Below, in pieces: positions 1 to 64,000 of a stretch of 64,000 nucleotides of DNA. How positions within the stretch are numbered: the first letter of the stretch is position 1; every line of letters begins with the position of its first letter. Under the pieces are notes generated by a model, which was given only the letters and a program-made list of their open reading frames with translations, was not told where the DNA came from and made no database searches. The translations under genes were made by a program, and so were the position numbers. Source of the stretch: Defluviicoccus sp. (GTDB taxonomy: Bacteria > Pseudomonadota > Alphaproteobacteria > Rhodospirillales > Defluviicoccaceae); the NCBI GenBank assembly GCA_029624735.1, contig JARSSM010000006.1, positions 1-64,000 of the forward strand, written 5' to 3'.

Positions 1-4
1 GACG

Positions 5-49
5 TGTCAACCATCTACCCGGTCTAATCTGTCCACTATCTATCCGGTT
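5..49. repeat. Pair of imperfect 20-bp direct repeats, possible IS end remnant
   Basis: Two 20-mers, TGTCAACCATCTACCCGGTC at 5-24 and TGTCCACTATCTATCCGGTT at 30-49, match at 16 of 20 positions. Short direct repeats beginning TGTCAAC near a terminus are typical of IS21-family transposase-binding ends, which is a family resemblance from memory only. No transposase gene lies to the right, so at most this is a solo end or the edge of an element outside the window. Confidence 0.3.
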
Positions 50-63
50 CGGACCTTTGAGCG

Positions 64-126
64 CCCTCACCCCGACCCTCTCCCGCGGGGCGGGAGAGGG
101 TGCGAGCGGCAGCGAGCGGGTGAGGG
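64..126. repeat. Intergenic palindromic repeat element
   Basis: The inner hairpin has perfect 12-bp arms ACCCTCTCCCGC (75-86) and GCGGGAGAGGGT (90-101) around a GGG loop. It is nested inside outer arms CCCTCACC (64-71) and GGTGAGGG (119-126). Palindromes of this CCCTCACC/CCTCTCCCGC composition recur in many alphaproteobacterial intergenic regions (established knowledge), so this is probably one copy of a dispersed repeat. It also lies downstream of tlyA and could act as a bidirectional transcription stop or mRNA-stabilising hairpin. Confidence 0.6.
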
Positions 127-261
127 GCGGTGGCGCGCCTGCCGGGCCTTTAGCCAGCCATGACGGGAAAGGAGGGCGGACGCTGCAGTTGCCGCCGGTC
201 TCCCTCCCTGCCGTCATCCGCGGGCGGAAGACCCGCGGATCAACTACCTGGGCCGCTCGCC

Positions 262-1008
262 CTACCCCTTCCGCGCGGCGATGAGGTACTCGACGTTGCC
301 GTCGGCGCCGGTGATCGGGCTTAGAGTGAGGCCCAGGACCTGCCAGCCGTCTTGAGCGGCCAGGAACGCGCCGATGCGGTGGCAGGCGCGCTGGCGCGCG
401 AAAACATCGCGGACGATGCCGCCCTTGCCGACCTCCCCCGGCCCGACCTCGAACTGCGGCTTGATCAGGGCGATCAGGTGCGCTGCCGGACCGGTGAGCG
501 CGAGCGGGGCGGGGAGCGCTACCTCCAGGCCGATGAAGCTTACATCACAGACGATAAGTTCGACCGCTTCCGGCACTTGCTCGCCCGTCAGCCGCCGGCA
601 GTTGGTGCGCTCAAGCAAGGTAACCCGAGGGTCGTTCCTGAGTTTCCAGGCGAACTGGCCGAAGCCGACATCGACGGCAAAGACGTGGCCCGCGCCGCGG
701 GCGAGCAGAACATCGGTGAAGCCGCCGGTGGACGCGCCGACATCAAGGCAGACCAAGCCTGCCGGATCGATGCCGAAATGGTCGAGCGCGTGCGCGAGCT
801 TGAGACCGCCGCGCGAGACCCACGGATGATCCCGGCCGCGCACCGTCAGCGGCGCGTCGGCCGCCAGCATGTGCCCGGCCTTATCGAGCCGCTCCTCGCC
901 AGAGAAGACAAGGCCGGCCATGATCAGCGCCTGCGCCCGGCTGCGGCTCTCAGCCAGCCCGCGGGCGACCAGCAGCTGATCGATCCGCGTTTTTTCGGTG
1001 CCGGCCAT
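262..1008 (-). CDS. tlyA: TlyA-family rRNA 2'-O-methyltransferase (hemolysin A family)
   Basis: This 248-residue protein has an N-terminal S4 RNA-binding domain (about residues 8-65) followed by an FtsJ-like Rossmann methyltransferase domain. The SAM-binding motif DVGASTGGFTD is near residue 90. The K-D-K pattern of 2'-O-methyltransferases is visible in RGGLKLAHAL, CDVSFI and LIKPQFE. TlyA proteins methylate ribose positions in 16S and/or 23S rRNA in the cytoplasm. It is the last gene of the minus-strand run xseB-ispA-dxs-tlyA, 71 nt after dxs, an order common in Alphaproteobacteria. The ATG start follows a GCGAGC stretch with only a weak ribosome site. Length and domain order are normal for the family. 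Confidence 0.93.
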   Translation of the reverse strand: MAGTEKTRIDQLLVARGLAESRSRAQALIMAGLVFSGEERLDKAGHMLAADAPLTVRGRDHPWVSRGGLKLAHALDHFGIDPAGLVCLDVGASTGGFTDVLLARGAGHVFAVDVGFGQFAWKLRNDPRVTLLERTNCRRLTGEQVPEAVELIVCDVSFIGLEVALPAPLALTGPAAHLIALIKPQFEVGPGEVGKGGIVRDVFARQRACHRIGAFLAAQDGWQVLGLTLSPITGADGNVEYLIAARKG

Positions 1009-1079
1009 GCTCGCGTGCGTTCAGTCACCACCCCCGTGGTCGGGAGGGGCGGGCGGTCAAGCGCCGGGATTCCTTGCGA

Positions 1080-3008
1080 TCAAGCGCGCGCCGCGGCGCC
1101 GGCTGCTTCCTTGTCCAGGCCAAGGGCGCGCAAGGCGGTGGCGACGATCTGGGCGGCGTTGAGGCCGGCCAGATCGTACTGCAGTTCCGGCTTGTCCTGA
1201 TCGATGTAGATGTCCGGCAGGCACAGCGGACGGAGCTTGAGGCCGTGGTCGAGGAGCCCCTCGGTCGCGAGGTAGTGCATGACGTGGGCGGCGAAGCCAC
1301 CGACCGCGTTTTCCTCCAGCGTAATCAGCACCGGATGCTCGGTCGCCAACCGGCGCACCAGCTCGCAGTCGAGCGGTTTGGCAAAGCGGGCATCGGCGAG
1401 CGTGGTCGAGAAACCGCGCGCGGCCAGTTCCTCGCATGCCTTCATCGCCTCGCTCAAGCGGCCGCCGAAGGAGAGGATCGCCACCGCGTTGCCTTCGCGC
1501 AGGATGCGACCTTTGCCGATTTCAAGCGGCGTGCCGTGGGCGGGCATGTCGACGCCCATGCCCTCGCCGCGCGGATAGCGAAACGCGCAAGGCCGGTCAT
1601 CGATCGCGGCTGCCGTCGCCACCATGTGCACCAGGTCGGCTTCGTCGCCGGCCGCCATGACCACCATGTTGGGCAGGCAGCCGAGATAGGTGATGTCAAA
1701 GGCGCCGGCGTGGGTGGCGCCGTCGGCACCGACCAGGCCGGCACGATCGATGGCGAACCGCACCGGCAGCTTCTGCAGGCTGACGTCGTGCATCACCTGA
1801 TCGTAGGCGCGCTGCAGGAAGGTCGAATAGATGGCGGCAAACGGCTTCAAGCCCTCGGCGGCGAGGCCGGCGGCAAACGTCACCGCGTGCTGTTCGGCAA
1901 TGCCGACATCGAAGAACCGGTTCGTGAACCGCTTGGCGAACTTGTCGAGGCCGGTGCCGGCCGGCATCGCCGCCGTGATCGCGGTGACCCGTTCATCCTT
2001 TTCGGCCTCGCTGATCAGGGCGCGGGCGAACACGTCGGTGTAGGAAGGCGCGTTGGCCTTCGGCTTGACCTGCTCACCGGTGACGACATCGAACTTGCCG
2101 ACGCCGTGGTACTTGTCCGCGGATTTCTCCGCCGGCGGATAGCCGTGACCCTTCTTGGTCACTACGTGCAAAAGGATCGGGCCCGGATCGCGATCCGCGC
2201 GCAGGTTCTTCAACACCGGTAACAGATGGTCGAGATTGTGGCCGTCGACCGGGCCGACATAGAAGAAGCCCAGTTCCTCGAACAGTGTGCCGCCGGTGAC
2301 GAGGCCGCGGGCGTACTCCTCCGCCCGTCTCGCCGCCACCTTGAGGCCGCGCGGGAACTGTTTGGTCAAGTCGCTCAGCACGTGCCGGATCGACCGGTAG
2401 GGCCGGGACGAAATCAGCCGCGAGAGATACGCGCTCATCGCGCCCACCGGCGGCGCGATCGACATGTCGTTGTCGTTCAAGACAACAATCAGGCGCGAAT
2501 CCATCCACCCGGCGTTGTTCATCGCCTCGTAGGCCATGCCGGCGCTCATTGCGCCGTCGCCGATGACGGCAATGACGTTGTGATCCTCCTTGCGCAGATC
2601 GCGGGCGACGGCCATGCCGAGTGCGGCCGAAATCGAGGTCGAGGTGTGGGCGGCGCCGAACGGATCGTAGATACTCTCGGAGCGCTTGGTGAAGCCGGAC
2701 AGGCCTCCCCCCTGGCGCAAAGTCAGCATGCGGCCGCGGCGGCCGGTGAGGATCTTGTGCGGGTACGCCTGGTGGCCGACATCCCAGATCAACCGGTCGC
2801 GCGGCGTATCGAAGACATAGTGCAGCGCGAGCGTCAGTTCGATGACGCCCAGGCTCGCGCCGAGATGGCCGCCGGTGAAGGAGACCACGCGCACGGTTTC
2901 GCCGCGCAGTTCCTGCGCCAACTGCGGCAGCTGTTCTTCCGACAACTTCCGGAGGTCGGCCGGATCATTGACCTGGTCGAGAAGAGGGGTCGGCGGTGGG
3001 GTGGTCAC
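1080..3008 (-). CDS. dxs: 1-deoxy-D-xylulose-5-phosphate synthase
   Basis: This enzyme makes DXP from pyruvate and glyceraldehyde-3-phosphate using thiamine diphosphate, the entry step of the MEP isoprenoid pathway. At 642 residues it has the usual length. The TPP-binding [13 protein letters not shown] motif lies in the N-terminal third, and the [15 protein letters not shown] segment carries the catalytic glutamate of the pyrimidine domain. The start is chosen as GTG at 3008 because AGGAGG ends 6 nt upstream. A longer reading frame to 3065 would run through a tandem duplication and has no such site. The gene follows ispA (gap about 80 nt) and precedes tlyA, so prenyl precursor supply and chain elongation are cotranscribed. 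Confidence 0.97.
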
Positions 3009-3040
3009 GATCTGCCTCCTCTGGTGGAACGTGTCACATT

Positions 3041-3078
3041 CATCATCTGTCGGCGCTGGCATCATCTGTCGGCGCTGG
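3041..3078. repeat. Exact 19-bp tandem duplication between ispA and dxs
   Basis: The unit catcatctgtcggcgctgg occurs at 3041-3059 and again, without any mismatch or gap, at 3060-3078. It sits in the short spacer between the ispA stop and the dxs ribosome-binding site. It is probably a recent replication-slippage event. Confidence 0.9.
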
Positions 3079-3090
3079 GCGGTCGGATCT

Positions 3091-3978
3091 TCAATACCGT
3101 CGCGTCACGACGAAAAGCGCCAGTGCGCGCAAGGGCTCTGCCTGCGCGGAAAATGGCTCAAGGTGTTTGATCGCTTGATGCGCCAACATGTGCGACTGAG
3201 CGCGCGCCCGTTCAGGCCCGAGGATCGAGACGAACGTCGCCTTGCCGGCGTCTTCGTCCTTATGCGTTCGCTTGCCCGTTTCCTCGGCGCTTCCTTCGAC
3301 GTCGAGCAGGTCGTCGGCAATCTGGAAGGCCAGTCCTAAGTCGTGCGCGTAGGCGCGCAAAGCATGGCGATGGGAGTCGGCCGCCTTGCCGAGGATTGCT
3401 CCCGCCTCGCACGAAACGGCGATCAAAGCGCCGGTCTTGAGGCGCTGCAGCCGGGTGATCTCGGCGATTTCAAGCTTCCACTGGGCCGCCAGGAGGTCGA
3501 GCATTTGGCCGCCAACCATGCCTTCGGCACCCGAAGCGCGCGCAACCTCGACAACGAGATCAGCGCGAACGCGTGGATCAGGATGAGTGGCGGGCTCGGC
3601 GAGGACCTCGAACGCGCGCGCGATCAAGGCATCGCCAGCGAGGATCGCTGTTGCCTCGTCAAACTTCACGTGACAAGTCGGCATCCCGCGGCGCAGATCG
3701 TCATTATCCATCGCCGGAAGATCGTCATGGATCAGGGAATAGGAGTGGATCATCTCGATCGCGGCGGCGACCCTGAGCGCGAGGCCATGGCTGACACCGA
3801 ACAGGTCGGCGCTTGAACGCACCAGAAACGGACGGATGCGCTTGCCACCCGAAAGCGTCGAATAGCGGACGGCCTCCATCAGCCGCGCTTCGCGATCATC
3901 GCTCGCCGGCAACAGGCTATCGAGCACGGCGTCTACATCGCGAGCGTTTTGGGCGAGCGCCGCTTCTATCTCGAACAA
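3091..3978 (-). CDS. ispA: Short-chain polyprenyl diphosphate synthase (farnesyl/geranylgeranyl)
   Basis: This 295-residue trans-prenyltransferase condenses IPP onto DMAPP or GPP. The first aspartate-rich motif is DDLPAMD and the second is DDLLD, both intact and both Mg-diphosphate ligands. The GGKRIRPFL segment near the N terminus is the usual IPP-binding region. The start is taken as TTG at 3978, preceded by GAGGA at suitable spacing. No ATG lies in the expected region. It lies 9 nt downstream of xseB and upstream of dxs, the standard alphaproteobacterial arrangement. Product chain length (C15 or C20) cannot be decided from the sequence. Confidence 0.95.
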
Positions 3979-3987
3979 GATGCTTCC

Positions 3988-4239
3988 TCAGTCCAGCTTG
4001 GCGGGTTCGGACGAAACCCGGCCATCAGGGCCGGTGACAATCTTGTCAACGCGAGCCTTGGCTTCTTCAAGCTTGCGCTCACAGTGGCGTTTGAGGGCAG
4101 CCCCTCGCTCGTAGGCAGCAATCGCTTCGTCAAGCTTGGCCGTGCCCTCTTCCAGTCGGCGGACAATCGCCTCCAGTTCAACGAGTGCGTCCTCGAAGGT
4201 CATAGAGGCAATGTCACGCGCGTCTTCGTTCGTGCTCAA
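3988..4239 (-). CDS. xseB: Exodeoxyribonuclease VII small subunit
   Basis: The protein is about 83 residues, all within the XseB fold. The segment SMTFEDALVELEAIVRRLEE is the characteristic helical signature, followed by a second amphipathic helix rich in Glu, Arg and Lys. XseB binds several copies to the XseA catalytic subunit and is needed for ssDNA exonuclease activity. The start is placed at TTG 4239 because AGGGGGG lies just upstream and the length then matches the family (about 80). An alternative TTG at 4281 would add 14 residues. The large subunit xseA is not in the window. It heads the xseB-ispA-dxs-tlyA run. Confidence 0.9.
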   Translation of the reverse strand: MSTNEDARDIASMTFEDALVELEAIVRRLEEGTAKLDEAIAAYERGAALKRHCERKLEEAKARVDKIVTGPDGRVSSEPAKLD

Positions 4240-4493
4240 CTTGCCCCCCTGGAACGTGGTTTCAGCCGCCGCCAGTGCCAAGTTGCCCCGTCACCAGCCA
4301 ACCCGATCAAGCCGCAAATGCGCCATGAAGCCGCCCTTGTCGCGAGTTTTTCTCAACTGCGCAAGGAGATTCCGGCCGCTGGTTCGCAACCGTCCTCACG
4401 CCGTGCCATGGCTGTTGCGCATTTGCATCGGTGGGTGGGGAAAACCGCGCTTGCGCCAGCCACCCTCAAGGGCAGGCGCTCGCGCTTGCTGCT

Positions 4494-5426
4494 TCAGTGT
4501 CCCATCAGCGCTAGCACGTGTGCAGCCGCGCTTGCGGCGAGCGCTTGGAGGTCGTATCCGCCTTCCAGTGTCGACACGACCCGGCCGTTGCAGCACTTGT
4601 CGGCGACATCGAGGATTTGCCGGGTGACCCAGGCGAAGTCCGCGGTTTCCAGACGCAGTTGCGCCAGCGGATCGCGGGCATGCGCGTCAAAGCCGGCCGA
4701 AATCAGGACCAGCTCCGGCCCAAAATTGCGCAATGACGGCAGAATCTTCTCCATGTAGCCGCGCCGAAACTCCTCCGACCCGCTGCCCGGACGCAGTGGT
4801 ACGTTGCAGATGTTATTGAAGACGCCCGTTTCATGCTCCATGCCGGTGCCGGGATAGCACGGCCATTGATGGCTCGAAGCGTAGAACAGGTCGCGGTAAC
4901 GAAAGACGTGGTTCTGCGTGCCGTTGCCGTGATGGACGTCGAAATCGATCATCGCGACCCGCTCGATCCCGTGCGCCCGACGAGCATGTTCCGCGGCAAT
5001 CGCGACGTTGTTGAACAGGCAGAACCCCATCGCTGCCGATGACTCGGCATGGTGGCCAGGCGGCCGCACGGCGCAGAAAGCATTCCGGGCGGAGCCGTTG
5101 ACAACAGCGTCGACGGCCGTGCACACGGCGCCGACAGCCCGCAGGGCAGCCTCGCCGGAGGAAGAGTTGATTGCCGTGTCCGGATCAAGGTGGACATGCC
5201 CGCTCGCCGGCACGTTTTCGAAGATCGCCTCGACATAGAAGGGCGCATGCACATGTTCGATCTGGCGCGCCGTGCCTTTGGGTGCTTCGCGCCGATCCAG
5301 TTCCCGGAACTGGTCCGTGTCCAGTGCTTTGAGCACAGCCTTGAGCCGCGCTGGTGCCTCCGGATGCCAATCCCCCATCTCGTGCGCCATGCAATCCGGG
5401 TGCGTCAAAAGAAGTGTCATTACCAT
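4494..5426 (-). CDS. Histone deacetylase-like amidohydrolase (AcuC/HDAC family)
   Basis: This 310-residue zinc hydrolase belongs to the class II HDAC / acetylpolyamine amidohydrolase superfamily. The active-site pair of histidines is in RPPGHHAESS (about H125, H126). The zinc ligands are Asp and His of DFDVHHGNGT (about D163, H165) plus the Asp of SAGFDAHARDP. The start is set at the ATG beginning MVMTLLL, since upstream residues are not family-like. Bacterial members deacetylate small acetylamines or acetyl-lysine, and the substrate here is unknown. It sits upstream of xseB, an arrangement often seen in Alphaproteobacteria, with about 250 nt between, so it may be a separate transcript. Confidence 0.9.
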   Translation of the reverse strand: MVMTLLLTHPDCMAHEMGDWHPEAPARLKAVLKALDTDQFRELDRREAPKGTARQIEHVHAPFYVEAIFENVPASGHVHLDPDTAINSSSGEAALRAVGAVCTAVDAVVNGSARNAFCAVRPPGHHAESSAAMGFCLFNNVAIAAEHARRAHGIERVAMIDFDVHHGNGTQNHVFRYRDLFYASSHQWPCYPGTGMEHETGVFNNICNVPLRPGSGSEEFRRGYMEKILPSLRNFGPELVLISAGFDAHARDPLAQLRLETADFAWVTRQILDVADKCCNGRVVSTLEGGYDLQALAASAAAHVLALMGH

Positions 5427-5701
5427 GCAGCGCGGTCTCTTCTCGAAGTCAGCCCTTGTGTGAACGTCATCAACGTATTTTGGGGACTCTGCGCGCGGTT
5501 TGAAAGGACGAAAACGCCTGCAGCGCCAACAGACCATGGGGCGGCCATGCCTGACTCTGCTCGCGGTCGTGGCGGAGACGGCGCAGCACGGACACGGCCG
5601 CTCTTTTCTGAGGAGCCGCCTATCAACGCGCTATTGCAGGCGGCAAGAGAATTCGCTAACTGAAAATAACAGGAAGAATTGCGCCTCCTTGAGGGAAGCA
5701 C

Positions 5702-5875
5702 ATGGCAACCGCATTTCCGCTTGAGCCAGGCGGGCTCGAAATCGAGACCGTGTACCGCATCTTGGCCGATCTTAGAACGGCCATCCGGGCGTGCGAGGTT
5801 GACGACGCGACCTATGCGCTGCGGTTGCTACGCACCATTGAGCGAGCGCTGGTGCACGCTTCTCCAGCAGAATGA
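5702..5875 (+). CDS. Candidate small protein (57 aa), unrecognised
   Basis: A 57-residue frame starts at ATG 5702 with GAGGGAAG ending a few bases upstream, a good ribosome site. The predicted product has one long charged amphipathic helix (from about IETVYRILADL to LRLLRTIERAL) with acidic and basic faces, and no signal peptide or membrane segment. It ends 83 nt before the P-type ATPase frame and is on the same strand, so it may be cotranscribed with the ATPase-MetK pair. I recognise no family. Whether it is translated is unproven. Confidence 0.4.
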   Translation: MATAFPLEPGGLEIETVYRILADLRTAIRACEVDDATYALRLLRTIERALVHASPAE

Positions 5876-5958
5876 TGATCCAGCGGCGGAACGGGTGCGG
5901 CGTGCCGCCACAGTGCGCGCCAGGACGCGCGTGCGCAGGATCGCCGTGACAGTCTAGG

Positions 5959-8900
5959 GTGGATACGAGCGGCACCGGCGAAAGAGGTGCTGCCGAGCGC
6001 GGTATGATCGGCGGCCCTGAACGGCAGCCCACGGGGTTTGTCCGCGTTGTGCATTCCGCCGTGGCGGGGCGGGTGCGCTTTCGCGTCGGCAGCCTCAAGC
6101 GCTCGCCGGCATTGAAGCAGCAGTTGGAGCAGGCTCTGGCCGGCCGAGCGGGCGTGCTTTCAGTCTCTGCCAGCAGCCTGACGGGGACTGTTCTGGTCTC
6201 CTTCGCAGCTCCGATGGATCATGCCACACTCGCGGCGGCGATCAGCGCTGCGGCCGCTGCAAGCTGGCATGCCGCTTCGGCCGCAGGCGCCGGGCGACCA
6301 GCGCCATCAGCGATGCCGAGAGCACGGACCGTGCGGCGCACAAAGGCAGCGCCGGAGCGATCGCAGGCGAAACCTCTCGCTCAGGCGCGAGCTCAACCAA
6401 AGCCGCCGGCCGGCGCTGACGGGCGCGGCGCCGATGCGCCGATCGCAGCACCAACGTGGCATGCGCTGCACATCACTGACGTCATCGCGCTGACCAGCAC
6501 CTGCCCGCAGCAAGGGCTGTCGAGTACCGAGGCCGGTCAGCGCCTGCAGCGGTTTGGTCCCAACAGCCTGCCGCAGCCGCCGAGGCGGTCCCGGTTTGCG
6601 ATCCTCATTGAGCAGGTCGCGACCCTGCCGGTGGCGCTTCTTGCCGCATCGGCGGTGATTTCGGTCGCCACCGGTGGCGCCATCGATGCGGTCGTAATCC
6701 TGGGCGTCGTCGCCGCCAATGCAGTCATCGGTTATGCGACCGAAAGCGAAGCGGTGCGCACCATCGAGGCCCTAAGCACACCGGTGCAGGTGAGCGCGCG
6801 GGTGGTGCGCGACGGCCGCGAGCAGGAGATTGCCGTCGATCGCGTCGTCGTCGGCGATATCCAGATCCTCGAGCCGGGCAGCTATGTTGCGGCCGATGCC
6901 CGGCTTGTCGCTACGCGTGATCTTACCGCCGATGAATCGCCCCTGACCGGCGAAAGCCTGCCGGTGCGCAAGGGCGCCGATCTCATCTGCGGCGCGGATA
7001 CGCCATTATCCGAGCGGACCAACATGGTTTACCGGGGGACGGCGTTGACGGGCGGCAACGGCCGCGCGGTCGTCATCGCGACCGGTAGTGAGACCGAAAT
7101 CGGCCGCATCCAGTCCCTGATCGGCGCCGCGGAGCCGCCGCCGACGCCGATGGAAGTGCAGCTCGGGCGGCTGAGCACCCAGCTCGCGTGGCTCTCCGGC
7201 GGCATTTGCGGCGTCCTGTTCGCGGTCGGCCTGGTGCGCGGCTACGGCCTGCTGCCGATGCTGAAAACAGCGATCTCGCTTGCGGTTGCCGCCGTTCCGG
7301 AGGGGTTGCCGACCATTGCCACCACTACACTGGCGCTCGGCATCCGTGATATGCGCCGGCGCAAGGTCCTGCTGCGCCGGTTTCACGCGGTCGAGACGCT
7401 GGGCGCGGTTCAGGTGATCTGTTTCGACAAGACCGGAACGCTGACCCTCAATCGCATGTCCGTCGCCGCGCTTGCCTGCGACGGCCGGATGCTGCGGGTC
7501 GTGAACGGCGGGCTGCAGGACGAGGAGACCACGGACGTACCGGCGGTGGGCGATGCGCTGGCGCAGATCCTGCGCGTGGCTGTGCTGTGCAACGATACCG
7601 AGATCGACATCAGCGGCGGCACGGTTCATCTCAAAGGCTCGCCGACCGAAGCAGCTCTGGTTCGCCTGGCGCTCGATTTGGGCCTCGATGTCGCCGATGT
7701 GCGGCGCTGCCACCCGCTGACGGCGGCGACCTACCGAAGCGAGCAGCGCAGCTTCATGGGGACGCACCACGCGATCGAAGCCGGGGAGGGGCTGCTGGCG
7801 GTCAAGGGCAGCCCCAGCGCCGTGCTCGCCATGTGCCGGTGGCAGCTGCAGGGCGGAACGCCGGTGCCGCTGACGGACGCTGACCGGCAGGAAATCGAGC
7901 GCGCGAACGACCGGCTGGCCGGCGAAGCCCTGCGCGTCCTGGGGTTTGCCTCAAAGCTGTGCTCCGCGGCTGACGCCGGTGCGGAAGATGGGCTGACCTG
8001 GCTCGGGTTGATCGGTATGGCGGACGAGTTACGTCCGGGGATGCGCGCTCTGATGCAGACGTTTCACGGCGCCGGCATCGCGACGATCATGATCACCGGC
8101 GATCAGAGCGCGACCGCCTACGCCGTTGCCAAAGCCCTGCGATTGAGCACGAGCGGACAGGTCGAGATCCTCGACGCCGTGCGTTTGGAGGACCTGCCAC
8201 CCGATGTGCTGACGGCGCTCGCGCAACGTGCCCACGTGTTCTCGCGGGTGACACCCAGCCACAAGCTGCAGATCGTGCAGGCACTGCAGCGGGCGAACCT
8301 GGTGGTGGCGATGACCGGCGACGGCATCAACGACGGCCCCGCCCTGCGCGCCGCCAATATCGGCATCGCCATGGGACGGAGCGGCACGGAGGTCGCGCGC
8401 GACGTCGCCGATGTCGTCCTGGCCGATGACGATCCGAAGTCGATCGCAACCGCGATCGCCCGCGGCCGGGTGATCTTTGCCAATGTGCGCAAGGCGCTGC
8501 GCTTTCTGCTGGCTACCAACATGACCGAGATCATGGTCGCCGGGCTCGGCACCAGCGCCGGGCTTGGCTCGCCACTGACACCGATGCAGTTGTTGTGGAT
8601 CAACCTCTTGAGCGACGTGGTGCCGGCGCTGGGGTTGGCGCTTGAACCCGGCGACGAGGCGGTGATGCAGGAACCTCCGCATCCGGCCGGCGAGGCAATC
8701 TTGCGGCAGCAGGATCTGCGCACGATCGCCATCGAGGGTGCCGTCATCGGCAGCGGCGCGCTGGCGGCCTGCCTCTACGGCAATCTGCGCTACGGACCAA
8801 CGGCGAAAACCAGCACAATGACCTTCATGAGCCTGATCACGGCCCAGCTGCTGCACGCGGTCAGCTGCCGGTCCGACCGCCGGGTCGTGTTCGGCAGCGG

Positions 8901-9123
8901 CACGCTTGCGCCCAATCCCGTGCTGCGGAGCGCGCTCATCGGCTCGTTTGCGTTGCAGGCGCTGGGATTTCTGGTGCCGCCGCTGAGGCGCCTGCTCGGG
9001 CTGGTGCCGCTGGCTCCGCGTGACTGGGCGGTGACCGCCGCCGCCGGTGTGGCGCCCTTGCTGCGCAACGAACTGGCCAAGGGTGCTACCGTGCCGCTGC
9101 CAGTGACCAAGGCAAAGCCATGA
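5959..9123 (+). CDS. P-type cation ATPase with N-terminal HMA2-like domain
   Basis: This 1054-residue membrane pump has all P-type signatures: TGES in the actuator domain (about 329), PEGLPT in helix M4 (about 447), the phosphorylation motif DKTGTLT (D about 490) and TGDGIND (about 786). PEGLPT and the N-terminal cation-ATPase region place it nearer the Ca/Na/K/H type II-III pumps than CPx heavy-metal pumps. About residues 22-95 form an extra domain resembling HMA2 (pattern H-x3-GR-x-R, VHSAVAGRVRFRV) without a CxxC metal site, then a variable Ala/Pro-rich linker. Ion specificity is unknown. The GTG start at 5959 and an ATG at 6004 both have weak ribosome sites. Its stop overlaps the ATG of the next gene (ATGA), implying translational coupling. 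Confidence 0.92.
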   Translation: MDTSGTGERGAAERGMIGGPERQPTGFVRVVHSAVAGRVRFRVGSLKRSPALKQQLEQALAGRAGVLSVSASSLTGTVLVSFAAPMDHATLAAAISAAAAASWHAASAAGAGRPAPSAMPRARTVRRTKAAPERSQAKPLAQARAQPKPPAGADGRGADAPIAAPTWHALHITDVIALTSTCPQQGLSSTEAGQRLQRFGPNSLPQPPRRSRFAILIEQVATLPVALLAASAVISVATGGAIDAVVILGVVAANAVIGYATESEAVRTIEALSTPVQVSARVVRDGREQEIAVDRVVVGDIQILEPGSYVAADARLVATRDLTADESPLTGESLPVRKGADLICGADTPLSERTNMVYRGTALTGGNGRAVVIATGSETEIGRIQSLIGAAEPPPTPMEVQLGRLSTQLAWLSGGICGVLFAVGLVRGYGLLPMLKTAISLAVAAVPEGLPTIATTTLALGIRDMRRRKVLLRRFHAVETLGAVQVICFDKTGTLTLNRMSVAALACDGRMLRVVNGGLQDEETTDVPAVGDALAQILRVAVLCNDTEIDISGGTVHLKGSPTEAALVRLALDLGLDVADVRRCHPLTAATYRSEQRSFMGTHHAIEAGEGLLAVKGSPSAVLAMCRWQLQGGTPVPLTDADRQEIERANDRLAGEALRVLGFASKLCSAADAGAEDGLTWLGLIGMADELRPGMRALMQTFHGAGIATIMITGDQSATAYAVAKALRLSTSGQVEILDAVRLEDLPPDVLTALAQRAHVFSRVTPSHKLQIVQALQRANLVVAMTGDGINDGPALRAANIGIAMGRSGTEVARDVADVVLADDDPKSIATAIARGRVIFANVRKALRFLLATNMTEIMVAGLGTSAGLGSPLTPMQLLWINLLSDVVPALGLALEPGDEAVMQEPPHPAGEAILRQQDLRTIAIEGAVIGSGALAACLYGNLRYGPTAKTSTMTFMSLITAQLLHAVSCRSDRRVVFGSGTLAPNPVLRSALIGSFALQALGFLVPPLRRLLGLVPLAPRDWAVTAAAGVAPLLRNELAKGATVPLPVTKAKP

Positions 9124-10313
9124 AAGAGGACTTCATCTTCACGTCGGAATCGGTCACTGCCGGGCACCCCGACAAGCTCTGCGATGGCATCAGCGACGCG
9201 ATCGTCGATCGCTTCATGCAGCAAGATCCATTCTCGAAGATCGTGGTCGAAAGCGTCGTCGCCACCGGCATCTTGTTCCTCGCGGCGCGCTTTGCGTCGA
9301 AGGCGACCGTCGATCTACCGGGTGTGGCGCGGCAGGTGGTCCACGACGCGGGTTACGAGGACGAAGGCTTCAATCCCAAAACCTGCAGCGTCATGACCAG
9401 CCTCAACGAACTGCCGCGCGAGGAGCGGAGCGAGCGCGACGAACGCGAGATGGATGACGACGAGATCGAGCGCCTCGTGGTCGACAGTCAGGCGACCGTT
9501 TTCGGCTTCGCATGCGGACAGACCCCGGCCTTGATGCCGCTGCCGATCTGGCTCGCGCACAAGCTGGCGCGCCGGCTCGCTGCCGTGCGCGAGCGGGGCG
9601 ATCTCGCGTACCTGGCTCCGGACGGCAAGACGCAGGTGAGCGTCGAATACCGGCATCGGCGGGCGCGCCGGATCCATGGCTTGACCCTGATCGCGGCATC
9701 GAAGGGCGGCCGGCCAGTCAAGCGCAAACAGCTGCATGACGATCTCATGGAACACGTCGTCAAGCCGGTGTTCCGCGACGAGCCGGTCGGGCCGGACCAC
9801 GCGACCCGCATCTTTATCAATCCCTTCGGGCCGGTGCTGATCGGCGGCCCGGCGATGCATGCAGGCCTCACTGGCCGCAAGACGGGCGTTGACACCTATG
9901 GCGAGTACGCCCGCCAGAGCGGTTCGGCGCTGAGCGGCAAGGATCCGTCGCGCATCGACCGGGTCGGTGCCTACATGGCCCGCTATGCGGCCAAGAACGT
10001 TGTTTGTGCCGGCCTTGCCAGCGAGTGCGAGGTGCAGCTCAGCTATTCGATCGGATTGGCGCGGCCGGTGAGCACACAGGTCGAAACCTTTGGCACCGGC
10101 CGCATCCCCGACCGCGAGATCGCAGCACGCATTGCCCGCGCGATCGACTTCCGCCTGGCCGGGATCATTCGCCGCTTTGACCTGAGGTTCCTGCCGAGCC
10201 GCAGCGAACAGGGCTTCTACCGAAGGCTCGCGGCCTATGGCCACGTCGGCAGGCTTGATCTGGACGCTCCATGGGAGCGCACGGACAAGGTGGACGCCTT
10301 GCAGGCGGGGTGA
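9120..10313 (+). CDS. Divergent methionine adenosyltransferase (MetK) paralog
   Basis: This 397-residue protein aligns end to end with MetK. Retained features: GHPDK (H16, D18, K19), E44, the DGKTQV lysine (K170), GLTGRK (R253, K254), SGKDP (K274) and D280, which are the ATP, phosphate, Mg and K+ residues of the E. coli enzyme. Positions that contact methionine in E. coli MetK are changed: GGE to AAR (R57), QSPDI to LPREE (L98), GDQG to DSQA (S123), GDCGLTGRK to MHAGLTGRK (H247), and PSK to PSR (R278). It therefore probably binds ATP but may not use methionine normally. It starts inside the P-type ATPase stop codon. A housekeeping metK elsewhere in the genome is expected. Comparison with E. 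coli is from memory. Confidence 0.85.
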   Translation: MKEDFIFTSESVTAGHPDKLCDGISDAIVDRFMQQDPFSKIVVESVVATGILFLAARFASKATVDLPGVARQVVHDAGYEDEGFNPKTCSVMTSLNELPREERSERDEREMDDDEIERLVVDSQATVFGFACGQTPALMPLPIWLAHKLARRLAAVRERGDLAYLAPDGKTQVSVEYRHRRARRIHGLTLIAASKGGRPVKRKQLHDDLMEHVVKPVFRDEPVGPDHATRIFINPFGPVLIGGPAMHAGLTGRKTGVDTYGEYARQSGSALSGKDPSRIDRVGAYMARYAAKNVVCAGLASECEVQLSYSIGLARPVSTQVETFGTGRIPDREIAARIARAIDFRLAGIIRRFDLRFLPSRSEQGFYRRLAAYGHVGRLDLDAPWERTDKVDALQAG

Positions 10314-10338
10314 GGCGGAATCGGCTGCAGCTCCGGGG

Positions 10339-10878
10339 CTATATGCCGCCGTTGCCACCGCTCCTGCCGTTCATGAGGTGGCTTACGCCAAGGGCGGTCA
10401 ACGCCTGCCATACAAGGGAAACGGCGGGGGGAAGCACGGTGCCCCTGCGCACCTGAACCAAGGCGAGAGTCAACAGCACGAGAGCAAGCAGCGTCCACAG
10501 GTCCCAGGTCCCGCCGGCCGTGTGCCGCACTGAGCGATCGAGTGTGGATGCGGCACTGCGGAGCGCCGGACCGACGGGCGGAAGCGGCGGCGGTGTCGCC
10601 TCGAGGAGGAACAGTCCAGCGCCCGCGGCAAAGCTGCCAAGCGGCAGCAGCACTTCGGCGTGCTCGATCAGCACGCTCGCGGTCAATGGATTGACGTGCA
10701 CACGCCGCACGCCCGGACAGTCGCGCTGAAGCCGTTCGGCAAGAACGGTGAAATACGCTTGGTCGCCCCGGCGCGCCGGTATCTTGAGCCTGGCACGACC
10801 GTGAATGGCGTGGCTCAGATAGGCCGTGGGTGTTCTAGGCAACGCCTTGCGTCGGGTTTGCAGCGGCTTCCATGGCAT
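10339..10878 (-). CDS. HMA2-domain membrane protein
   Basis: The product is up to 179 residues. The N-terminal 75 residues carry an HMA2-like ferredoxin fold with the pattern H-x3-GR-x-R (HAIHGRARLKIPAR) and a later VRRVHVNPLTASVLIEH strand, the same type of domain as at the N terminus of the ATPase on the other strand. Two hydrophobic segments follow (about 80-93 and 128-140), so it is a membrane protein. No CxxC is present, so metal binding is not implied. The ATG at 10878 overlaps the upstream gene by 44 nt. A TTG at 10842, 8 nt inside that gene and after AAGG, is an alternative start. It is convergent with the MetK paralog, whose stop is 25 nt away. Function unknown. Confidence 0.75.
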   Translation of the reverse strand: MPWKPLQTRRKALPRTPTAYLSHAIHGRARLKIPARRGDQAYFTVLAERLQRDCPGVRRVHVNPLTASVLIEHAEVLLPLGSFAAGAGLFLLEATPPPLPPVGPALRSAASTLDRSVRHTAGGTWDLWTLLALVLLTLALVQVRRGTVLPPAVSLVWQALTALGVSHLMNGRSGGNGGI

Positions 10879-11146
10879 CGGAGGGCGTGCCGGCCACGGC
10901 GTCAGCCTCCTGTGCCAGTTCCGCCTTGGCCTCGGCGACGATGTCTTCGGTCATCTCGCCAAGTTCGGCCAAGGTTTCCCGGCCCTTTTCGAGCAGAACA
11001 AGGCCGCTCTTGATGGCAGCCTTCGCGGCAGGCTTGGCCGCGCGCACCAGCGGCGGCAGCAGGATGGGACCTAGAACCGTGACGCCGATCCCGATTGCGA
11101 GGCCTGTAATCACGTTCCTTTTCAGGAGTTCGTCCAGCAGCGCCAT
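10835..11146 (-). CDS. DUF5132-like small membrane-associated protein
   Basis: This 103-residue protein starts at an ATG preceded by AGGGGAAA. It opens with a hydrophobic glycine-rich segment (about residues 10-33), then a Lys/Ala-rich stretch PAAKAAIKSG and an amphipathic helix KGRETLAELGEMTEDIVAEA. This layout matches proteins annotated DUF5132, a family without known function that is often encoded beside HMA2-domain proteins and P-type ATPases (family knowledge from memory). Its stop overlaps the HMA2 gene, so the two are one transcription unit. The C-terminal tail after about residue 85 is low complexity. Confidence 0.7.
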   Translation of the reverse strand: MALLDELLKRNVITGLAIGIGVTVLGPILLPPLVRAAKPAAKAAIKSGLVLLEKGRETLAELGEMTEDIVAEAKAELAQEADAVAGTPSDAMEAAANPTQGVA

Positions 11147-11307
11147 GCGGGTTTCCCCTTGCTTTGGACCTTCGCGCGGCACGCTCCGTCAACGAGGCCT
11201 TGACGGCGAAGGACGGAGCAAAGCCTAGCATGCGGCGCTTGGGCGCGAAAAGGCTGCAGTTGGGTCGGCCTGCAAGGATGGTGAATAGCCAGCGACGGTC
11301 ACTCTGC

Positions 11308-11946
11308 TCAGGGGTGGGCAACGAGCACGATCCGGTGACCCTTTTTCTCGATCTCGGCGCGGACGAGGGTGGAGCCGGGGCGATACCACAGCTCCCCGGC
11401 CAGGTAAGGCGACGTGAACGCATAGTGCTCGGTTTCGATTTCCGCACCTTCAATCACGAGGTTCGCTCGGCCCAACGCGTTTACCGCGAGAGCAACGATG
11501 CCGCCGTCAGAGACATCAAGGACACGGCTCTGGGCGATGAATGCGGGATGCCAGGCGCATGTGGTGGTGAGAAGAGTGGAGGGGGCTGTAGCGCGACCGT
11601 TCGGTCCCTCGATCGCGATCGCCCCTCCGGTGCGCTGGGCGCGAACGTTGATCGTACCGTCGGCATCAATCGTCTCGGCGGTGAGCTCGTGGAGCCGGCC
11701 GGCCCGCCAAGTCTCTTCGACACGATGCTCGTAACGGAACATGGTGACAAAGGCGATCTTGACGCGGATGATGAACGCGTGGCTGACAGTCATCCCACTG
11801 CCGTCGGCGGATGGTGTGATGACGAAGCTGTAGCTGCCGACGGGAGCGTTTTTCCACAGCGCATCGAAGTTCAGCCGCGCCACCTCAGCCGGCGGGGTGA
11901 GCAATGCGGCGCTGGGCCGGCCCGCAGCCATGCTGTCAGGCGCCAT
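11308..11946 (-). CDS. DUF6134-like protein, no obvious signal peptide
   Basis: The frame encodes 212 residues with a beta-rich pattern. It contains LNFDALWKNAPVGSYSF near residue 25, a central region ending WHPAFI, and a C-terminal WYRPGSTLVRAEIEKKGH segment. This resembles alphaproteobacterial DUF6134 proteins, which normally carry an N-terminal export signal. Here the frame upstream is closed by the TGA that ends the S41 protease, and the first 24 residues do not look like a signal peptide. It may therefore be cytoplasmic, mis-started or decaying. It follows the protease on the same strand, separated by 36 nt. Function unknown. Confidence 0.6.
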   Translation of the reverse strand: MAPDSMAAGRPSAALLTPPAEVARLNFDALWKNAPVGSYSFVITPSADGSGMTVSHAFIIRVKIAFVTMFRYEHRVEETWRAGRLHELTAETIDADGTINVRAQRTGGAIAIEGPNGRATAPSTLLTTTCAWHPAFIAQSRVLDVSDGGIVALAVNALGRANLVIEGAEIETEHYAFTSPYLAGELWYRPGSTLVRAEIEKKGHRIVLVAHP

Positions 11947-11982
11947 CGATGGGCAGGTGGAAGGCGCCGATGCGGGCGGCGG

Positions 11983-13479
11983 TCATAGGCGCGGCTGCGC
12001 CTTGATGGCGGCGAGGAAGCGATCGGTAGAACCGGCCTTGAGGTAGGCCATCGCACAGCCGATCTCGCGATCCTTGGTCGGCCCGACGGGGGGACACATC
12101 TGGGTGTCGACCGACGTTTCGGCCATTTGCCGTACCGGGTCGCGGGCGGGCAGGGCGCCTGGAAGGTCGACCTCGTGCGGTTCCTGCTCGGCATCCTTGT
12201 CCTTGGCTGGAAGGAGTTGGATGCGGGGCGTAATCCCGCGCGCCTGGATCTGACTCCCCGACGGGCTGTAATAGAGCGCGGTCGTCAGTTTCAACGCGCC
12301 TCCCTCGGGCAGGCGCATGATCGTCTGGACCGAGCCTTTGCCGAACGAGGTCGACCCCATCACCGTGGCCCGGCCGTTGTCGCCGAGCGCGGCGGCGACG
12401 ATCTCCGCTGCCGAGGCGGAGCCGGCATTGATGAGAACGACGATCGGCAGGCCTGCGACCAGATCGCCCGGCTCGGCCGGAAATCCGCGTTCGCTTGCCG
12501 CCTGACGGCCGCGAATCTTGACGATCAAGCCGTTGTCCAGGAAGGCATCGGCGATCGCAACCGACTGGTCGAGCAACCCGCCAGGGTTGTTGCGGAGGTC
12601 AAGAATGAGCCCGGCCAGGTGCGGATGGTGGGCGCGCAGGTCGTTCAGGGCCTCCTCCAGCCGCTGCGCTGCCTTTTCGTTGAAGCCGACCACGCGCGTG
12701 TACGCGATGTCCCCTTCGACAAACCAGCGCACCGGCTCGATGGTGATAATGGCGCGAGCGACGCTGAGCCGCATCGGCGAGCGGCCATCACGCTGCAGGG
12801 TAAGCTCGACCTTGGTGCCGGGCTGACCGCGCATGGTGTTGACGGCGTCCTTCAAACTCATGCCGCGCACCGAAACGCCATCGATGTGGGTGATCAGGTC
12901 GCCGGTCTTGATGCCGGCCCGCTCGGCGGGCGTGCCCTCGATCGGCGCGATAACCTTGATGAGACCGTCCTGCTGGGTGATCTGGATGCCGAGGCCGCCG
13001 AACTCGCCTGACGTGACCAGCTCCGACTCGTGCAACTCCTCGGGATTGAGGTAGGCCGAGTGGGGATCGAGGGCGGCGGTCATCGCATCGAGCGCAATCT
13101 CGACGAGCTGCGCGGCCGGCAAGGAATGCGGCTTGGGGTTTTGCGCCTTGACGCCCTGAACGGCGGCCTCGATCAGCTTGCCATCCGGCAGGTCGTCCAC
13201 ATAGGCGTCGCTGATTCGTTTGTAGGCGTCGCGAAAGTGCTTGAGCTGGCGGGTATTCTCCGGATCTGCCGCGTACTCCTGGAACACGGCGGAAAATCGC
13301 CCAATCTCCCGCCGGCCGCGCTCTGACAATCGGTAGAAGTCGAAGCCCAGGGAGGCGAGCGCCGTCTCCATCTGCACGGACTGGTCCGAGCAGCCGTTCA
13401 GGCTCGGCCCGAAGCTGGCGCCGATGGCGACCGAGATCAGGACCGCGCCTAATGTCTTGACTTGATCGAACGCGATCAC
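11983..13479 (-). CDS. ctpA: S41-family C-terminal processing peptidase
   Basis: This 498-residue periplasmic serine protease has an N-terminal hydrophobic export segment, a PDZ domain (GGLGIQITQQDG to DAVNTMRGQPG) and a protease core. The catalytic serine is in NAGSASAAEIVA and the lysine in STSFGKGSVQT. CtpA enzymes trim C termini of exported proteins and peptidoglycan hydrolases. The start is GTG at 13479 with AGGGAG upstream. That GTG overlaps the stop of ctaA by 4 nt (GTGA), so translation is coupled. PSLNGC near the end of the hydrophobic segment is a poor lipobox, so lipidation is uncertain. The C-terminal about 70 residues carry several Cys and vary in the family. Confidence 0.92.
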   Translation of the reverse strand: MIAFDQVKTLGAVLISVAIGASFGPSLNGCSDQSVQMETALASLGFDFYRLSERGRREIGRFSAVFQEYAADPENTRQLKHFRDAYKRISDAYVDDLPDGKLIEAAVQGVKAQNPKPHSLPAAQLVEIALDAMTAALDPHSAYLNPEELHESELVTSGEFGGLGIQITQQDGLIKVIAPIEGTPAERAGIKTGDLITHIDGVSVRGMSLKDAVNTMRGQPGTKVELTLQRDGRSPMRLSVARAIITIEPVRWFVEGDIAYTRVVGFNEKAAQRLEEALNDLRAHHPHLAGLILDLRNNPGGLLDQSVAIADAFLDNGLIVKIRGRQAASERGFPAEPGDLVAGLPIVVLINAGSASAAEIVAAALGDNGRATVMGSTSFGKGSVQTIMRLPEGGALKLTTALYYSPSGSQIQARGITPRIQLLPAKDKDAEQEPHEVDLPGALPARDPVRQMAETSVDTQMCPPVGPTKDREIGCAMAYLKAGSTDRFLAAIKAQPRL

Positions 13480-14645
13480 CCCGGCTCCCTCTGCACAGCC
13501 GCACCCGCGGCACTGTCGTACGACGCCGCGGTGGTTGTTATCGTATTGCCACGTGCAGCGAAATGCACGGCTCGGATGGGGGTAACCGCGGCTCCCGGCC
13601 GCAACGCGAACGTGAGCCAAAGCGAAAGCGACCACACGACGACAGCGCCACCCTGGTGTGCGACGCCCAGAGGAACCGGCACGGCCATCAGGACGGTGGC
13701 GGCGCCGAGGCCATATTGTGCCGCGATCGCCAGCAGGAGCAGGCCCGCCGCGCGGTGCGCGCGCGCGTCGGCCCGCATCGCCCGGCTAGCCATGAACAAA
13801 CCGATCGCCGCGGTCAACACGACGGTCGCCAGCAGACGGTGCGTGAACTGGATGGTGGTCACGTCCTCGAAAAAGTTCACGTACAAGGGATGGTATGGAA
13901 AAATCAGCGATGGCACCAACTCGCCATCCATCAGCGGAAACGTGTTGTAGGCGAATCCGGCGTCCGTACCGGCAACGAACCCGCCCCAGATGATGGTCAG
14001 CAGCACGAGCACGCTTGTGCCCACCGCGGCCATGAACAGCGGCGGCGGCCCTGGTTGCGCTTGAGGCTGCGCCGGCTGCGGTGTCGCTACCAGGCCGAAC
14101 GCCGTCCATAGGACCAAACCATAGATGAGCAGTGCCGCGGTCAGATGGGCGACCAGCCGGTACTGGCTGACATCAGGCCGGTCGACCATGCCACTCCTGA
14201 CCATCAGCCAGCCGAGACCGCCTTGAAGTGCGCCGAGAAGAAAGATGAAAGCGAGCCGAAGGCCGAGCCGGCGGTCGATCTGCCGCCTGAGCAGAAAGAT
14301 GAGGAAGGGAAGGAGGAAAACGACCCCCATCAGCCGGCCCGTCAGCCGGTGCACGTACTCGAGCCAAAAGATGCCCTTGAACGCTTCAAGCGTCATTCCG
14401 GCGTTGATTTTCTGGTATTCTGGATAGCCCTGGTAGGCTGCGAATGTCCGCTGCCACTCCGCCTCTGTCAACGGCGGCAGCCAGCCGGTGATGGGCCGCC
14501 ATTCGACCATCGACAGCCCCGAATGCGTCAACCGCGTCGCGCCGCCGAGGACCACCATGAGGAAAACAAAGCCCGCGAGGACGAACAGCCAGATGGCTAT
14601 CCCTCTTTTCCGATCAGCCGCTGCAAGCGCGCCGACAGTACTCAT
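13476..14645 (-). CDS. ctaA: Heme A synthase (COX15/CtaA type 2)
   Basis: This 389-residue integral membrane enzyme, with about eight hydrophobic helices, oxidises the C8 methyl of heme O to make heme A for aa3 oxidases. The family segments GGATRLTHSGLSMVEWRP, LEYVHRLTGR, LVAHLTAALL, FTHRLLAT and VAHQGGAV supply the conserved heme-ligand histidines. The start is the ATG of MSTVGAL at 14645, with only a weak ribosome site. It is divergent from cobA and coupled by a 4-nt overlap to the downstream protease gene. Heme A dependence implies that the organism makes an aa3-type cytochrome oxidase. Its partners (ctaB, cox genes) are not in the window. Confidence 0.94.
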   Translation of the reverse strand: MSTVGALAAADRKRGIAIWLFVLAGFVFLMVVLGGATRLTHSGLSMVEWRPITGWLPPLTEAEWQRTFAAYQGYPEYQKINAGMTLEAFKGIFWLEYVHRLTGRLMGVVFLLPFLIFLLRRQIDRRLGLRLAFIFLLGALQGGLGWLMVRSGMVDRPDVSQYRLVAHLTAALLIYGLVLWTAFGLVATPQPAQPQAQPGPPPLFMAAVGTSVLVLLTIIWGGFVAGTDAGFAYNTFPLMDGELVPSLIFPYHPLYVNFFEDVTTIQFTHRLLATVVLTAAIGLFMASRAMRADARAHRAAGLLLLAIAAQYGLGAATVLMAVPVPLGVAHQGGAVVVWSLSLWLTFALRPGAAVTPIRAVHFAARGNTITTTAASYDSAAGAAVQREPG

Positions 14646-14840
14646 TCGGCAACCGGACCGTTCCCCAACAGGGTACACGAAAGCAACGAAACTGCTGGGG
14701 TCAATATGCGCGTCGTGCCTTGAAAAGCCAAGAGACGTTGCCCAGAAATCGAGGAGGGATCGGCAGCAGCCGTTTCCCGCAGCCGCCACGGCAACAGCGT
14801 GGCAGCGCCCGCCGGCCACACTGTTGGGACATTGAAGGAC

Positions 14841-15638
14841 ATGAGTACGCCATCCGCACCCGGCCGGGGCCGCGTTTTCATCGTTGGCGCAGGACCGGGC
14901 GACCCGGATCTTCTGACCTTGAAAGCCCTGCGGCTCCTGCGCGCAGCCGATGTGATCGTCTTCGATCGCCTCGTTTCGCAAGAGATTCTCGACCTGATTC
15001 CCGCCGGCACGGCGCAGGTATTCGCCGGCAAGATGGCGCGCAACCACCACATGCCGCAGGCCGAGATCAATACGCTTCTGGCAACCCTCGCTTTGAGCGG
15101 CCGCACGGTGGTGCGCCTCAAGGGTGGCGATCCTTACCTGTTCGGCCGCGGCGGCGAGGAGGCGCTCCATCTGGCCCAGCTGGGCATTCCGTTCGAGGTG
15201 GTGCCTGGCGTGACCTCGGCCTCGGGCTGCAGCGCCGCGGCCGGCATTCCGCTTACCCACCGCGACCTCGCGCACCGGGTTCAGCTGATCACGGGCCACG
15301 CGAAGGAGGACGAGCCGCTGGTGTTGGACTGGGCCAAGCTCGCCGAACCGGACGCGACCTTGGTGATCTACATGGGCCGGACCAACATCGGCCGCATCAG
15401 CGCTCAGCTCATCCGGCACGGCCTGCCGCCGGAGACGCCGGCGGCCGCGGTCGTAAACGGGACGCGGGCCGATCAGCAGACGATCCGCACGACCCTGGCG
15501 GATCTGCCGGCGGCGGTGCGCGACCTCGACCACGCGGCGCCAACACTGATCATTATCGGAAAGGTCGCCGCGCTCGCGGAACAGCTCGGATCGTGGGCGC
15601 CGGCCTCCGAATCTGCTCCGGCTGCGCAAGCCCCTTGA
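14841..15638 (+). CDS. cobA: Uroporphyrinogen-III C-methyltransferase
   Basis: This 265-residue SAM-dependent SUMT makes precorrin-2 from uroporphyrinogen III, the branch point to siroheme and cobalamin. The glycine-rich signature VGAGPGDPDLLTLKA is at the N terminus, and RLKGGDPYLFGRGGEE and PGVTSASGCSAAAGIP follow in order. The ATG at 14841 follows GAAGGA closely. It is a stand-alone CobA, not fused to CysG dehydrogenase/chelatase domains. It is divergently transcribed from ctaA and convergent with the universal stress gene. No other cobalamin or siroheme gene is nearby. Confidence 0.94.
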   Translation: MSTPSAPGRGRVFIVGAGPGDPDLLTLKALRLLRAADVIVFDRLVSQEILDLIPAGTAQVFAGKMARNHHMPQAEINTLLATLALSGRTVVRLKGGDPYLFGRGGEEALHLAQLGIPFEVVPGVTSASGCSAAAGIPLTHRDLAHRVQLITGHAKEDEPLVLDWAKLAEPDATLVIYMGRTNIGRISAQLIRHGLPPETPAAAVVNGTRADQQTIRTTLADLPAAVRDLDHAAPTLIIIGKVAALAEQLGSWAPASESAPAAQAP

Positions 15639-15677
15639 CGGCAGCCGCTCGCGGAACCAGCGCGGCCGGTTGCCGCA

Positions 15678-16529
15678 CTAATGCGCCATGAACAACAGGA
15701 GCGAGGTCCGCTCGATCATGTGTTGGGTGACGCTGCCAAGAATGATCTGCCACAACCGGTTGTGGGTGTACGCGCCCATAACCACCATGTCGGCATCCCT
15801 GCAGGCGTCGCTCAAGGTTTGGTCGGGCGAGGCGCTATCGGCGACGACGCGCGGCGTGGCGGCGATGCCGTGCCAGGCGAGGAACTGAACCGCGCCGGCG
15901 CAGGCTGTGTCGACATCCTCTTCGGCGCCGACGGAGACAACGTCAACACGCGTCGCCCGATGCAGGAGCGGCAGGGCGTACTTGATTGCGCGCGCCGACT
16001 CCTTGCTTTCGTTCCAGGCAACGACGATCCGCTTCAGCGCGCCAGGCGCCGCCGCAGCCGCCACCATGACGGGCGCCGCGCTCTCGAAGATCAAGGCGCT
16101 GAAGGGGACGGTTGACAGCACCTCCGGGTGAACGATCGGCCGGCCGATGACGACGAGATCGGCCAGTCTGGCACGGCGGACAACCGCATCCTCCTCGATG
16201 CCGCGGAACTCGATGAAGCGGGCGGAAGCCCCGCTGGGAGTTGGGTTTTCCGCCGCGGCAATGCCAGCACGCGCCCGTGCCTCCTCGAACATCGCCTTCG
16301 CGGCGGCGGCGCGTCCGGCTGATTCCCGCTCGGTCAGCTCGATCAAATCCTGAACGAGCGCGCCGGACATGCCTTCGCCGACCAAGGGGACTGCCGCCGT
16401 TGGCTCCACGCGCACATGCACTGCCTCGACATGCGCCCCAAGCCACCCGCCGACGAAGAGCGCCGTCTCCAGTGCCCCCTGAACCGCCGGTGTCCCGTCG
16501 ACCGGCACGACGATCTTGCGAATGGACAT
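15678..16529 (-). CDS. Tandem-domain universal stress protein (UspA family)
   Basis: This 283-residue cytoplasmic protein has two regions of UspA type. The first begins MSIRKIVVPVDG. The second begins at about residue 165 (KRIVVAWNESKESARA) and ends with the nucleotide-binding loop pattern MGAYTHNRLWQIILGS. The first half lacks a clear G-x2-G-x9-G(S/T) loop and may only dimerise. The start is the ATG before SIRK at 16529. Usp proteins accumulate under stress and often bind ATP. The substrate and partner are unknown. The gene is a single unit, convergent with cobA. Confidence 0.88.
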   Translation of the reverse strand: MSIRKIVVPVDGTPAVQGALETALFVGGWLGAHVEAVHVRVEPTAAVPLVGEGMSGALVQDLIELTERESAGRAAAAKAMFEEARARAGIAAAENPTPSGASARFIEFRGIEEDAVVRRARLADLVVIGRPIVHPEVLSTVPFSALIFESAAPVMVAAAAAPGALKRIVVAWNESKESARAIKYALPLLHRATRVDVVSVGAEEDVDTACAGAVQFLAWHGIAATPRVVADSASPDQTLSDACRDADMVVMGAYTHNRLWQIILGSVTQHMIERTSLLLFMAH

Positions 16530-16633
16530 GACAGCCCTCACCCTGACCATCCTATTGTCGCGCGCGCGGCGACAAAATGCAAAAGTGCTGTGTGGCTGTT
16601 TGGCGCCTGAGGTGGTTGGCGTCTCTTGCGGCG

Positions 16634-17647
16634 TCAGTGCTCGATGCAGAGTTTGCCGAAGTGCTGGCCGCTGGCGAGAAAGTCCATCGCCTTAGGCAGT
16701 TCGCCGAACGCGAAGACACGGTCGACCGCCGGACGCAGGCGGTGGTATTCGACTGCGCGCACCATCGCGAGGAAGTCATCCCGGCTGCCGACGGTAATGC
16801 CCTGCAGGCGGACGTGGCGCGTAACGATCAGGCCTAAGCGCACATCCATCATGCCGCCCGAGAGCACGCCGATCATGCTCACCGTGCCGCCGGGGCGGAT
16901 GGTGCGCAGCGACTGCGGCAGCGTGTCCTGGCCACCGACCTCGACGATGTGATCAAGGCCCTCGCCGCCCACAAGCGCACGTGCGCTCTTTCCCCACTCC
17001 GGCGTGGTCTTGTAGTTGATGGTGGCATCCGCGCCAAGTTCGCGCGCCCGCTCCAGCTTGGCATCGCTCGACGAGGTGACGATCACGAACGCGCCGGCGA
17101 GCTTGGCAAACTGAAGTGCGAACAAGGAGACGCCGCCTGTCCCCTGGATCAGGACCTTCTGGCCGGGCTGGACACAGCCTTCCTTGACGATCGCCGACCA
17201 TGCGGTGAGTGCAGCGCAAGGCAGTGTCGCAGCTTCGACATCGCTCAAGAAATCCGGAACCGGCACGACACCTTCGGCCGGCAACACCATGTGCTCCGCC
17301 ATGGTGCCGTCAAGCTCGCAGCCTAAGCTGAAGCCCAGACGCCGCTCGTCTGGCGGGCCTGCGGACCACGACTGGAAGAATAGGGGACAGACCCGCTCGC
17401 CCAGTTTCGGCGCTGAAACTTCAGCGCCGATCGCGTCGACAATGCCGACACCATCGCTCAACAGTATCAGCGGCAGGGCTTTCATCCGTGCGCCGTAACC
17501 TTTGAGCGGCACCAGCAGATCGCGGAAGTTCAGCGAAGCTGCTTTCATTTTCAGCCGCACCTCGCCCGGGCCGGGCAGGGGTTCCGGCCTTTCGCCAATG
17601 CGGACGTTCTCGCGTGTCCAGCCGCCTTCGACCTGAAAGACCTTCAC
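16634..17647 (-). CDS. Zinc-independent MDR alcohol dehydrogenase / quinone oxidoreductase
   Basis: This 337-residue medium-chain dehydrogenase/reductase has a GroES-like N-terminal domain and a Rossmann domain with the nucleotide loop GTGGVSLFALQFAK. The zinc-site residues of classical alcohol dehydrogenases are not evident, as in quinone oxidoreductase and crotonyl-type subgroups. The best start is GTG at 17647, with GGAGGAA ideally spaced. An ATG four codons upstream lies inside that ribosome site. The NAD(P)H-dependent substrate is not predictable. The upstream region (17648-17819) is shared with the divergent carbonic anhydrase gene. Confidence 0.9.
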   Translation of the reverse strand: MKVFQVEGGWTRENVRIGERPEPLPGPGEVRLKMKAASLNFRDLLVPLKGYGARMKALPLILLSDGVGIVDAIGAEVSAPKLGERVCPLFFQSWSAGPPDERRLGFSLGCELDGTMAEHMVLPAEGVVPVPDFLSDVEAATLPCAALTAWSAIVKEGCVQPGQKVLIQGTGGVSLFALQFAKLAGAFVIVTSSSDAKLERARELGADATINYKTTPEWGKSARALVGGEGLDHIVEVGGQDTLPQSLRTIRPGGTVSMIGVLSGGMMDVRLGLIVTRHVRLQGITVGSRDDFLAMVRAVEYHRLRPAVDRVFAFGELPKAMDFLASGQHFGKLCIEH

Positions 17648-17819
17648 CGTTTCCTCCATTCATTCTTGTTTGTTGGCATCACCGCCGCGTTCATCCTCAC
17701 ACATGGTTGCGTTCTTGCCGCTACCACGGCATCATGTGAAAAAAATGGCGATAATCAAGGGATGACTGGCTGCCGCGATGCACTGGCGGCGGCATAAGCC
17801 AGGCACCCAGGGAGGATAC

Positions 17820-18695
17820 GTGTTCGAGATCGTTTTCCGCTATGATGCGGAACGGTGTCGCGCGACACACATGCCCGCGTGTGCAGCGGACGCGTGCCGC
17901 CGCTTGGAGGACGGCAACCGCGATTTCGCCCATTTGTTCGATGCGGTGCCGCTCGTGCGCGGGTCGGTCCGCCGGCTCGTCCCCTTCGATCCGCGCGATC
18001 TCGGCTTTACCGAGATCGAGGGAATGGCACCGAAGCAGCATCCGTTCGCAATCGTTCTCGGCTGCTCCGATGCGCGGGTCCCAACTGAGTTGATCTTTAA
18101 CAAGTGGTGCAACGAGCTGTTCGTCGTCCGCGTCGCCGGCAACGTGCTTGGCGCCGACACGCTCGGCAGTATCGATTACGCCGTCAGCCAACTGCGCCAA
18201 AGCGTCAAGCTGATGGTGGTGCTGGGACACTCTGGCTGCGGCGCGGTCACGGCGGCGGTCGATGTGTTCCTCAAGCCAGCGCAATACCTGACATTTGCAA
18301 CCAGCCACCCGTTGCGTACGATCATCGATCGCGTGGTCGTCGTCGTCCGCGGTGCCGCGCGCGCGCTGGAACTCGCGCACGGTGAAAACGTAAGCCACCA
18401 GGTCGGCTACCGCCGGGCGTTGATCGAGATAACGGTCGCCATGAACGCCGCGCTCACCGCCCACACGCTCGAACAGGAGCTGCGCCGCAGTCCGGGCGCT
18501 GCGCCGATCGCGACCGTGTACGGCGTTTATGATCTGGCGACACGCCGCGTGAACGTGCCCGGCATGGTGCAAACCGGCGGTGGTGAAGCGGACGTCTCGC
18601 TGCAGGCGCCACCCGCGGACATCGACGCGTTCGCCGCGTTGGCGCGCCGGCTCGCAGCGACCGACGGCGTTCGCATGCTCCTGGCCGCGGCCTGA
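17820..18695 (+). CDS. Beta-class carbonic anhydrase
   Basis: This 291-residue enzyme interconverts CO2 and bicarbonate. The zinc site is complete: GCSDARVP supplies the first cysteine with its Asp-Arg dyad, and LGHSGCGAV supplies histidine and the second cysteine. The start is GTG at 17820 with GGAGG 4 nt upstream. The protein is longer than the about 220 residues of typical bacterial beta enzymes, with an N-terminal 60-residue extension and an extended C-terminal part. It is divergent from the MDR oxidoreductase. Its presence is compatible with the Calvin-cycle genes further right, although it is also a common housekeeping enzyme. Confidence 0.92.
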   Translation: MFEIVFRYDAERCRATHMPACAADACRRLEDGNRDFAHLFDAVPLVRGSVRRLVPFDPRDLGFTEIEGMAPKQHPFAIVLGCSDARVPTELIFNKWCNELFVVRVAGNVLGADTLGSIDYAVSQLRQSVKLMVVLGHSGCGAVTAAVDVFLKPAQYLTFATSHPLRTIIDRVVVVVRGAARALELAHGENVSHQVGYRRALIEITVAMNAALTAHTLEQELRRSPGAAPIATVYGVYDLATRRVNVPGMVQTGGGEADVSLQAPPADIDAFAALARRLAATDGVRMLLAAA

Positions 18696-18879
18696 GCGTA
18701 CCTCGCTCAAGGCTGATTCGCAGCCGCGCGGCAAAGGGCGCTGCCGGCGGTCGCGGATTGGTGCCGTGGGCGGCCGTCTCTCCGCCTTACAGTCTTGAAT
18801 TAGCAAGCGAAACGGCGCTTGTGGGGCCATCGTGCTGGGGCTCTGGGGTTTGTGCCGCGATCAGGGTAATCTCAGGCTC

Positions 18880-20091
18880 ATGAAGCGTCTCCTCCTCAAC
18901 GTATCGATCATGGCGGTACTGCTGTTGGGCCTCTGGCCGGTGACGGTGTTTGCCGCCGAAACCGACTTCAGCACTTGGCTCGCGGCGCTGCGCGACGAAG
19001 CGCAGGCAGCCGGCATCCGCGGCGATGTCTTTGATCGCGTGATGGCAGGCAGCCGGCCGATCGAGAAGATCGTCGAGCTCGATCGCCGGCAGCCCGAGTT
19101 CGTCGACACTTTCTGGTCCTATCTGGGCGCGCGCGTAACGCCAGCGCGGGTGGAGCAGGGGCGAGCACACCTCCAACGCTATCGCGACCTGCTGCAGGCC
19201 GTTGAGCGCTCGTACCGTGTGCCGCCGGCGGTGTTGGTCAGCTTCTGGGGGCTGGAAACCGATTTCGGCGGCAACACCGGGCAGTTTCGTGCCGCTGATG
19301 CGCTCGCCACGCTTGCCTACGACGGCCGTCGCGGAGCGTTCTTTCGCGAGCAACTGCTGGCACTCCTGCAGTTGGTGCAGGCAGGCGACGTCGATCACGA
19401 TGCGCGGGCATCGTGGGCCGGCGCGCTTGGGCAGATGCAATTCATGCCGACGACCTACCGCGCTTATGCGGTCGATTTCGATGGCGACGGGCGGCGCGAC
19501 CTTTGGCACAGCATGCCGGACGTGTTCGCGTCGGCTGCCAACTATCTGGCCTCGATCGGCTGGGACGGGGCGCGTGGCTGGGGCGAAGAGGTGCGCCTGC
19601 CGGGCGACTTCGACTACTACCTCGCCGGCCCCGATGTTGAAATGCCGATCGAAAGCTGGCGCGACCTGGGCGTTACGCGCGCATCGGGCGCGGCTTTGGA
19701 GGGCGGTTCGGGGCGCGCGTCGATCATCCTGCCGGGCGGTGTCGAGGCAGGGCCTGCGCTCCTCGTCTCGCCCAACTTCCGCGTCATCATGGCCTGGAAC
19801 CGCGCCTTCACCTATGCGGTCACCGTCGGCCACCTCGCTGATCGTATCGCCGGCCGCGGGCCGTTCGTGACCCCCCAGCGCGGCGATGTCGTCGGCCTTT
19901 CCCGCGCCGACGTGCTGGAAATACAAACGCTTCTGGGCCGTCTGGGGTTCGATGCGGGCGGTGCGGACGGTGTTGTCGGCAGCAGGACCCGTGATGCCAT
20001 TCGCGACTTCCAGCGCACGGCCTATCTGCCGGCAGACGGGTTCCCGACATCCCGACTGCTCGATCGGTTGCGTCTTGCGGCAGCGGAGTAG
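18880..20091 (+). CDS. MltB-type lytic murein transglycosylase with peptidoglycan-binding domain
   Basis: This 403-residue exported enzyme cleaves glycan strands to 1,6-anhydro-muropeptides. An N-terminal signal peptide (MKRLLLN to VFAAE) precedes the SLT-2 domain. The catalytic glutamate is in GLETDFGGNTG, followed by GALGQMQFMPTTYRAYAVDF. The last 60 residues are a PG_binding_1 domain (LLGRLGFDAGGADGVVGSRT). It opens a tightly packed plus-strand cell-wall and replication cluster: rlpA, dac, tmk, holB, metG, tatD. Confidence 0.92.
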   Translation: MKRLLLNVSIMAVLLLGLWPVTVFAAETDFSTWLAALRDEAQAAGIRGDVFDRVMAGSRPIEKIVELDRRQPEFVDTFWSYLGARVTPARVEQGRAHLQRYRDLLQAVERSYRVPPAVLVSFWGLETDFGGNTGQFRAADALATLAYDGRRGAFFREQLLALLQLVQAGDVDHDARASWAGALGQMQFMPTTYRAYAVDFDGDGRRDLWHSMPDVFASAANYLASIGWDGARGWGEEVRLPGDFDYYLAGPDVEMPIESWRDLGVTRASGAALEGGSGRASIILPGGVEAGPALLVSPNFRVIMAWNRAFTYAVTVGHLADRIAGRGPFVTPQRGDVVGLSRADVLEIQTLLGRLGFDAGGADGVVGSRTRDAIRDFQRTAYLPADGFPTSRLLDRLRLAAAE

Positions 20092-20133
20092 CACCAGCCG
20101 CGGCCATGGCGTGCGAAGGGAGGCTTGAGCACG

Positions 20134-21270
20134 ATGACCGATACTCCGTCGAACCCTGCGGGCAATCCCCGCTTCCGCTGCCCGGGAGGTTGGCCCGTTC
20201 GGTCGATTGCGCTGACGGCGATCCTCCTTGTCAACGCTTGCGCCTCCGCGCCCGAACCGGGGCCATCGGCGCGCCCGCGCGATCCGCAGACCGGCGGCCT
20301 CTACAAGGTTGGCAAACCGTATGCAATCAAGGGCGTGTGGTATACGCCGCGGGTTGACTATGGCTACGACGAAACTGGCACGGCTTCCTGGTATGGCCCC
20401 GGCTTCCATGGCCAGGCGACGGCGAATGGCGAGGTCTATGACATGAACGAGCTGACGGCTGCGCATACGACCCTGCCGCTGCCGAGCATCGTCCGTGTCA
20501 CCAATCTCGACAACGGCCGCACGATCAAGCTGCGCGTCAACGATCGCGGACCCTTCGTCGGCGGCCGGATCATCGACGTCTCGCGGCGTGCCTCGCAGCT
20601 CCTTGGCTTTCATGAGAAGGGCACGGCGACGGTGCGGGTCGAAATCGAGGCTGAGGAAAGCCGGCAGCTGGCGGAGGCGCTTGGCGCTGCCCAGACCGAG
20701 CCGCTTGCAACCGCGGTGGCTGCCACCCCGCTCACAGCGAACCCGGCCCCGGCGCCGGTCGCCATGGCGGCGAACACGGCCCCAAGCGAAGAGCCGGCAA
20801 CGGAGCCGCCGCAGGTCGCTCTGTCGCCGGCAGCACTGGCTCTTCTCGCGGCGGACTCGGGCCAACCCGCAGGCGTTGGCAGCAAACAGGGCCGGAGCGC
20901 TGAGCCGCTGGAAACGATGGGTCCTGTGGCGGACGATTTGCCGGTGGCCGAAGATTGGGTTGACGAGGCGATGGCGCCCGCGCGGCCCGCCGTATATCAC
21001 GAGCGCGCGTCAGCGGCGGCGACAAGACGTGACGGGCCGCGCCCGCTGCCCTATGTTCAGGCCGGCGCGTTCTCCGACGCCAGAAATGCGGCGTGGGCGC
21101 GGCAGCGGCTGGCCCGGCTGGGCTCCGTTGCGATTACCAACGCCCGCGCCGACGGCCGTGGGCTGTATCGTGTCCGTGTCGGACCCTTCGCTTCGAACGG
21201 AGAAGCGCAACGGGTGCTGGCGCGCGTGATCGGCGAGGGGTTCGCCGGCTCGCAGGTCGTTTATGATTAA
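20134..21270 (+). CDS. rlpA: RlpA-family septal lytic transglycosylase with SPOR domain
   Basis: This 378-residue exported lipoprotein-like protein contains a hydrophobic segment ending LLVNACAS (Cys as probable lipidation site) and a double-psi beta-barrel RlpA domain. In that domain ASWYGPGFHGQATANGE and VRVNDRGPFVGGRIIDVS hold the catalytic Asp region. An Ala/Pro-rich linker and a C-terminal SPOR domain (YVQAGAFSDARNAAWARQRL) that binds denuded glycan at the division site follow. The ATG at 20134 is preferred, with GGGAGG 10 nt upstream. A TTG at 20125 abuts that site. It lies downstream of the MltB-type enzyme, as in many alphaproteobacteria. Confidence 0.92.
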   Translation: MTDTPSNPAGNPRFRCPGGWPVRSIALTAILLVNACASAPEPGPSARPRDPQTGGLYKVGKPYAIKGVWYTPRVDYGYDETGTASWYGPGFHGQATANGEVYDMNELTAAHTTLPLPSIVRVTNLDNGRTIKLRVNDRGPFVGGRIIDVSRRASQLLGFHEKGTATVRVEIEAEESRQLAEALGAAQTEPLATAVAATPLTANPAPAPVAMAANTAPSEEPATEPPQVALSPAALALLAADSGQPAGVGSKQGRSAEPLETMGPVADDLPVAEDWVDEAMAPARPAVYHERASAAATRRDGPRPLPYVQAGAFSDARNAAWARQRLARLGSVAITNARADGRGLYRVRVGPFASNGEAQRVLARVIGEGFAGSQVVYD

Positions 21271-21367
21271 ACCCAAGGGCGCGGCCATGGGTGCGCTGAC
21301 CGCAAGCCGAGGGGGGCTTGCTGCGCCTGTGCCAGGAATAGGCCGCAATCGCTGAGGGGAAGTGTTT

Positions 21368-22567
21368 ATGAGGATGAGTGAAATGACACGCGCGCGGGAG
21401 GGACATTTGCGCTGGAGCCTTGTGATCATGGCTGTCGGGCTGGCCGTGGGACTCCTCGCCGGACTCACACCGCAGCGCTGCCATGCCATCGAGACAAAGG
21501 CCCGCCAAGCCTTGCTCATCGACATGCAAACCGGCGCAGTGATGTTCGAGAAGAACGCCGACGAGCCGATGGGGCCGGCGTCGATGACGAAGATCATGAC
21601 CGTCTACATGTTGTTCGACCGCTTGAAGAAGGGGGAGTTGCGGCTGAACGATACATTGACGATCAGCGAGAACGCCTGGTCGAAAGGGGGGGCCGCCAGC
21701 CAGGGCTCGACGATGTTCCTCAAGGTCGGCGACCGGGTGCGGGTGGAAGACCTGCTGCACGGCATCATCGTCCAATCCGGGAACGACGCGTCAATTGCGG
21801 TTGCCGAAGGCCTGGCCGGCAGTGAGACCGCCTTTGCCGAAGAGATGAACCGGAAGGCGCGGGAAATCGGGATGCGCAACTCGCATTTCCGTAATGCCTC
21901 CGGCTTGCCAGAACCTGACCATTTAACGACGGCCCGCGATCTTGCGCTTCTGGCAAGACACACTATCGAGGACTTTCCAGAGTACTATAATTTCTACTCC
22001 GAGCGGGAGTTCTTCTACAACTCGATCCGCCAGGGCAACCGCAATCCGCTCCTTTACAAGGCGGGGGGAGCCGATGGCCTGAAGACCGGCCACACGAAGA
22101 CCTCCGGCTACGGTCTCACCGCGTCGGCTATCCGTGGCGGGCGACGCCTGATCCTGGTCATCAACGGTCTCGCCAGCATGCAGGAGCGCAGCGACGAGGC
22201 GCAACGGCTGTTGGATTATGGCTTCCACGAGTTCGAGAACGTACCGCTGTTCAAGGCTGGCGAGGAGGTGGCCAAGGCTGAGGTCTGGTACGGCGAGGCA
22301 CGCGAGGTGCCGCTGGTCACCCAGCGTGACATCCTCGTCACGTTGCCGCGAACCGCACGCCCGGGCATGAACGTTGTCGTCCGCTATACCGGCCCGGTTC
22401 CGGCGCCGATCGCGCAAAACCAGCCGCTGGCGGTCTTGAAGATCGACACACCCGGCGTCGGCCCGATCGAGCAATCGCTTGTTGCCGGAACGCCGGTCGA
22501 GAGGCTCGGCGTTTTTGGCCGGCTCGTCTTTGCTATCAAGCACCTGGCAGGCAGTCTGGCCGGTTGA
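21368..22567 (+). CDS. D-alanyl-D-alanine carboxypeptidase (PBP5/6 family)
   Basis: This 399-residue periplasmic enzyme removes the terminal D-Ala from pentapeptides. After a signal segment (VIMAVGLAVGLLAGL), the catalytic SxxK is SMTK (about S72, K75), then SGN and KTG (KTGHTK). A C-terminal PBP5 beta-domain and a hydrophobic tail follow. The ATG at 21368 is preferred, with GAGGGGAA upstream. A GTG at 21362 is possible. Its stop overlaps the tmk start by one base (TGATG). It is the first of two such carboxypeptidases in the window. The second, at 31926, instead ends with a lysine-rich tail. Confidence 0.93.
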   Translation: MRMSEMTRAREGHLRWSLVIMAVGLAVGLLAGLTPQRCHAIETKARQALLIDMQTGAVMFEKNADEPMGPASMTKIMTVYMLFDRLKKGELRLNDTLTISENAWSKGGAASQGSTMFLKVGDRVRVEDLLHGIIVQSGNDASIAVAEGLAGSETAFAEEMNRKAREIGMRNSHFRNASGLPEPDHLTTARDLALLARHTIEDFPEYYNFYSEREFFYNSIRQGNRNPLLYKAGGADGLKTGHTKTSGYGLTASAIRGGRRLILVINGLASMQERSDEAQRLLDYGFHEFENVPLFKAGEEVAKAEVWYGEAREVPLVTQRDILVTLPRTARPGMNVVVRYTGPVPAPIAQNQPLAVLKIDTPGVGPIEQSLVAGTPVERLGVFGRLVFAIKHLAGSLAG

Positions 22568-23232
22568 TGACAGCCGCCCAGCCGGCCGGACCGCAGGGGA
22601 AGTTCATCACCCTTGAGGGCGGGGAGGGGGCGGGAAAGTCGACGCAAGCAGCGCTGCTGGCGGACGCCCTGCGGTCGGCAGGCGGCGCTGTTGTTGCCAC
22701 CCGCGAACCGGGCGGGACCGAAGGTGCGGAGGCGATCCGCGCGCTTCTGGTGCACGCGCCCGACAACCGCTGGTCAACCGTCAGCGAGGTCCTGCTGCAC
22801 TACGCCGCCCGCCGGGAGCACCTGGACAAGGTCATTCTGCCGGCGCTTAGCCGAGGCACGTGCGTCGTGTGCGACCGGTTTGCCGATTCAACGATGGCGT
22901 ACCAGGGCTATGGGCTGGGGTGCGATCGGCGGATGATCAGCGCTTTGCATCAGCTTGTGATCGGCCCGTTTCGGCCCGACTTGACGTTGGTGCTGGACGT
23001 TGAGCCCGGCCAGGGCCAGGTGCGGGCTGCCAGCCGTGGCCAGCCGAGCGACCGTTACGAGCGGCTCGACAGCACCTTCCACGCGCGGGTGCGGGCCGGA
23101 TTTCTCGCCATTGCGGGCGCCGAGCCGGAGCGATGCGTCGTCGTTGCGGCGAGCGGGTCGGTTGCGGAGGTGGCGCAGCGGATCCGGCAGATCGTTGCCG
23201 ATCGGCTGCGGATCGGATTGGGCGCGCCGTGA
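22567..23232 (+). CDS. tmk: Thymidylate kinase
   Basis: This 221-residue enzyme phosphorylates dTMP to dTDP. The P-loop is LEGGEGAGKSTQ at the N terminus, with the DRFADST motif mid-protein and ATREPGGT for dTMP binding. The ATG at 22567 shares a base with the preceding stop, and the stop overlaps the GTG of holB by 4 nt, so dac, tmk and holB are translationally coupled. Pairing of tmk with holB is a very widely conserved arrangement. Confidence 0.96.
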   Translation: MTAAQPAGPQGKFITLEGGEGAGKSTQAALLADALRSAGGAVVATREPGGTEGAEAIRALLVHAPDNRWSTVSEVLLHYAARREHLDKVILPALSRGTCVVCDRFADSTMAYQGYGLGCDRRMISALHQLVIGPFRPDLTLVLDVEPGQGQVRAASRGQPSDRYERLDSTFHARVRAGFLAIAGAEPERCVVVAASGSVAEVAQRIRQIVADRLRIGLGAP

Positions 23233-24368
23233 GCGCCGCGGACGACGCGGACGGCTCGTGGCCACTGCCGCGCGGAAATCCCGACCTCGTCGGCCAGGAG
23301 CAGGCCGAGGCCCAGCTAGCCGCTGTTTACGCGGCGGGGCGACCGGCGCACGCATGGCTGTTCACCGGCCCTAAGGGCATCGGCAAGGCGACGCTGGCGT
23401 TCCGGCTGGTCCGCTGGCTGTTCCGCCATGGCAGCAGCGAGCGGGTAGGGGAGCCTGCGACCGCGGCGGCCGATCTGTTCGGCGCGGCGCCGCCGCCGCC
23501 CGCGTCACCGTTGCTTTTTGTCGATCCCGGTGAGCCGGTGTTTCGGCGCGTCGCCAGCGGTGGCCATGCCGACCTGTTCACCCTTGAGCCGGGGATCGAC
23601 CCCAAGCGGGGAACGCCCAGGACCGAGATCAGTGTTGCCGAAGTCCGCGCGGCCGGTGCATTCCTCGCCGCAACGGCCGCGGAGGGCGGGTGGCGCGCGG
23701 TGATCGTCGATCCTGCCGAAGCAATGAACCGCAACGCCGCCAACGCGCTGTTGAAAACGCTTGAAGAGCCGCCGCACGGGACCGTGCTCATCCTGGTCAG
23801 CCATGCGCCGGGGATGCTGCCGGCCACCGTCCGCTCCCGCTGCCGCACGGTGACGCTGGCGCCGCTCTCGACGCAGACGATCGCGGCCTTGTTGCCGCGC
23901 TATCGGCCGGAAACAACGGCGGATGAGGCGGCGGTGCTGGCGCGCCTCGCCCGTGGCAGCATCGGCCATGCCCTGCGGCTGGCGAGCAGCGAGGGCGAAC
24001 GGTTGCGGGGCCAACTGACGCGGCTGTTCCGAGCGCTGCCTGCGGTGGAACCGCTGGCGGTGCTCGACCTCGGTGAGGCGGCGAAGGGGCAGGGGAGCGG
24101 GGAGGGGGGATTCGCACTTCTCGCCGATCTCTTGCGCGCCTGGCTCGCCTCCATCGTGCGCGTTGCCGGCGGCGCACGGCCCCAGGAAGCGCTTGCAAGC
24201 GAGGCGGAAACCATCGGCAGGCTGGCAGCGGCAGGCGGACTTGATCGGTGGTTGCAGGTGTGGGACAACTCAACCCGTCTCTTGGCGCGCGCAGAAACCG
24301 CCAATATGGATTTGAAGCAGATTCTGCTTGCCGTCTTCCTCAACGTCGAGGCCGCCTTGAAACGCTGA
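23229..24368 (+). CDS. holB: DNA polymerase III delta' subunit
   Basis: This 379-residue clamp-loader component is AAA+-like. The Walker A-like FTGPKGIGKATLA and the sensor-region MNRNAANALLKTLEEPP are characteristic, as is the SRC-type motif VRSRCRTVTLAPLS. Delta' acts as the stator of the DnaX complex that loads beta clamps. The start is GTG 23229 inside the tmk stop. The N-terminal zinc-binding cysteines present in some homologues are not obvious. Confidence 0.94.
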   Translation: MSAADDADGSWPLPRGNPDLVGQEQAEAQLAAVYAAGRPAHAWLFTGPKGIGKATLAFRLVRWLFRHGSSERVGEPATAAADLFGAAPPPPASPLLFVDPGEPVFRRVASGGHADLFTLEPGIDPKRGTPRTEISVAEVRAAGAFLAATAAEGGWRAVIVDPAEAMNRNAANALLKTLEEPPHGTVLILVSHAPGMLPATVRSRCRTVTLAPLSTQTIAALLPRYRPETTADEAAVLARLARGSIGHALRLASSEGERLRGQLTRLFRALPAVEPLAVLDLGEAAKGQGSGEGGFALLADLLRAWLASIVRVAGGARPQEALASEAETIGRLAAAGGLDRWLQVWDNSTRLLARAETANMDLKQILLAVFLNVEAALKR

Positions 24369-24416
24369 GGCATGCGCGCGCCGCAGGAGTGCTGTCCCGC
24401 GACGGACCGGAGCACC

Positions 24417-25979
24417 ATGAATCCAGCGCCGACGTACTACCTCACGACGCCGATCTACTACGTCAACGATGTGCCCCATATAGGGCACATGTATACGACG
24501 CTCGCGTGCGACGTCCTTGCACGCTTCAAACGTCTCGACGGATTCCAGGTCAAGTTCCTGACCGGCACCGACGAGCACGGACAGAAGGTGCAGAAGGCAG
24601 CGCTCGCCGCCGGTCTCGCCCCGCACGAATTCACCGACAAGGTCTCGGCGAACTTCCGCGGCTTGACGCAGGCGATGCAGTTCTCCAACGACGATTTCAT
24701 CCGCACCACCGAGGCACGCCATGTCCGCTCCTGCCGGGCGCTGTGGCAGCGTCTCATCGAGCGCAACGAGATTTATCTCGGCACCTACGCCGGCTGGTAT
24801 GCGGTCCGCGACGAGGCATTCTATGCCGAGAGCGAACTTGTGAAAGCGGCCGACGGAAGCCGGCTGGCGCCGACTGGAGCGGCGGTCGAGTGGGTCGAGG
24901 AGCCGAGCTACTTCTTCCGGCTGTCGGCCTGGGGCGACCGGCTGCTCGCGTACTATGCGGACAATCCGGACTTCATCCTGCCCGAAAGCCGGCGCAACGA
25001 GGTGATCAGCTTCGTCCGCTCCGGTCTGCAAGACCTGTCGATCTCGCGCACCACGTTCGACTGGGGCATCCCGGTGCCGGACGATGAGCGCCATGTCATG
25101 TATGTCTGGCTCGATGCGCTGACCAACTACATCACCGCGCTCGGCTTTCCCGACGTCGAAACGGAAGACTTCAAGCGGTTCTGGCCTGCCGATCTGCACA
25201 TGGTCGGCAAGGATATCTTGCGCTTCCACGCCGTCTATTGGCCGGCGTTCCTGATGGCAGCCGGCATCGCGCCGCCGAAGCGGGTGTTCGCCCACGGCTG
25301 GTGGACCAACGAGGGGCAGAAGATCTCGAAGTCGGTCGGCAACGTCATCGATCCGCATGCACTGGTCGATCGCTACGGCCTGGATGCGGTGCGCTACTTC
25401 ATGCTGCGCGAGGTTCCGTTCGGCAGCGACGGCGACTTCTCGCACCGGGCGATGATCGGCCGGATCAATGGCGACCTCGCCAACGATTTTGGCAACCTGG
25501 CGCAACGCGTGCTGTCGATGATCGCCAAGAACTGCGGCGGCGCGGTGCCGCAGCCGGGTCCGCGGACGGCCGAGGATCAGGCACTGCTGAGCGCCGCCGC
25601 CGAGCTCTTGCCGCAGCTGCGCGCCGCAATCGATCGCCAAGCCTTCCATGTCGGGCTAACAGCGCTGTGGCGGGTCATTGCGGACGCCAATGTCTATGTC
25701 GACCGGCAGGCGCCGTGGGCCTTGCGCAAGAGCGATCCGCCCCGGATGCGGACCGTGCTCTACTGCCTGGCCGAGGTGATCCGCCACTTGGGCATCCTGG
25801 CGCAGCCATTCATGCCGGCTTCGGCAGCGCGGCTGTTGGCGCAGTTGAACGTGGCGGAGGACCACCGCAGCTTCGCGTTCTTGGCGCCGGAGCACGCGTT
25901 GCAACCGGACACCGCGCTGCCGGCGCCGGCCGGCGTCTTTCCGCGGTACGTAGAGCCCGCCGACGGGGCCGACGCGTGA
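24417..25979 (+). CDS. metG: Methionyl-tRNA synthetase
   Basis: This 520-residue class I synthetase charges tRNA-Met. The HIGH signature is PHIGHMYTTL and the KMSKS loop is KISKSVGNVIDP. The DEHGQK segment and WLDALTNYI follow the expected order. It lacks the C-terminal tRNA-binding (Trbp111-like) domain, as usual in alphaproteobacteria. The start is ATG 24417. Just downstream, the bases encoding DVPHIGHM form a perfect inverted repeat (24469-24490). Its stop overlaps the tatD start (TGATG). Confidence 0.97.
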   Translation: MNPAPTYYLTTPIYYVNDVPHIGHMYTTLACDVLARFKRLDGFQVKFLTGTDEHGQKVQKAALAAGLAPHEFTDKVSANFRGLTQAMQFSNDDFIRTTEARHVRSCRALWQRLIERNEIYLGTYAGWYAVRDEAFYAESELVKAADGSRLAPTGAAVEWVEEPSYFFRLSAWGDRLLAYYADNPDFILPESRRNEVISFVRSGLQDLSISRTTFDWGIPVPDDERHVMYVWLDALTNYITALGFPDVETEDFKRFWPADLHMVGKDILRFHAVYWPAFLMAAGIAPPKRVFAHGWWTNEGQKISKSVGNVIDPHALVDRYGLDAVRYFMLREVPFGSDGDFSHRAMIGRINGDLANDFGNLAQRVLSMIAKNCGGAVPQPGPRTAEDQALLSAAAELLPQLRAAIDRQAFHVGLTALWRVIADANVYVDRQAPWALRKSDPPRMRTVLYCLAEVIRHLGILAQPFMPASAARLLAQLNVAEDHRSFAFLAPEHALQPDTALPAPAGVFPRYVEPADGADA

Positions 25980-26764
25980 TGTTGGTCGACAGCCACTGCC
26001 ACCTCGATTTCCCGGATTTTGCCGGTGACTTCGATGCCGTCATGGCGCGGGCGGGCGAGGCGGGGGTGACGAGCCTGCTGACCATCTGCACCCATCTCTC
26101 GCGCGCAGAACAGGTGATCGCCGTTTCCGAACGAGCGCCGCAGATCGTCTGCACCGTCGGCGTCCACCCGCATGAGGCGGCCGCGGAGGCGCCCCGAAAC
26201 GTGGACGCCCTGATCGGCTTTGCCAGCCATCCAAAGGTGGTTGGCTTTGGCGAAAGCGGGCTTGATTACTTCTACGAGCACAGCCCGCGCGCGGCGCAGC
26301 AACAGGCCTTCCGCCAGCACATCGAGGCCGCGCGCACGACCGGCCTGCCGCTCGTCATTCACACCCGCGATGCCGACGCCGATACGGCAGCGGTCCTTGA
26401 GGACGAAATGGCCAAGGGGCCGTTCGGCGGCGTCCTGCATTGCTTCAGTTCGACACCCGCCTTGGCGCATAAGGCAATTGCGCTCGGTCTTTACATCTCG
26501 TTTTCCGGGATCCTAACGTTCGCGAAGTCAGGCCCGTTGCGCGATCTGGCAGCAACGTTGCCGCTTGACCGGCTGCTGGTGGAGACCGATGCGCCGTTCC
26601 TGGCGCCGGTGCCGAAGCGCGGCAAACGGAACGAACCGGCCTTCGTGGCGCACACGGCGGCGTCCCTGGCCAAGGCGCGCGGCATCGACCTCAAGACGCT
26701 CGCGGCTGCGACCACGGCCAATTTCTTCCGCTTGTTTGCGAAGGCGAAAACGGCATGCGTGTGA
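25979..26764 (+). CDS. tatD: TatD-family metal-dependent hydrolase
   Basis: This 261-residue protein has a TIM-barrel with the metal ligands of the family: VDSHCHLD at the N terminus, GFGESGLDY (Glu), VIHTRDAD (His), LHCFSST (His) and LVETDAPF (Asp). Members act as 3'-5' DNA exonucleases and D-aminoacyl-tRNA deacylases. It is cotranscribed between metG and the MBL hydrolase, overlapping metG by one base and the next gene by 10 bases. Confidence 0.94.
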   Translation: MLVDSHCHLDFPDFAGDFDAVMARAGEAGVTSLLTICTHLSRAEQVIAVSERAPQIVCTVGVHPHEAAAEAPRNVDALIGFASHPKVVGFGESGLDYFYEHSPRAAQQQAFRQHIEAARTTGLPLVIHTRDADADTAAVLEDEMAKGPFGGVLHCFSSTPALAHKAIALGLYISFSGILTFAKSGPLRDLAATLPLDRLLVETDAPFLAPVPKRGKRNEPAFVAHTAASLAKARGIDLKTLAAATTANFFRLFAKAKTACV

Positions 26765-27594
26765 CCATTCTCGGTTCCGGCGCGTCCAGCGGCACGCCCT
26801 CGATCGGCAACAATTGGGGTCGCTGTAATCCGGCCAATCCGCGCAATCGCCGCATGCGGCCGGCCATCGTCGTCGAAACCGAACAGACCCGCATCCTTGT
26901 CGACACGCCGCCGGACCTGCGCCATCAACTGCTGGCGACCGAGATCATGCGCCTCGATGCCGTTTGCTACACGCACGCGCACGCCGACCACCTGCATGGC
27001 ATCGACGACCTGCGCGCCATCAACAGGCTGACCAAGGCGGCCTTGCCGCTCTACGCGACGGCACACACGGTAGGCGAGATCCGCAGGCGCTTCGGCTACA
27101 CGCTGGAACCGCAACCGGCCGATGCGCACTGGTTCTCCAGACCTGTCCTCGTGCCGCACGAGATTTCAGCCGGTGAGGCTTTCACGATCGGCGATATCCG
27201 TGTCGAGGCCTTCGAGCAGCACCACGGGCGGACGATGACGCTCGGATTCCGGTTCAACGACGTGGCGTACTCGACAGATGTCGCTGAGCTTCCCGAGGCG
27301 TCGTTCGCTGTGCTTGCGGGGGTGCGGCTATGGATCCTCGGTGTCTTTTCGGAGCGGCCGTTTCCAACCCATTGCCATCTCTCGCAGGGCCTGGAGTGGA
27401 TCGCGCGTGTCCAGCCCGAGGCTGCCGTGCTCACGCACTTGAGCAGCGAACTCGATTACGATGCGCTGGTGCGCCGCCTGCCGCCGCACATCGCGCCGGC
27501 CTATGACGGGATGACGATCGATGTGGTCGATGCGGTCTCCGGAGCGCAGCGCGACGAAACGATGGCGGCCGAGCCGGCCCGGCGCCGGGCTTGA
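26755..27594 (+). CDS. PhnP-like MBL-fold phosphodiesterase
   Basis: This 279-residue metallo-beta-lactamase fold protein begins with the loop GSGASSGTPSIGNNWG. The metal-binding motif is THAHADHLHG. Further ligands are the His of FEQHHGR, the Asp of YSTDVAELP and the His of VLTHLSSELD, so the dinuclear site looks complete. PhnP relatives hydrolyse cyclic phosphodiesters. Because the gene sits in the metG-tatD housekeeping operon and no phn genes are near, a phosphonate role is not implied. The ATG lies inside the tatD 3' end. Confidence 0.9.
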   Translation: MRVTILGSGASSGTPSIGNNWGRCNPANPRNRRMRPAIVVETEQTRILVDTPPDLRHQLLATEIMRLDAVCYTHAHADHLHGIDDLRAINRLTKAALPLYATAHTVGEIRRRFGYTLEPQPADAHWFSRPVLVPHEISAGEAFTIGDIRVEAFEQHHGRTMTLGFRFNDVAYSTDVAELPEASFAVLAGVRLWILGVFSERPFPTHCHLSQGLEWIARVQPEAAVLTHLSSELDYDALVRRLPPHIAPAYDGMTIDVVDAVSGAQRDETMAAEPARRRA

Positions 27595-27707
27595 GGATGC
27601 GGATCGGACTGGCACGGACGGGTTGCCGTTCCAGAACAGGGCCTATGGTGAACCCCCGGTCTCAGGAACGGCGTCTAACGCGCTGAAATGCCGATTCTGG
27701 TTCTGAT

Positions 27708-27736
27708 TTGTCATAATATATCTTATGCGACATAAG
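27708..27736 (+). promoter_or_regulatory. Putative mazG promoter with palindromic operator over the -10
   Basis: A -35-like TTGTCA (27708-27713) and a -10-like CATAAG (27731-27736) are separated by exactly 17 bases in an AT-rich patch. The -10 hexamer is the right arm of a perfect palindrome CTTATG-CGA-CATAAG (27722-27736), which suggests an operator at which a dimeric repressor would block polymerase. The mazG start is about 120 nt downstream. This is sequence inference only. Confidence 0.45.
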
Positions 27737-27856
27737 GTCGATTTTCATCAAGAAGCGATCCTTCCGCCCCGCTTTCGGCCAATACCTCGCTGGCGACGGT
27801 CCTTGTTGTCCGGGGCAGCGAGGAGCGCCGCCGCCAAGCCGGAATGGAGGTAAGCG

Positions 27857-28687
27857 ATGAGCGCGGCGATCGACAGACTGCTCGCGATCATGGCGCGGCT
27901 GCGCGATGCCGATGGCGGTTGCCCGTGGGACCTCGAACAGACGTTCGAGACGATTGCGCCATACACCATTGAGGAGGCTTTCGAAGTCGCGGACGCCATC
28001 GATCGCGCTGATTACGAAGGGCTTCGGAGCGAGCTGGGCGATCTCCTGCTGCAGGTCGTGTTCCACGCCCAGATGGCCAGCGAGCGCGAGCTGTTCGATT
28101 TTGCTGCAGTCTGCGAAGCGATTTGCGAAAAGATGTTGCGGCGCCATCCTCATGTTTTCGGTGAGGCCTCCGCAGGGAGCCCCAGCGAGGTGGTCCGCTC
28201 GTGGGAGCGCATCAAGGCGACCGAGCGGCAGGCGGATGCATCGGCCGCAGGCCCCTTGGATGCGGCGACCGTGCCGAGCGCGCTTGATGGCATCACAAAG
28301 CGCCTGCCGACGCTGATGCGGGCGCAGAAGCTGCAGCGGCGGGCGGCCGGGCTTGGCTTCGATTGGCCGGATGCGCGAGCCGTGCTGGCCAAGCTGGCGG
28401 AGGAAGTCGCCGAAATCGAGGTGGAAATGGCGGCGGGCGGAGAGCCGGCCCGCTTGACCGACGAGCTCGGCGATCTGCTGTTCACCTGCGTCAACCTTGG
28501 CCGCAAGCTCGGCGTCGATGGAGAAACCGCGCTGCGGCACGCAAACGCGAAGTTCGAGCGCCGCTTCCGCGCTCTTGAGACGCTGCTCGACGATGCGGCG
28601 CGACAGCACCGCCGCACGGCCAGCCTCGATGAGCTCGAAGCTCTGTGGCAGGCGGTCAAGGCTGCGGAAACGGAAAGTCCGCTTTGA
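27857..28687 (+). CDS. mazG: Nucleoside triphosphate pyrophosphohydrolase MazG
   Basis: This 276-residue all-alpha NTP pyrophosphatase hydrolyses NTPs and dNTPs to monophosphates and modulates (p)ppGpp or removes damaged nucleotides. Two MazG domains are present. The first starts near CPWDLEQTFETIAPYTIEE and has the metal motif ELGDLLLQVVFHA. The second has EEVAEIEVEM and ELGDLLFTCVNLGRKL. The ATG follows GGAGG at good spacing. The upstream 160 nt contain a palindromic promoter candidate. Confidence 0.95.
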   Translation: MSAAIDRLLAIMARLRDADGGCPWDLEQTFETIAPYTIEEAFEVADAIDRADYEGLRSELGDLLLQVVFHAQMASERELFDFAAVCEAICEKMLRRHPHVFGEASAGSPSEVVRSWERIKATERQADASAAGPLDAATVPSALDGITKRLPTLMRAQKLQRRAAGLGFDWPDARAVLAKLAEEVAEIEVEMAAGGEPARLTDELGDLLFTCVNLGRKLGVDGETALRHANAKFERRFRALETLLDDAARQHRRTASLDELEALWQAVKAAETESPL

Positions 28688-29000
28688 GCGCTGTACCCCG
28701 CCTTCCCTAGCCCGTTCTTAGGGAATACGGAGATTGGGAGAATGCCTCTTGGGTGAGGAGCCGGGCGTTTTCGCAGCTTCTTCGAGCCGCTGGTCGGTTT
28801 GGGGGATTGGTCGCCTCTCAGCGGAATCCGTGGGCACTCAGGCCCAGGCGTGCGCGGGTATCAATGCTTTTGGCGCTACAACACACGTTTGTGATAGCAG
28901 CCCATCAGCAGGTACATAACAGCACTGGGAAGAAACTGGTTGTTAGAGCCTCATGACAGGAATATTTTTTCAATGACTGACACGTTGAGGCGTAAATCGC
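28688..29000. other. Intergenic stretch before DUF4145 gene, no gene recognised
   Basis: These 313 bases hold no convincing coding region. Near the left end is a hairpin with 7-bp arms TTCCCTA (28703-28709) and TAGGGAA (28719-28725) and a 9-base loop, but no T-run. Toward the right the sequence becomes noticeably AT-richer, continuing into the DUF4145 gene, as expected at the border of acquired DNA. Confidence 0.5.
28703..28725 (+). terminator. Hairpin downstream of mazG, weak terminator candidate
   Basis: A perfect 7-bp stem TTCCCTA/TAGGGAA closes a 9-base loop 16 nt after the mazG stop. There is no following T-tract, so it may serve as an mRNA 3'-end hairpin and not a classical intrinsic terminator. 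Confidence 0.3.
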
Positions 29001-29777
29001 ATGAAATATATTCCTCCAGCAGTTACTAAAACGGCTTTCAATTGTCCCCATTGCGGTGCATTTGCTCAACAATATTGGTCTTTTGTGCTCGCTGGCCGGA
29101 AAGAAAAAGACTCAACGCCAAATATTGTTGATCTAGAGGGAACTAAAGGAGAGTATTTCGATGAGATAAAGGACGTTGGAGAGCGCGAAAAAATAAGAAT
29201 ATACTTTGAGCATCTTGCAACCGGCTTGCCGTTTTTCCGGAACGTACGACAGTACGCTGAATTCGAAGTTGGCAACGTATGGTTTAGTCAATGTTATAAT
29301 TGCGACAACCTCGCACTATGGGTTTATGATAAGATGATTTATCCGCAGAGAGGTGAAGCTCCGCCGGCAAATCCTGATATGCCTGAGAAGATTCGTCGGG
29401 ACTATGATGAGGCAAGCACGATCCTCGATCTGTCACCCCGTGGTGCCGCGGCACTGCTCCGGCTCAGTGTCGAGAATCTCTGCGGGGAATTGGGAGACCC
29501 AGCAAAGTCGATCAATGAGAATATCAAGGCGATGGTCGCGGGCGGGCTCGATCGACGCGTCCAGCAAGCCCTCGATGCGGTTCGGGTCGTGGGGAACAAC
29601 GCCGTCCACCCAGGGCAGATCGACCTCAAGGACGATCGGGCCTTGGCTGAAAGTCTTTTCCGGCTCCTGAACTTGATCGTTGAGAGGATGATTTCGGAAC
29701 CTAAGCATGTTGATGACTTGTACGCCTCCCTACCGGAAAGCGCGCGTCAGGCCATTGCGAAGCGGGATGGGAAGTAA
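29001..29777 (+). CDS. DUF4145 domain protein, probably horizontally acquired
   Basis: This 258-residue protein has a putative zinc ribbon with FNCPHCGA near residue 13 and a second CYNCDN pair near residue 98. A helical C-terminal DUF4145 domain follows (SPRGAAALLRLSVENLCGELG, VRVVGNNAVHPGQIDL). DUF4145 occurs alone or fused to restriction and other defence proteins. Its own biochemical role is unknown. The first half of the gene is much richer in A+T than neighbouring genes, while the second half is GC-rich, suggesting partial amelioration or a mosaic. It is a single gene between mazG and the convergent pgm, with no defence partner visible beside it. Confidence 0.8.
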   Translation: MKYIPPAVTKTAFNCPHCGAFAQQYWSFVLAGRKEKDSTPNIVDLEGTKGEYFDEIKDVGEREKIRIYFEHLATGLPFFRNVRQYAEFEVGNVWFSQCYNCDNLALWVYDKMIYPQRGEAPPANPDMPEKIRRDYDEASTILDLSPRGAAALLRLSVENLCGELGDPAKSINENIKAMVAGGLDRRVQQALDAVRVVGNNAVHPGQIDLKDDRALAESLFRLLNLIVERMISEPKHVDDLYASLPESARQAIAKRDGK

Positions 29778-29910
29778 CGTCTTCCTTAGAGCCACGGAGA
29801 CGGACGAGCCAGCCTGAAGCGCAACTCGCCGGCTCCGGCGGCACCGGCTGGCAGGGGGACGTCATTGCGAGCCGTCCGCCCTGCCCCGCTTCGATCGGTG
29901 CCGATCGCCC

Positions 29911-31925
<2,015 letters not shown>

Positions 31926-33335
31926 ATGCAACGTTTTCTCATGGCTCTGTCGCTGGCTAGCGCAATGCTGCTGGCGCCGACGTCGAATGCTTTCGCGCGT
32001 TATTCCGCGCTGGTCATGGACGCCGCATCAGGCGAGATCCTTTACTCGGCCAATGCCGAACTCGCCCGCTACCCAGCGTCGCTGACCAAGATGATGACGC
32101 TTTATCTCCTCTTTGATGCAATTGAATCCGGCCGCGTGCGGCTCTCGGACGCGATCTCCTTCTCCGGCAATGCCGCGGCGCAGCCGCCGTCAAAGCTTGG
32201 CGTCTATACGGGCGAGCGGATTTCGGTCGAGAATGCGATTCTCGCTCTGGTGACCAAATCGGCCAACGATGTCGCGGCAGCCGTAGCCGAGCACTTGGGC
32301 GGCAGCGAGTATAACTTCGCACAATCGATGACAGAACAGGCGCATCGCTTGGGCATGCTCGACACAACGTTTCAGAACGCTTCGGGTCTGCCCAATTCCG
32401 ATCAGGTGACAACGGCGCGCGATATGGCCGTTCTCGGTCGCGCTCTTTATATCGATTTCCCCCAGTTCTACCATTACTTCTCGACGCGCTACTTTCGATA
32501 TGATGGCGCGTCTCATCACAATCATAACCAGCTTCTCTTCAGCTACGATGGCGTTGATGGCATTAAGACCGGGTTCATCCGTGCTTCCGGGTTTAATCTG
32601 GTTGCCTCGGCGACTCGCAATGGCCGCCGGCTGATCGGCGTCGTGCTCGGGGCGCGGTCGCCCGGCGAGCGCGGCCGGATGATGACGAGCCTATTCGATA
32701 ACGGCTTTCGCGATGCCGATCGCGGCGAGTTCCAACTGGCAATGGCGCGCGAAGTTCCGGCCACCCAGATCGAACGCTCGGTCACCGAGAGTGCGACCGC
32801 GGCGCCTGCGCCGGAGGGGCGCGCCGGCAGTTCCAGCATCGAGCTCGGCACCTTCAAGGACAGAAGCGGCGCCGTTGATGCGGCCCGACGGGCGTTGAAC
32901 CGCGTCTCCGGTGAGCTGAACGGCAGTGGCGAGATCGATGTCGTTGCCATGCGCGGCAAGGGACGCCGGGCCGGCGTCACCTATCAGAGTCGCATCAGCG
33001 ACATCGATGCGGCGGAAGCTTGGCGCGCGTGCGCGGTCCTCAAGAAGTCGGTGCGGATGGCGTGCAGCGTGCGGACGACCAAGCCCACTGCCGCAGCAAG
33101 GGCGTCGGTTAAGAAGCCATCGGTCACGAAGCAAGCCGCCGTGCGATCGGAGCGCACGAAGGCTTCGGCCGGGCGGACGAAGGACCGCAAAGTGGTTGTC
33201 GCCAAGGCATCGGGGGGGCGTGCTTCAATGACGAAGCCTGAGCGCTCGAAGGTTTCAGCGGCCAAGGCGACCGTGCCAGCGAGCACTAAGCCAGCAACAC
33301 TTGGCTCAAAGCCGGCCGTGCGGCCGAAGCCTTGA
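31926..33335 (+). CDS. D-alanyl-D-alanine carboxypeptidase with basic C-terminal tail
   Basis: This 469-residue penicillin-binding protein has a signal peptide (MQRFLMALSLASAM to NAFA), SxxK as SLTK (about S52, K55), SxN as SAN and KTG in IKTGFIRAS, so the active site is complete. A SPOR-like segment follows (SIELGTFKDRSGAVDAARRAL to VRMACSVRTTK). The last about 100 residues are a low-complexity Lys/Ala/Ser/Thr-rich tail, which could bind anionic wall polymers. The ATG at 31926 has only a weak GAAGG site. It is a paralog of the carboxypeptidase at 21.4 kb. A terminator-like leader precedes it. Confidence 0.92.
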   Translation: MQRFLMALSLASAMLLAPTSNAFARYSALVMDAASGEILYSANAELARYPASLTKMMTLYLLFDAIESGRVRLSDAISFSGNAAAQPPSKLGVYTGERISVENAILALVTKSANDVAAAVAEHLGGSEYNFAQSMTEQAHRLGMLDTTFQNASGLPNSDQVTTARDMAVLGRALYIDFPQFYHYFSTRYFRYDGASHHNHNQLLFSYDGVDGIKTGFIRASGFNLVASATRNGRRLIGVVLGARSPGERGRMMTSLFDNGFRDADRGEFQLAMAREVPATQIERSVTESATAAPAPEGRAGSSSIELGTFKDRSGAVDAARRALNRVSGELNGSGEIDVVAMRGKGRRAGVTYQSRISDIDAAEAWRACAVLKKSVRMACSVRTTKPTAAARASVKKPSVTKQAAVRSERTKASAGRTKDRKVVVAKASGGRASMTKPERSKVSAAKATVPASTKPATLGSKPAVRPKP

Positions 33336-33349
33336 AACTGAGCCGGCGC

Positions 33350-34069
33350 TTAGGTGAGCGCCGATGCGAGGACGGCCCCGCGCGAGGCCATAAAGTAGAG
33401 GCCTAGGTGGTGCGTTTCAGCCTGCGGATGTGAAGCCGTGATCGGCAGTCCCAGGCTGAGGGCCGTCTCTCGCGGTAGCGCGTAGGTCGCGCAGCCGGGC
33501 TCATAGACGACAATATCGGTGAGCGTCGGCATCATCCCGTGGTTGCGCGCGGAAAGCATCGTCAGCACGAAATCCATCACGCAGATATCGGTGCAGATGC
33601 CGACAACGACGATGCTGGCCAAGCGGCCGTCGTTCACCCAGGCGACGATGCGATTTCCCCTCCCCGCGCCTGCTTCCGCGCCGACAAAACCGTTGATGCA
33701 GTCCTTGGCGATGAGCGTTGCCTGCGGGCAGCCTTCCAGCCACTTCAATGCCGGCACCAGCTCGTCTTCGCCGGTGCCCCGCTCGCAGTGAGGCGGATAG
33801 GGCGGCTCCGGCTTGCCCGGCTGATGGCTATCGAGAAAGACCGCGATCGGCCGGTTCTGACCGGCAAACTCCCGCGCCAGCCGGTCGGTCTCGCCGATCA
33901 TGCGCTCGACCTGGCCGTTCGGCGCCTGTGGCGCCAGATTGCCAGCCTTTACCGTCGCGAAGCCGTTTACTTCATCGACGATCACGAGCCCGCAGGCGCT
34001 GGCGCCGATAGTGTACGGCGCCAAGCGGATGGGGAGGTTCTCCTCAAGATAGGCAAGCCCGCCGGTCAT
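33350..34069 (-). CDS. Isochorismatase/nicotinamidase-family cysteine hydrolase
   Basis: This 239-residue enzyme has the catalytic triad of the family: Asp in VIVDEVNGF, Lys in LIAKDCINGF and Cys in VGICTDICVMDF, with the preceding cis-peptide region intact. FLDSHQPGKPEPPYPPHC resembles the metal-binding loop of nicotinamidases, so nicotinamide deamidation in NAD salvage is the leading guess, but other amidase substrates are possible. It is the last gene of the galU-ugd-manB run, 49 nt after manB, with no obvious metabolic link to it. Confidence 0.85.
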   Translation of the reverse strand: MTGGLAYLEENLPIRLAPYTIGASACGLVIVDEVNGFATVKAGNLAPQAPNGQVERMIGETDRLAREFAGQNRPIAVFLDSHQPGKPEPPYPPHCERGTGEDELVPALKWLEGCPQATLIAKDCINGFVGAEAGAGRGNRIVAWVNDGRLASIVVVGICTDICVMDFVLTMLSARNHGMMPTLTDIVVYEPGCATYALPRETALSLGLPITASHPQAETHHLGLYFMASRGAVLASALT

Positions 34070-34118
34070 GATCGCAACACCCCGTCCCCGCCGCTGTGGC
34101 GGCGTTGCGATCAGGATC

Positions 34119-35501
34119 TCATGCGACGGCGCTCGCGTCCACCTCGCTCAAACGAAGCTGTTCGGCAAGCGCATCCTTGAGCCGCTGCAATGCGGCTGCA
34201 TCCGCTGCCTCGCAACGGCCGACGAGAACCGGCTGGGTGTTGGACGAACGCAACAGCCACCAGCCGTCGGCCGTCGTCACCCGGACACCATCGATCGCGT
34301 GAACGGTCACGCCGGGCAGATCGCGCAGACGGGCGCGCACCTCCTCGACCACCCGGAACTTCCGTTCCTCCGCGCAATCGATGCGCAGTTCGGGCGTGTT
34401 GACCAGCTGCGGCATCGCATCGCGGAGCGCGGTCAGGGGTTTATTCGCACGGCTGAGCGTCGATAGCAGCCTCACTGCGGCGTAAGGCGCATCGTCGAAG
34501 CCGTAGTAGCCGTCGGCGAAAAAGATGTGACCGCTCATCTCGCCGGCAAGCGCGGCGCCGGTTTCGGCCATCATGGTCTTGATCAGCGAGTGGCCGGTGC
34601 GGCTCATCAGCGCCTTGCCGCCCAGGCGGGTGATCTCGTCGAAGAACACCTGGCTCGACTTGACGTCGGCGATGATGGTGGCGCCGGGCCGGCGCGCAAG
34701 CACGTCGCTCGCGAGGATAACCAGCAGCTGATCGCCCCAGATTACACGGCCCTTGGCGTCGATGACGCCGATCCGATCGCCATCGCCATCGAAGGCAATG
34801 CCGAGGTCACACTGATGCTGGGCGACCGCGGCTTTCAGCTGCTCCAGGTTCTCCTCAACGGTCGGATCGGGGTGATGGGCCGGGAAATTTCCGTCAACAG
34901 CCTCATTAATAATGACATGGTGGCCCGGCAACCGATCACACAGCGTCCGCAGCAGGACGCCGCAAGCGCCATTGCCGGGGTCCCAGGCAACACGCAACGG
35001 CTTGTTGCCCTGCGTGTCCTGCACCAGCCGGCTGACGTAGGCTTCGCGAATATCGGTGGCAACGACCGCCCCCTGCCCGCTCTCGAAATCGCCGGACCGC
35101 ACCAGCGCCGCCAGTGACTGAATGGCGTCGCCGAAGAACGGCTTGTTCATCAGCACCATCTTGATGCCGTTGTAGTCCGGCGGATTGTGCGAGCCGGTCA
35201 CCATCATGCCGGCGTCGGTGCCGAGGTGGTGAGTAGCGAAATAGAGCATCGGGCTCGGTCCACAGCCGATCCGGGTCACATCGACGCCCGCCTCGCGGAG
35301 CCCTTCGACAAGGATGCCTTCGAGCTCAGGGGAACTCAGCCGGCCGTCATAACCGACCGCGACCGTCCGCCCCCCTGCCCTGCGGACAACGGTGCCGAAG
35401 GCTCGGCCGATCAGGCGCATGCCCTCGACCGGCAGCGTCTTGCCGACGATGCCGCGGATGTCGTACTCGCGAAAAATCGTAGCGTCGAGTGACAGTGCCA
35501 T
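34119..35501 (-). CDS. manB: Phosphomannomutase/phosphoglucomutase
   Basis: This 460-residue alpha-D-phosphohexomutase begins FREYDIRGIVGKTL. The phosphoserine loop is VTGSHNPPDYNG, the metal loop is FDGDGDRIGV and the sugar-binding loop is GEMSGHIFF. It interconverts mannose 6-P and 1-P, and probably the glucose equivalents, for surface polysaccharide precursors. The start ATG overlaps the ugd stop by one base (TAATG), so translation is coupled. It is distinct from the Pgm at 30 kb, which belongs to another subgroup. Confidence 0.93.
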   Translation of the reverse strand: MALSLDATIFREYDIRGIVGKTLPVEGMRLIGRAFGTVVRRAGGRTVAVGYDGRLSSPELEGILVEGLREAGVDVTRIGCGPSPMLYFATHHLGTDAGMMVTGSHNPPDYNGIKMVLMNKPFFGDAIQSLAALVRSGDFESGQGAVVATDIREAYVSRLVQDTQGNKPLRVAWDPGNGACGVLLRTLCDRLPGHHVIINEAVDGNFPAHHPDPTVEENLEQLKAAVAQHQCDLGIAFDGDGDRIGVIDAKGRVIWGDQLLVILASDVLARRPGATIIADVKSSQVFFDEITRLGGKALMSRTGHSLIKTMMAETGAALAGEMSGHIFFADGYYGFDDAPYAAVRLLSTLSRANKPLTALRDAMPQLVNTPELRIDCAEERKFRVVEEVRARLRDLPGVTVHAIDGVRVTTADGWWLLRSSNTQPVLVGRCEAADAAALQRLKDALAEQLRLSEVDASAVA

Positions 35502-36841
35502 TAGCGCTTTCCCTCCTCTGTCGCCGCACCTTCGACCGCCGGCCGGCCGACGGAGATGTAATCGAAGCCCGCCGCCTCCATCATCCCGAGCGTGTAGATA
35601 TTGCGCAAATCGACGATGATTGGCGCCTTCAGCAGTGCCTTGACGCGCTTTAGGTCAAGCGCACGGAATTCGTTCCACTCGGTCAGGATCGCCAGCGCAT
35701 CGGCGCCTTCCATCGTTTGATACGCGTTCTCGCCCCAGATGACGCCGCTCAGGAGCTCCTGCGCCCGCTTAGCCCCTTCCGGATCGTACGCGCGCACCGT
35801 GGCGCCCGCCGCCTGCAGGGCGGGGATGATGGCGAGGCTCGGCGCTTCGCGCATATCGTCGGTATTCGGCTTGAACGTCAGGCCTAGGACGGCGATCGTC
35901 TTGCCGGCGACGCTCCCGCCGCAGGCAGCGACGATCTTGTCCGCCATCTGCAGCTTGCGCTCCTCGTTGATGGCATCGACGGCCTCGACAATGCGCAGCG
36001 GCTGGCCCGCCTGGCGGCCGGTCTCGATCAGCGCGCGGGTATCCTTCGGAAAACACGAGCCGCCGAAGCCGGGGCCGGCATGCAGGAACTTGCGGCCGAT
36101 GCGGCCATCGAGGCCGATGCCGCGGGCGACATCTTGGATATTGGCGCCGACCCGCTCGGCGAGATCCGCCAGCTCGTTGATATAGGTGATCTTCGTTGCG
36201 AGGAAGGCGTTGGCCGCATACTTGGTCAGCTCGGCAGTCCGACGCGAGGTGAATACGATTGGCGTTTCAATAAGATAGAGGACACGGTACAGCTGTCGCA
36301 TGAGCGCCTGCGCGCGCTCGCTGTCGGTGCCAATGACGACCCGGTCCGGCCGCATGAAGTCGTTGATGGCCGAACCTTCGCGCAGGAACTCTGGATTGGA
36401 GACGACATCGAATTCAAGCTCTGGCCGGCGCGCCCGCACCCGGCGCTCGATCTCATCGCCGGTGCCGACCGGGACGGTCGACTTGGTCACGATCACGGCG
36501 TAGTCGGTCAGGGCTTCGGCGATCTCGTCGACCGCCGCAAAGACGTAGCTCAAGTCGGCATAGCCGTCCCCGCGCCGGCTGGGCGTGCCCACGGCAACGA
36601 AGATGGCTTGCGCTTCGGCCACTGTTGCCGCCAGGTCGGTGGTGAACGACAGCCGCCCGTCGCGCGCGTTGGTTACCACCAGATCCGCCAAGCCCGGCTC
36701 ATAAATCGGGATCTCGCCCCGCTTCAGCCCCTCGATCTTGGCAACGTCTTTGTCGACGCACGTAACGTTGATTCCAAACTCCGAAAAGCATGCGCCGGAA
36801 ACGAGCCCGACATAACCGGTTCCGATCATAGCGATACGCAT
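35501..36841 (-). CDS. ugd: UDP-glucose 6-dehydrogenase
   Basis: This 446-residue enzyme oxidises UDP-glucose to UDP-glucuronate in two NAD-dependent steps. The N-terminal Rossmann loop is IGTGYVGLVSGACF. The catalytic cysteine lies in GFGGSCFPKDTRAL. The conserved STVPVGTGD and the second Rossmann-like C-terminal domain (VLGLTFKPNTDDMREAPS) are present. The product feeds capsule, exopolysaccharide or lipid A modification. It is 63 nt after galU, which makes its substrate, and coupled to manB. Confidence 0.96.
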   Translation of the reverse strand: MRIAMIGTGYVGLVSGACFSEFGINVTCVDKDVAKIEGLKRGEIPIYEPGLADLVVTNARDGRLSFTTDLAATVAEAQAIFVAVGTPSRRGDGYADLSYVFAAVDEIAEALTDYAVIVTKSTVPVGTGDEIERRVRARRPELEFDVVSNPEFLREGSAINDFMRPDRVVIGTDSERAQALMRQLYRVLYLIETPIVFTSRRTAELTKYAANAFLATKITYINELADLAERVGANIQDVARGIGLDGRIGRKFLHAGPGFGGSCFPKDTRALIETGRQAGQPLRIVEAVDAINEERKLQMADKIVAACGGSVAGKTIAVLGLTFKPNTDDMREAPSLAIIPALQAAGATVRAYDPEGAKRAQELLSGVIWGENAYQTMEGADALAILTEWNEFRALDLKRVKALLKAPIIVDLRNIYTLGMMEAAGFDYISVGRPAVEGAATEEGKR

Positions 36842-36904
36842 CGACGGTTCACCCTTGCCCGATTTGCGACCTGAGATCGTCAGAGTTGTGACGACGCAAT
36901 CTGA

Positions 36905-37774
36905 CTACGCGAATTCCTGCAACATTTTCCTAACGCGGTCGCCCATGTCCTCGCGTTCCAGCGCAAAAGCGATATTGGCCTGCAGGTAGCCGACCTTGCT
37001 GCCGCAGTCGAAGCGCCGGCCTTGGAAGCGGAAGCCGTTGACGGGCAGGATGCCGATCGTCTTGGCGATGGCATCGGTCAGCTGGATTTCGTTGCCGGCT
37101 CCCCGCTCCTGATGCTCAAGGATGGTCAGAACGAGCGGTTCGAGGATGTAGCGGCCGATGATGGCGAGCTGCGATGGGGCGTCCGCCGGTGCCGGCTTTT
37201 CGACCACGCCACGGACTGGGAGCAAGCCGCCCTTATCGCTGTTCACATCGAGAATCCCGTACTTGTCGGTGTGCTCGACGGGCACCTCTTCGATTGCCAA
37301 CAGCGACCCGCCGATCTTGCGATGGGCTTCCACCATTTGCTTGAGGCAGCCGGGCTTGCCGAGGATCAGGTCGTCGGCGAGCAACACCGCGAACGGCTCA
37401 TCGGTGACGAAGTTGCGGGCACACCACACCGCGTGTCCGAGACCGAGCGGTTCCTGCTGCCGGGTGTAGGAGATGTGGCCTGGCGCTGGCATCCAATCGG
37501 TGACGGAATGCAAAGACTCGACCTTGCCGCGTTCGATCAGGACGTGTTCAAGCTCGATACTGTGATCGAAATGGTCCTCAATTGCCGTTTTGGCACGGCC
37601 GGTGACGAAAATGAACTCCTCGATGCCGGCTTCCTGCGCCTCCTCGACCGCGTATTGGATCAAAGGCTTATCGACGATCGGCAGCATCTCCTTCGGCAGC
37701 GCTTTGGTCGCTGGAAGAAAACGGGTGCCGAGGCCCGCAACCGGAAACACCGCTTTGCGGATGGGCTTTACCAT
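36905..37774 (-). CDS. galU: UTP-glucose-1-phosphate uridylyltransferase
   Basis: This 289-residue nucleotidyltransferase makes UDP-glucose from UTP and glucose 1-phosphate. The N-terminal loop FPVAGLGTRFLPATKALPKE and the downstream EEAQEAGIEEFIFVTGR are diagnostic. It opens the minus-strand set galU-ugd-manB. With pgm at 30 kb the whole route from glucose 6-phosphate to UDP-glucuronate is encoded in this window. Confidence 0.97.
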   Translation of the reverse strand: MVKPIRKAVFPVAGLGTRFLPATKALPKEMLPIVDKPLIQYAVEEAQEAGIEEFIFVTGRAKTAIEDHFDHSIELEHVLIERGKVESLHSVTDWMPAPGHISYTRQQEPLGLGHAVWCARNFVTDEPFAVLLADDLILGKPGCLKQMVEAHRKIGGSLLAIEEVPVEHTDKYGILDVNSDKGGLLPVRGVVEKPAPADAPSQLAIIGRYILEPLVLTILEHQERGAGNEIQLTDAIAKTIGILPVNGFRFQGRRFDCGSKVGYLQANIAFALEREDMGDRVRKMLQEFA

Positions 37775-37902
37775 TACTCACCTCTCGGTCTCGGGGATGC
37801 CATGGAATGGGTTGTGGTGGGGATGCTTTGTTTGCCAGGGCGTCACGAGCGCGGCAACCCGCCAGCTTCGTCGCCGGGAACGAACCGATCATGAAATCGG
37901 GG

Positions 37903-38646
37903 TCATCGATTTAGCAGCAGGTCGCGCGCCAGGTTCACTTGCGCAGCCAGGAACGACGAGCCTCCCCTGTCCGGATGGAGGAGCGCAATCAAACGATGAT
38001 GGGCGGCTTGAATATCCTCGCTTGTGGCGCCCGGCGCAAGCCCTAGAACGCGTAACGCTTCCTCGCGCGTCATGGTTGCAGCAGTCCGGGGAGCCCCTCC
38101 CCCCTCGCCTGTCCGCCCGCCTGCCTCGCCGCCAGTAGCCGTCGCTCGCCAGCCGGGATGCATGCGATCGAGGTAGGTCTCCAGGACCTGGCAGGAAGAG
38201 GGATCGGCGGTCTGCCATTCACCCATCAGCATCGTCAGATCGGCAAGCGTGAGCTGTTTGAGGAGCCGGCCGGCAAACGTGCCTGCAATGACGCTGCCAT
38301 CAAGATCCCCGCTCGCATGATCGAGTGTCATGGCGAGAAAACGCGTGCGGATGCTGGAGACGCGCGGGCCGCCCCCGGGAGCGGCCGGGCCTGCCTGCCA
38401 TCCCCCCTGCCCAAACCCGCTTGTGCGAAAGAAGCGCAGGATGAATGGCAAGCCCAGCATGGCTGCCGTCAAGGCAATCCCGAAGCGGCCGGTCGCGATC
38501 AGTATCAGGGCGACGACGGCAATTGCTGCCACCGCCAGCCCCTTGCCCAGCCGAACGAGCAGCTTCGGGTCGGCAGTGACGAACCAGCGCCCGAGCAGGA
38601 CAAGGCCGATCAGGAGGACAACACCCAACGCCAGCGAAGTGAGCAC
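37903..38646 (-). CDS. Membrane-anchored protein with C-terminal J domain
   Basis: This 247-residue protein has two N-terminal hydrophobic helices (about 3-19 and 34-70), a Gly/Pro-rich linker, a central helical region and a C-terminal J domain. In that domain HPDRGG carries the HPD motif needed to stimulate DnaK ATPase, and EEALRVLGLAPGATSEDI forms helices I-II. Placement of the J domain at the extreme C terminus with N-terminal membrane helices resembles DjlA/TIM14-like co-chaperones. A strong hairpin sits about 25 nt upstream of the start codon (38672-38703). The client is unknown. Confidence 0.87.
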   Translation of the reverse strand: MLTSLALGVVLLIGLVLLGRWFVTADPKLLVRLGKGLAVAAIAVVALILIATGRFGIALTAAMLGLPFILRFFRTSGFGQGGWQAGPAAPGGGPRVSSIRTRFLAMTLDHASGDLDGSVIAGTFAGRLLKQLTLADLTMLMGEWQTADPSSCQVLETYLDRMHPGWRATATGGEAGGRTGEGGGAPRTAATMTREEALRVLGLAPGATSEDIQAAHHRLIALLHPDRGGSSFLAAQVNLARDLLLNR

Positions 38647-38671
38647 GCTTTGCGATCCGCGCTAGTGCACT

Positions 38672-38703
38672 GGCACAAACAGAGCGTAGATCCTGTTTGT
38701 GCC
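38672..38703 (-). promoter_or_regulatory. Perfect 11-bp inverted repeat upstream of J-domain gene
   Basis: The arms GGCACAAACAG (38672-38682) and CTGTTTGTGCC (38693-38703) are perfectly complementary around a 10-base loop. Copies of the palindrome GTGCAC flank the structure at 38665-38670 and 38708-38713. It lies just upstream of the J-domain start on the minus strand, downstream of the VWA gene, with no T-tract. It could be a 5' leader hairpin or a symmetric protein-binding site. No regulator is suggested by the sequence. Confidence 0.6.
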
Positions 38704-38778
38704 GAAAGTGCACGCGATTAACTATGTTGTGCAGCGACAACCTTCCTCGGGCGTGAATCGCCCGATTGGGTCGCTGCG

Positions 38779-39492
38779 CTAGTGGCCGAGCAATTGACGA
38801 GCAATCAGTTTAACATGCTCGCTCTGAGATTGCATGGCCTGCAAGGCGGGCAGGCCACCGGCGGCATAGGCGGCCACAGCGCGCAACAGGTCCCGGAGCG
38901 CGTTCGCGCTGCCGCTATCGAAGCGGCAATAAACGCCGTTGGCGAGCCGCGCAATTTCCCGCATCGCGGAGGCGGCCACCGGGTTGGAGCCTTCGTGAAA
39001 GACGAACGCCCGGGTGCCAAGCAGGCCCAGTTGGCCCGCGAGCGCACACAAGCCATCAACATCCTCCTCGCAGCAGTCACCGACGAACACGAGCGCCGCC
39101 ACGCGCTGTTGCCGCGTCATGTTGATGGCGTGCTGCAGGACCTTGGCGATCTGGGTATGGCCGGCGCGGCAGGTGACGGTGCTCATCAGGCGCAGGAGAG
39201 CATCCGATTCGCGGAACCACGGCCCGGCCTTGAACTCACCGAAGCCGCGGTAGAAGCATGGCTGGATTTCAAGCCCGCCCAACGATGCAGCGGCCAAAAA
39301 CATCTCGCCCTGCAGGGCGGCGGCCCGATCCCAGGTCGGCTGCCGGCTCGCGGTCGCATCGAGGGCAAAGATGAGCCGTCCGCGGGTGGCTCCCGCCGGT
39401 GCGGCGGCCACCTGCGCCACCTGCGCAAGGAAGTCACTGATTTCGCGCTCGGTTGAGAGCGCTGCCGGCAGGCCTGGGTTCTTTTCAGCCAT
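38779..39492 (-). CDS. VWA-domain protein, unrecognised
   Basis: This 237-residue soluble protein has a von Willebrand A-like fold. LIFALDATASRQP provides a MIDAS-like D-x-T-x-S in place of the usual D-x-S-x-S, and strand-loop segments AALVFVGDCCEEDVDGL and FVFHEGSNPV fit the later metal-coordination loops. No signal peptide or membrane helix is present. VWA proteins of this kind are often scaffolds for chelatases or AAA+ ATPases, but no ATPase is nearby. It is upstream of the J-domain gene on the same strand and divergent from the FAD oxidoreductase. Confidence 0.75.
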   Translation of the reverse strand: MAEKNPGLPAALSTEREISDFLAQVAQVAAAPAGATRGRLIFALDATASRQPTWDRAAALQGEMFLAAASLGGLEIQPCFYRGFGEFKAGPWFRESDALLRLMSTVTCRAGHTQIAKVLQHAINMTRQQRVAALVFVGDCCEEDVDGLCALAGQLGLLGTRAFVFHEGSNPVAASAMREIARLANGVYCRFDSGSANALRDLLRAVAAYAAGGLPALQAMQSQSEHVKLIARQLLGH

Positions 39493-39700
39493 CCGTTGAG
39501 ATTCCGCGAGAGCTGCAGCCGAGCGCGCTACCCTCTGTTAACGCGAAGATAGTATGGGTAGAGCCGTTTTGCACAGGGACAGGGGCTGCTCCCGCTTCGG
39601 CTGCCGCAACCGCCGGCACGCGGTCAGTCCCCTCCCCGCCCAACCCTGCCCGCGCGAGGTCCCTTGACAGCGGACGCCAGCGCCCGGAAATAAGGCCGCC

Positions 39701-40804
39701 ATGAGCGAAACTTGCGAATGCGTTGTCATCGGCGCCGGCGTTGTCGGCCTCGCCATCGCCCGTGCTCTCAGCCTGGCTGGCCGAGAGGTTGTCGTACTGG
39801 AAGCGGCCGAGGCGATCGGCACCGGAACCAGCTCGCGCAACTCCGAAGTCGTCCATGCGAGCCTTTACTACCCCAAGGGCAGCCTCAAGGCGGTTCTGTG
39901 CCGCAAGGGGCGCGACATGCTCTACGCATACCTGCAAGAGCATGGCATCGAGCATCAGCGGGTCGGCAAGCTGGTGGTTGCAACCGATGCCCGCGAAGTC
40001 GAAATGCTGAAGGGGATCAAGCAGAAGGCACTCGCGAACGGGGTCGAGGATATCCGCTGGCTCACGGCCGCGGAGGCGAAGGATCTCGAACCCGAGCTTG
40101 AATGCCTGGCGGCGCTGATCTCGCCTTCAACCGGCATCTTCGATAGCCACGGCTACCTGCTGAGTCTCAAGGGCGAAGCGGAAGCGAATGGCGCCGCCTT
40201 TGCGTTCTTGTCACCGGTCACCGGCGGCCGGGTGGAAAACGCCGGCATCACGCTCGACGTCGGCGGCGCCGAGCCGATGCAGCTTTCTGCCCGCGTCGTC
40301 ATCAATGCCGCCGGTCTCGGCGCACAGGAGGTGGCGCGCGCGATCCTGGGCATCCCGAAGCGGACCATCCCGCCGCTCTACTTCGCCAAGGGCAATTATT
40401 TCTCGCTGCAGGGCAAGCCGCCCTTCAAGCACCTCGTTTATCCGGTGCCGGACCAGGCGAGCATCGGCCTTCACTATACCCGCGATCTCGCCGGCCGCGG
40501 CCGCTTCGGCCCCGATGTCGAATACGTGCCGACGATCAGCTACGACGTTGACGGCCGCCGCGCCGAGCGCTTTTACGCCGCGATCCGCCTTTATTGGCCC
40601 GGCTTGCGGGACGGTGCCCTCCAGCCGGACTACGCCGGTGTGCGGCCGAAGCTGCAGTCACCGATCGAGCAGCCGAAGGACTTCCTGATCCAGGGCCGGG
40701 AAGCGCACGGGATCGACGGGCTGATCAACCTCTACGGCATCGAGTCGCCGGGGCTCACCTCGTCGCTGGCGATTGCCGAGGATGTGCTGAGCCGGATTTC
40801 CTGA
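39701..40804 (+). CDS. FAD-dependent oxidoreductase, L-2-hydroxyglutarate oxidase-like
   Basis: This 367-residue DAO-superfamily flavoprotein has the dinucleotide loop VIGAGVVGLAIARAL at the N terminus, then SSRNSEVVHASLYYP and a C-terminal GLINLYGIESPGLTSSLAIA segment contacting FAD. The pattern is closest to LhgO/YgaF-type enzymes that oxidise L-2-hydroxyglutarate, passing electrons to the quinone pool, but the substrate is not certain. It is a single plus-strand gene, convergent with mfd. Confidence 0.85.
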   Translation: MSETCECVVIGAGVVGLAIARALSLAGREVVVLEAAEAIGTGTSSRNSEVVHASLYYPKGSLKAVLCRKGRDMLYAYLQEHGIEHQRVGKLVVATDAREVEMLKGIKQKALANGVEDIRWLTAAEAKDLEPELECLAALISPSTGIFDSHGYLLSLKGEAEANGAAFAFLSPVTGGRVENAGITLDVGGAEPMQLSARVVINAAGLGAQEVARAILGIPKRTIPPLYFAKGNYFSLQGKPPFKHLVYPVPDQASIGLHYTRDLAGRGRFGPDVEYVPTISYDVDGRRAERFYAAIRLYWPGLRDGALQPDYAGVRPKLQSPIEQPKDFLIQGREAHGIDGLINLYGIESPGLTSSLAIAEDVLSRIS

Positions 40805-40813
40805 CCGCCGCGC

Positions 40814-43800
40814 TCAACCGCTGATGCCGGCCTTCGCCAGTTCGGCGACGAACCTGCGCACACCTGCCAAGCGCTCGGCCGGCGTCGCAAGCGTGCGGCG
40901 ATAGACGAGCTTCTGATCCGGTCGCAGCTTGCATACCCGCGCGTGCGTGTTGATGAAGCGGACGAGATTGTCCGGCCGGCTCAAGCGGCCATCGCGGAAG
41001 GAGATCACGGCGCCCTTTGGCCCCGCCTCGACCTTTTCGATGCCGGCGCGGCGGCACAACTGCTTGACCGCGACGACGTCGAGAAGGTTCTTGACTGCAT
41101 CGGGCATCGCGCCGAAGCGATCCACCAGCTCGACCGCAAAGGCGTCCAGCTCTTCCGTCGACGTCATCTCTGCCAGCCGCCGGTAGAGGCCTAAGCGGAC
41201 GCCCAGGTCGGGCACATAGGCTTCAGGGATGAGGACGCTCAAGCCCAGCGCCAGCTGCGGGCTCCAGTGATCGACCTTGATCTGCTGGTCGCCGCCCTTC
41301 GCCTCCGCCACGGCTTCCTCCAGCATCTGCTGATAGAGCTCGATGCCGACCTCGCGGATATGGCCGGATTGCTCGTCACCCAGGAGATTGCCGGCGCCGC
41401 GCTGGTCAAGATCGTGGCTCGCAAGCGTGAAGCCGGCGCCAAGCGCATCGAGGGACTGCATGGTCGAGAGCCGTTTCTGCCCCGAGGGCGTCAGCTTGTG
41501 CCTGGGCGGCAGGGTCAGGTAGGCGTAGGCCCGCATCTTCCCGCGGCCGACCCGCCCGCGCAGCTGGTAAAGCTGCGCCAGGCCGAACATGTCGGCGCGG
41601 TGGATGATGATTGTGTTGACTGCTGGCAGATCGAGCCCGGACTCGATGATGTTGGTCGACAGCAACACGTCGTAACGGCCCTCATAGAAGGCGCCAACGG
41701 CGCGTTCGAGCTCACGCGCCGGCATGCGGCCATGGGCGGTGACGACTTTGACCTCGGGCACCAGCTCGGCGAGGATCTTCGTGATGTCGTCCAGGAACTC
41801 AATCCGCGGCGAGACGTAGAAGGTTTGGCCGCCGCGATTGCGCTCGCGCAAGATCGCCTCGCGGATGACGACGGGATCGAAGTCGGCAACGAACGTGCGG
41901 ACGGCCAGGCGATCGACCGGCGGGGTCGCGATCAGGCTCATCTCGCGCACGCCGGTAAGCGCCAGTTGCAACGTCCGCGGGATCGGTGTCGCGGTAAGCG
42001 TCAGCACGTGAACGTCGCTTTTCAGCCGCTTCAAACGCTCCTTGTGGGTGACGCCAAAGTGCTGTTCTTCATCGACGATGACGAGGCCGAGATCGCGGAA
42101 GCCGACATCCTTGGCCAGGAGCGCGTGGGTGCCGATGATGATGTCGACCGTGCCCTCACGCAGCCCGCGCTTGGCGGCTTCTGCCTCCTTCGCCGTGACG
42201 AGCCGCGAGAGCTCCGCCACTCTCACGGGCAGGCCGGCAAAACGACCGGCGAAGGTCCGGTAGTGCTGGCGCGAGAGCAGCGTTGTGGGGACGATCACGG
42301 CCACCTGCTTGCCTTCGAGTGCGGTGACGAACGCGGCGCGGATCGCGACCTCGGTCTTGCCGAAGCCGACATCACCGCAGATCAGGCGATCGGCCGGCTT
42401 GCCGCGCGCGAGGTCGGTCAGCACGTCTCCGATCGCGCGCGCCTGATCGTCGGTCTCGGTATAGGGGAAGCGGGCGCAGAACTCATCGAACGCCCCGTCC
42501 GGCGGTGTCAGCATCGGCGCTTCGCGCACGGCGCGCGCGGCGGCGACGGCGATCAGCTCGTGCGCGATGGCTTGGATGCGGGCCTTGAGCCGCGCCTTGC
42601 GGGCCTGCCAGCCGGCACCGCCGAGCTTGTCGAGCGTAACGTCCTCGCTCTCGCCGCCGTAGCGGGTGATGAGGTCGATATTCTCGACCGGAAGGTAAAG
42701 CTTGTCGCCGCCGGCGTAGATGATGCGCAGGCAATCATGCGGTGCCGCATCGACCGAGATGGTCTCCAGTCCCTCGTAACGGCCGATGCCGTGATCGATG
42801 TGGACGATCAAATCGCCGGTGCTGAGTGCCGAGGCTTCTTTCAGGAAGTTCTCCGGCCGGCGGCGGCCGCCGCGCCGCACCATCCGCTCGCCGAGGATGT
42901 CGGGTTCGGCGATCACGCACAGGTCGTGGGTGAGGAAACCCTGATCGAGCGGCAGAACAGCGAACGCGACGCTGGCCGAAGGCAGCGCCGCCGCGTCGGC
43001 CCATGTTTCGACGATTCTTGCGCCGGTGAGGCCGTGCTCCTTGAGGACGCTGAACAGCCGGTCACGCGAGCCGCGTGACATGGCCGCGATCAGCACCCGC
43101 CGGCCGGCCGCCTGCTGCTCGCCGACTTGTTCCAGGACCGCATTGAAAATGTTGATGTCCGGGTGGCTGCGGGAGACGGCAAAGTCGAGCCCAGGCCGTC
43201 CGCCGGCGTCGGCTCCGTCGTCTGCCGCCGCGAAGGGCGAGAGCGCTGCGACCGGATACCGCCCCAGGTTCGCGGCCCAGCTCGCCGCATCCAGATACAT
43301 CCGCTCCGGCGGCACCGGCCGGTAGGTTTCGGCGACGTCGGCGAAGCGGCCGCCCTCCAGGCTCTTGCGGGTGGCGTAGTGCTCGGCGATCAGATCGAGG
43401 CGGCCTTCGAGAACGGCCTCCACCTGATCGTCGAGAACGATCACCGCGCGGCCCAGGTAGTCGAACAGCGTGTCCAGCGTTCCATGGAACAGGGGCAGCC
43501 AATGCTCCATGCCGGCGTGGTGGCGGCCTTCGGAGACCGCCGCATAGAGGAGATCATCGCTGGTGACGGCACCGAACAGGGCCCGATAGGCGGAGCGGAA
43601 ACGGGCGATCGACGCATCATCGAGAAAGACCTCGCACACCGGCTTGATCGTGCACGACGGACAGCGCCCGGTCGTGCGCTGGGTTGCGGGATCGAAGAGG
43701 CGAATCGCCTCGATCTCATCGCCGAAAAAATCGAGCCGTAGGGGCTCGCTGGTGCCGGGCGGAAACAGATCGATGATGCCGCCGCGGACGGCGAAATCGC

Positions 43801-44284
43801 CGCGTTCGGCAACCGTTTCAGCCCGCGCGTAGCCGTGCCGGCTGAGGTGGCCCGCAAGCGCGGCCGGATCAAAGCGGCCGCCTTCCTTGAGCGAGAGGAC
43901 CGCAGCGGCAAGCGCGCCGCGAGGAGGCAAACGCTGGATGACCGCAGCAGCACTGGTCAAGACGACCGCGGGCCTATTGGTCGTCTCAGCATCCTGCAAG
44001 TGCAGCAGCGTCTCCAGGCGGCGGCCGACAATGTCGGCGCGCGGTGAAACACGATCGTAGGGGATGCAGTCCCAGGCGGGAAAGCTCAAGACTTCGAGCG
44101 CGGGATCGAAAAAGGCGAGCGCGTCGTGCACCGGGCCAAGCCGCATCTCATCGCCGGCGATAAAGACGACCGGCACCGAAACCGCGCGCGCGATCTGCGC
44201 CAGCACGGCGCCATCGTAGCCCTGCGGCGTGCCAAAAAGCGCGATCCGCCCGGGCCGCCGAAAATGATCCGCAAATGAGAGCAA
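40814..44284 (-). CDS. mfd: Transcription-repair coupling factor
   Basis: This 1156-residue ATP-dependent DNA translocase displaces stalled RNA polymerase and recruits UvrA. The N-terminal UvrB-like module is followed by the RNAP-interacting CarD-like domain (LSTGDLIVHIDHGIGRYEG), then a RecG-like motor with Walker A CGDVGFGKTEVA, DEEQHF box and LTATPIPRTL, and a C-terminal TRCF domain. The start is TTG at 44284, only 3 nt after sdhE, with no clear ribosome site, so coupling to sdhE is likely. The order sdhE-mfd beside recG is common in alphaproteobacteria. Confidence 0.96.
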   Translation of the reverse strand: MLSFADHFRRPGRIALFGTPQGYDGAVLAQIARAVSVPVVFIAGDEMRLGPVHDALAFFDPALEVLSFPAWDCIPYDRVSPRADIVGRRLETLLHLQDAETTNRPAVVLTSAAAVIQRLPPRGALAAAVLSLKEGGRFDPAALAGHLSRHGYARAETVAERGDFAVRGGIIDLFPPGTSEPLRLDFFGDEIEAIRLFDPATQRTTGRCPSCTIKPVCEVFLDDASIARFRSAYRALFGAVTSDDLLYAAVSEGRHHAGMEHWLPLFHGTLDTLFDYLGRAVIVLDDQVEAVLEGRLDLIAEHYATRKSLEGGRFADVAETYRPVPPERMYLDAASWAANLGRYPVAALSPFAAADDGADAGGRPGLDFAVSRSHPDINIFNAVLEQVGEQQAAGRRVLIAAMSRGSRDRLFSVLKEHGLTGARIVETWADAAALPSASVAFAVLPLDQGFLTHDLCVIAEPDILGERMVRRGGRRRPENFLKEASALSTGDLIVHIDHGIGRYEGLETISVDAAPHDCLRIIYAGGDKLYLPVENIDLITRYGGESEDVTLDKLGGAGWQARKARLKARIQAIAHELIAVAAARAVREAPMLTPPDGAFDEFCARFPYTETDDQARAIGDVLTDLARGKPADRLICGDVGFGKTEVAIRAAFVTALEGKQVAVIVPTTLLSRQHYRTFAGRFAGLPVRVAELSRLVTAKEAEAAKRGLREGTVDIIIGTHALLAKDVGFRDLGLVIVDEEQHFGVTHKERLKRLKSDVHVLTLTATPIPRTLQLALTGVREMSLIATPPVDRLAVRTFVADFDPVVIREAILRERNRGGQTFYVSPRIEFLDDITKILAELVPEVKVVTAHGRMPARELERAVGAFYEGRYDVLLSTNIIESGLDLPAVNTIIIHRADMFGLAQLYQLRGRVGRGKMRAYAYLTLPPRHKLTPSGQKRLSTMQSLDALGAGFTLASHDLDQRGAGNLLGDEQSGHIREVGIELYQQMLEEAVAEAKGGDQQIKVDHWSPQLALGLSVLIPEAYVPDLGVRLGLYRRLAEMTSTEELDAFAVELVDRFGAMPDAVKNLLDVVAVKQLCRRAGIEKVEAGPKGAVISFRDGRLSRPDNLVRFINTHARVCKLRPDQKLVYRRTLATPAERLAGVRRFVAELAKAGISG

Positions 44285-44287
44285 GGT

Positions 44288-44560
44288 TCAGCTCGCGCCA
44301 ATCGAGCGCATCAGCAGCCGCATCACCGGGTGCTCAAACTCCGGTGGCAGCGGCTTGTTGCCGACGATCCAGTTGTAGATATCGATGTCGTTGTTATTCA
44401 TCAGGAAATCTTCAAACCAGCAGACATCGTCATCGCTCAAGTCGGCCATATGCCGCTCGGCGAACGCGCCGATGAGGACGTCGTTCTCCTTCATTCCGGT
44501 GTGATGACAGCGGAAGAACAGGCGCTTCCGTCGCGCTTCGCTGGGACTCGGCATGGTCAT
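44288..44560 (-). CDS. sdhE: FAD assembly factor SdhE (succinate dehydrogenase assembly factor 2)
   Basis: This 90-residue protein of the DUF339 family promotes covalent flavinylation of SdhA. The family core KRLFFRCHHTGMKENDVL corresponds to the R-G-x-x-E region. The glutamate is kept but the arginine of the usual RGxxE is a threonine here (TGMKE). Acidic helical segments follow (DDDVCWFEDFL). The start is the first of two ATGs (44560) with GAGGAG 8 nt upstream. It is transcribed with mfd and divergent from recG. Confidence 0.9.
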   Translation of the reverse strand: MTMPSPSEARRKRLFFRCHHTGMKENDVLIGAFAERHMADLSDDDVCWFEDFLMNNNDIDIYNWIVGNKPLPPEFEHPVMRLLMRSIGAS

Positions 44561-44631
44561 GGTCTCTGCTCCTCGCTCGCCGATAGCCGATATAAGATCG
44601 GACGCCCGTTCCTTCAGCCTCTGGTGCCTCG

Positions 44632-46716
44632 TTGCGGCCGCGCATCCTCTACCCCCTGTTCGCATCGCTGACCAGCCTTCCCGGAGTAGGCCAACGGACC
44701 GCCGGCGCGCTGGTGCGCCTTGGCTGGACACGCGTCATCGATGGCCTGTGGCACCTGCCGACAGCTGTCATCGATCGGCGTTACAGCCCTCCGCTCGCAG
44801 CAGCCCGCGCCGGCGTCATCGCTACGCTCACCGTTACGGTTCGCCAGCACGTTGCGCCGGCCGGCCATGGGCGTCAGCCGCATCGGGTCCGCTGCAGCGA
44901 CGATACCGGCCAGCTTGATCTCGTCTACTTCCGGGCACGCGCCGAAACACTGGAGCAGCTGTTGCCGGTGGGCGCGGTGCGAATCGTGAGCGGCGTTCTT
45001 GAACGCTATGGCAGCGGCCTGCAAATGGTTCATCCAGACTTCATCGTTGCTCCGGAAGCGCGCGATCGGCTGCCGGCGATCGAGCCGGTCTATCCCCTGA
45101 CGGCCGGCGTAAGCGGTCGGGCGCTCGCGCGGGTGATCCGCGAGGCGGTGGCGCGGGCTCCCGATCTCGATGAGTGGCTCGATGCCACGTTTCGTGCGCG
45201 CCAGGGCTGGCCGGCTTGGCGGCAGGCGCTCGTTGCGGCGCACGCTCCGGCGGAGGTGGGCGAGGAACTCGCCGTTACCCCTGCCCGCTCCCGCCTCGCC
45301 TACGACGAACTGCTGGCGAATCAGCTGGCGCTGGCGCTGATGCGCCATCATCTGCGCGTCCGTGCTGGCCGCACGATTCAGGTGCCGGGCTACTTGGCCG
45401 CTAAGGCGCTCTCGGCACTCGGCTTCCAGTTGACTGCGGCCCAACGCGCAGCAGTGGCCGAAATCGAGGGCGACCTCGCGTCGGGCAAGCGCATGCTGCG
45501 GCTGTTGCAGGGCGATGTCGGCAGCGGCAAGACCGTTGTCGCTGTGCTCGCGATGCTCGCGGTCGCCGAGGCCGGCGGCCAATCGGCGCTCCTGGCACCA
45601 ACGGAGGTTCTCGCCCGCCAGCACTGGAAGACGATCGAGCCGATCGCGGCGGCCGCCGATGTCAAGGTCGCACTCCTGACCGGGCGGATGGCGGCGCGCG
45701 ATCGCAGCCAGCTGTTGCAGGCCCTTGCCGACGGCGAAATTGCGATCGTGGTCGGCACCCACGCGCTCGTGCAAGAGGCGGTCGGCTTCAAGGATCTCGT
45801 CCTCGCCGTTATCGACGAACAGCACCGTTTCGGCGTGCATCAGCGCCTCGCGCTCACCGCCAAGGGAAGCAGCACCCATGTCTTGTTGATGACCGCGACA
45901 CCGATCCCGCGCACGTTGACGCTGATGATCTATGGCGACCTCGACGTCTCGCGGCTGAACGAGAAGCCGCCCGGCCGGCAGCCGATCGACACCCGTATTG
46001 TTCCGCTCGATCGCCTGGACGACGTGATTGCGGCCTTGGGCCGCAGGCTTGCCGCCGGCGCGCGAGCGTACTGGGTGTGCCCTCTGGTCGAAGAGTCCGA
46101 GGTGCTCGATGTCGCGGCGGCCGAGGAGCGGGCGGCGATGCTAGGCGAGCGGATGCGCGTGCGCGTCGGCCTGCTGCATGGCCGGATGAAAGGCGACGCC
46201 CGGGACGCGGTGATGGAGGCCTTCATCGCCGGGACGATCGACCTTCTCGTCGCGACGACGGTGATTGAGGTCGGCGTCGATGTGCCGGCGGCGACGGTGA
46301 TGGTCATCGAGCATGCGGAACGCTTCGGCCTTGCCCAGCTGCACCAGTTGCGCGGCCGCATCGGCCGCGGCGCCCAGCGCTCGACCTGCCTCCTCCTTTA
46401 CGCTGGGCCGCTGACGGAGGCTGCACAGGCGCGCCTGGTAGTGATTCGCGACAGTGACGACGGCTTTCGCATTGCCGAGGAAGATTTGCGCCTGCGCGGT
46501 GCCGGCGAGGTCTTGGGCGTCCGGCAGAGCGGCCTGCCTGCCTTCCGCCTCGCCGATCTTGACCTTCACGCCGATTTGCTGGCGGCGGCCCGGGACGACG
46601 CTAGGCTGATCCTGGAGCGCGATCCGATGCTGGAGAGCCCGCGCGGCCAGGCGCTGAAGACGCTTCTCTATCTGTTCGAACGCGACGCGGCGGTGCGCTA
46701 TATCCGTTCCGGCTGA
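44632..46716 (+). CDS. recG: ATP-dependent DNA helicase RecG
   Basis: This 694-residue branch-migration helicase remodels stalled forks and Holliday junctions. An N-terminal wedge/OB domain precedes the motor with Walker A LQGDVGSGKTVVA, the DEQHRF box and MTATPIPRTL. A C-terminal helicase lobe contains VEVGVDVPAATVM and QLRGRIGRGAQ. The start is TTG 44632 (MRPRILYPLF), the only family-like start. Its 3' end overlaps the end of the convergent DUF502 gene by 19 nt. Confidence 0.96.
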   Translation: MRPRILYPLFASLTSLPGVGQRTAGALVRLGWTRVIDGLWHLPTAVIDRRYSPPLAAARAGVIATLTVTVRQHVAPAGHGRQPHRVRCSDDTGQLDLVYFRARAETLEQLLPVGAVRIVSGVLERYGSGLQMVHPDFIVAPEARDRLPAIEPVYPLTAGVSGRALARVIREAVARAPDLDEWLDATFRARQGWPAWRQALVAAHAPAEVGEELAVTPARSRLAYDELLANQLALALMRHHLRVRAGRTIQVPGYLAAKALSALGFQLTAAQRAAVAEIEGDLASGKRMLRLLQGDVGSGKTVVAVLAMLAVAEAGGQSALLAPTEVLARQHWKTIEPIAAAADVKVALLTGRMAARDRSQLLQALADGEIAIVVGTHALVQEAVGFKDLVLAVIDEQHRFGVHQRLALTAKGSSTHVLLMTATPIPRTLTLMIYGDLDVSRLNEKPPGRQPIDTRIVPLDRLDDVIAALGRRLAAGARAYWVCPLVEESEVLDVAAAEERAAMLGERMRVRVGLLHGRMKGDARDAVMEAFIAGTIDLLVATTVIEVGVDVPAATVMVIEHAERFGLAQLHQLRGRIGRGAQRSTCLLLYAGPLTEAAQARLVVIRDSDDGFRIAEEDLRLRGAGEVLGVRQSGLPAFRLADLDLHADLLAAARDDARLILERDPMLESPRGQALKTLLYLFERDAAVRYIRSG

Positions 46717-47474
46717 GCCGCTTCGTGTGCCGGCGACGGCAGCGGCTTCGAAGGCTGTGTAGGGGCGTCGTCAGTGGAGGATGCATCCTCGACCACCGGC
46801 GGCGTCAGGATTCCGCCGGAAATAACCATCTTCAACGCCCCTTCGATCGACATCGTGAGCGGTACGACTTCAGAGCGCGGCACGAACAACAGAAATCCCG
46901 ACGTTGGGTTTGGTGTCGTCGGCAGAAAGACGTTGAGAACGTCATCCTTGGTTTTGGCCTGGACCTCACCCTCCGTGCGGCCGGTGAGAAAACCGATCGC
47001 CCAGGTGCCGCGGCGCGGGTACTCGATCAGGACCGCCTCGCGAAAGGCCGCCGATTGCTGTGCGAGTACGGTCTCGACGATCTGTTTGACCGCGCCGTAG
47101 ATGCCGCGCAGGAACGGCGTGCGCACCATGACCGCTTCCGACACGCGCATGAAGAGGCGGCCAAAGAAGCCGGCGGTCAGCATGCCGACCAGCGTGAGGA
47201 AGACAACGACGGCGATCAGGCCCACGCCTGGAATCGCGAACGGCAGATACGTTTCCGGATTAAAGCGGGCGGGGATCAGGGGCGTAATGCGGTTATCGAC
47301 AAAGCTGAGGAGCAGCCAGGCGAGATAGAAGGTGATCGAGATCGGGGCTACGACCAGGACACCAGCCAGAAAGTAAGCACGCAGCCGGGCGCTGAGGCGG
47401 ATCGGCAAACGGTGGGTCGTTGCCGCGATAGCCGGCTGCGGTTGCGCGGGCGGTGCTTCCTCGGTGTTCGTCAT
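46698..47474 (-). CDS. DUF502 family membrane protein
   Basis: This 258-residue inner-membrane protein has two hydrophobic helices (LRAYFLAGVLVVAPISITFY and PGVGLIAVVVFLTLVGML) followed by the diagnostic DUF502 core. That core includes RTPFLRGIYGAVKQIVETV, AIGFLTGRTEGE and VFLPTTPNPTSGFLLFV. The C terminus is Pro/Ser-rich and disordered. Function is unknown. Homologues are widespread in proteobacteria and cyanobacteria. The start is the ATG of MTNTEEA at 47474. Its 3' end overlaps that of convergent recG by 19 nt. Confidence 0.9.
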   Translation of the reverse strand: MTNTEEAPPAQPQPAIAATTHRLPIRLSARLRAYFLAGVLVVAPISITFYLAWLLLSFVDNRITPLIPARFNPETYLPFAIPGVGLIAVVVFLTLVGMLTAGFFGRLFMRVSEAVMVRTPFLRGIYGAVKQIVETVLAQQSAAFREAVLIEYPRRGTWAIGFLTGRTEGEVQAKTKDDVLNVFLPTTPNPTSGFLLFVPRSEVVPLTMSIEGALKMVISGGILTPPVVEDASSTDDAPTQPSKPLPSPAHEAAQPERI

Positions 47475-47650
47475 TGCCGGTGCCGTGCTGCGGCGACTCC
47501 CAACCAGCGATCCATTCCGCCTCCCCTCGCCTGTTCGTGGCATTGCATGCCCGAGCGCTCTTGCCGGCGCTCCTCGAACGGCTGAGAACAACGACGATAT
47601 ATCACCCATGCAGGCGGCGACAAGGCGCTCGCGGATCAAGAGGAAGGACC

Positions 47651-48103
47651 ATGCAGCGGGAGTATCCGGAGCGGCCATTGGTCGGCGTCGGTGTCGTCGT
47701 CCGGCGCGGTGATCGCGTCTTGCTGGTGCGGCGGGCCAAGCCGCCGCGGGCAAATGCCTGGAGCCTGCCGGGGGGCCTGCAGAAGCTGGGCGAGACCGTG
47801 TTTGCCGCTGCGGCACGCGAGGTGCGTGAAGAGACCGGCGTGATCGCTGAAGGCTGGCGCCTGATCGCCACTGCCGACCTGATCGAGCATGACGACACCG
47901 GCCGCGTCCGCTACCACTACACCTTGATCGATATTGCGGCGACATGGTGCGCTGGCGAGGCTGTTGCCGGGGACGATGCCTGCGCGGTCGCCTGGGCCGG
48001 CGTCGACGACCTCGCCCGGTTCGAGCTTTGGGACGAGACGCTGCGCGTGATCCGCCTCGCCTTCGCCGCTGCCGGCCCGGACGCACCATCAAGCGGAGTG
48101 TAG
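47651..48103 (+). CDS. NUDIX hydrolase
   Basis: This 150-residue hydrolase has a full Nudix box, GGLQKLGETVFAAAAREV followed by REETGV, matching G-x5-E-x7-REU-x-EE-x-GU. Such enzymes cleave nucleoside diphosphates linked to another moiety. The N-terminal strand GVGVVVRRGDRVLLVRRAK is typical of ADP-ribose/NADH pyrophosphatase-like members, but the substrate is undetermined. The start is ATG 47651 with AGGAAGGA upstream. It is a single gene, divergent from DUF502. Confidence 0.9.
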   Translation: MQREYPERPLVGVGVVVRRGDRVLLVRRAKPPRANAWSLPGGLQKLGETVFAAAAREVREETGVIAEGWRLIATADLIEHDDTGRVRYHYTLIDIAATWCAGEAVAGDDACAVAWAGVDDLARFELWDETLRVIRLAFAAAGPDAPSSGV

Positions 48104-48201
48104 CGCCGCCGGACTGCGCCTTGGCACCCACCATAAGACTTTGATCATGCGCGCAACCCTGCGTATTGTGCGGGCGGAAAAATGGGAGGTTGCAGGCGCG
48201 G

Positions 48202-49116
48202 ATGGACATTTACCTCCCTATTGCCGAAATGGCGGTCAATTTTTTTGTCATTCTCGGCATGGGTGCGCTCGTCGGGTTCTTCTCCGGCCTGTTCGGGGTC
48301 GGCGGTGGCTTCCTGATGACGCCACTCCTGCTGCTGATCGGCGTGCCGTCGCCGGTCGCGGTCGCTAGCCAGGCGAACCAGATCGTGGCGTCGTCGGTTT
48401 CCGGCGTACTTGCCCACTGGCGGCGCGGCAATGTCGATTTCAAGATGGGCCTCGTTCTCCTCGTCGGCGGGCTTGTCGGCTCATCGCTGGGGGTTTGGCT
48501 GTTCACGCTGCTGCGTGGCTTGGGCCATATCGACCTCGTCATCCGCCTGTCGTTTGTCGTCTTCCTCGGCATCGTCGGCCTTCTGATGTTCTTGGAGAGC
48601 GTCAAGGCCCTCCTGAAACGGCGCACCCGTGCGAGCCAGCCACGGCTGCGGCGGGCCTGGATCGACCGGATGCCGCTCAAGATGCGCTTCCGCCGCTCGC
48701 GCCTTTACATCAGCGCGCTGCTTCCGGCCGGCATCGGCTTCCTCGTTGGCGTTTTGACCGCAATCATGGGTGTCGGCGGCGGCTTCATCATGGTGCCGGC
48801 GATGATTTATGTGCTCGGCATGCCGACGTCGGTGGTCATCGGCACATCATTGTTCCAGATCATTTTTGTCAGCGCCAACGTGACCGTGCTGTTGGCGGTG
48901 ACCAACCAGACCGTTGATCTCCTGCTGGCGCTGCTGCTCTTGATGGGTGGCGTCGTCGGCGCGCAGTTCGGCGTCCGCGTCGGCGCCTACCTCAATGGCG
49001 ATCAGTTGCGCGGTCTGCTCGCGGTGATGGTCTTGGGGGTCGCGGCCAAACTGTCCTACGATCTGATCGCGACGCCAGTCGATCTGTATGCGCTGGGAGA
49101 GACCCTGTCACCCTGA
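48202..49116 (+). CDS. TauE/SafE (TSUP) family sulfite/organic acid exporter
   Basis: This 304-residue permease has about eight transmembrane helices in two repeats, each opening with the glycine-rich signature: VGFFSGLFGVGGGFLMTP near residue 25 and GVLTAIMGVGGGFIMVP near 195. TSUP proteins export sulfite, sulfoacetate or related anions. The ATG at 48202 has GGGAGG 12 nt upstream. Translation is coupled to the downstream TIGR02186 gene by a TGATG overlap, the usual partner arrangement in alphaproteobacteria. Confidence 0.92.
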   Translation: MDIYLPIAEMAVNFFVILGMGALVGFFSGLFGVGGGFLMTPLLLLIGVPSPVAVASQANQIVASSVSGVLAHWRRGNVDFKMGLVLLVGGLVGSSLGVWLFTLLRGLGHIDLVIRLSFVVFLGIVGLLMFLESVKALLKRRTRASQPRLRRAWIDRMPLKMRFRRSRLYISALLPAGIGFLVGVLTAIMGVGGGFIMVPAMIYVLGMPTSVVIGTSLFQIIFVSANVTVLLAVTNQTVDLLLALLLLMGGVVGAQFGVRVGAYLNGDQLRGLLAVMVLGVAAKLSYDLIATPVDLYALGETLSP

Positions 49117-49862
49117 TGATCGTCCTGCGCCGCCTGTGCTGCTTGGTGATTCTGCTGGCGATCGTTGCAGTGCCGCGGTCCACGGCTGCCGAGCTGGTGG
49201 CGGCGCTTTCCAACCACCTGGTGGCGATCACGACCGGCTTCACCGGCACCGAGGTGCTGCTGTTTGGCACTACCGGCGGCAGTGGGGACGTGGTGGTGGT
49301 GATCCGCGGCCCCGAGGAACCGCACGTGGTGCGCCGCAAGGGACGCCGCCTCGGCATCTGGCTGAACGAAAAGGAAATGCGCTTTGAGAGCGTTCCTGCC
49401 TTCTACTCCGTGGCGGCGAGCAGTCCGCTCAATGAGTTTCTGCCCGACCGGGTGGCGGCACGCCACCAGATCGGCGTCGAGAACATCCGCCTGATGCCGG
49501 CGCCCGATACCGCGAGCGACGACATCAATGATTTTCGCGCCGCCCTCATTCGCAACAAGCAGAAGATCAACCTTTACCCGACCAAGACCGCAGCCGTGAC
49601 CTTTCTCGGCGGTCGCTTGTTCCGCACCGACATGTACATTCCGGCCAACGCGCCGGTCGGCAACTACACGGTCGGCGTTTACCTCGTGCGCGACGAAGAC
49701 GTCGTCAGTGCCGAAATCACGCCGCTGATCGTGAGCAAGGTCGGGTTCGAGGCGCGCCTTTCCGATTTTGCGAAACGGTTCTCCTTCGCCTATGGCATCC
49801 TTGCCATCTTGATTGCGACGGTGGCAGGATGGCTGGCCAATCTTGTTTTCCGCAGGGGTTGA
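49116..49862 (+). CDS. TIGR02186-family exported membrane protein
   Basis: This 248-residue protein has a signal peptide (MIVLRRLCCLVILL to STAAE), a large periplasmic beta-rich region (VAITTGFTGTEVLLFG, RTDMYIPANAPVGNYTVGVY) and a single C-terminal membrane anchor (YGILAILIATVAGWLANLVF). This organisation matches TIGR02186, a family almost always next to a TSUP exporter. A role as its periplasmic partner is inferred from linkage. It overlaps the exporter by one base and precedes the Usp gene by 3 nt. Confidence 0.88.
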   Translation: MIVLRRLCCLVILLAIVAVPRSTAAELVAALSNHLVAITTGFTGTEVLLFGTTGGSGDVVVVIRGPEEPHVVRRKGRRLGIWLNEKEMRFESVPAFYSVAASSPLNEFLPDRVAARHQIGVENIRLMPAPDTASDDINDFRAALIRNKQKINLYPTKTAAVTFLGGRLFRTDMYIPANAPVGNYTVGVYLVRDEDVVSAEITPLIVSKVGFEARLSDFAKRFSFAYGILAILIATVAGWLANLVFRRG

Positions 49863-49865
49863 CGC

Positions 49866-50378
49866 GTGGTCGTTCAGCCAGAGGAAGCAGAGTCCGTTGC
49901 ACAGACGGACGGCGTGCCCGACCGTCGGACCTTCCTGTGCGTGGTCGACGAAACGGCAGAGCTGCATCAGGCACTCCGCTTCGCCTGCGGTCGCGCGCGC
50001 AAGACCGGCGGCCGCGTCGCCCTCTTGTATGTCATCGAACCGGTCGAGTTTCAGCACTGGATGGCCGTCGGCCACCTGATGGCCGAGGAGCGGCGCGAGC
50101 AGGCTGAGGAGATGCTGCAGGTCGTCTCATCGGTGGTGCAGAAGCTGTCCGGGGCGACACCCGTCGTCTACATCCGCGAAGGCACCGTGAACGAGCAACT
50201 GCTAACGCTGCTCGCAAGCGAAGAACCGATCTCCGTTCTCGTGCTCGGTGTTTCGGCCGGTTCCGAAGGGCCGGGCCAGGTCCTGAGCTACGTGCTGAAG
50301 CGCCTTGGCAAGGTCAAGGTGCCGGTGACGATCGTGCCGGGCAATCTCAGCGACGCCGAAATCGACGCCATTACGTGA
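49866..50378 (+). CDS. Single-domain universal stress protein
   Basis: This 170-residue UspA-type protein has a first strand FLCVVDETAELHQALRFAC and a C-terminal strand VKVPVTIVPGN. The nucleotide loop region is LGVSAGSEGPGQVLSY. An extended N terminus of about 20 residues is unstructured. The GTG start lies 3 nt after the TIGR02186 gene, so the exporter, its partner and this stress protein form one operon. It is convergent with rpe (16 nt apart). Confidence 0.87.
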   Translation: MVVQPEEAESVAQTDGVPDRRTFLCVVDETAELHQALRFACGRARKTGGRVALLYVIEPVEFQHWMAVGHLMAEERREQAEEMLQVVSSVVQKLSGATPVVYIREGTVNEQLLTLLASEEPISVLVLGVSAGSEGPGQVLSYVLKRLGKVKVPVTIVPGNLSDAEIDAIT

Positions 50379-50394
50379 GCGATGCGGCCGCCGG

Positions 50395-51078
50395 TCAGCC
50401 CCCGGCGCTCGCGGTTTCACCGCGGATGGCGGCGATCGCCGCCGCATAGTCGCTGGTGAGGAACACCGCGCTGCCCGCGACGAGAACGTTCGCGCCGGCG
50501 GCGATGACTTGCGGCGCGGTTTCCGCATTGATGCCGCCGTCGACCTCGAGCTCGATCGGCGCAGCGCCGATCATCTGGCGCAGGCGGCGGATCTTCTCCA
50601 GCTGCGCCGGGATGAAGCGCTGGCCGCCGAAGCCCGGATTGACCGACATCACCAGAATCAGGTCGAGCCGGTGCAGGAGGTGCTCGATCGTGGTTTCCGG
50701 CGTCGCCGGATTGAGCGAGACGCCCGCCTTCTTGCCCAAGTCGCGGATCGCTTGCAGGCTGCGGTCGAGGTGGCGGTCCGCTTCGGCATGGACCGTGATG
50801 ATGTCGGCGCCGGCCTCAGCGTAGGCCTGCAGGTAGGGTTGCGCCGGATCGATCATCAGGTGGACATCAAGCGGCTTCCGCGTGCATGGCCGGATCGCGC
50901 GGATGACCAGCGGGCCGATGGTCAGGTTAGGGACAAAGTGCCCATCCATCACATCGACGTGGATGTAGTCGCCGCCCGCCTTGTCAACCGCTGCCACCTC
51001 CTCGCCCAAGCGGGCAAAATCGGCGGACAGAATCGAGGGCGCGATCTTGATCGGCCGCTGGCCAACGACAGCGCTCAC
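50395..51078 (-). CDS. rpe: Ribulose-phosphate 3-epimerase
   Basis: This 227-residue TIM-barrel enzyme interconverts ribulose 5-P and xylulose 5-P. Metal and catalytic motifs are [29 protein letters not shown] and EVDGGI. The GTG start at 51078 overlaps the fba stop (GTGA). It is the last gene of prk-tkt-fba-rpe, supplying the ribulose 5-P that phosphoribulokinase uses. Confidence 0.95.
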
Positions 51079-52085
51079 GCGGCTTCTCCGCTATAGGCGC
51101 CGGCGATGGCGGCGCTGTTCAGGCGCGCGCGCTTCAGGAGAAGTTCCTGCGCCGCCGCTGCATTCTCTGCCACGCCGCGCCATGCTGCGAGCGCCGGTTC
51201 CTGCAGCGCCCGGCCGAAGGAGAAGCTGAGCGGCCACGGATGCGGGCCGAAGCGGGCGTTCATCATATTGAGGCGCGTGGTCGCCTCTTCACTCCCTTGT
51301 CCGCCGGACAGGAATGCGATGCCCGGTACCGCCGGCGGCACGACACGCATGAGGCAGCGCAGCGTCCGCTCGGCGACTTCCGTTACGCCGGCCTGACGCA
51401 GGCACTCCTTGCCGGAGACAACCATGTTCGGCTTCAACACGATGCCCTCGATCTCGACCCGCTGTGCAGCCAGCGCGGCGAAAACGCACCGCAAAGTGGC
51501 AGTCGTCACATCCTCGCAGGTCTCGATGTCGTGGCCGCCGTCCATGAGCACTTCCGGCTCCACAATCGGGACCAGCCCCGCCTCCTGGCACAAGGCGGCG
51601 TAGCGGGCCAGCGCGTGTGCGTTGGCGGCAAGGCACGCTTCTGAGGGCAGTTCGGCCCCGATCGTAATCACCGCCCGCCACTTGGCGAACTGCGCGCCGA
51701 GCGCGACATACTCGGCCAGCCGCTCGCGCAGGCCATCCAGGCCTTCGGTCACCAGTTCGCCCGGGCAGCCGGCAAGCGGCTTGGCGCCGGTGTCGACCTT
51801 GATGCCGACGAGGAGGTGCTGGTGCTCCAGGAGCTTGACGAACGGCGTGCCGTCCGGTGCGCTCTGGCGGATGGTCTCGTCATAAAGGATCACACCGCTG
51901 ATGTAGCGGCTGAGGCCGGGCGTCGAGAACAGAAGGTGGCGGTAGGCGCGCCGCGTCTCTGTGGTCGAGACGACGCCAGTCGCTGCGAGCCGGCGGCCGA
52001 TCGTGGCGGTGCTTTCATCGGCCGCGAGGATGCCCTTGTGGTGCCCGACCAGCGCCTGCGCCGTTTGATCCAGTGCGACCCGCAT
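51075..52085 (-). CDS. fba: Class I fructose-bisphosphate aldolase
   Basis: This 336-residue aldolase is of the eukaryote-like Schiff-base class. [14 protein letters not shown] at the N terminus, [27 protein letters not shown] and IVLKPNMVV (catalytic lysine) are all present. It condenses DHAP with glyceraldehyde 3-P or, in the Calvin cycle, erythrose 4-P. The gene is 20 nt after tkt and coupled to rpe, consistent with a reductive pentose phosphate operon. Confidence 0.95.
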
Positions 52086-52105
52086 CGCCCTCCTCCGAAA
52101 GCGCG

Positions 52106-54235
52106 CTACCCGACGACGTCGATCCCGATCCGTTTGTCACGCGGGCGCAGCAGGTGGGCACGCCTGGCCAGCGCCGCCCGCGTTTGATTGAACACGTTCT
52201 CGGCCGTGATGCCGAAGTGGCTGAACAGGATGTGGCCCGGCGCCGACCGGCCGAAACCCTTCAAGCCGACAAAGACGCCGTTTTCGCCGATGTAGCGGTC
52301 CCATCCCGGCGAGATTGCCGCCTCGACCGCGACCCGCACGCAGGACGGCCAATTGGGACCCAGCACCTCGCGTCGGTACTTCTCCGGCTGGATGTCGAAC
52401 AGCTCCCAGCACGGCATGGAAACGACCGCAGTCGGCACTCCTTGCGACTGCAGGAGCGTCCGCGCCGCAACGGCGATGTGAACCTCCGAGCCGGTCGCGA
52501 ACAGCGTCACCTGTCGGTCGCCGCCCTCCGCCTCACGCAGCACGTAGGCGCCGCGCGCGCTCAAGTTCACGCTCTCGTGCTCGGTGCGGACGGCCGGCAG
52601 CGCCTGGCGGCTGAGGACGAGGCAGGACGGCATGTCCGACTCGGTGATCGCGATCACCCAGCACTCGAACGTCTCAACCGCATCGGCCGGGCGGAAAACG
52701 AGCATATTGGGCATCACCCGCAGGCTCGCCAGCGTCTCCGAGGGATGATGCGTCGGGCCATCCTCGCCGACACCGATCGAGTCATGCGTCAGGACGTAGA
52801 TGACCCGCTGGCGGGTCAGTGCTGACATCCGCATCGCCCCGCGCATGTAGTCGGCAAAGACGAGGAAGGTGCCGCCGTAGGGAATGAAGCCGCCGTGCAG
52901 GGCGAGGCCGTTCATGATCGCGCCCATCGCGTGCTCGCGCACGCCATAGTGAATGTAGCGGCCGCTATAGTCGGAGGGTTTGATGTCCGCCGTGCTGCGC
53001 GTCTTGGTGAAGACAGACTCGGTCAGGTCGGCAGAGCCGCCGATCATCTCCGGGAAGGTGGCGGTGAGAATCTCAAGTGCCTCGCCCGATGCCTTGCGGG
53101 TCGGCCAGGACGGCCGCTCCGTGGCGAGCTTGCGCTTGAACTCGCTGAGCGGCGCCTGCCATCCGGGTGCCAGCTTGCCGCGGCTGGTGCGGTTGAATTC
53201 AGCCTGCTTGGCCGGCGGCAGGGCGGCGAAGCGCTGCTCCCACGCTTGGCGGGCGGGCACGCTGCGTTGCGCCACCGTGCGCCACGCTGCCAGGATGTGA
53301 TCCGGGATGACGAACGGCGGGTGCGGCCAGTTGAGCGTGCGGCGGACGCCCGCCACCTCTTCCTCGCCCAGCGGAGCGCCATGGGTTGCCTCGGTGCCGG
53401 CCTTGGTCGGCGCGCCCTTGCCGATGATGGTGCGGCAATCGATCAACGATGGCTTGTCCGATACCCGCGCCTTGGCGATCGCTGCGGCGACGGCATCCGG
53501 ATCATCGCCGTCGACGACCTCGGCATCCCAGCCGCAGGCCTCAAAGCGGGCGAGCTGGTTCTCATGCGTCGAGAGTGAAGTCGGCCCGTCGATCGAAATC
53601 CGGTTGTCGTCCCAAAAGACGATCAGCTTGTTGAGTTTGAGGAAGCCTGCCAGCGAAATGGCCTCGTGGCCCAGGCCTTCCATCAGGCAGCCGTCGCCGA
53701 CCACGCAGTAGGTGTAGTGATCGACGATATCATCACCCCAGCGGACGTTGCGCAGCCGTTCGGCGAGCGCCATGCCGACGGCATTGCCGAGACCCTGGGC
53801 GAGTGGCCCGGTCGTCGTTTCGATGCCGTGCTGCGGTTCATATTCCGGATGTCCCGGCGTGTTCGAGCCAAGCTGGCGGAACCGCTTGATCTCCTCGATC
53901 GTGATCGCCTCGTACCCGCACAGGTAAAGGAGCGAATACAGGAGCATCGAGCCATGGCCGGCCGAAAGGATAAACCGGTCGCGGTCTTCCCACGTCGGTA
54001 CGGACGGATCGAACTTGAGGAAGCGCGTCCACAGCACGGTCGCTACGGTTGCCATCCCCATCGGCATCCCGGGATGACCGGATTTGGCGCGCTGAACGGC
54101 GTCGGCCGCCAGCATGCGGATGGCGTTGACCATCTCCTCGTGGCTAGCGACGGGCTCAACATCCACCGGCGGCGACGAATCCTGCCGTGCAACGGGTCGT
54201 GCAGCGGTCATCGAACAGGCATCCTCAGACGGCAT
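52106..54235 (-). CDS. tkt: Transketolase
   Basis: This enzyme of about 709 residues transfers two-carbon units using thiamine diphosphate. The TPP motif is VVGDGCLMEGLGHEA with the following NKLIVFWDDN. Other family segments are KSGHPGMPMGMA, GPLAQGLGNAVGMAL and VREHAMGAIMNG. Start options are GTG 54241, ATG 54235 (behind AGGTGA) and ATG 54211. The first two lie inside the 3' end of prk, implying coupling. It serves the Calvin cycle or the pentose phosphate pathway. Confidence 0.96.
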   Translation of the reverse strand: MPSEDACSMTAARPVARQDSSPPVDVEPVASHEEMVNAIRMLAADAVQRAKSGHPGMPMGMATVATVLWTRFLKFDPSVPTWEDRDRFILSAGHGSMLLYSLLYLCGYEAITIEEIKRFRQLGSNTPGHPEYEPQHGIETTTGPLAQGLGNAVGMALAERLRNVRWGDDIVDHYTYCVVGDGCLMEGLGHEAISLAGFLKLNKLIVFWDDNRISIDGPTSLSTHENQLARFEACGWDAEVVDGDDPDAVAAAIAKARVSDKPSLIDCRTIIGKGAPTKAGTEATHGAPLGEEEVAGVRRTLNWPHPPFVIPDHILAAWRTVAQRSVPARQAWEQRFAALPPAKQAEFNRTSRGKLAPGWQAPLSEFKRKLATERPSWPTRKASGEALEILTATFPEMIGGSADLTESVFTKTRSTADIKPSDYSGRYIHYGVREHAMGAIMNGLALHGGFIPYGGTFLVFADYMRGAMRMSALTRQRVIYVLTHDSIGVGEDGPTHHPSETLASLRVMPNMLVFRPADAVETFECWVIAITESDMPSCLVLSRQALPAVRTEHESVNLSARGAYVLREAEGGDRQVTLFATGSEVHIAVAARTLLQSQGVPTAVVSMPCWELFDIQPEKYRREVLGPNWPSCVRVAVEAAISPGWDRYIGENGVFVGLKGFGRSAPGHILFSHFGITAENVFNQTRAALARRAHLLRPRDKRIGIDVVG

Positions 54236-55163
54236 TTTCACCTAGGGCCGCATTCAGCAGATAATGCGTCGCAACGAGCTGTGACAGCGCCAGCGAATGG
54301 CTATGCCGCGCGCTGCCCTTCGCATCGACAAATTGGCCGATTGCCTCCGGGCGGGCGTCGCCGTTCGGCAGCAGGCTCCAGAGATAGGCCTCCATCTCTT
54401 CGGAGCGCTCGCCGTCGGCGGTGCCCGAAATCAAGAGCGCATCGACCGGGCGGCCGTCGATGTCGCGCGCCAGTTCGAGGTCGAAGCCCTTGTCGGCTCC
54501 TACCTCAAGAAGCGGCGCCAGATCGAGATAGGGCAGCGTCGGCCGCAGGATGTGGCGCACGTTGAGGCGCGCGCCGCTTTCCTCCGGCGCCTCGTCGGGT
54601 GGGTAGAAGCCTACGATCATGTCGGCATACGCTCGCTGCGGCGCGATATGCAGCGCGCTGTCGCGGTTGAGCAGCGGCAGCGAGGCGGCAAACTCGGCGG
54701 CGGTGTAGCCGCCCGCGCCGGTGTCGCGCTGGTACTTCCAGCGGATGCGCAACTCTTCCTGCGGCTCCATGTAGAACTTGACGTCGAAGCAATCGCGTAA
54801 GCGCGGTGTTGCGTAACCGAGCAGACCCTCCAAGACGATGAAGTCCTTCGGCACCACATATTCGGGCGGCTCCAGCCGGCCGCCGTGATGATTATAGACC
54901 GGCTTCAGGATGGGCTGGCCGTCGCGCAGGAGATCGACGTGCTGCTCCAGGATATCGACGTAATTGCACGCCGGGTCGTGCGGCGTGATGTCCATGCCGG
55001 CCCGGTCCGCGCGGCTGTAGCGGTGGTAGTCGTCAATGCAGATGCTGGCGGTGCGCTCGGGTCCCAGCACGTGCACCAGCCCGGCGGCGAAGGTGGTCTT
55101 GCCGGCACCGGAGTCGCCGACGATGCCAATGATGACCGGCTTTTTTTGATTTGTCAGTGCCAT
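54225..55163 (-). CDS. prk: Phosphoribulokinase, cyanobacterial/plant-like class
   Basis: This 312-residue enzyme makes ribulose 1,5-bisphosphate from ribulose 5-P and ATP. The P-loop is VGDSGAGKTT (residues 15-24) and the substrate region is CIDDYHRYSRADR (from C42). KPVYNHHGG and VLEGLLGY follow. The segment order resembles the cyanobacterial/plant class and not the short proteobacterial CbbP. The two redox cysteines of plants are half present: C42 aligns with Cys55 but the P-loop Cys16 is Ala20, so light/thioredoxin control by that pair is not possible. It leads prk-tkt-fba-rpe. No RuBisCO gene is in the window. Confidence 0.9.
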   Translation of the reverse strand: MALTNQKKPVIIGIVGDSGAGKTTFAAGLVHVLGPERTASICIDDYHRYSRADRAGMDITPHDPACNYVDILEQHVDLLRDGQPILKPVYNHHGGRLEPPEYVVPKDFIVLEGLLGYATPRLRDCFDVKFYMEPQEELRIRWKYQRDTGAGGYTAAEFAASLPLLNRDSALHIAPQRAYADMIVGFYPPDEAPEESGARLNVRHILRPTLPYLDLAPLLEVGADKGFDLELARDIDGRPVDALLISGTADGERSEEMEAYLWSLLPNGDARPEAIGQFVDAKGSARHSHSLALSQLVATHYLLNAALGENAV

Positions 55164-55300
55164 GCCCTTTAACGCCGGAGATCGGACGTCTGCCTTTCGC
55201 TTGCGCCATCCCGCTCGGCGCGCCCATCGCCGGGGACTGATCGGGCGCAACGACGGGGCCGGATCTTGCCCCCGCGCACGGCCACGCGCGCGCGTGCCGC

Positions 55301-55379
55301 TGGGGCGAGAGATGGGATTCGAACCCACGACACCCGGGACCACAACCCGGTGCTCTGGACCAGCTGAGCTACTCCCGCC
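55301..55379 (-). tRNA. tRNA-His (GTG anticodon)
   Basis: The 79-nt gene on the minus strand folds as a full cloverleaf. The acceptor is GCGGGAG/CTCTCGC with one G-U, the D-stem region is TAGCTCAG, the anticodon loop is TTGTGGT (anticodon GTG) and the T-loop is TTCGAAT. The extra 5' G(-1) typical of tRNA-His is encoded and faces C73, and the 3' CCA is encoded. Confidence 0.95.
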
Positions 55380-55418
55380 ACAAAGTGCGGGTGATGTAGC
55401 CCCCGCCTGCCCGCGCCG

Positions 55419-56582
55419 TCAAGCACGGCCGAAGTATCGGCCCAGCCGGCGGCTGGCTTCATCGAGAACTTCGTCGCGTTTGCAGAAGCAGAAACGCGCA
55501 AAACCGGCGGGCGGCGTATCGGCATAGAAGGCACTGACCGGAACCGCGGCGACGCCCGCCGCTTCAGTGATCGTGCGGCAGAAGGCTTCATCTGTGCCGT
55601 TGAAGCCGGCCGCGCCCACATCAACGGTGAGGAAATAAGTGCCCTGCGTTGGCAAAACGGGAAGGCCTGCGGCCTCCAAGCCCCGGCTCAAGCGATCGCG
55701 CTTGGCTTCGAGCGCGCGCGCAAGCCCGCTGAAGTAACTGTCGTCGAGGCCGAGGCCGGTGGCGACTGCGATCTGCAGCGCCGGCACGGTGGTAAATGTG
55801 GTGAACTGGTGGGCCTTGGCGATTGCACTCAACAGCGGCGGCGGCGCCGTGATCATGCCGACCTTCCAGCCGGTGAGCGAAAAGGTCTTGCCGGCGGACC
55901 CAATACGCACGCAACGCTCGCGCATGCCGGGCAGCGTCATCAGCGGGATGTGCCGGAGGCCTTCGAAAACGAGGTGCTCATAGACCTCATCGCAGACGAC
56001 GTAAGCGTCCCAGCGCTGCGCGAGTTCGGCGATGAAGCGCAGTTCGTCGGCAGAGAACACCTTGCCGGAGGGATTGTTGGGGCTGTTAAGCACAAGAAGC
56101 TTGGTGCGTGGCGAAAACGCAGCCTCCAGCGCTGCGACCGGCAACGCCCAGTCAGGCGGCGTCATGCGTACCAGGCGCGGCACGCCACCCGCGCGCAAAA
56201 CCAGCGGCAGGTAGGCGTCGTAGAGCGGCTCGATTAGCACGACCTCGTCGCCCGGCTCGATCAGGCCGAAGAAGCAGTCGGCTAGCGCTTCGGTGGCGCC
56301 CGACGTCACCAGCACTTCGGTCTGCCAGTCGACGGCGAGGTCGTAGAAGCGCTGCGCGTGCTGGGCGACCGCTTGGCGGAGGATAGGGAGGCCCGCCATC
56401 GGCGGATACTGGTTTGGGCCGGCAAGGATCGCTTCGGCTGCCGCGCGGCGGACCGGTTCGGGCCCGTCCTCGTCCGGAAAGCCCTGGCCCAGGTTGATCG
56501 CGCCGTGCTCGACGGCAAGCGCGCTCATGACGGTAAAGATGGTGGTCCCGAACGAGCCCAGCGCGGCGTTGGTGGCTTTCAT
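55419..56582 (-). CDS. PLP-dependent class I/II aminotransferase
   Basis: This 387-residue fold-type I aminotransferase starts with ATG 56582. PLP contacts include VTSGATEALADCFFGL, LLVLNSPNNPSGKVFS (Asn), VVCDEVYEHLVF (Asp, Tyr), SAGKTFSLTGWKVG (Schiff-base lysine) and the C-terminal arginine in FARFCFCKRDEV. It is most like YbdL/kynurenine-type methionine or aromatic aminotransferases. The amino donor is not determined. It lies 39 nt after tRNA-His on the same strand orientation. Confidence 0.92.
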   Translation of the reverse strand: MKATNAALGSFGTTIFTVMSALAVEHGAINLGQGFPDEDGPEPVRRAAAEAILAGPNQYPPMAGLPILRQAVAQHAQRFYDLAVDWQTEVLVTSGATEALADCFFGLIEPGDEVVLIEPLYDAYLPLVLRAGGVPRLVRMTPPDWALPVAALEAAFSPRTKLLVLNSPNNPSGKVFSADELRFIAELAQRWDAYVVCDEVYEHLVFEGLRHIPLMTLPGMRERCVRIGSAGKTFSLTGWKVGMITAPPPLLSAIAKAHQFTTFTTVPALQIAVATGLGLDDSYFSGLARALEAKRDRLSRGLEAAGLPVLPTQGTYFLTVDVGAAGFNGTDEAFCRTITEAAGVAAVPVSAFYADTPPAGFARFCFCKRDEVLDEASRRLGRYFGRA

Positions 56583-56762
56583 GCGGACGGTTTCCCCGAA
56601 TGGCGAGACGCGGGCGCAATCCTAGCCGCCCGGCCGCCGGACGCAATCGGCACGGAGAACGGCCCGGCGCGAAGGTCAAATCATCTGGATTTTTTCCGCA
56701 GCGATTGCACTCGAATCTTGCTACGCTTGGGCGAACTCACGCACACGGAGTTTCGAAAAAGC

Positions 56763-56966
56763 TTGCCGCCGAAGGTACGTGATCTGATAGCGGAATTGGA
56801 AAAGGCTGGCTTTGTCAATCGCGGCGGCAAGGGCAGCCACCGCAACTTCGTCCATTAACGTTGCAGCCGGCCAATCACCGTCTCGGGTGGTCTTGGCGAT
56901 GACGCAAAGCATTATCAGATCCGTGCAGTACGCCAAGCCGTTCGGGAGAGCGCGAATGAAGGATAG
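56763..56966 (+). pseudogene. hicA: hicA toxin gene interrupted by an in-frame TAA
   Basis: The frame reads as a HicA mRNA interferase: VRDLIAELEKAGF, then GGKGSHRNFVH with the catalytic His. A TAA at 56856-56858 interrupts it, and the same frame then continues with PITVSGGLGDDAKHYQIRAV to a TAG at 56964-56966. Without the stop, the length and order match HicA. The TAA replaces what is usually a proline codon after FVH, so this is a nonsense mutation and not a frameshift. The 3' end overlaps the hicB start by 11 nt as in functional hicAB pairs. The start is probably TTG 56763, with GGAG upstream. Loss of the toxin is likely. Confidence 0.75.
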
Positions 56967-57195
56967 CGCCAAGTACGCGAAGATTGTCGAATGGTCCGAC
57001 CAAGATCAGTGCTATGTCGGCAGCGCACCTGGCCTGATTTACGGCGGCTGCCATGGCGAAGATGAGCGGCAAGTATTCTCCGAATTGTGCGAAATTGTCG
57101 AGGAAGCGATCGCTCTTTACCGAGCCGACAACCGGCCACTCCCGCCCGCCACATCCGGCCGCGATTTCGCCAATCGGATGCAGCAGGTCGCGTAA
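56956..57195 (+). CDS. hicB: HicB-family antitoxin
   Basis: This 79-residue protein of the HicB fold begins YAKIVEWSDQDQCYVGSAPG and ends with a short helical region with LPPATSGRDFANRM. The partial RNase H-like core and short length fit the antitoxins that pair with HicA. The ATG overlaps the disrupted hicA by 11 nt. With the toxin broken, this may be a solitary antitoxin able to neutralise related toxins. Confidence 0.8.
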   Translation: MKDSAKYAKIVEWSDQDQCYVGSAPGLIYGGCHGEDERQVFSELCEIVEEAIALYRADNRPLPPATSGRDFANRMQQVA

Positions 57196-57229
57196 CGCCA
57201 CCGGGAGAAGGGGCAAAGGAGGTGCAAGC

Positions 57230-57601
57230 GTGACAAACAATCCCATTGTCTGGTTCGAGATCTATGTCCAGGACATGGAACGAGCAAAACGCTTCTACGA
57301 AACGGTGCTGGAAGTACAACTGCAGAAGCTGGAGAGCCCAGGGATGGAAATGTGGGCCTTTCCGATGCTGATGGATGCGCCGGGGGCGTCGGGTTCTCTC
57401 GTGAGGATGGAGGGCGTCCCTTCCGGCGGCAACAGCACCCTCGTCTACTTTACCTGCGCCGACTGCGCGGTCGAGGCAGCACGCGTCGCTGCGGCAGGCG
57501 GCCGCGTGCAGCGGGAGAAGATGTCGATCGGCGAATACGGCTTCATCGCGCTCGCCGTCGACACCGAAGGCAACATGTTCGGCCTGCATTCGATGGCGTA
57601 A
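57230..57601 (+). CDS. VOC-family (glyoxalase/bleomycin-resistance-like) protein
   Basis: This 123-residue protein has the two beta-alpha-beta-beta-beta modules of the vicinal oxygen chelate fold: WFEIYVQDMERAKRFYETVL near the N terminus and IALAVDTEGNMFGLHS at the C terminus. It is the YesE/YdcK-like small type, with uncertain metal-binding residues. The start is GTG 57230 with GGAGGTG upstream, 34 nt after hicB. The substrate is unknown. Confidence 0.85.
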   Translation: MTNNPIVWFEIYVQDMERAKRFYETVLEVQLQKLESPGMEMWAFPMLMDAPGASGSLVRMEGVPSGGNSTLVYFTCADCAVEAARVAAAGGRVQREKMSIGEYGFIALAVDTEGNMFGLHSMA

Positions 57602-57660
57602 CGGCAGGCCACGGGGAACCAGGGGGACCGCGCACGACGCGCCACTCAAGGGGGCACGAC

Positions 57661-58161
57661 ATGCTAATCCGCAACGAAACGATCGCTGACATCCCGGCGA
57701 TTAGCCGACTGGTCACGGAAGCCCTCCTGATGCTTCCGCAATCCACTGGAACCGAGGCCAGCATCGTTGAGAAGCTGCGTGCGGAGGGCGCACTCGCCCT
57801 CTCGCTTGTGGCGGAAGACGAGGGCGCGGTGATTGGCTATCTGGCCGCCTCGGCGGCGCGGATCGGGACACAGGACGGCTGGGGGCTGATCGGCCCGCTG
57901 GTCGTTTTGCCGTCAAGGCATCGCCAAGGCATCGGCTCGGCCCTGATAGCCGAAGCCCTCCGCCGCTTGCGGGCGACGAGCCGGGGCGCGGCACTGGTGG
58001 GAGATCCTGCCTACTACGGCCGGTTCGGCTTCCGAGCCTTCCCCGGCTTAGGTGTCGCTGGCTGCCCGCCTGAGGTGGTTCAGGCCTTACCGTTCGACGC
58101 CACTGAGCCGCGCGGTGAACTGATTCATCATCCGGCGTTCGGTCTGGACCAACACGAGTGA
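57661..58161 (+). CDS. GNAT-family N-acetyltransferase (YhbS-like)
   Basis: This 166-residue acetyltransferase has the acetyl-CoA loop as LPSRHRQGIGSALI preceded by GLIGPLVV. The C-terminal GDPAYYGRFGFRAFP is typical of YhbS-type GNATs. The ATG at 57661 follows AAGGGGG. The substrate is unknown. It lies in the accessory patch between the aminotransferase and tRNA-Ala. Confidence 0.85.
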   Translation: MLIRNETIADIPAISRLVTEALLMLPQSTGTEASIVEKLRAEGALALSLVAEDEGAVIGYLAASAARIGTQDGWGLIGPLVVLPSRHRQGIGSALIAEALRRLRATSRGAALVGDPAYYGRFGFRAFPGLGVAGCPPEVVQALPFDATEPRGELIHHPAFGLDQHE

Positions 58162-58171
58162 AGGCTTCGCG

Positions 58172-58318
58172 TCATCCGCGTGACGCGATCAGTTGACCGG
58201 CGGGAAGGAACTGGTGGAGCCGAGCGGCTCGCATCCACCGCGCCAGTTTCGGGGCTTCGGCAAGGAACGCCTGATTGTCCGCGCTCCAGGAGATGATGAC
58301 TTCGTATTTGAGGTTCAT
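58172..58318 (-). pseudogene. HicB-like antitoxin relic on the minus strand
   Basis: A 48-residue minus-strand frame opens with MNLKYEVIISWSADNQAFLA and EAPKLA, the N-terminal strand pattern of HicB antitoxins (compare KYEVIIYWS and AFIAEVPELPG types). The following residues no longer resemble the family and the frame stops early. It is likely a decayed second hicB gene, opposite in direction to the intact hicB at 57 kb and only 17 nt before the next GNAT gene. Confidence 0.5.
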
Positions 58319-58335
58319 CTGATAATAGGACAGCG

Positions 58336-58821
58336 ATGCGGATTAGAAGCGCTGAACAACGAGATGCTCAAGCTATTATCGAAATCATTCTTCCGGTCAT
58401 TCGAGAAGGGAAAACCTATACTCTCGACAGGGATATGAGCGAGTCTGACGCATTGATGTACTGGACGGGGCCAGACAAGGAAACATTCGTTGCTGAAGAG
58501 GATGGCGTCATCCTCGGTACCTACTACATGCGCACGAACCAGTCCGGCGGTGGCAGGCATGTATGCAACTGCGGATACATGACCCATGCTTCCGCTACCG
58601 GGCGCGGTGTTGCCAGAAGCATGTGCGAGCACTCACTGCAGCGTGCCCTATCCCGTGGATTTCGGGCGATGCAGTTCAATTTTGTCGTTAGCACCAATGA
58701 ACGCGCTGTACGGCTATGGCAATCATTAGGCTTCGAGATCGTTGGCCGTATTCCGGAAGCGTTTCAGCATCCCGTCCATGGTTATGTCGATGCCTTGGTG
58801 ATGCATCGACGGCTTTCGTGA
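58336..58821 (+). CDS. GNAT-family N-acetyltransferase
   Basis: This 161-residue protein has the GNAT fold. TYYMRTNQSGGGRHVCNCGY forms the central strands, ASATGRGVARSMCEHSL is the acetyl-CoA-binding motif A, and ERAVRLWQSLGFEIVGRIPE is motif B. It is a phosphinothricin/L-amino-acid acetyltransferase-like member with unknown substrate. Its base composition is lower in GC than the core genes, which fits an accessory origin. Confidence 0.85.
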   Translation: MRIRSAEQRDAQAIIEIILPVIREGKTYTLDRDMSESDALMYWTGPDKETFVAEEDGVILGTYYMRTNQSGGGRHVCNCGYMTHASATGRGVARSMCEHSLQRALSRGFRAMQFNFVVSTNERAVRLWQSLGFEIVGRIPEAFQHPVHGYVDALVMHRRLS

Positions 58822-59010
58822 CTGGGTGGCCCCCCGAAATTCAGCCCTCTTTCGCGGAGCCAGAGAATGGGACGGCGCGACGAATGAAAAGCCGCTCAAG
58901 CGCGGGACGTCCGGAGCGGCGGCAACCGTCGCGCTCAGGTGCGAACCCGCGCCAGCACCGCAGCGAATGGCCGAAGAAAACCAGCGGAGAACGGGTGCAT
59001 TCTTGAATCG

Positions 59011-59086
<76 letters not shown>

Positions 59087-59243
59087 GAAACGCGTTTCAA
59101 GCGTGGGCGGATAATGGGTGCTGGGTCCGGCCGCTGTCAAGCGTGTGCCGGCCCTGGTTCGCGGCCAGGGTGCGCGCTTGCGCAGTGCAGCATGCGCCGT
59201 TAGGTTACCGGAGCAACGCGCACAGGCACATACGGGTTCGGCG

Positions 59244-59546
59244 ATGGATGTGATACTCGGTCCCTTGTTCTGGCTCCTGATGACCGTGATCGACCTCTAC
59301 ATTTGGGTGCTGATCGCAGGCGCGATCTTGAGCTGGCTGATCGCGTTCAATATCGTCAACACGCAGAACCGCTTCGTCTACAGCGTCGGCGACTTCCTCT
59401 ACCGCGTAACCGAGCCGGCGCTGCGGCCGATCCGCCGCTACCTGCCGAACCTTGGCGGCATCGACATCTCCCCGCTCGTTCTCATCTTGTTGCTGCTGTT
59501 TGCCCAGCAGGTCCTCGCCCGACTCTACAATGCCATCGGCTTGTGA
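59244..59546 (+). CDS. yggT: YggT family membrane protein
   Basis: This 100-residue protein has hydrophobic segments at each end (FWLLMTVIDLYIWVLIAGAI and LVLILLLLFAQQVLARLY) joined by a loop with the family motif RVTEPALRPIRRYLPNLGG. YggT proteins are linked to osmotic tolerance and cell-envelope maintenance. Biochemistry is unknown. The start is ATG 59244. The 3' end overlaps yggU, as in many proteobacteria. Confidence 0.9.
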   Translation: MDVILGPLFWLLMTVIDLYIWVLIAGAILSWLIAFNIVNTQNRFVYSVGDFLYRVTEPALRPIRRYLPNLGGIDISPLVLILLLLFAQQVLARLYNAIGL

Positions 59547-59898
59547 GACAAAGGCGTCGCCGTTTCGGGCGGTCGAAGGCGGCGTTCGTGTGCGGGTGCG
59601 CTTGAGCCCCCGCGCCAGCCGCGCCCGCTGCGTGGGCCTTGTTGCCGATCCCGCGGGCGGCGTGGCGCTCAAGATTGCAGTGCCGGCGGCGCCCGTGGAC
59701 GGCGCGGCGAACGCGGCTCTGATCCGCTTCCTCGCCGATTCCTGGCGATTGCCGAGAACCGCGATCACGCTTGTCGGAGGCGCCAGCGACCGGCAAAAGA
59801 CCCTCATGATCGAAGGGGCCGCTGCCGCCCTCATGGCGCGCCTCAATGCCTGGAGTGCTGCGATCCAGGCGCAGCCACAGGAGAATCGGGATGGGTAA
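59530..59898 (+). CDS. yggU: DUF167 family protein YggU
   Basis: This 122-residue protein of the DUF167 family has the core [14 protein letters not shown] and [19 protein letters not shown] with [11 protein letters not shown]. The fold is small and RNA/DNA-binding-like. Function is unknown. The ATG at 59530 lies inside the yggT 3' end and the stop overlaps the folD start by 8 nt, so all three genes are one transcript. Confidence 0.88.
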
Positions 59899-60781
59899 GG
59901 CGGAGATCATCGACGGCCGCCAGCTGGCGGCTGAACTGACCCGGAAGGTGCGCGACGAGATTGCGAGCGCGCGGAAGTTCCACCGGCTGACCCCGGGGCT
60001 TGCGGTCGTCCTCGTCGGCGAGAACGAGGCAAGCAAGGTCTATGTCCGCAACAAGGTGCAGCAGTGCGAGGCGGTCGGCATCAAGTCGTTCGCGCACCAC
60101 CTGCCGGCGGACATTCGCAACGACGATCTCTTGACCCTGATTCGCGGGCTCAACGGCGACGATCGGGTCAACGGCATCCTTGTGCAGTTGCCGTTGCCGG
60201 CGCAGATCGACCCGGCCGCGGTGCTGGCGAGCATCGATCCCGATAAGGATGTCGACGGCTTCCATGTCGTCAACGCCGGCCGCCTTGCGACAGGAGCGCC
60301 GGGAGCGCTTGTCCCCTGCACTCCCTACGGCTGCCTGCTTCTGATCAAGAGCCGGCAGACTGCGCTCGCCGGCCTGAAGGCAACGATCGTCGGCCGCAGC
60401 AACATCGTCGGCAAGCCGATGGCGCAGTTGCTCCTGAACGAGAACTGCACCGTGACCATCGCCCACTCCAAGACGGCTGACTTGGCGGCCGAATGTCGGG
60501 CGGCGGATGTGCTTGTCGCCGCCGTCGGCAAGCCGCGGCTGGTGTCCGGCGATTGGATCAAGCCCGGCGCAACGGTAATCGATGTCGGCATCAACCGGGT
60601 ATCGGTTCCCGGCGGAACGACGCGGCTCGTTGGCGATGTCGATTTCAACAGCGCGAGCGCAGTGGCTGGCGCCATTACGCCGGTGCCGGGCGGCGTCGGC
60701 CCGATGACGGTGGCGTGTCTTATGCGCAACACCCTGATCGCAGCTTGCCGCCAGCGCCACCTCGAAGAACCCGATCTCTAG
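59891..60781 (+). CDS. folD: Bifunctional methylene-THF dehydrogenase/methenyl-THF cyclohydrolase
   Basis: This 296-residue folate enzyme has the catalytic lysine in [10 protein letters not shown], the substrate loop GILVQLPLP and [15 protein letters not shown]. The nucleotide-binding site is [15 protein letters not shown] with VIDVGINRV and [11 protein letters not shown]. It makes 10-formyl-THF for purine and formyl-Met synthesis. The ATG at 59891 follows AGGAGA. It is last in yggT-yggU-folD and is followed by a terminator candidate. Confidence 0.96.
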
Positions 60782-60939
60782 GCCCGATTCCGAGCTCTGG
60801 TGCCAACGGGCCGTCCTCCCCGGCCTTGATGTGGTGCATCAACGGCTTACCGGCGGAGCCAAGCGCCGCGGCCGGCCGGAGATGCGCCGGCGATCGCGAC
60901 AGAGGGCTGGGTGAATTATCTTTCGAAACGAGCGCATTA

Positions 60940-60970
60940 GGACCGGTTCCCTAGGCCGGGCCCGTTTTTT
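60940..60970 (+). terminator. Candidate intrinsic terminator downstream of folD
   Basis: Arms GGACCGG (60940-60946) and CCGGGCC (60956-60962) pair with a single mismatch around a 9-base loop. CG and six T residues (60965-60970) follow. It ends the yggT-yggU-folD unit before the iron operon. Confidence 0.45.
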
Positions 60971-61039
60971 GCGGCTGGCGCGGGCCAGATTGCGGTTTAT
61001 TTTGCGTCTCAATATCCGTAGAATACTTGCGGTCTCTTG

Positions 61040-61056
61040 TTGAGACTGATTTGCGT
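61040..61056 (+). promoter_or_regulatory. Possible Fur box in the feo promoter region
   Basis: TTGAGACTGATTTGCGT at 61040-61056 resembles the alphaproteobacterial Fur consensus of the TGAGAAT-N-ATTCGCA kind with a few mismatches. It lies about 65 nt before the feoA start in an AT-rich region. The position and the iron context make Fur (or another iron regulator) binding plausible but unproven. Confidence 0.35.
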
Positions 61057-61121
61057 TTGCAGAGGTGGCGTGTTGGCGCATAATGCCGGACGGCACCCAG
61101 AACGAACTGAGCGAGGCGAGC

Positions 61122-61388
61122 ATGGATGCGTGTGCGGCGGGGATTGGCAGCTTTCCCCTGGTGCTGGCGAGCGAGGGTGAACGCGTGCGGATCGTCGGCT
61201 TCCGGGGCGGTCGGGAGTTCGCCAAGAGGATGAACGATCTTGGACTGCCGCTCGGCGCCGAGGTCGTGGTCATGCATCGCCAATCACGCGGCGCCTTTGT
61301 TCTCGGCCATCGTGATGTTCGGGTCGGCTTGGGTGGCGGCATGGCGCACAAGGTCCTGGTGGCACCCTGCGGGGATCAGCCGGCGTGA
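61122..61388 (+). CDS. feoA: FeoA family protein, first copy
   Basis: This 88-residue SH3-like protein has the FeoA core GERVRIVGFRGG, RMNDLGLPLGAEVVVM and GHRDVRVGLGGGMAHKVLV. FeoA binds and tunes the FeoB transporter in the cytoplasm. ATG 61122 is preferred, with GCGAGG upstream. Upstream in-frame starts at 61083 and 61065 are possible but add non-conserved residues. Translation is coupled to a second FeoA by a GTGA overlap. Confidence 0.9.
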   Translation: MDACAAGIGSFPLVLASEGERVRIVGFRGGREFAKRMNDLGLPLGAEVVVMHRQSRGAFVLGHRDVRVGLGGGMAHKVLVAPCGDQPA

Positions 61389-61621
61389 ACCTGCGTCTGC
61401 CCGACCTTGCTGTCGGCCAGCGTGGCCGGATCGTTGGCTTCGAGCCTGGGCAGCGCGACTACCGGCAACGCCTGTTGGCGATGGGACTGACGCCGGGAAC
61501 CGAACTGGTCGTATCCCGGCTGGCGCCTTTGGGCGATCCGGTCGAAGTCCGGGTCCGCGGCACGGCCGTTAGCCTGCGCAAAGGTGAGGCCGCCGTTTTG
61601 CGGGTCGAACGGCTGGACTGA
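61385..61621 (+). CDS. feoA: FeoA family protein, second copy
   Basis: This 78-residue SH3-like domain has GQRGRIVGFEPGQRDYRQRL, LAMGLTPGTELVVSRL and the terminal AVSLRKGEAAVLRVERLD. It begins at GTG 61385 within the stop of the first feoA and ends 14 nt before feoB. Two adjacent FeoA proteins, clearly diverged from each other, suggest distinct roles in FeoB regulation. Confidence 0.9.
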   Translation: MNLRLPDLAVGQRGRIVGFEPGQRDYRQRLLAMGLTPGTELVVSRLAPLGDPVEVRVRGTAVSLRKGEAAVLRVERLD

Positions 61622-61635
61622 GAAGGCACGACGAA

Positions 61636-63978
61636 ATGAAAGACAGTCCGACGATCGGCTTGGTGGGCAATCCGAACTGCGGCAAGACGACACTGTTCAA
61701 TGCGTTCACCGGCGCCCGGCAGCAGGTCGGCAACTGGCCCGGCGTTACGGTCGAGCGCAAGTCGGGTACATGGCGGCGGGGCGGCCGCGAGTTCCTTGTG
61801 GTCGATCTGCCGGGCGTGTACGCGCTGGGCGCCGTCTCCGAATCGTCGATCGATGAGCGGGTTGCGCGCGATTACATCCTGTCCGGCGACGCGGATCTAT
61901 TCGTCAACATCGTTGACGCCTCCAACCTCGAGCGGAATCTTTATCTCACCGCACAACTAATTGAAATGCGCGTCCCTTTCGTCCTCGCGCTCAACATGTT
62001 CGATGTCGCCCGCGAGCGCCGCATCCGCATCGATGCCGAGGCCCTGGCGCGCGAGCTGGGCTGCCCCGTGGTGCCGCTGGTCGCTCACCGCGGCGAAGGT
62101 TTGGATGCCCTGGGCGAAGCGATCGAGCGGGCGCTCAGCGAGCCACCGGTGCCGCCGATCGAACTCGGCTATCATAGCGACGTCGAGGCAGCGATTGCCG
62201 AACTGCTGCCGCACCTTGCGCCGACGGCCGCTGCCCGAAGCGTGAACGGCCGCTGGCTTGCCATCAAGCTCCTGGAAGGCGACACCGGCGCTTACGCCCT
62301 GGTCGGCGCCGACATTGTGCACCGGGCGACGGCGCTGCAGGAAGCGATTGCCGAGCGGGCCGGCGAAGATGCCGATATCTTGGTCGCCGACAGCCGCTAC
62401 GGCTTTGCCAACAGCCTGATCCAGACCGCGGTCAAGCGCCTGGGCGTCGTCCACCAGACCTTGACCGACCGCATCGATCGTATCGTCCTGCACCGGCTGT
62501 TCGGCATTCCGATCTTCCTCGTGGTGATGTACGCGCTGTTTCTGTTCACGATCAACGTCGGCAGCGCGTTCATCGATTTCTTCGATCAGGTTGCGGGCAC
62601 GTTGCTGGTCGACGGTGGTGGGGCGCTGTTGGGCACTTTGGGGGCGCCAGAGTGGATCATCGTGCTGCTGGCGGGCGGCGTCGGCGGTGGAATTCAGACC
62701 GTCGCCACCTTCGTGCCGATCATCGCTTGTCTCTATCTGTTTTTGTCGTTCCTTGAAGACTGCGGCTACATGGCGCGAGCCGCCTTCGTCATGGACCGGT
62801 TGATGCGGACCATTGGCCTGCCCGGCAAGTCGTTCATCCCGTTGATCGTCGGCTTCGGCTGCAACGTACCGGCGATCATGGCGACGCGGACGCTCGAAAA
62901 CCGGCGCGACCGCATTCTCACGGTGATGATGGCGCCGTTTATGTCGTGCGGTGCCCGTCTGCCCGTCTATGCCTTGTTCGCGGCAGCCTTCTTCCCGCAG
63001 GGCGGCCAGAACGTCGTCTTTGCGCTCTACCTGATCGGCATCGCGTTCGCAGTGCTGACCGGGCTGACGCTCAGGCATACGCTGCTCAAGGGCGATGCCT
63101 CGCCGTTCGTGATGGAACTGCCGCCCTATCACCTGCCGACGCTAACGGGCATCGCGTTGCGCACCTGGGACCGGCTCAAGGGGTTTGTCATCCGCGCCGG
63201 TCGGATCATCATCATCTGCGTCGTCGCTCTCAACACGCTTGGCTCGATTGCTGCCGACGGCTCCTTTGGCCATGAGAACACCGAGCGCTCGCTGCTGGCC
63301 GGCATCAGCCGGGCAATCACGCCGGTGTTCGTACCGATGGGCCTGAGCGAGGACAACTGGCCGGCGACGGTGGGGCTGTTCACCGGCATCTTCGCCAAGG
63401 AAGCGGTGGTGGGAACCCTCGATGCCCTTTACACCAGCCTCGCCGCCGCAGACGCCGGTCAGACCGAAGGCGACAACGGCGAGAGCGAGGGCTTCGATCT
63501 CGCAGCCGGCCTGCTTGCGGCGCTGGCGACAATCCCTGAGAATCTCGCCCAGCTCGCGGATGCACTGACCGACCCCTTGGGCTTCGGCATTGCAAGCACC
63601 TCCGATCCTGCCGAGGCAGCCGAGAGCCAGGGGGTGGCGGTCGGCACCTTCGGTGCCATGGCCAGCCGGTTTGACGGACAGATCGGCGCCTTTGCCTACC
63701 TCCTCGCCGTTCTCTTGTATCTGCCGTGTGTTTCAGCAACGGCCGCCATCTGGCGTGAGACGGGAGCCATGTGGACGACCTTCTCTATCCTCTGGACGAC
63801 CGGCCTTGCCTACGGTGCGGCGGTCGTCGTCTACCAGATCGGAACCTGGCAGCGGGACCCTGGCCAAGCGCTCGCATGGATCGCGGGCGTCGCCGTTGTC
63901 TTTGCCGGTAGTATCACCCTGATGCGCCAGTTTGGCTTGCGCCGTCCGTCCGCGGCGGCCGCGGTGCCGGCGGAATAG
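61636..63978 (+). CDS. feoB: Ferrous iron transporter FeoB
   Basis: This 780-residue protein has an N-terminal G domain with G1 GNPNCGKTTLFN, G2 VGNWPGVTV, G3 DLPG and G4 LNMFD. A helical GDI domain and a membrane domain with about ten helices follow, including the Gate motifs (FGCNVPAIMATR and FMSCGARLPVYALF). It drives Fe(II) uptake into the cytoplasm under low-iron or low-oxygen conditions. The ATG at 61636 follows GAAGGCA. It is complete, ending 22 nt before the window edge. Confidence 0.97.
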   Translation: MKDSPTIGLVGNPNCGKTTLFNAFTGARQQVGNWPGVTVERKSGTWRRGGREFLVVDLPGVYALGAVSESSIDERVARDYILSGDADLFVNIVDASNLERNLYLTAQLIEMRVPFVLALNMFDVARERRIRIDAEALARELGCPVVPLVAHRGEGLDALGEAIERALSEPPVPPIELGYHSDVEAAIAELLPHLAPTAAARSVNGRWLAIKLLEGDTGAYALVGADIVHRATALQEAIAERAGEDADILVADSRYGFANSLIQTAVKRLGVVHQTLTDRIDRIVLHRLFGIPIFLVVMYALFLFTINVGSAFIDFFDQVAGTLLVDGGGALLGTLGAPEWIIVLLAGGVGGGIQTVATFVPIIACLYLFLSFLEDCGYMARAAFVMDRLMRTIGLPGKSFIPLIVGFGCNVPAIMATRTLENRRDRILTVMMAPFMSCGARLPVYALFAAAFFPQGGQNVVFALYLIGIAFAVLTGLTLRHTLLKGDASPFVMELPPYHLPTLTGIALRTWDRLKGFVIRAGRIIIICVVALNTLGSIAADGSFGHENTERSLLAGISRAITPVFVPMGLSEDNWPATVGLFTGIFAKEAVVGTLDALYTSLAAADAGQTEGDNGESEGFDLAAGLLAALATIPENLAQLADALTDPLGFGIASTSDPAEAAESQGVAVGTFGAMASRFDGQIGAFAYLLAVLLYLPCVSATAAIWRETGAMWTTFSILWTTGLAYGAAVVVYQIGTWQRDPGQALAWIAGVAVVFAGSITLMRQFGLRRPSAAAAVPAE

Positions 63979-63988
63979 GAACACCGTA

Positions 63989-64000
63989 ATGCTGCTCACC
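63989..64000 (+). CDS. Start of next gene, cut by window edge
   Basis: An ATG at 63989 follows AGGA closely and continues to the window edge, encoding only the first four residues (M-L-L-T). In feo operons the gene after feoB is often a FeoC-like regulator, but four residues cannot confirm this. Confidence 0.35.

Follow-up and report, generated by a model that had tools for sequence, protein, structure and literature searches.

We describe a conserved bacterial gene pair in which a P-type ATPase is encoded together with a divergent paralog of MetK, the S-adenosylmethionine (SAM) synthetase or methionine adenosyltransferase (MAT); the paralog is hereinafter called MetKp. The existence of a pump-MetKp system is well supported, the parts of the system belong to known families, and the system itself and the altered MetK clade appear to be undescribed. 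In our estimate, the chances are about equal for and against the reading that this is a conserved divalent-cation pump system with a dedicated MAT-derived partner, one that likely does not make SAM and would use Mg-ATP together with an anionic acceptor other than methionine; this putative chemistry is deduced from the pattern of residues in the partner protein.

The locus

The window, that is, the whole analysed stretch of 64,000 nucleotides from Defluviicoccus sp., contains the following features.

5959..9123, + strand: P-type ATPase, type IIA-like (PMR1/SERCA-like); 1054 aa, GTG start, DKTGT present
6049..6243, + strand: HMA_2 region at the ATPase N-terminus (residues 31-95); 30.4 bits, H-x4-G-R-x-R motif
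9120..9123, + strand: ATGA, in which the metK-like start codon overlaps the ATPase stop codon (TGA)
9120..10313, + strand: MetKp, the MetK-like paralog; 397 aa, ATG start, MAT fold predicted, methionine half-site replaced
9288..9290, + strand: R57 codon, aligned with E. coli MAT E55
9858..9860, + strand: H247 codon, aligned with E. coli MAT D238
9951..9953, + strand: R278 codon, aligned with E. coli MAT K269
10339..10878, - strand: stand-alone HMA_2 protein, convergent with MetKp; 179 aa, Pfam match
10835..11146, - strand: DUF5132 protein; 103 aa from ATG, the ORF from GTG extending to 11182

The ORF coordinates bear out the original prediction that the stop codon of the 1054-residue ATPase shares the ATGA at 9120-9123 with the start codon of the MetK-like gene. 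The 16th codon of the ATPase ORF 5959-9123 (+ strand) is an in-frame ATG; this ORF encodes the complete set of P-type ATPase Pfam domains plus the N-terminal HMA_2 domain. The length of the DUF5132 protein from its ATG equals that of the copy in genome G002, and the arrangement of the HMA_2 and MetKp genes seen in the window is also present in G002 and G088. The canonical metK of the window's genome lies on a separate contig (G000:C10). The nearest source-named protein match (97% identity) is labelled Rhodospirillales bacterium.

MetKp: a MetK derivative with a replaced methionine site

MetKp contains all three S-AdoMet_synt domains, scores 366.7 against the NCBIfam MetK model TIGR01034 (curated cut-off 309.4) and is predicted to adopt the MAT fold, and so qualifies as a MetK/MAT homologue. 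The structure was predicted from a 75-sequence alignment, a shallower alignment having given a pLDDT of 50.3; the loop 251-270, which precedes R278, is a low-confidence part of the model, with block means of 57-62. Close homologues of MetKp, 24 in number, were also aligned.

In E. coli MAT, according to excerpts of the structural report, E55 binds the amino group of methionine, D238 contacts this amino group and the ribose, and K269 contacts the methionine carboxyl group (PMC3853416); partial accounts of published MAT structures place E55, Q98, D238 and K269 at the methionine moiety. In the window MetKp, all five methionine-pocket positions are changed (E55R, Q98L, I102E, D238H and K269R), so the partner would likely use ATP for something other than the making of SAM. 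The conserved methionine-binding set E55, Q98, D238 and K269 is missing from the clade as a whole: in all 166 paralogs, D238 is replaced by His and K269 by Arg, the E55 position is occupied by Arg in 159, His in four and Gln, Met or Lys in one each but never by Glu, and Q98 is retained in four, with the qualification that positions 98-102 lie in a loop where the alignment is uncertain. Moreover, the replaced pocket is itself strongly conserved in the clade (H238, R269 and L262).

On the triphosphate/Mg side of the active site, most residues of MAT persist in MetKp. The window protein retains the entire set H14, D16, K17, K165, R244, K245, K265 and D271; of these residues, H14, D16, K17, K245 and K265 are present in 166/166 paralogs, K165 in 153 and D271 in 161 (38 and 43, respectively, of the 47 rows that come from the scanned loci), D271 being replaced by Ala in G005 and G010 and by Glu in Methylocystis. 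The adenine and methionine contacts F230, R229, S99 and Q98 vary or change within the clade; in particular, the adenine-stacking F230 is Phe in 111 of the 166 paralogs and Val in the window. Because K165 and D271 drift and F230 varies, some members of the clade may be inactive as enzymes; the same pattern argues against a uniform reaction and keeps alive the possibility that MetKp is a sensor.

MetKp thus shares with MAT the predicted fold, the domains, the NCBIfam score and the triphosphate/Mg residues, and differs from it in the replaced methionine half-site, the placement in a separate clade, the linkage to a pump and the presence of another MetK in the same genomes: a second MetK, of lower identity, was found in all 17 MetKp genomes checked. 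The changes at the methionine site favour an ATP-using enzyme or a nucleotide/phosphate sensor over SAM supply, and, judging by these residues, MetKp is likely not a SAM synthetase.

The pump

The ATPase is best read, from its sequence, as a PMR1/SERCA-like pump for divalent cations whose HMA_2 domain is poor in Cys. Among solved structures, its nearest relatives are those of human SPCA1 and Listeria LMCA1, followed by SERCA. All 44 members of the ATPase family that we aligned contain DKTGT, PEGLP in TM4, the N/E pair in TM5 and N-x-x-[ST]-D in TM6, and retain E448 (TM4), N854 and E857 (TM5), and N882, S/T885 and D886 (TM6), whose SERCA counterparts we take to be the Ca2+ ligands E309, N768, E771, N796, T799 and D800, respectively. 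The window ATPase (with S885) has an apparently complete ligand set of this Ca type. Among 30 other P-type ATPases in the alignment, the D886 position is Asp in 10 and the E857 position is Glu in 18. These ligands fit Ca2+ and do not by themselves fix the ion.

The pump resembles the Ca2+-transporting P2A ATPases of the PMR1/SPCA and SERCA types, and LMCA1, in the intact DKTGT and the aligned ion ligands. It differs from PMR1, SERCA and PMCA in falling below the NCBIfam equivalog cut-offs (572 vs 798, 502 vs 703 and 378 vs 507 bits, respectively), in the extra N-terminal HMA_2 region, which is just above the Pfam cut-off of 30, in forming a clade of its own and in having a MAT-derived partner. 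In many family members, the HMA_2 region carries H-x4-G-R-x-R at the place of the CxxC of classical HMA domains, so classical heavy-metal binding is not indicated; CxxC was detected within the first 120 residues in two of 51 ATPase ORF matches, a set that includes fragments and pumps outside the family.

Linkage of MetKp to the pump

The paralog was sought in one genome per species with two patterns derived from MetKp only, so the neighbours had no part in the choice of loci. The best 80 loci comprised 42 members of the MetKp clade and 38 canonical metK genes. In a BLAST search of the locus ORFs with the window ATPase, the ATPase immediately preceded MetKp, in the same orientation, at 40 of the 42 clade loci and was found at none of the 38 canonical ones, as one would expect of the dedicated partner that had been suggested for the pump; several scanned loci are short contigs, and in two (L045 and L055) the contig carries the ATPase tail only. 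With match starts taken as gene starts, the two genes overlap in 18 of the 40 linked loci, by exactly four bases in 14, so that the four-base overlap of the window recurs elsewhere, are 0-50 bases apart in 13 and 57-338 bases apart in nine. The two unlinked exceptions are both Calothrix; in these, 43 kb and 192 kb separate MetKp from the ATPase, which is about 50% identical. The pair spans at least five phyla (Pseudomonadota, Nitrospirota, Thermodesulfobacteriota, Cyanobacteriota and Chloroflexota; one row carries the label Myxococcota), so that neither outcome which the original prediction had named as refuting it, a pair confined to one strain or a paralog never beside a pump in other genomes, was obtained. 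The arrangement exceeds chance.

In phylogenetic trees, MetKp formed one clade separate from canonical MetK, and the ATPase family was a single branch against the 30 other P-type ATPases; the distances within the ATPase family track those of MetKp (r 0.84, 43 pairs). The reverse search gave a similar picture: among 146 cyanobacterial genomes, the ATPase was detected at E <= 1e-200 in 10, with MetKp adjoining in eight, the remaining two being a Calothrix with MetKp elsewhere and a cyanobacterium (G632) that has no MetKp near the ATPase and whose ATPase lacks the HMA_2 domain. MetKp is rare, occurring in two of 398 Pseudomonadota, and the ATPase family was detected in two of 115 Alphaproteobacteria (the window's genome and G088, with MetKp adjacent in both); in these surveys, including the cyanobacterial one, the best few candidates per genome were scored, so misses are possible.

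Among 60 related genomes (that of the window and 59 others), MetKp, the ATPase family and DUF5132 are present in the identical five (G000, G002, G005, G010 and G045) and absent elsewhere, including three of the four congeners. In these five genomes, MetKp is 59-100% identical to the window protein (next best in the set, 47%) and the ATPase 53-100% (next best, 40%). If the three families spread independently, the odds of two identical 5-of-60 sets are 1.8e-7, a figure whose true weight is smaller because the five genomes belong to three genera; counted by genus, the odds are 1 in 13,244. In G005, G010 and G045, a separate contig carries the DUF5132 gene, which overlaps or adjoins an HMA_2 gene; a gene for a repeat-rich protein and one for a small HMA_2 protein come next. 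Searched singly, the repeat-rich protein was found in three of the 60 genomes, all among the five, and is missing from that of the window.

HMA_2, DUF5132 and other neighbours

The stand-alone HMA_2 protein of the window (PF19991, 49.1 bits vs the Pfam cut-off of 30) and the DUF5132 protein (PF17195, 44.6 vs 25) represent families that are common, not constant, neighbours of the pair. Near the 42 MetKp loci, we found stand-alone HMA_2 in 22, DUF5132 in 19, the repeat-rich protein in 14 and a small HMA_2 protein in 12, followed by MgtE (5), EcsC (4) and PHA_gran_rgn (4). The four-component system that had been proposed is supported by the conserved pair and by the distribution of DUF5132 over the same five relatives, with HMA_2 and DUF5132 genes near the pair in part of the loci. 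A frequent gene order is DUF5132, HMA_2, repeat-rich protein, ATPase, MetKp; other loci resemble the window in having convergent HMA_2 and DUF5132 genes, and one Tolypothrix ORF holds both DUF5132 and HMA_2 matches. The repeat-rich protein, encoded before the ATPase (L037:952-1686, + strand, and 13 other loci), is an amphipathic-looking protein of about 210-310 aa; it has no Pfam match and represents an unnamed family tied to the cluster.

None of 25 HMA_2 matches contains CxxC. The DUF5132 protein consists of one hydrophobic Gly-rich segment followed by a Glu/Ala-rich stretch; the window protein has no Cys/His metal motif, and its last 45 residues contain neither Cys nor His. A close known system is the PacL-CtpC effluxosome of mycobacteria, in which, according to the available portions of the two reports, a small Glu/Ala-rich protein with one membrane segment is encoded with a P-type ATPase, PacL1 combines the DUF5132-like layout with a metal motif, and retention of its pump in the membrane requires the Glu/Ala repeats (PMC9374683, PMC13043812). 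Here, however, the small protein belongs to DUF5132, its sole family at E <= 0.001, instead of DUF1490, the family of PacL, and lacks the C-terminal His/Asp metal motif; the pump is of the P2A rather than the P1B type; and HMA_2 proteins and a MetK paralog are added. The term DUF5132 has no occurrences in the main text of these reports, to the extent available (PMC9374683, PMC13043812).

A Pfam tally covered 102 of the 199 listed neighbours, very long and very short proteins and those at Calothrix or second sites being set aside. Among the 25 most frequent of the 117 families, none was present in more than three neighbours and methyltransferase families were not prominent; CorA and Na_Ca_ex, with two neighbours each, were not more frequent than GGDEF/EAL or DUF445. 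Two Nitrospirota loci have a CorA gene immediately 3' of MetKp, and one desulfobacterial locus has a Na/Ca exchanger gene.

Possible functions

Judging by its ligand residues, the pump would export Ca2+, Mn2+ or another divalent cation, and the DUF5132 and HMA_2 proteins would, by analogy with PacL, scaffold it in the membrane. MetKp, if catalytic, would use Mg-ATP with an anionic acceptor and pass the adenosyl group of ATP to it; at the position of the methionine amino group, the acceptor presumably bears a carboxylate, a phosphate or a group of that kind. The product, or the bound nucleotide, could then tune or serve the pump, and MetKp might supply or signal to the DUF5132/HMA_2 platform. 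In its full form, a reading to which we give somewhat less than an even chance, this would be a new enzyme family under the MAT name whose members transfer adenosyl to an acceptor that is anionic and not methionine, or else sense polyphosphate-like ligands in that pocket, with the product or ligand controlling a PacL-like platform around an HMA_2-tagged Ca2+/Mn2+ pump; it would be the first P-type ATPase system known to have a partner from SAM biosynthesis. The small number of ion carriers among the neighbours (MgtE, CorA and Na_Ca_ex) speaks against the pump-system reading.

A catalytically reduced MetKp that sits on the pump or on the HMA_2/DUF5132 proteins as a nucleotide or triphosphate/Mg sensor, gating transport by the Mg-ATP/phosphate state, seems to us rather unlikely. 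In its favour, conservation is strictest at the triphosphate/Mg residues, the adenine and methionine contacts vary or change, and some branches have lost K165 or D271; a subunit would also be in keeping with the translational coupling found at many loci. On the other hand, the strong conservation of the replaced pocket fits a specific bound ligand or substrate, most members keep both K165 and D271, and the genes are unlinked in two Calothrix genomes. That MetKp remains a SAM synthetase, retained beside the pump as an isoform for local use or for stress, is improbable despite its score above the NCBIfam cut-off, its predicted fold and the retention of most catalytic residues. The residues that contact methionine in the published structures, as partly documented, are those replaced, D258G in human MAT reduces the activity by more than half, according to a partially available account, and methyltransferases are not prominent among the neighbours; SAM supply to the operon was rejected as the main reading, given the second MetK and the changes at the methionine site.

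Least probable of all, and in our view hardly credible, is that the genes merely share an operon or a mobile island and the proteins do not work together. The patchy distribution among Pseudomonadota and congeners would be in line with this, but the same two genes stand together on deep branches and their phylogenies match, and even where DUF5132 lies on a different contig it accompanies the pair, with an HMA_2 gene next to it. Carriage as plasmid cargo was rejected as well: a search of 72,556 plasmid records matched 162, none reaching 60% identity (best, 46%) and hence none belonging to the MetKp clade. Our preferred reading is the pump system with a dedicated MAT-derived partner. In the open-access literature, with most subscription papers outside the scope of the search, we found no paper on DUF5132 or HMA2 domain-containing proteins and no title or abstract describing a MetK paralog tied to a pump. 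If correct, this reading would mean that a protein automatically annotated as SAM synthetase is a separate clade with different chemistry, that a bacterial pump system with a metabolic-enzyme partner awaits description, and that the roles of HMA_2 and DUF5132 become directly accessible; it would also suggest that PacL-like pump platforms reach beyond mycobacterial heavy-metal pumps.

Additional observations

CHAD domains bind polyphosphate, and a CHAD-domain protein is encoded three bases before the ATPase of G045 (L160:7201-8382, + strand). A search of the context loci with this protein yielded no second copy, and the polyphosphate link, with CHAD beside the pump in one relative, is kept as an idea only. 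In a Desulfomonile metagenome-assembled genome, an ArsA-type ATPase with an HSP20-like domain is encoded directly after MetKp (L055:1535-2731, + strand). In the window, a histone-deacetylase-family protein, possibly an acetylpolyamine or acetoin-type hydrolase, is encoded directly upstream of, and divergently from, the ATPase (4494-5537, - strand); this gene is not among the recurrent neighbours of the pair. A small ORF of about 57 aa 5' of the ATPase (5703-5876, + strand) has no Pfam match, and near-identical DNA is present in G002. Past the cluster are genes for a DUF6134 protein (11308-11946, - strand) and a PDZ/S41 C-terminal processing peptidase (11983-13635, - strand). Fischerella thermalis PCC 7521 (G067, locus L046) encodes three MetK-type proteins: two are MetKp-like, with 63% and 60% identity to the window MetKp, and the third is a MetK at 50% identity.
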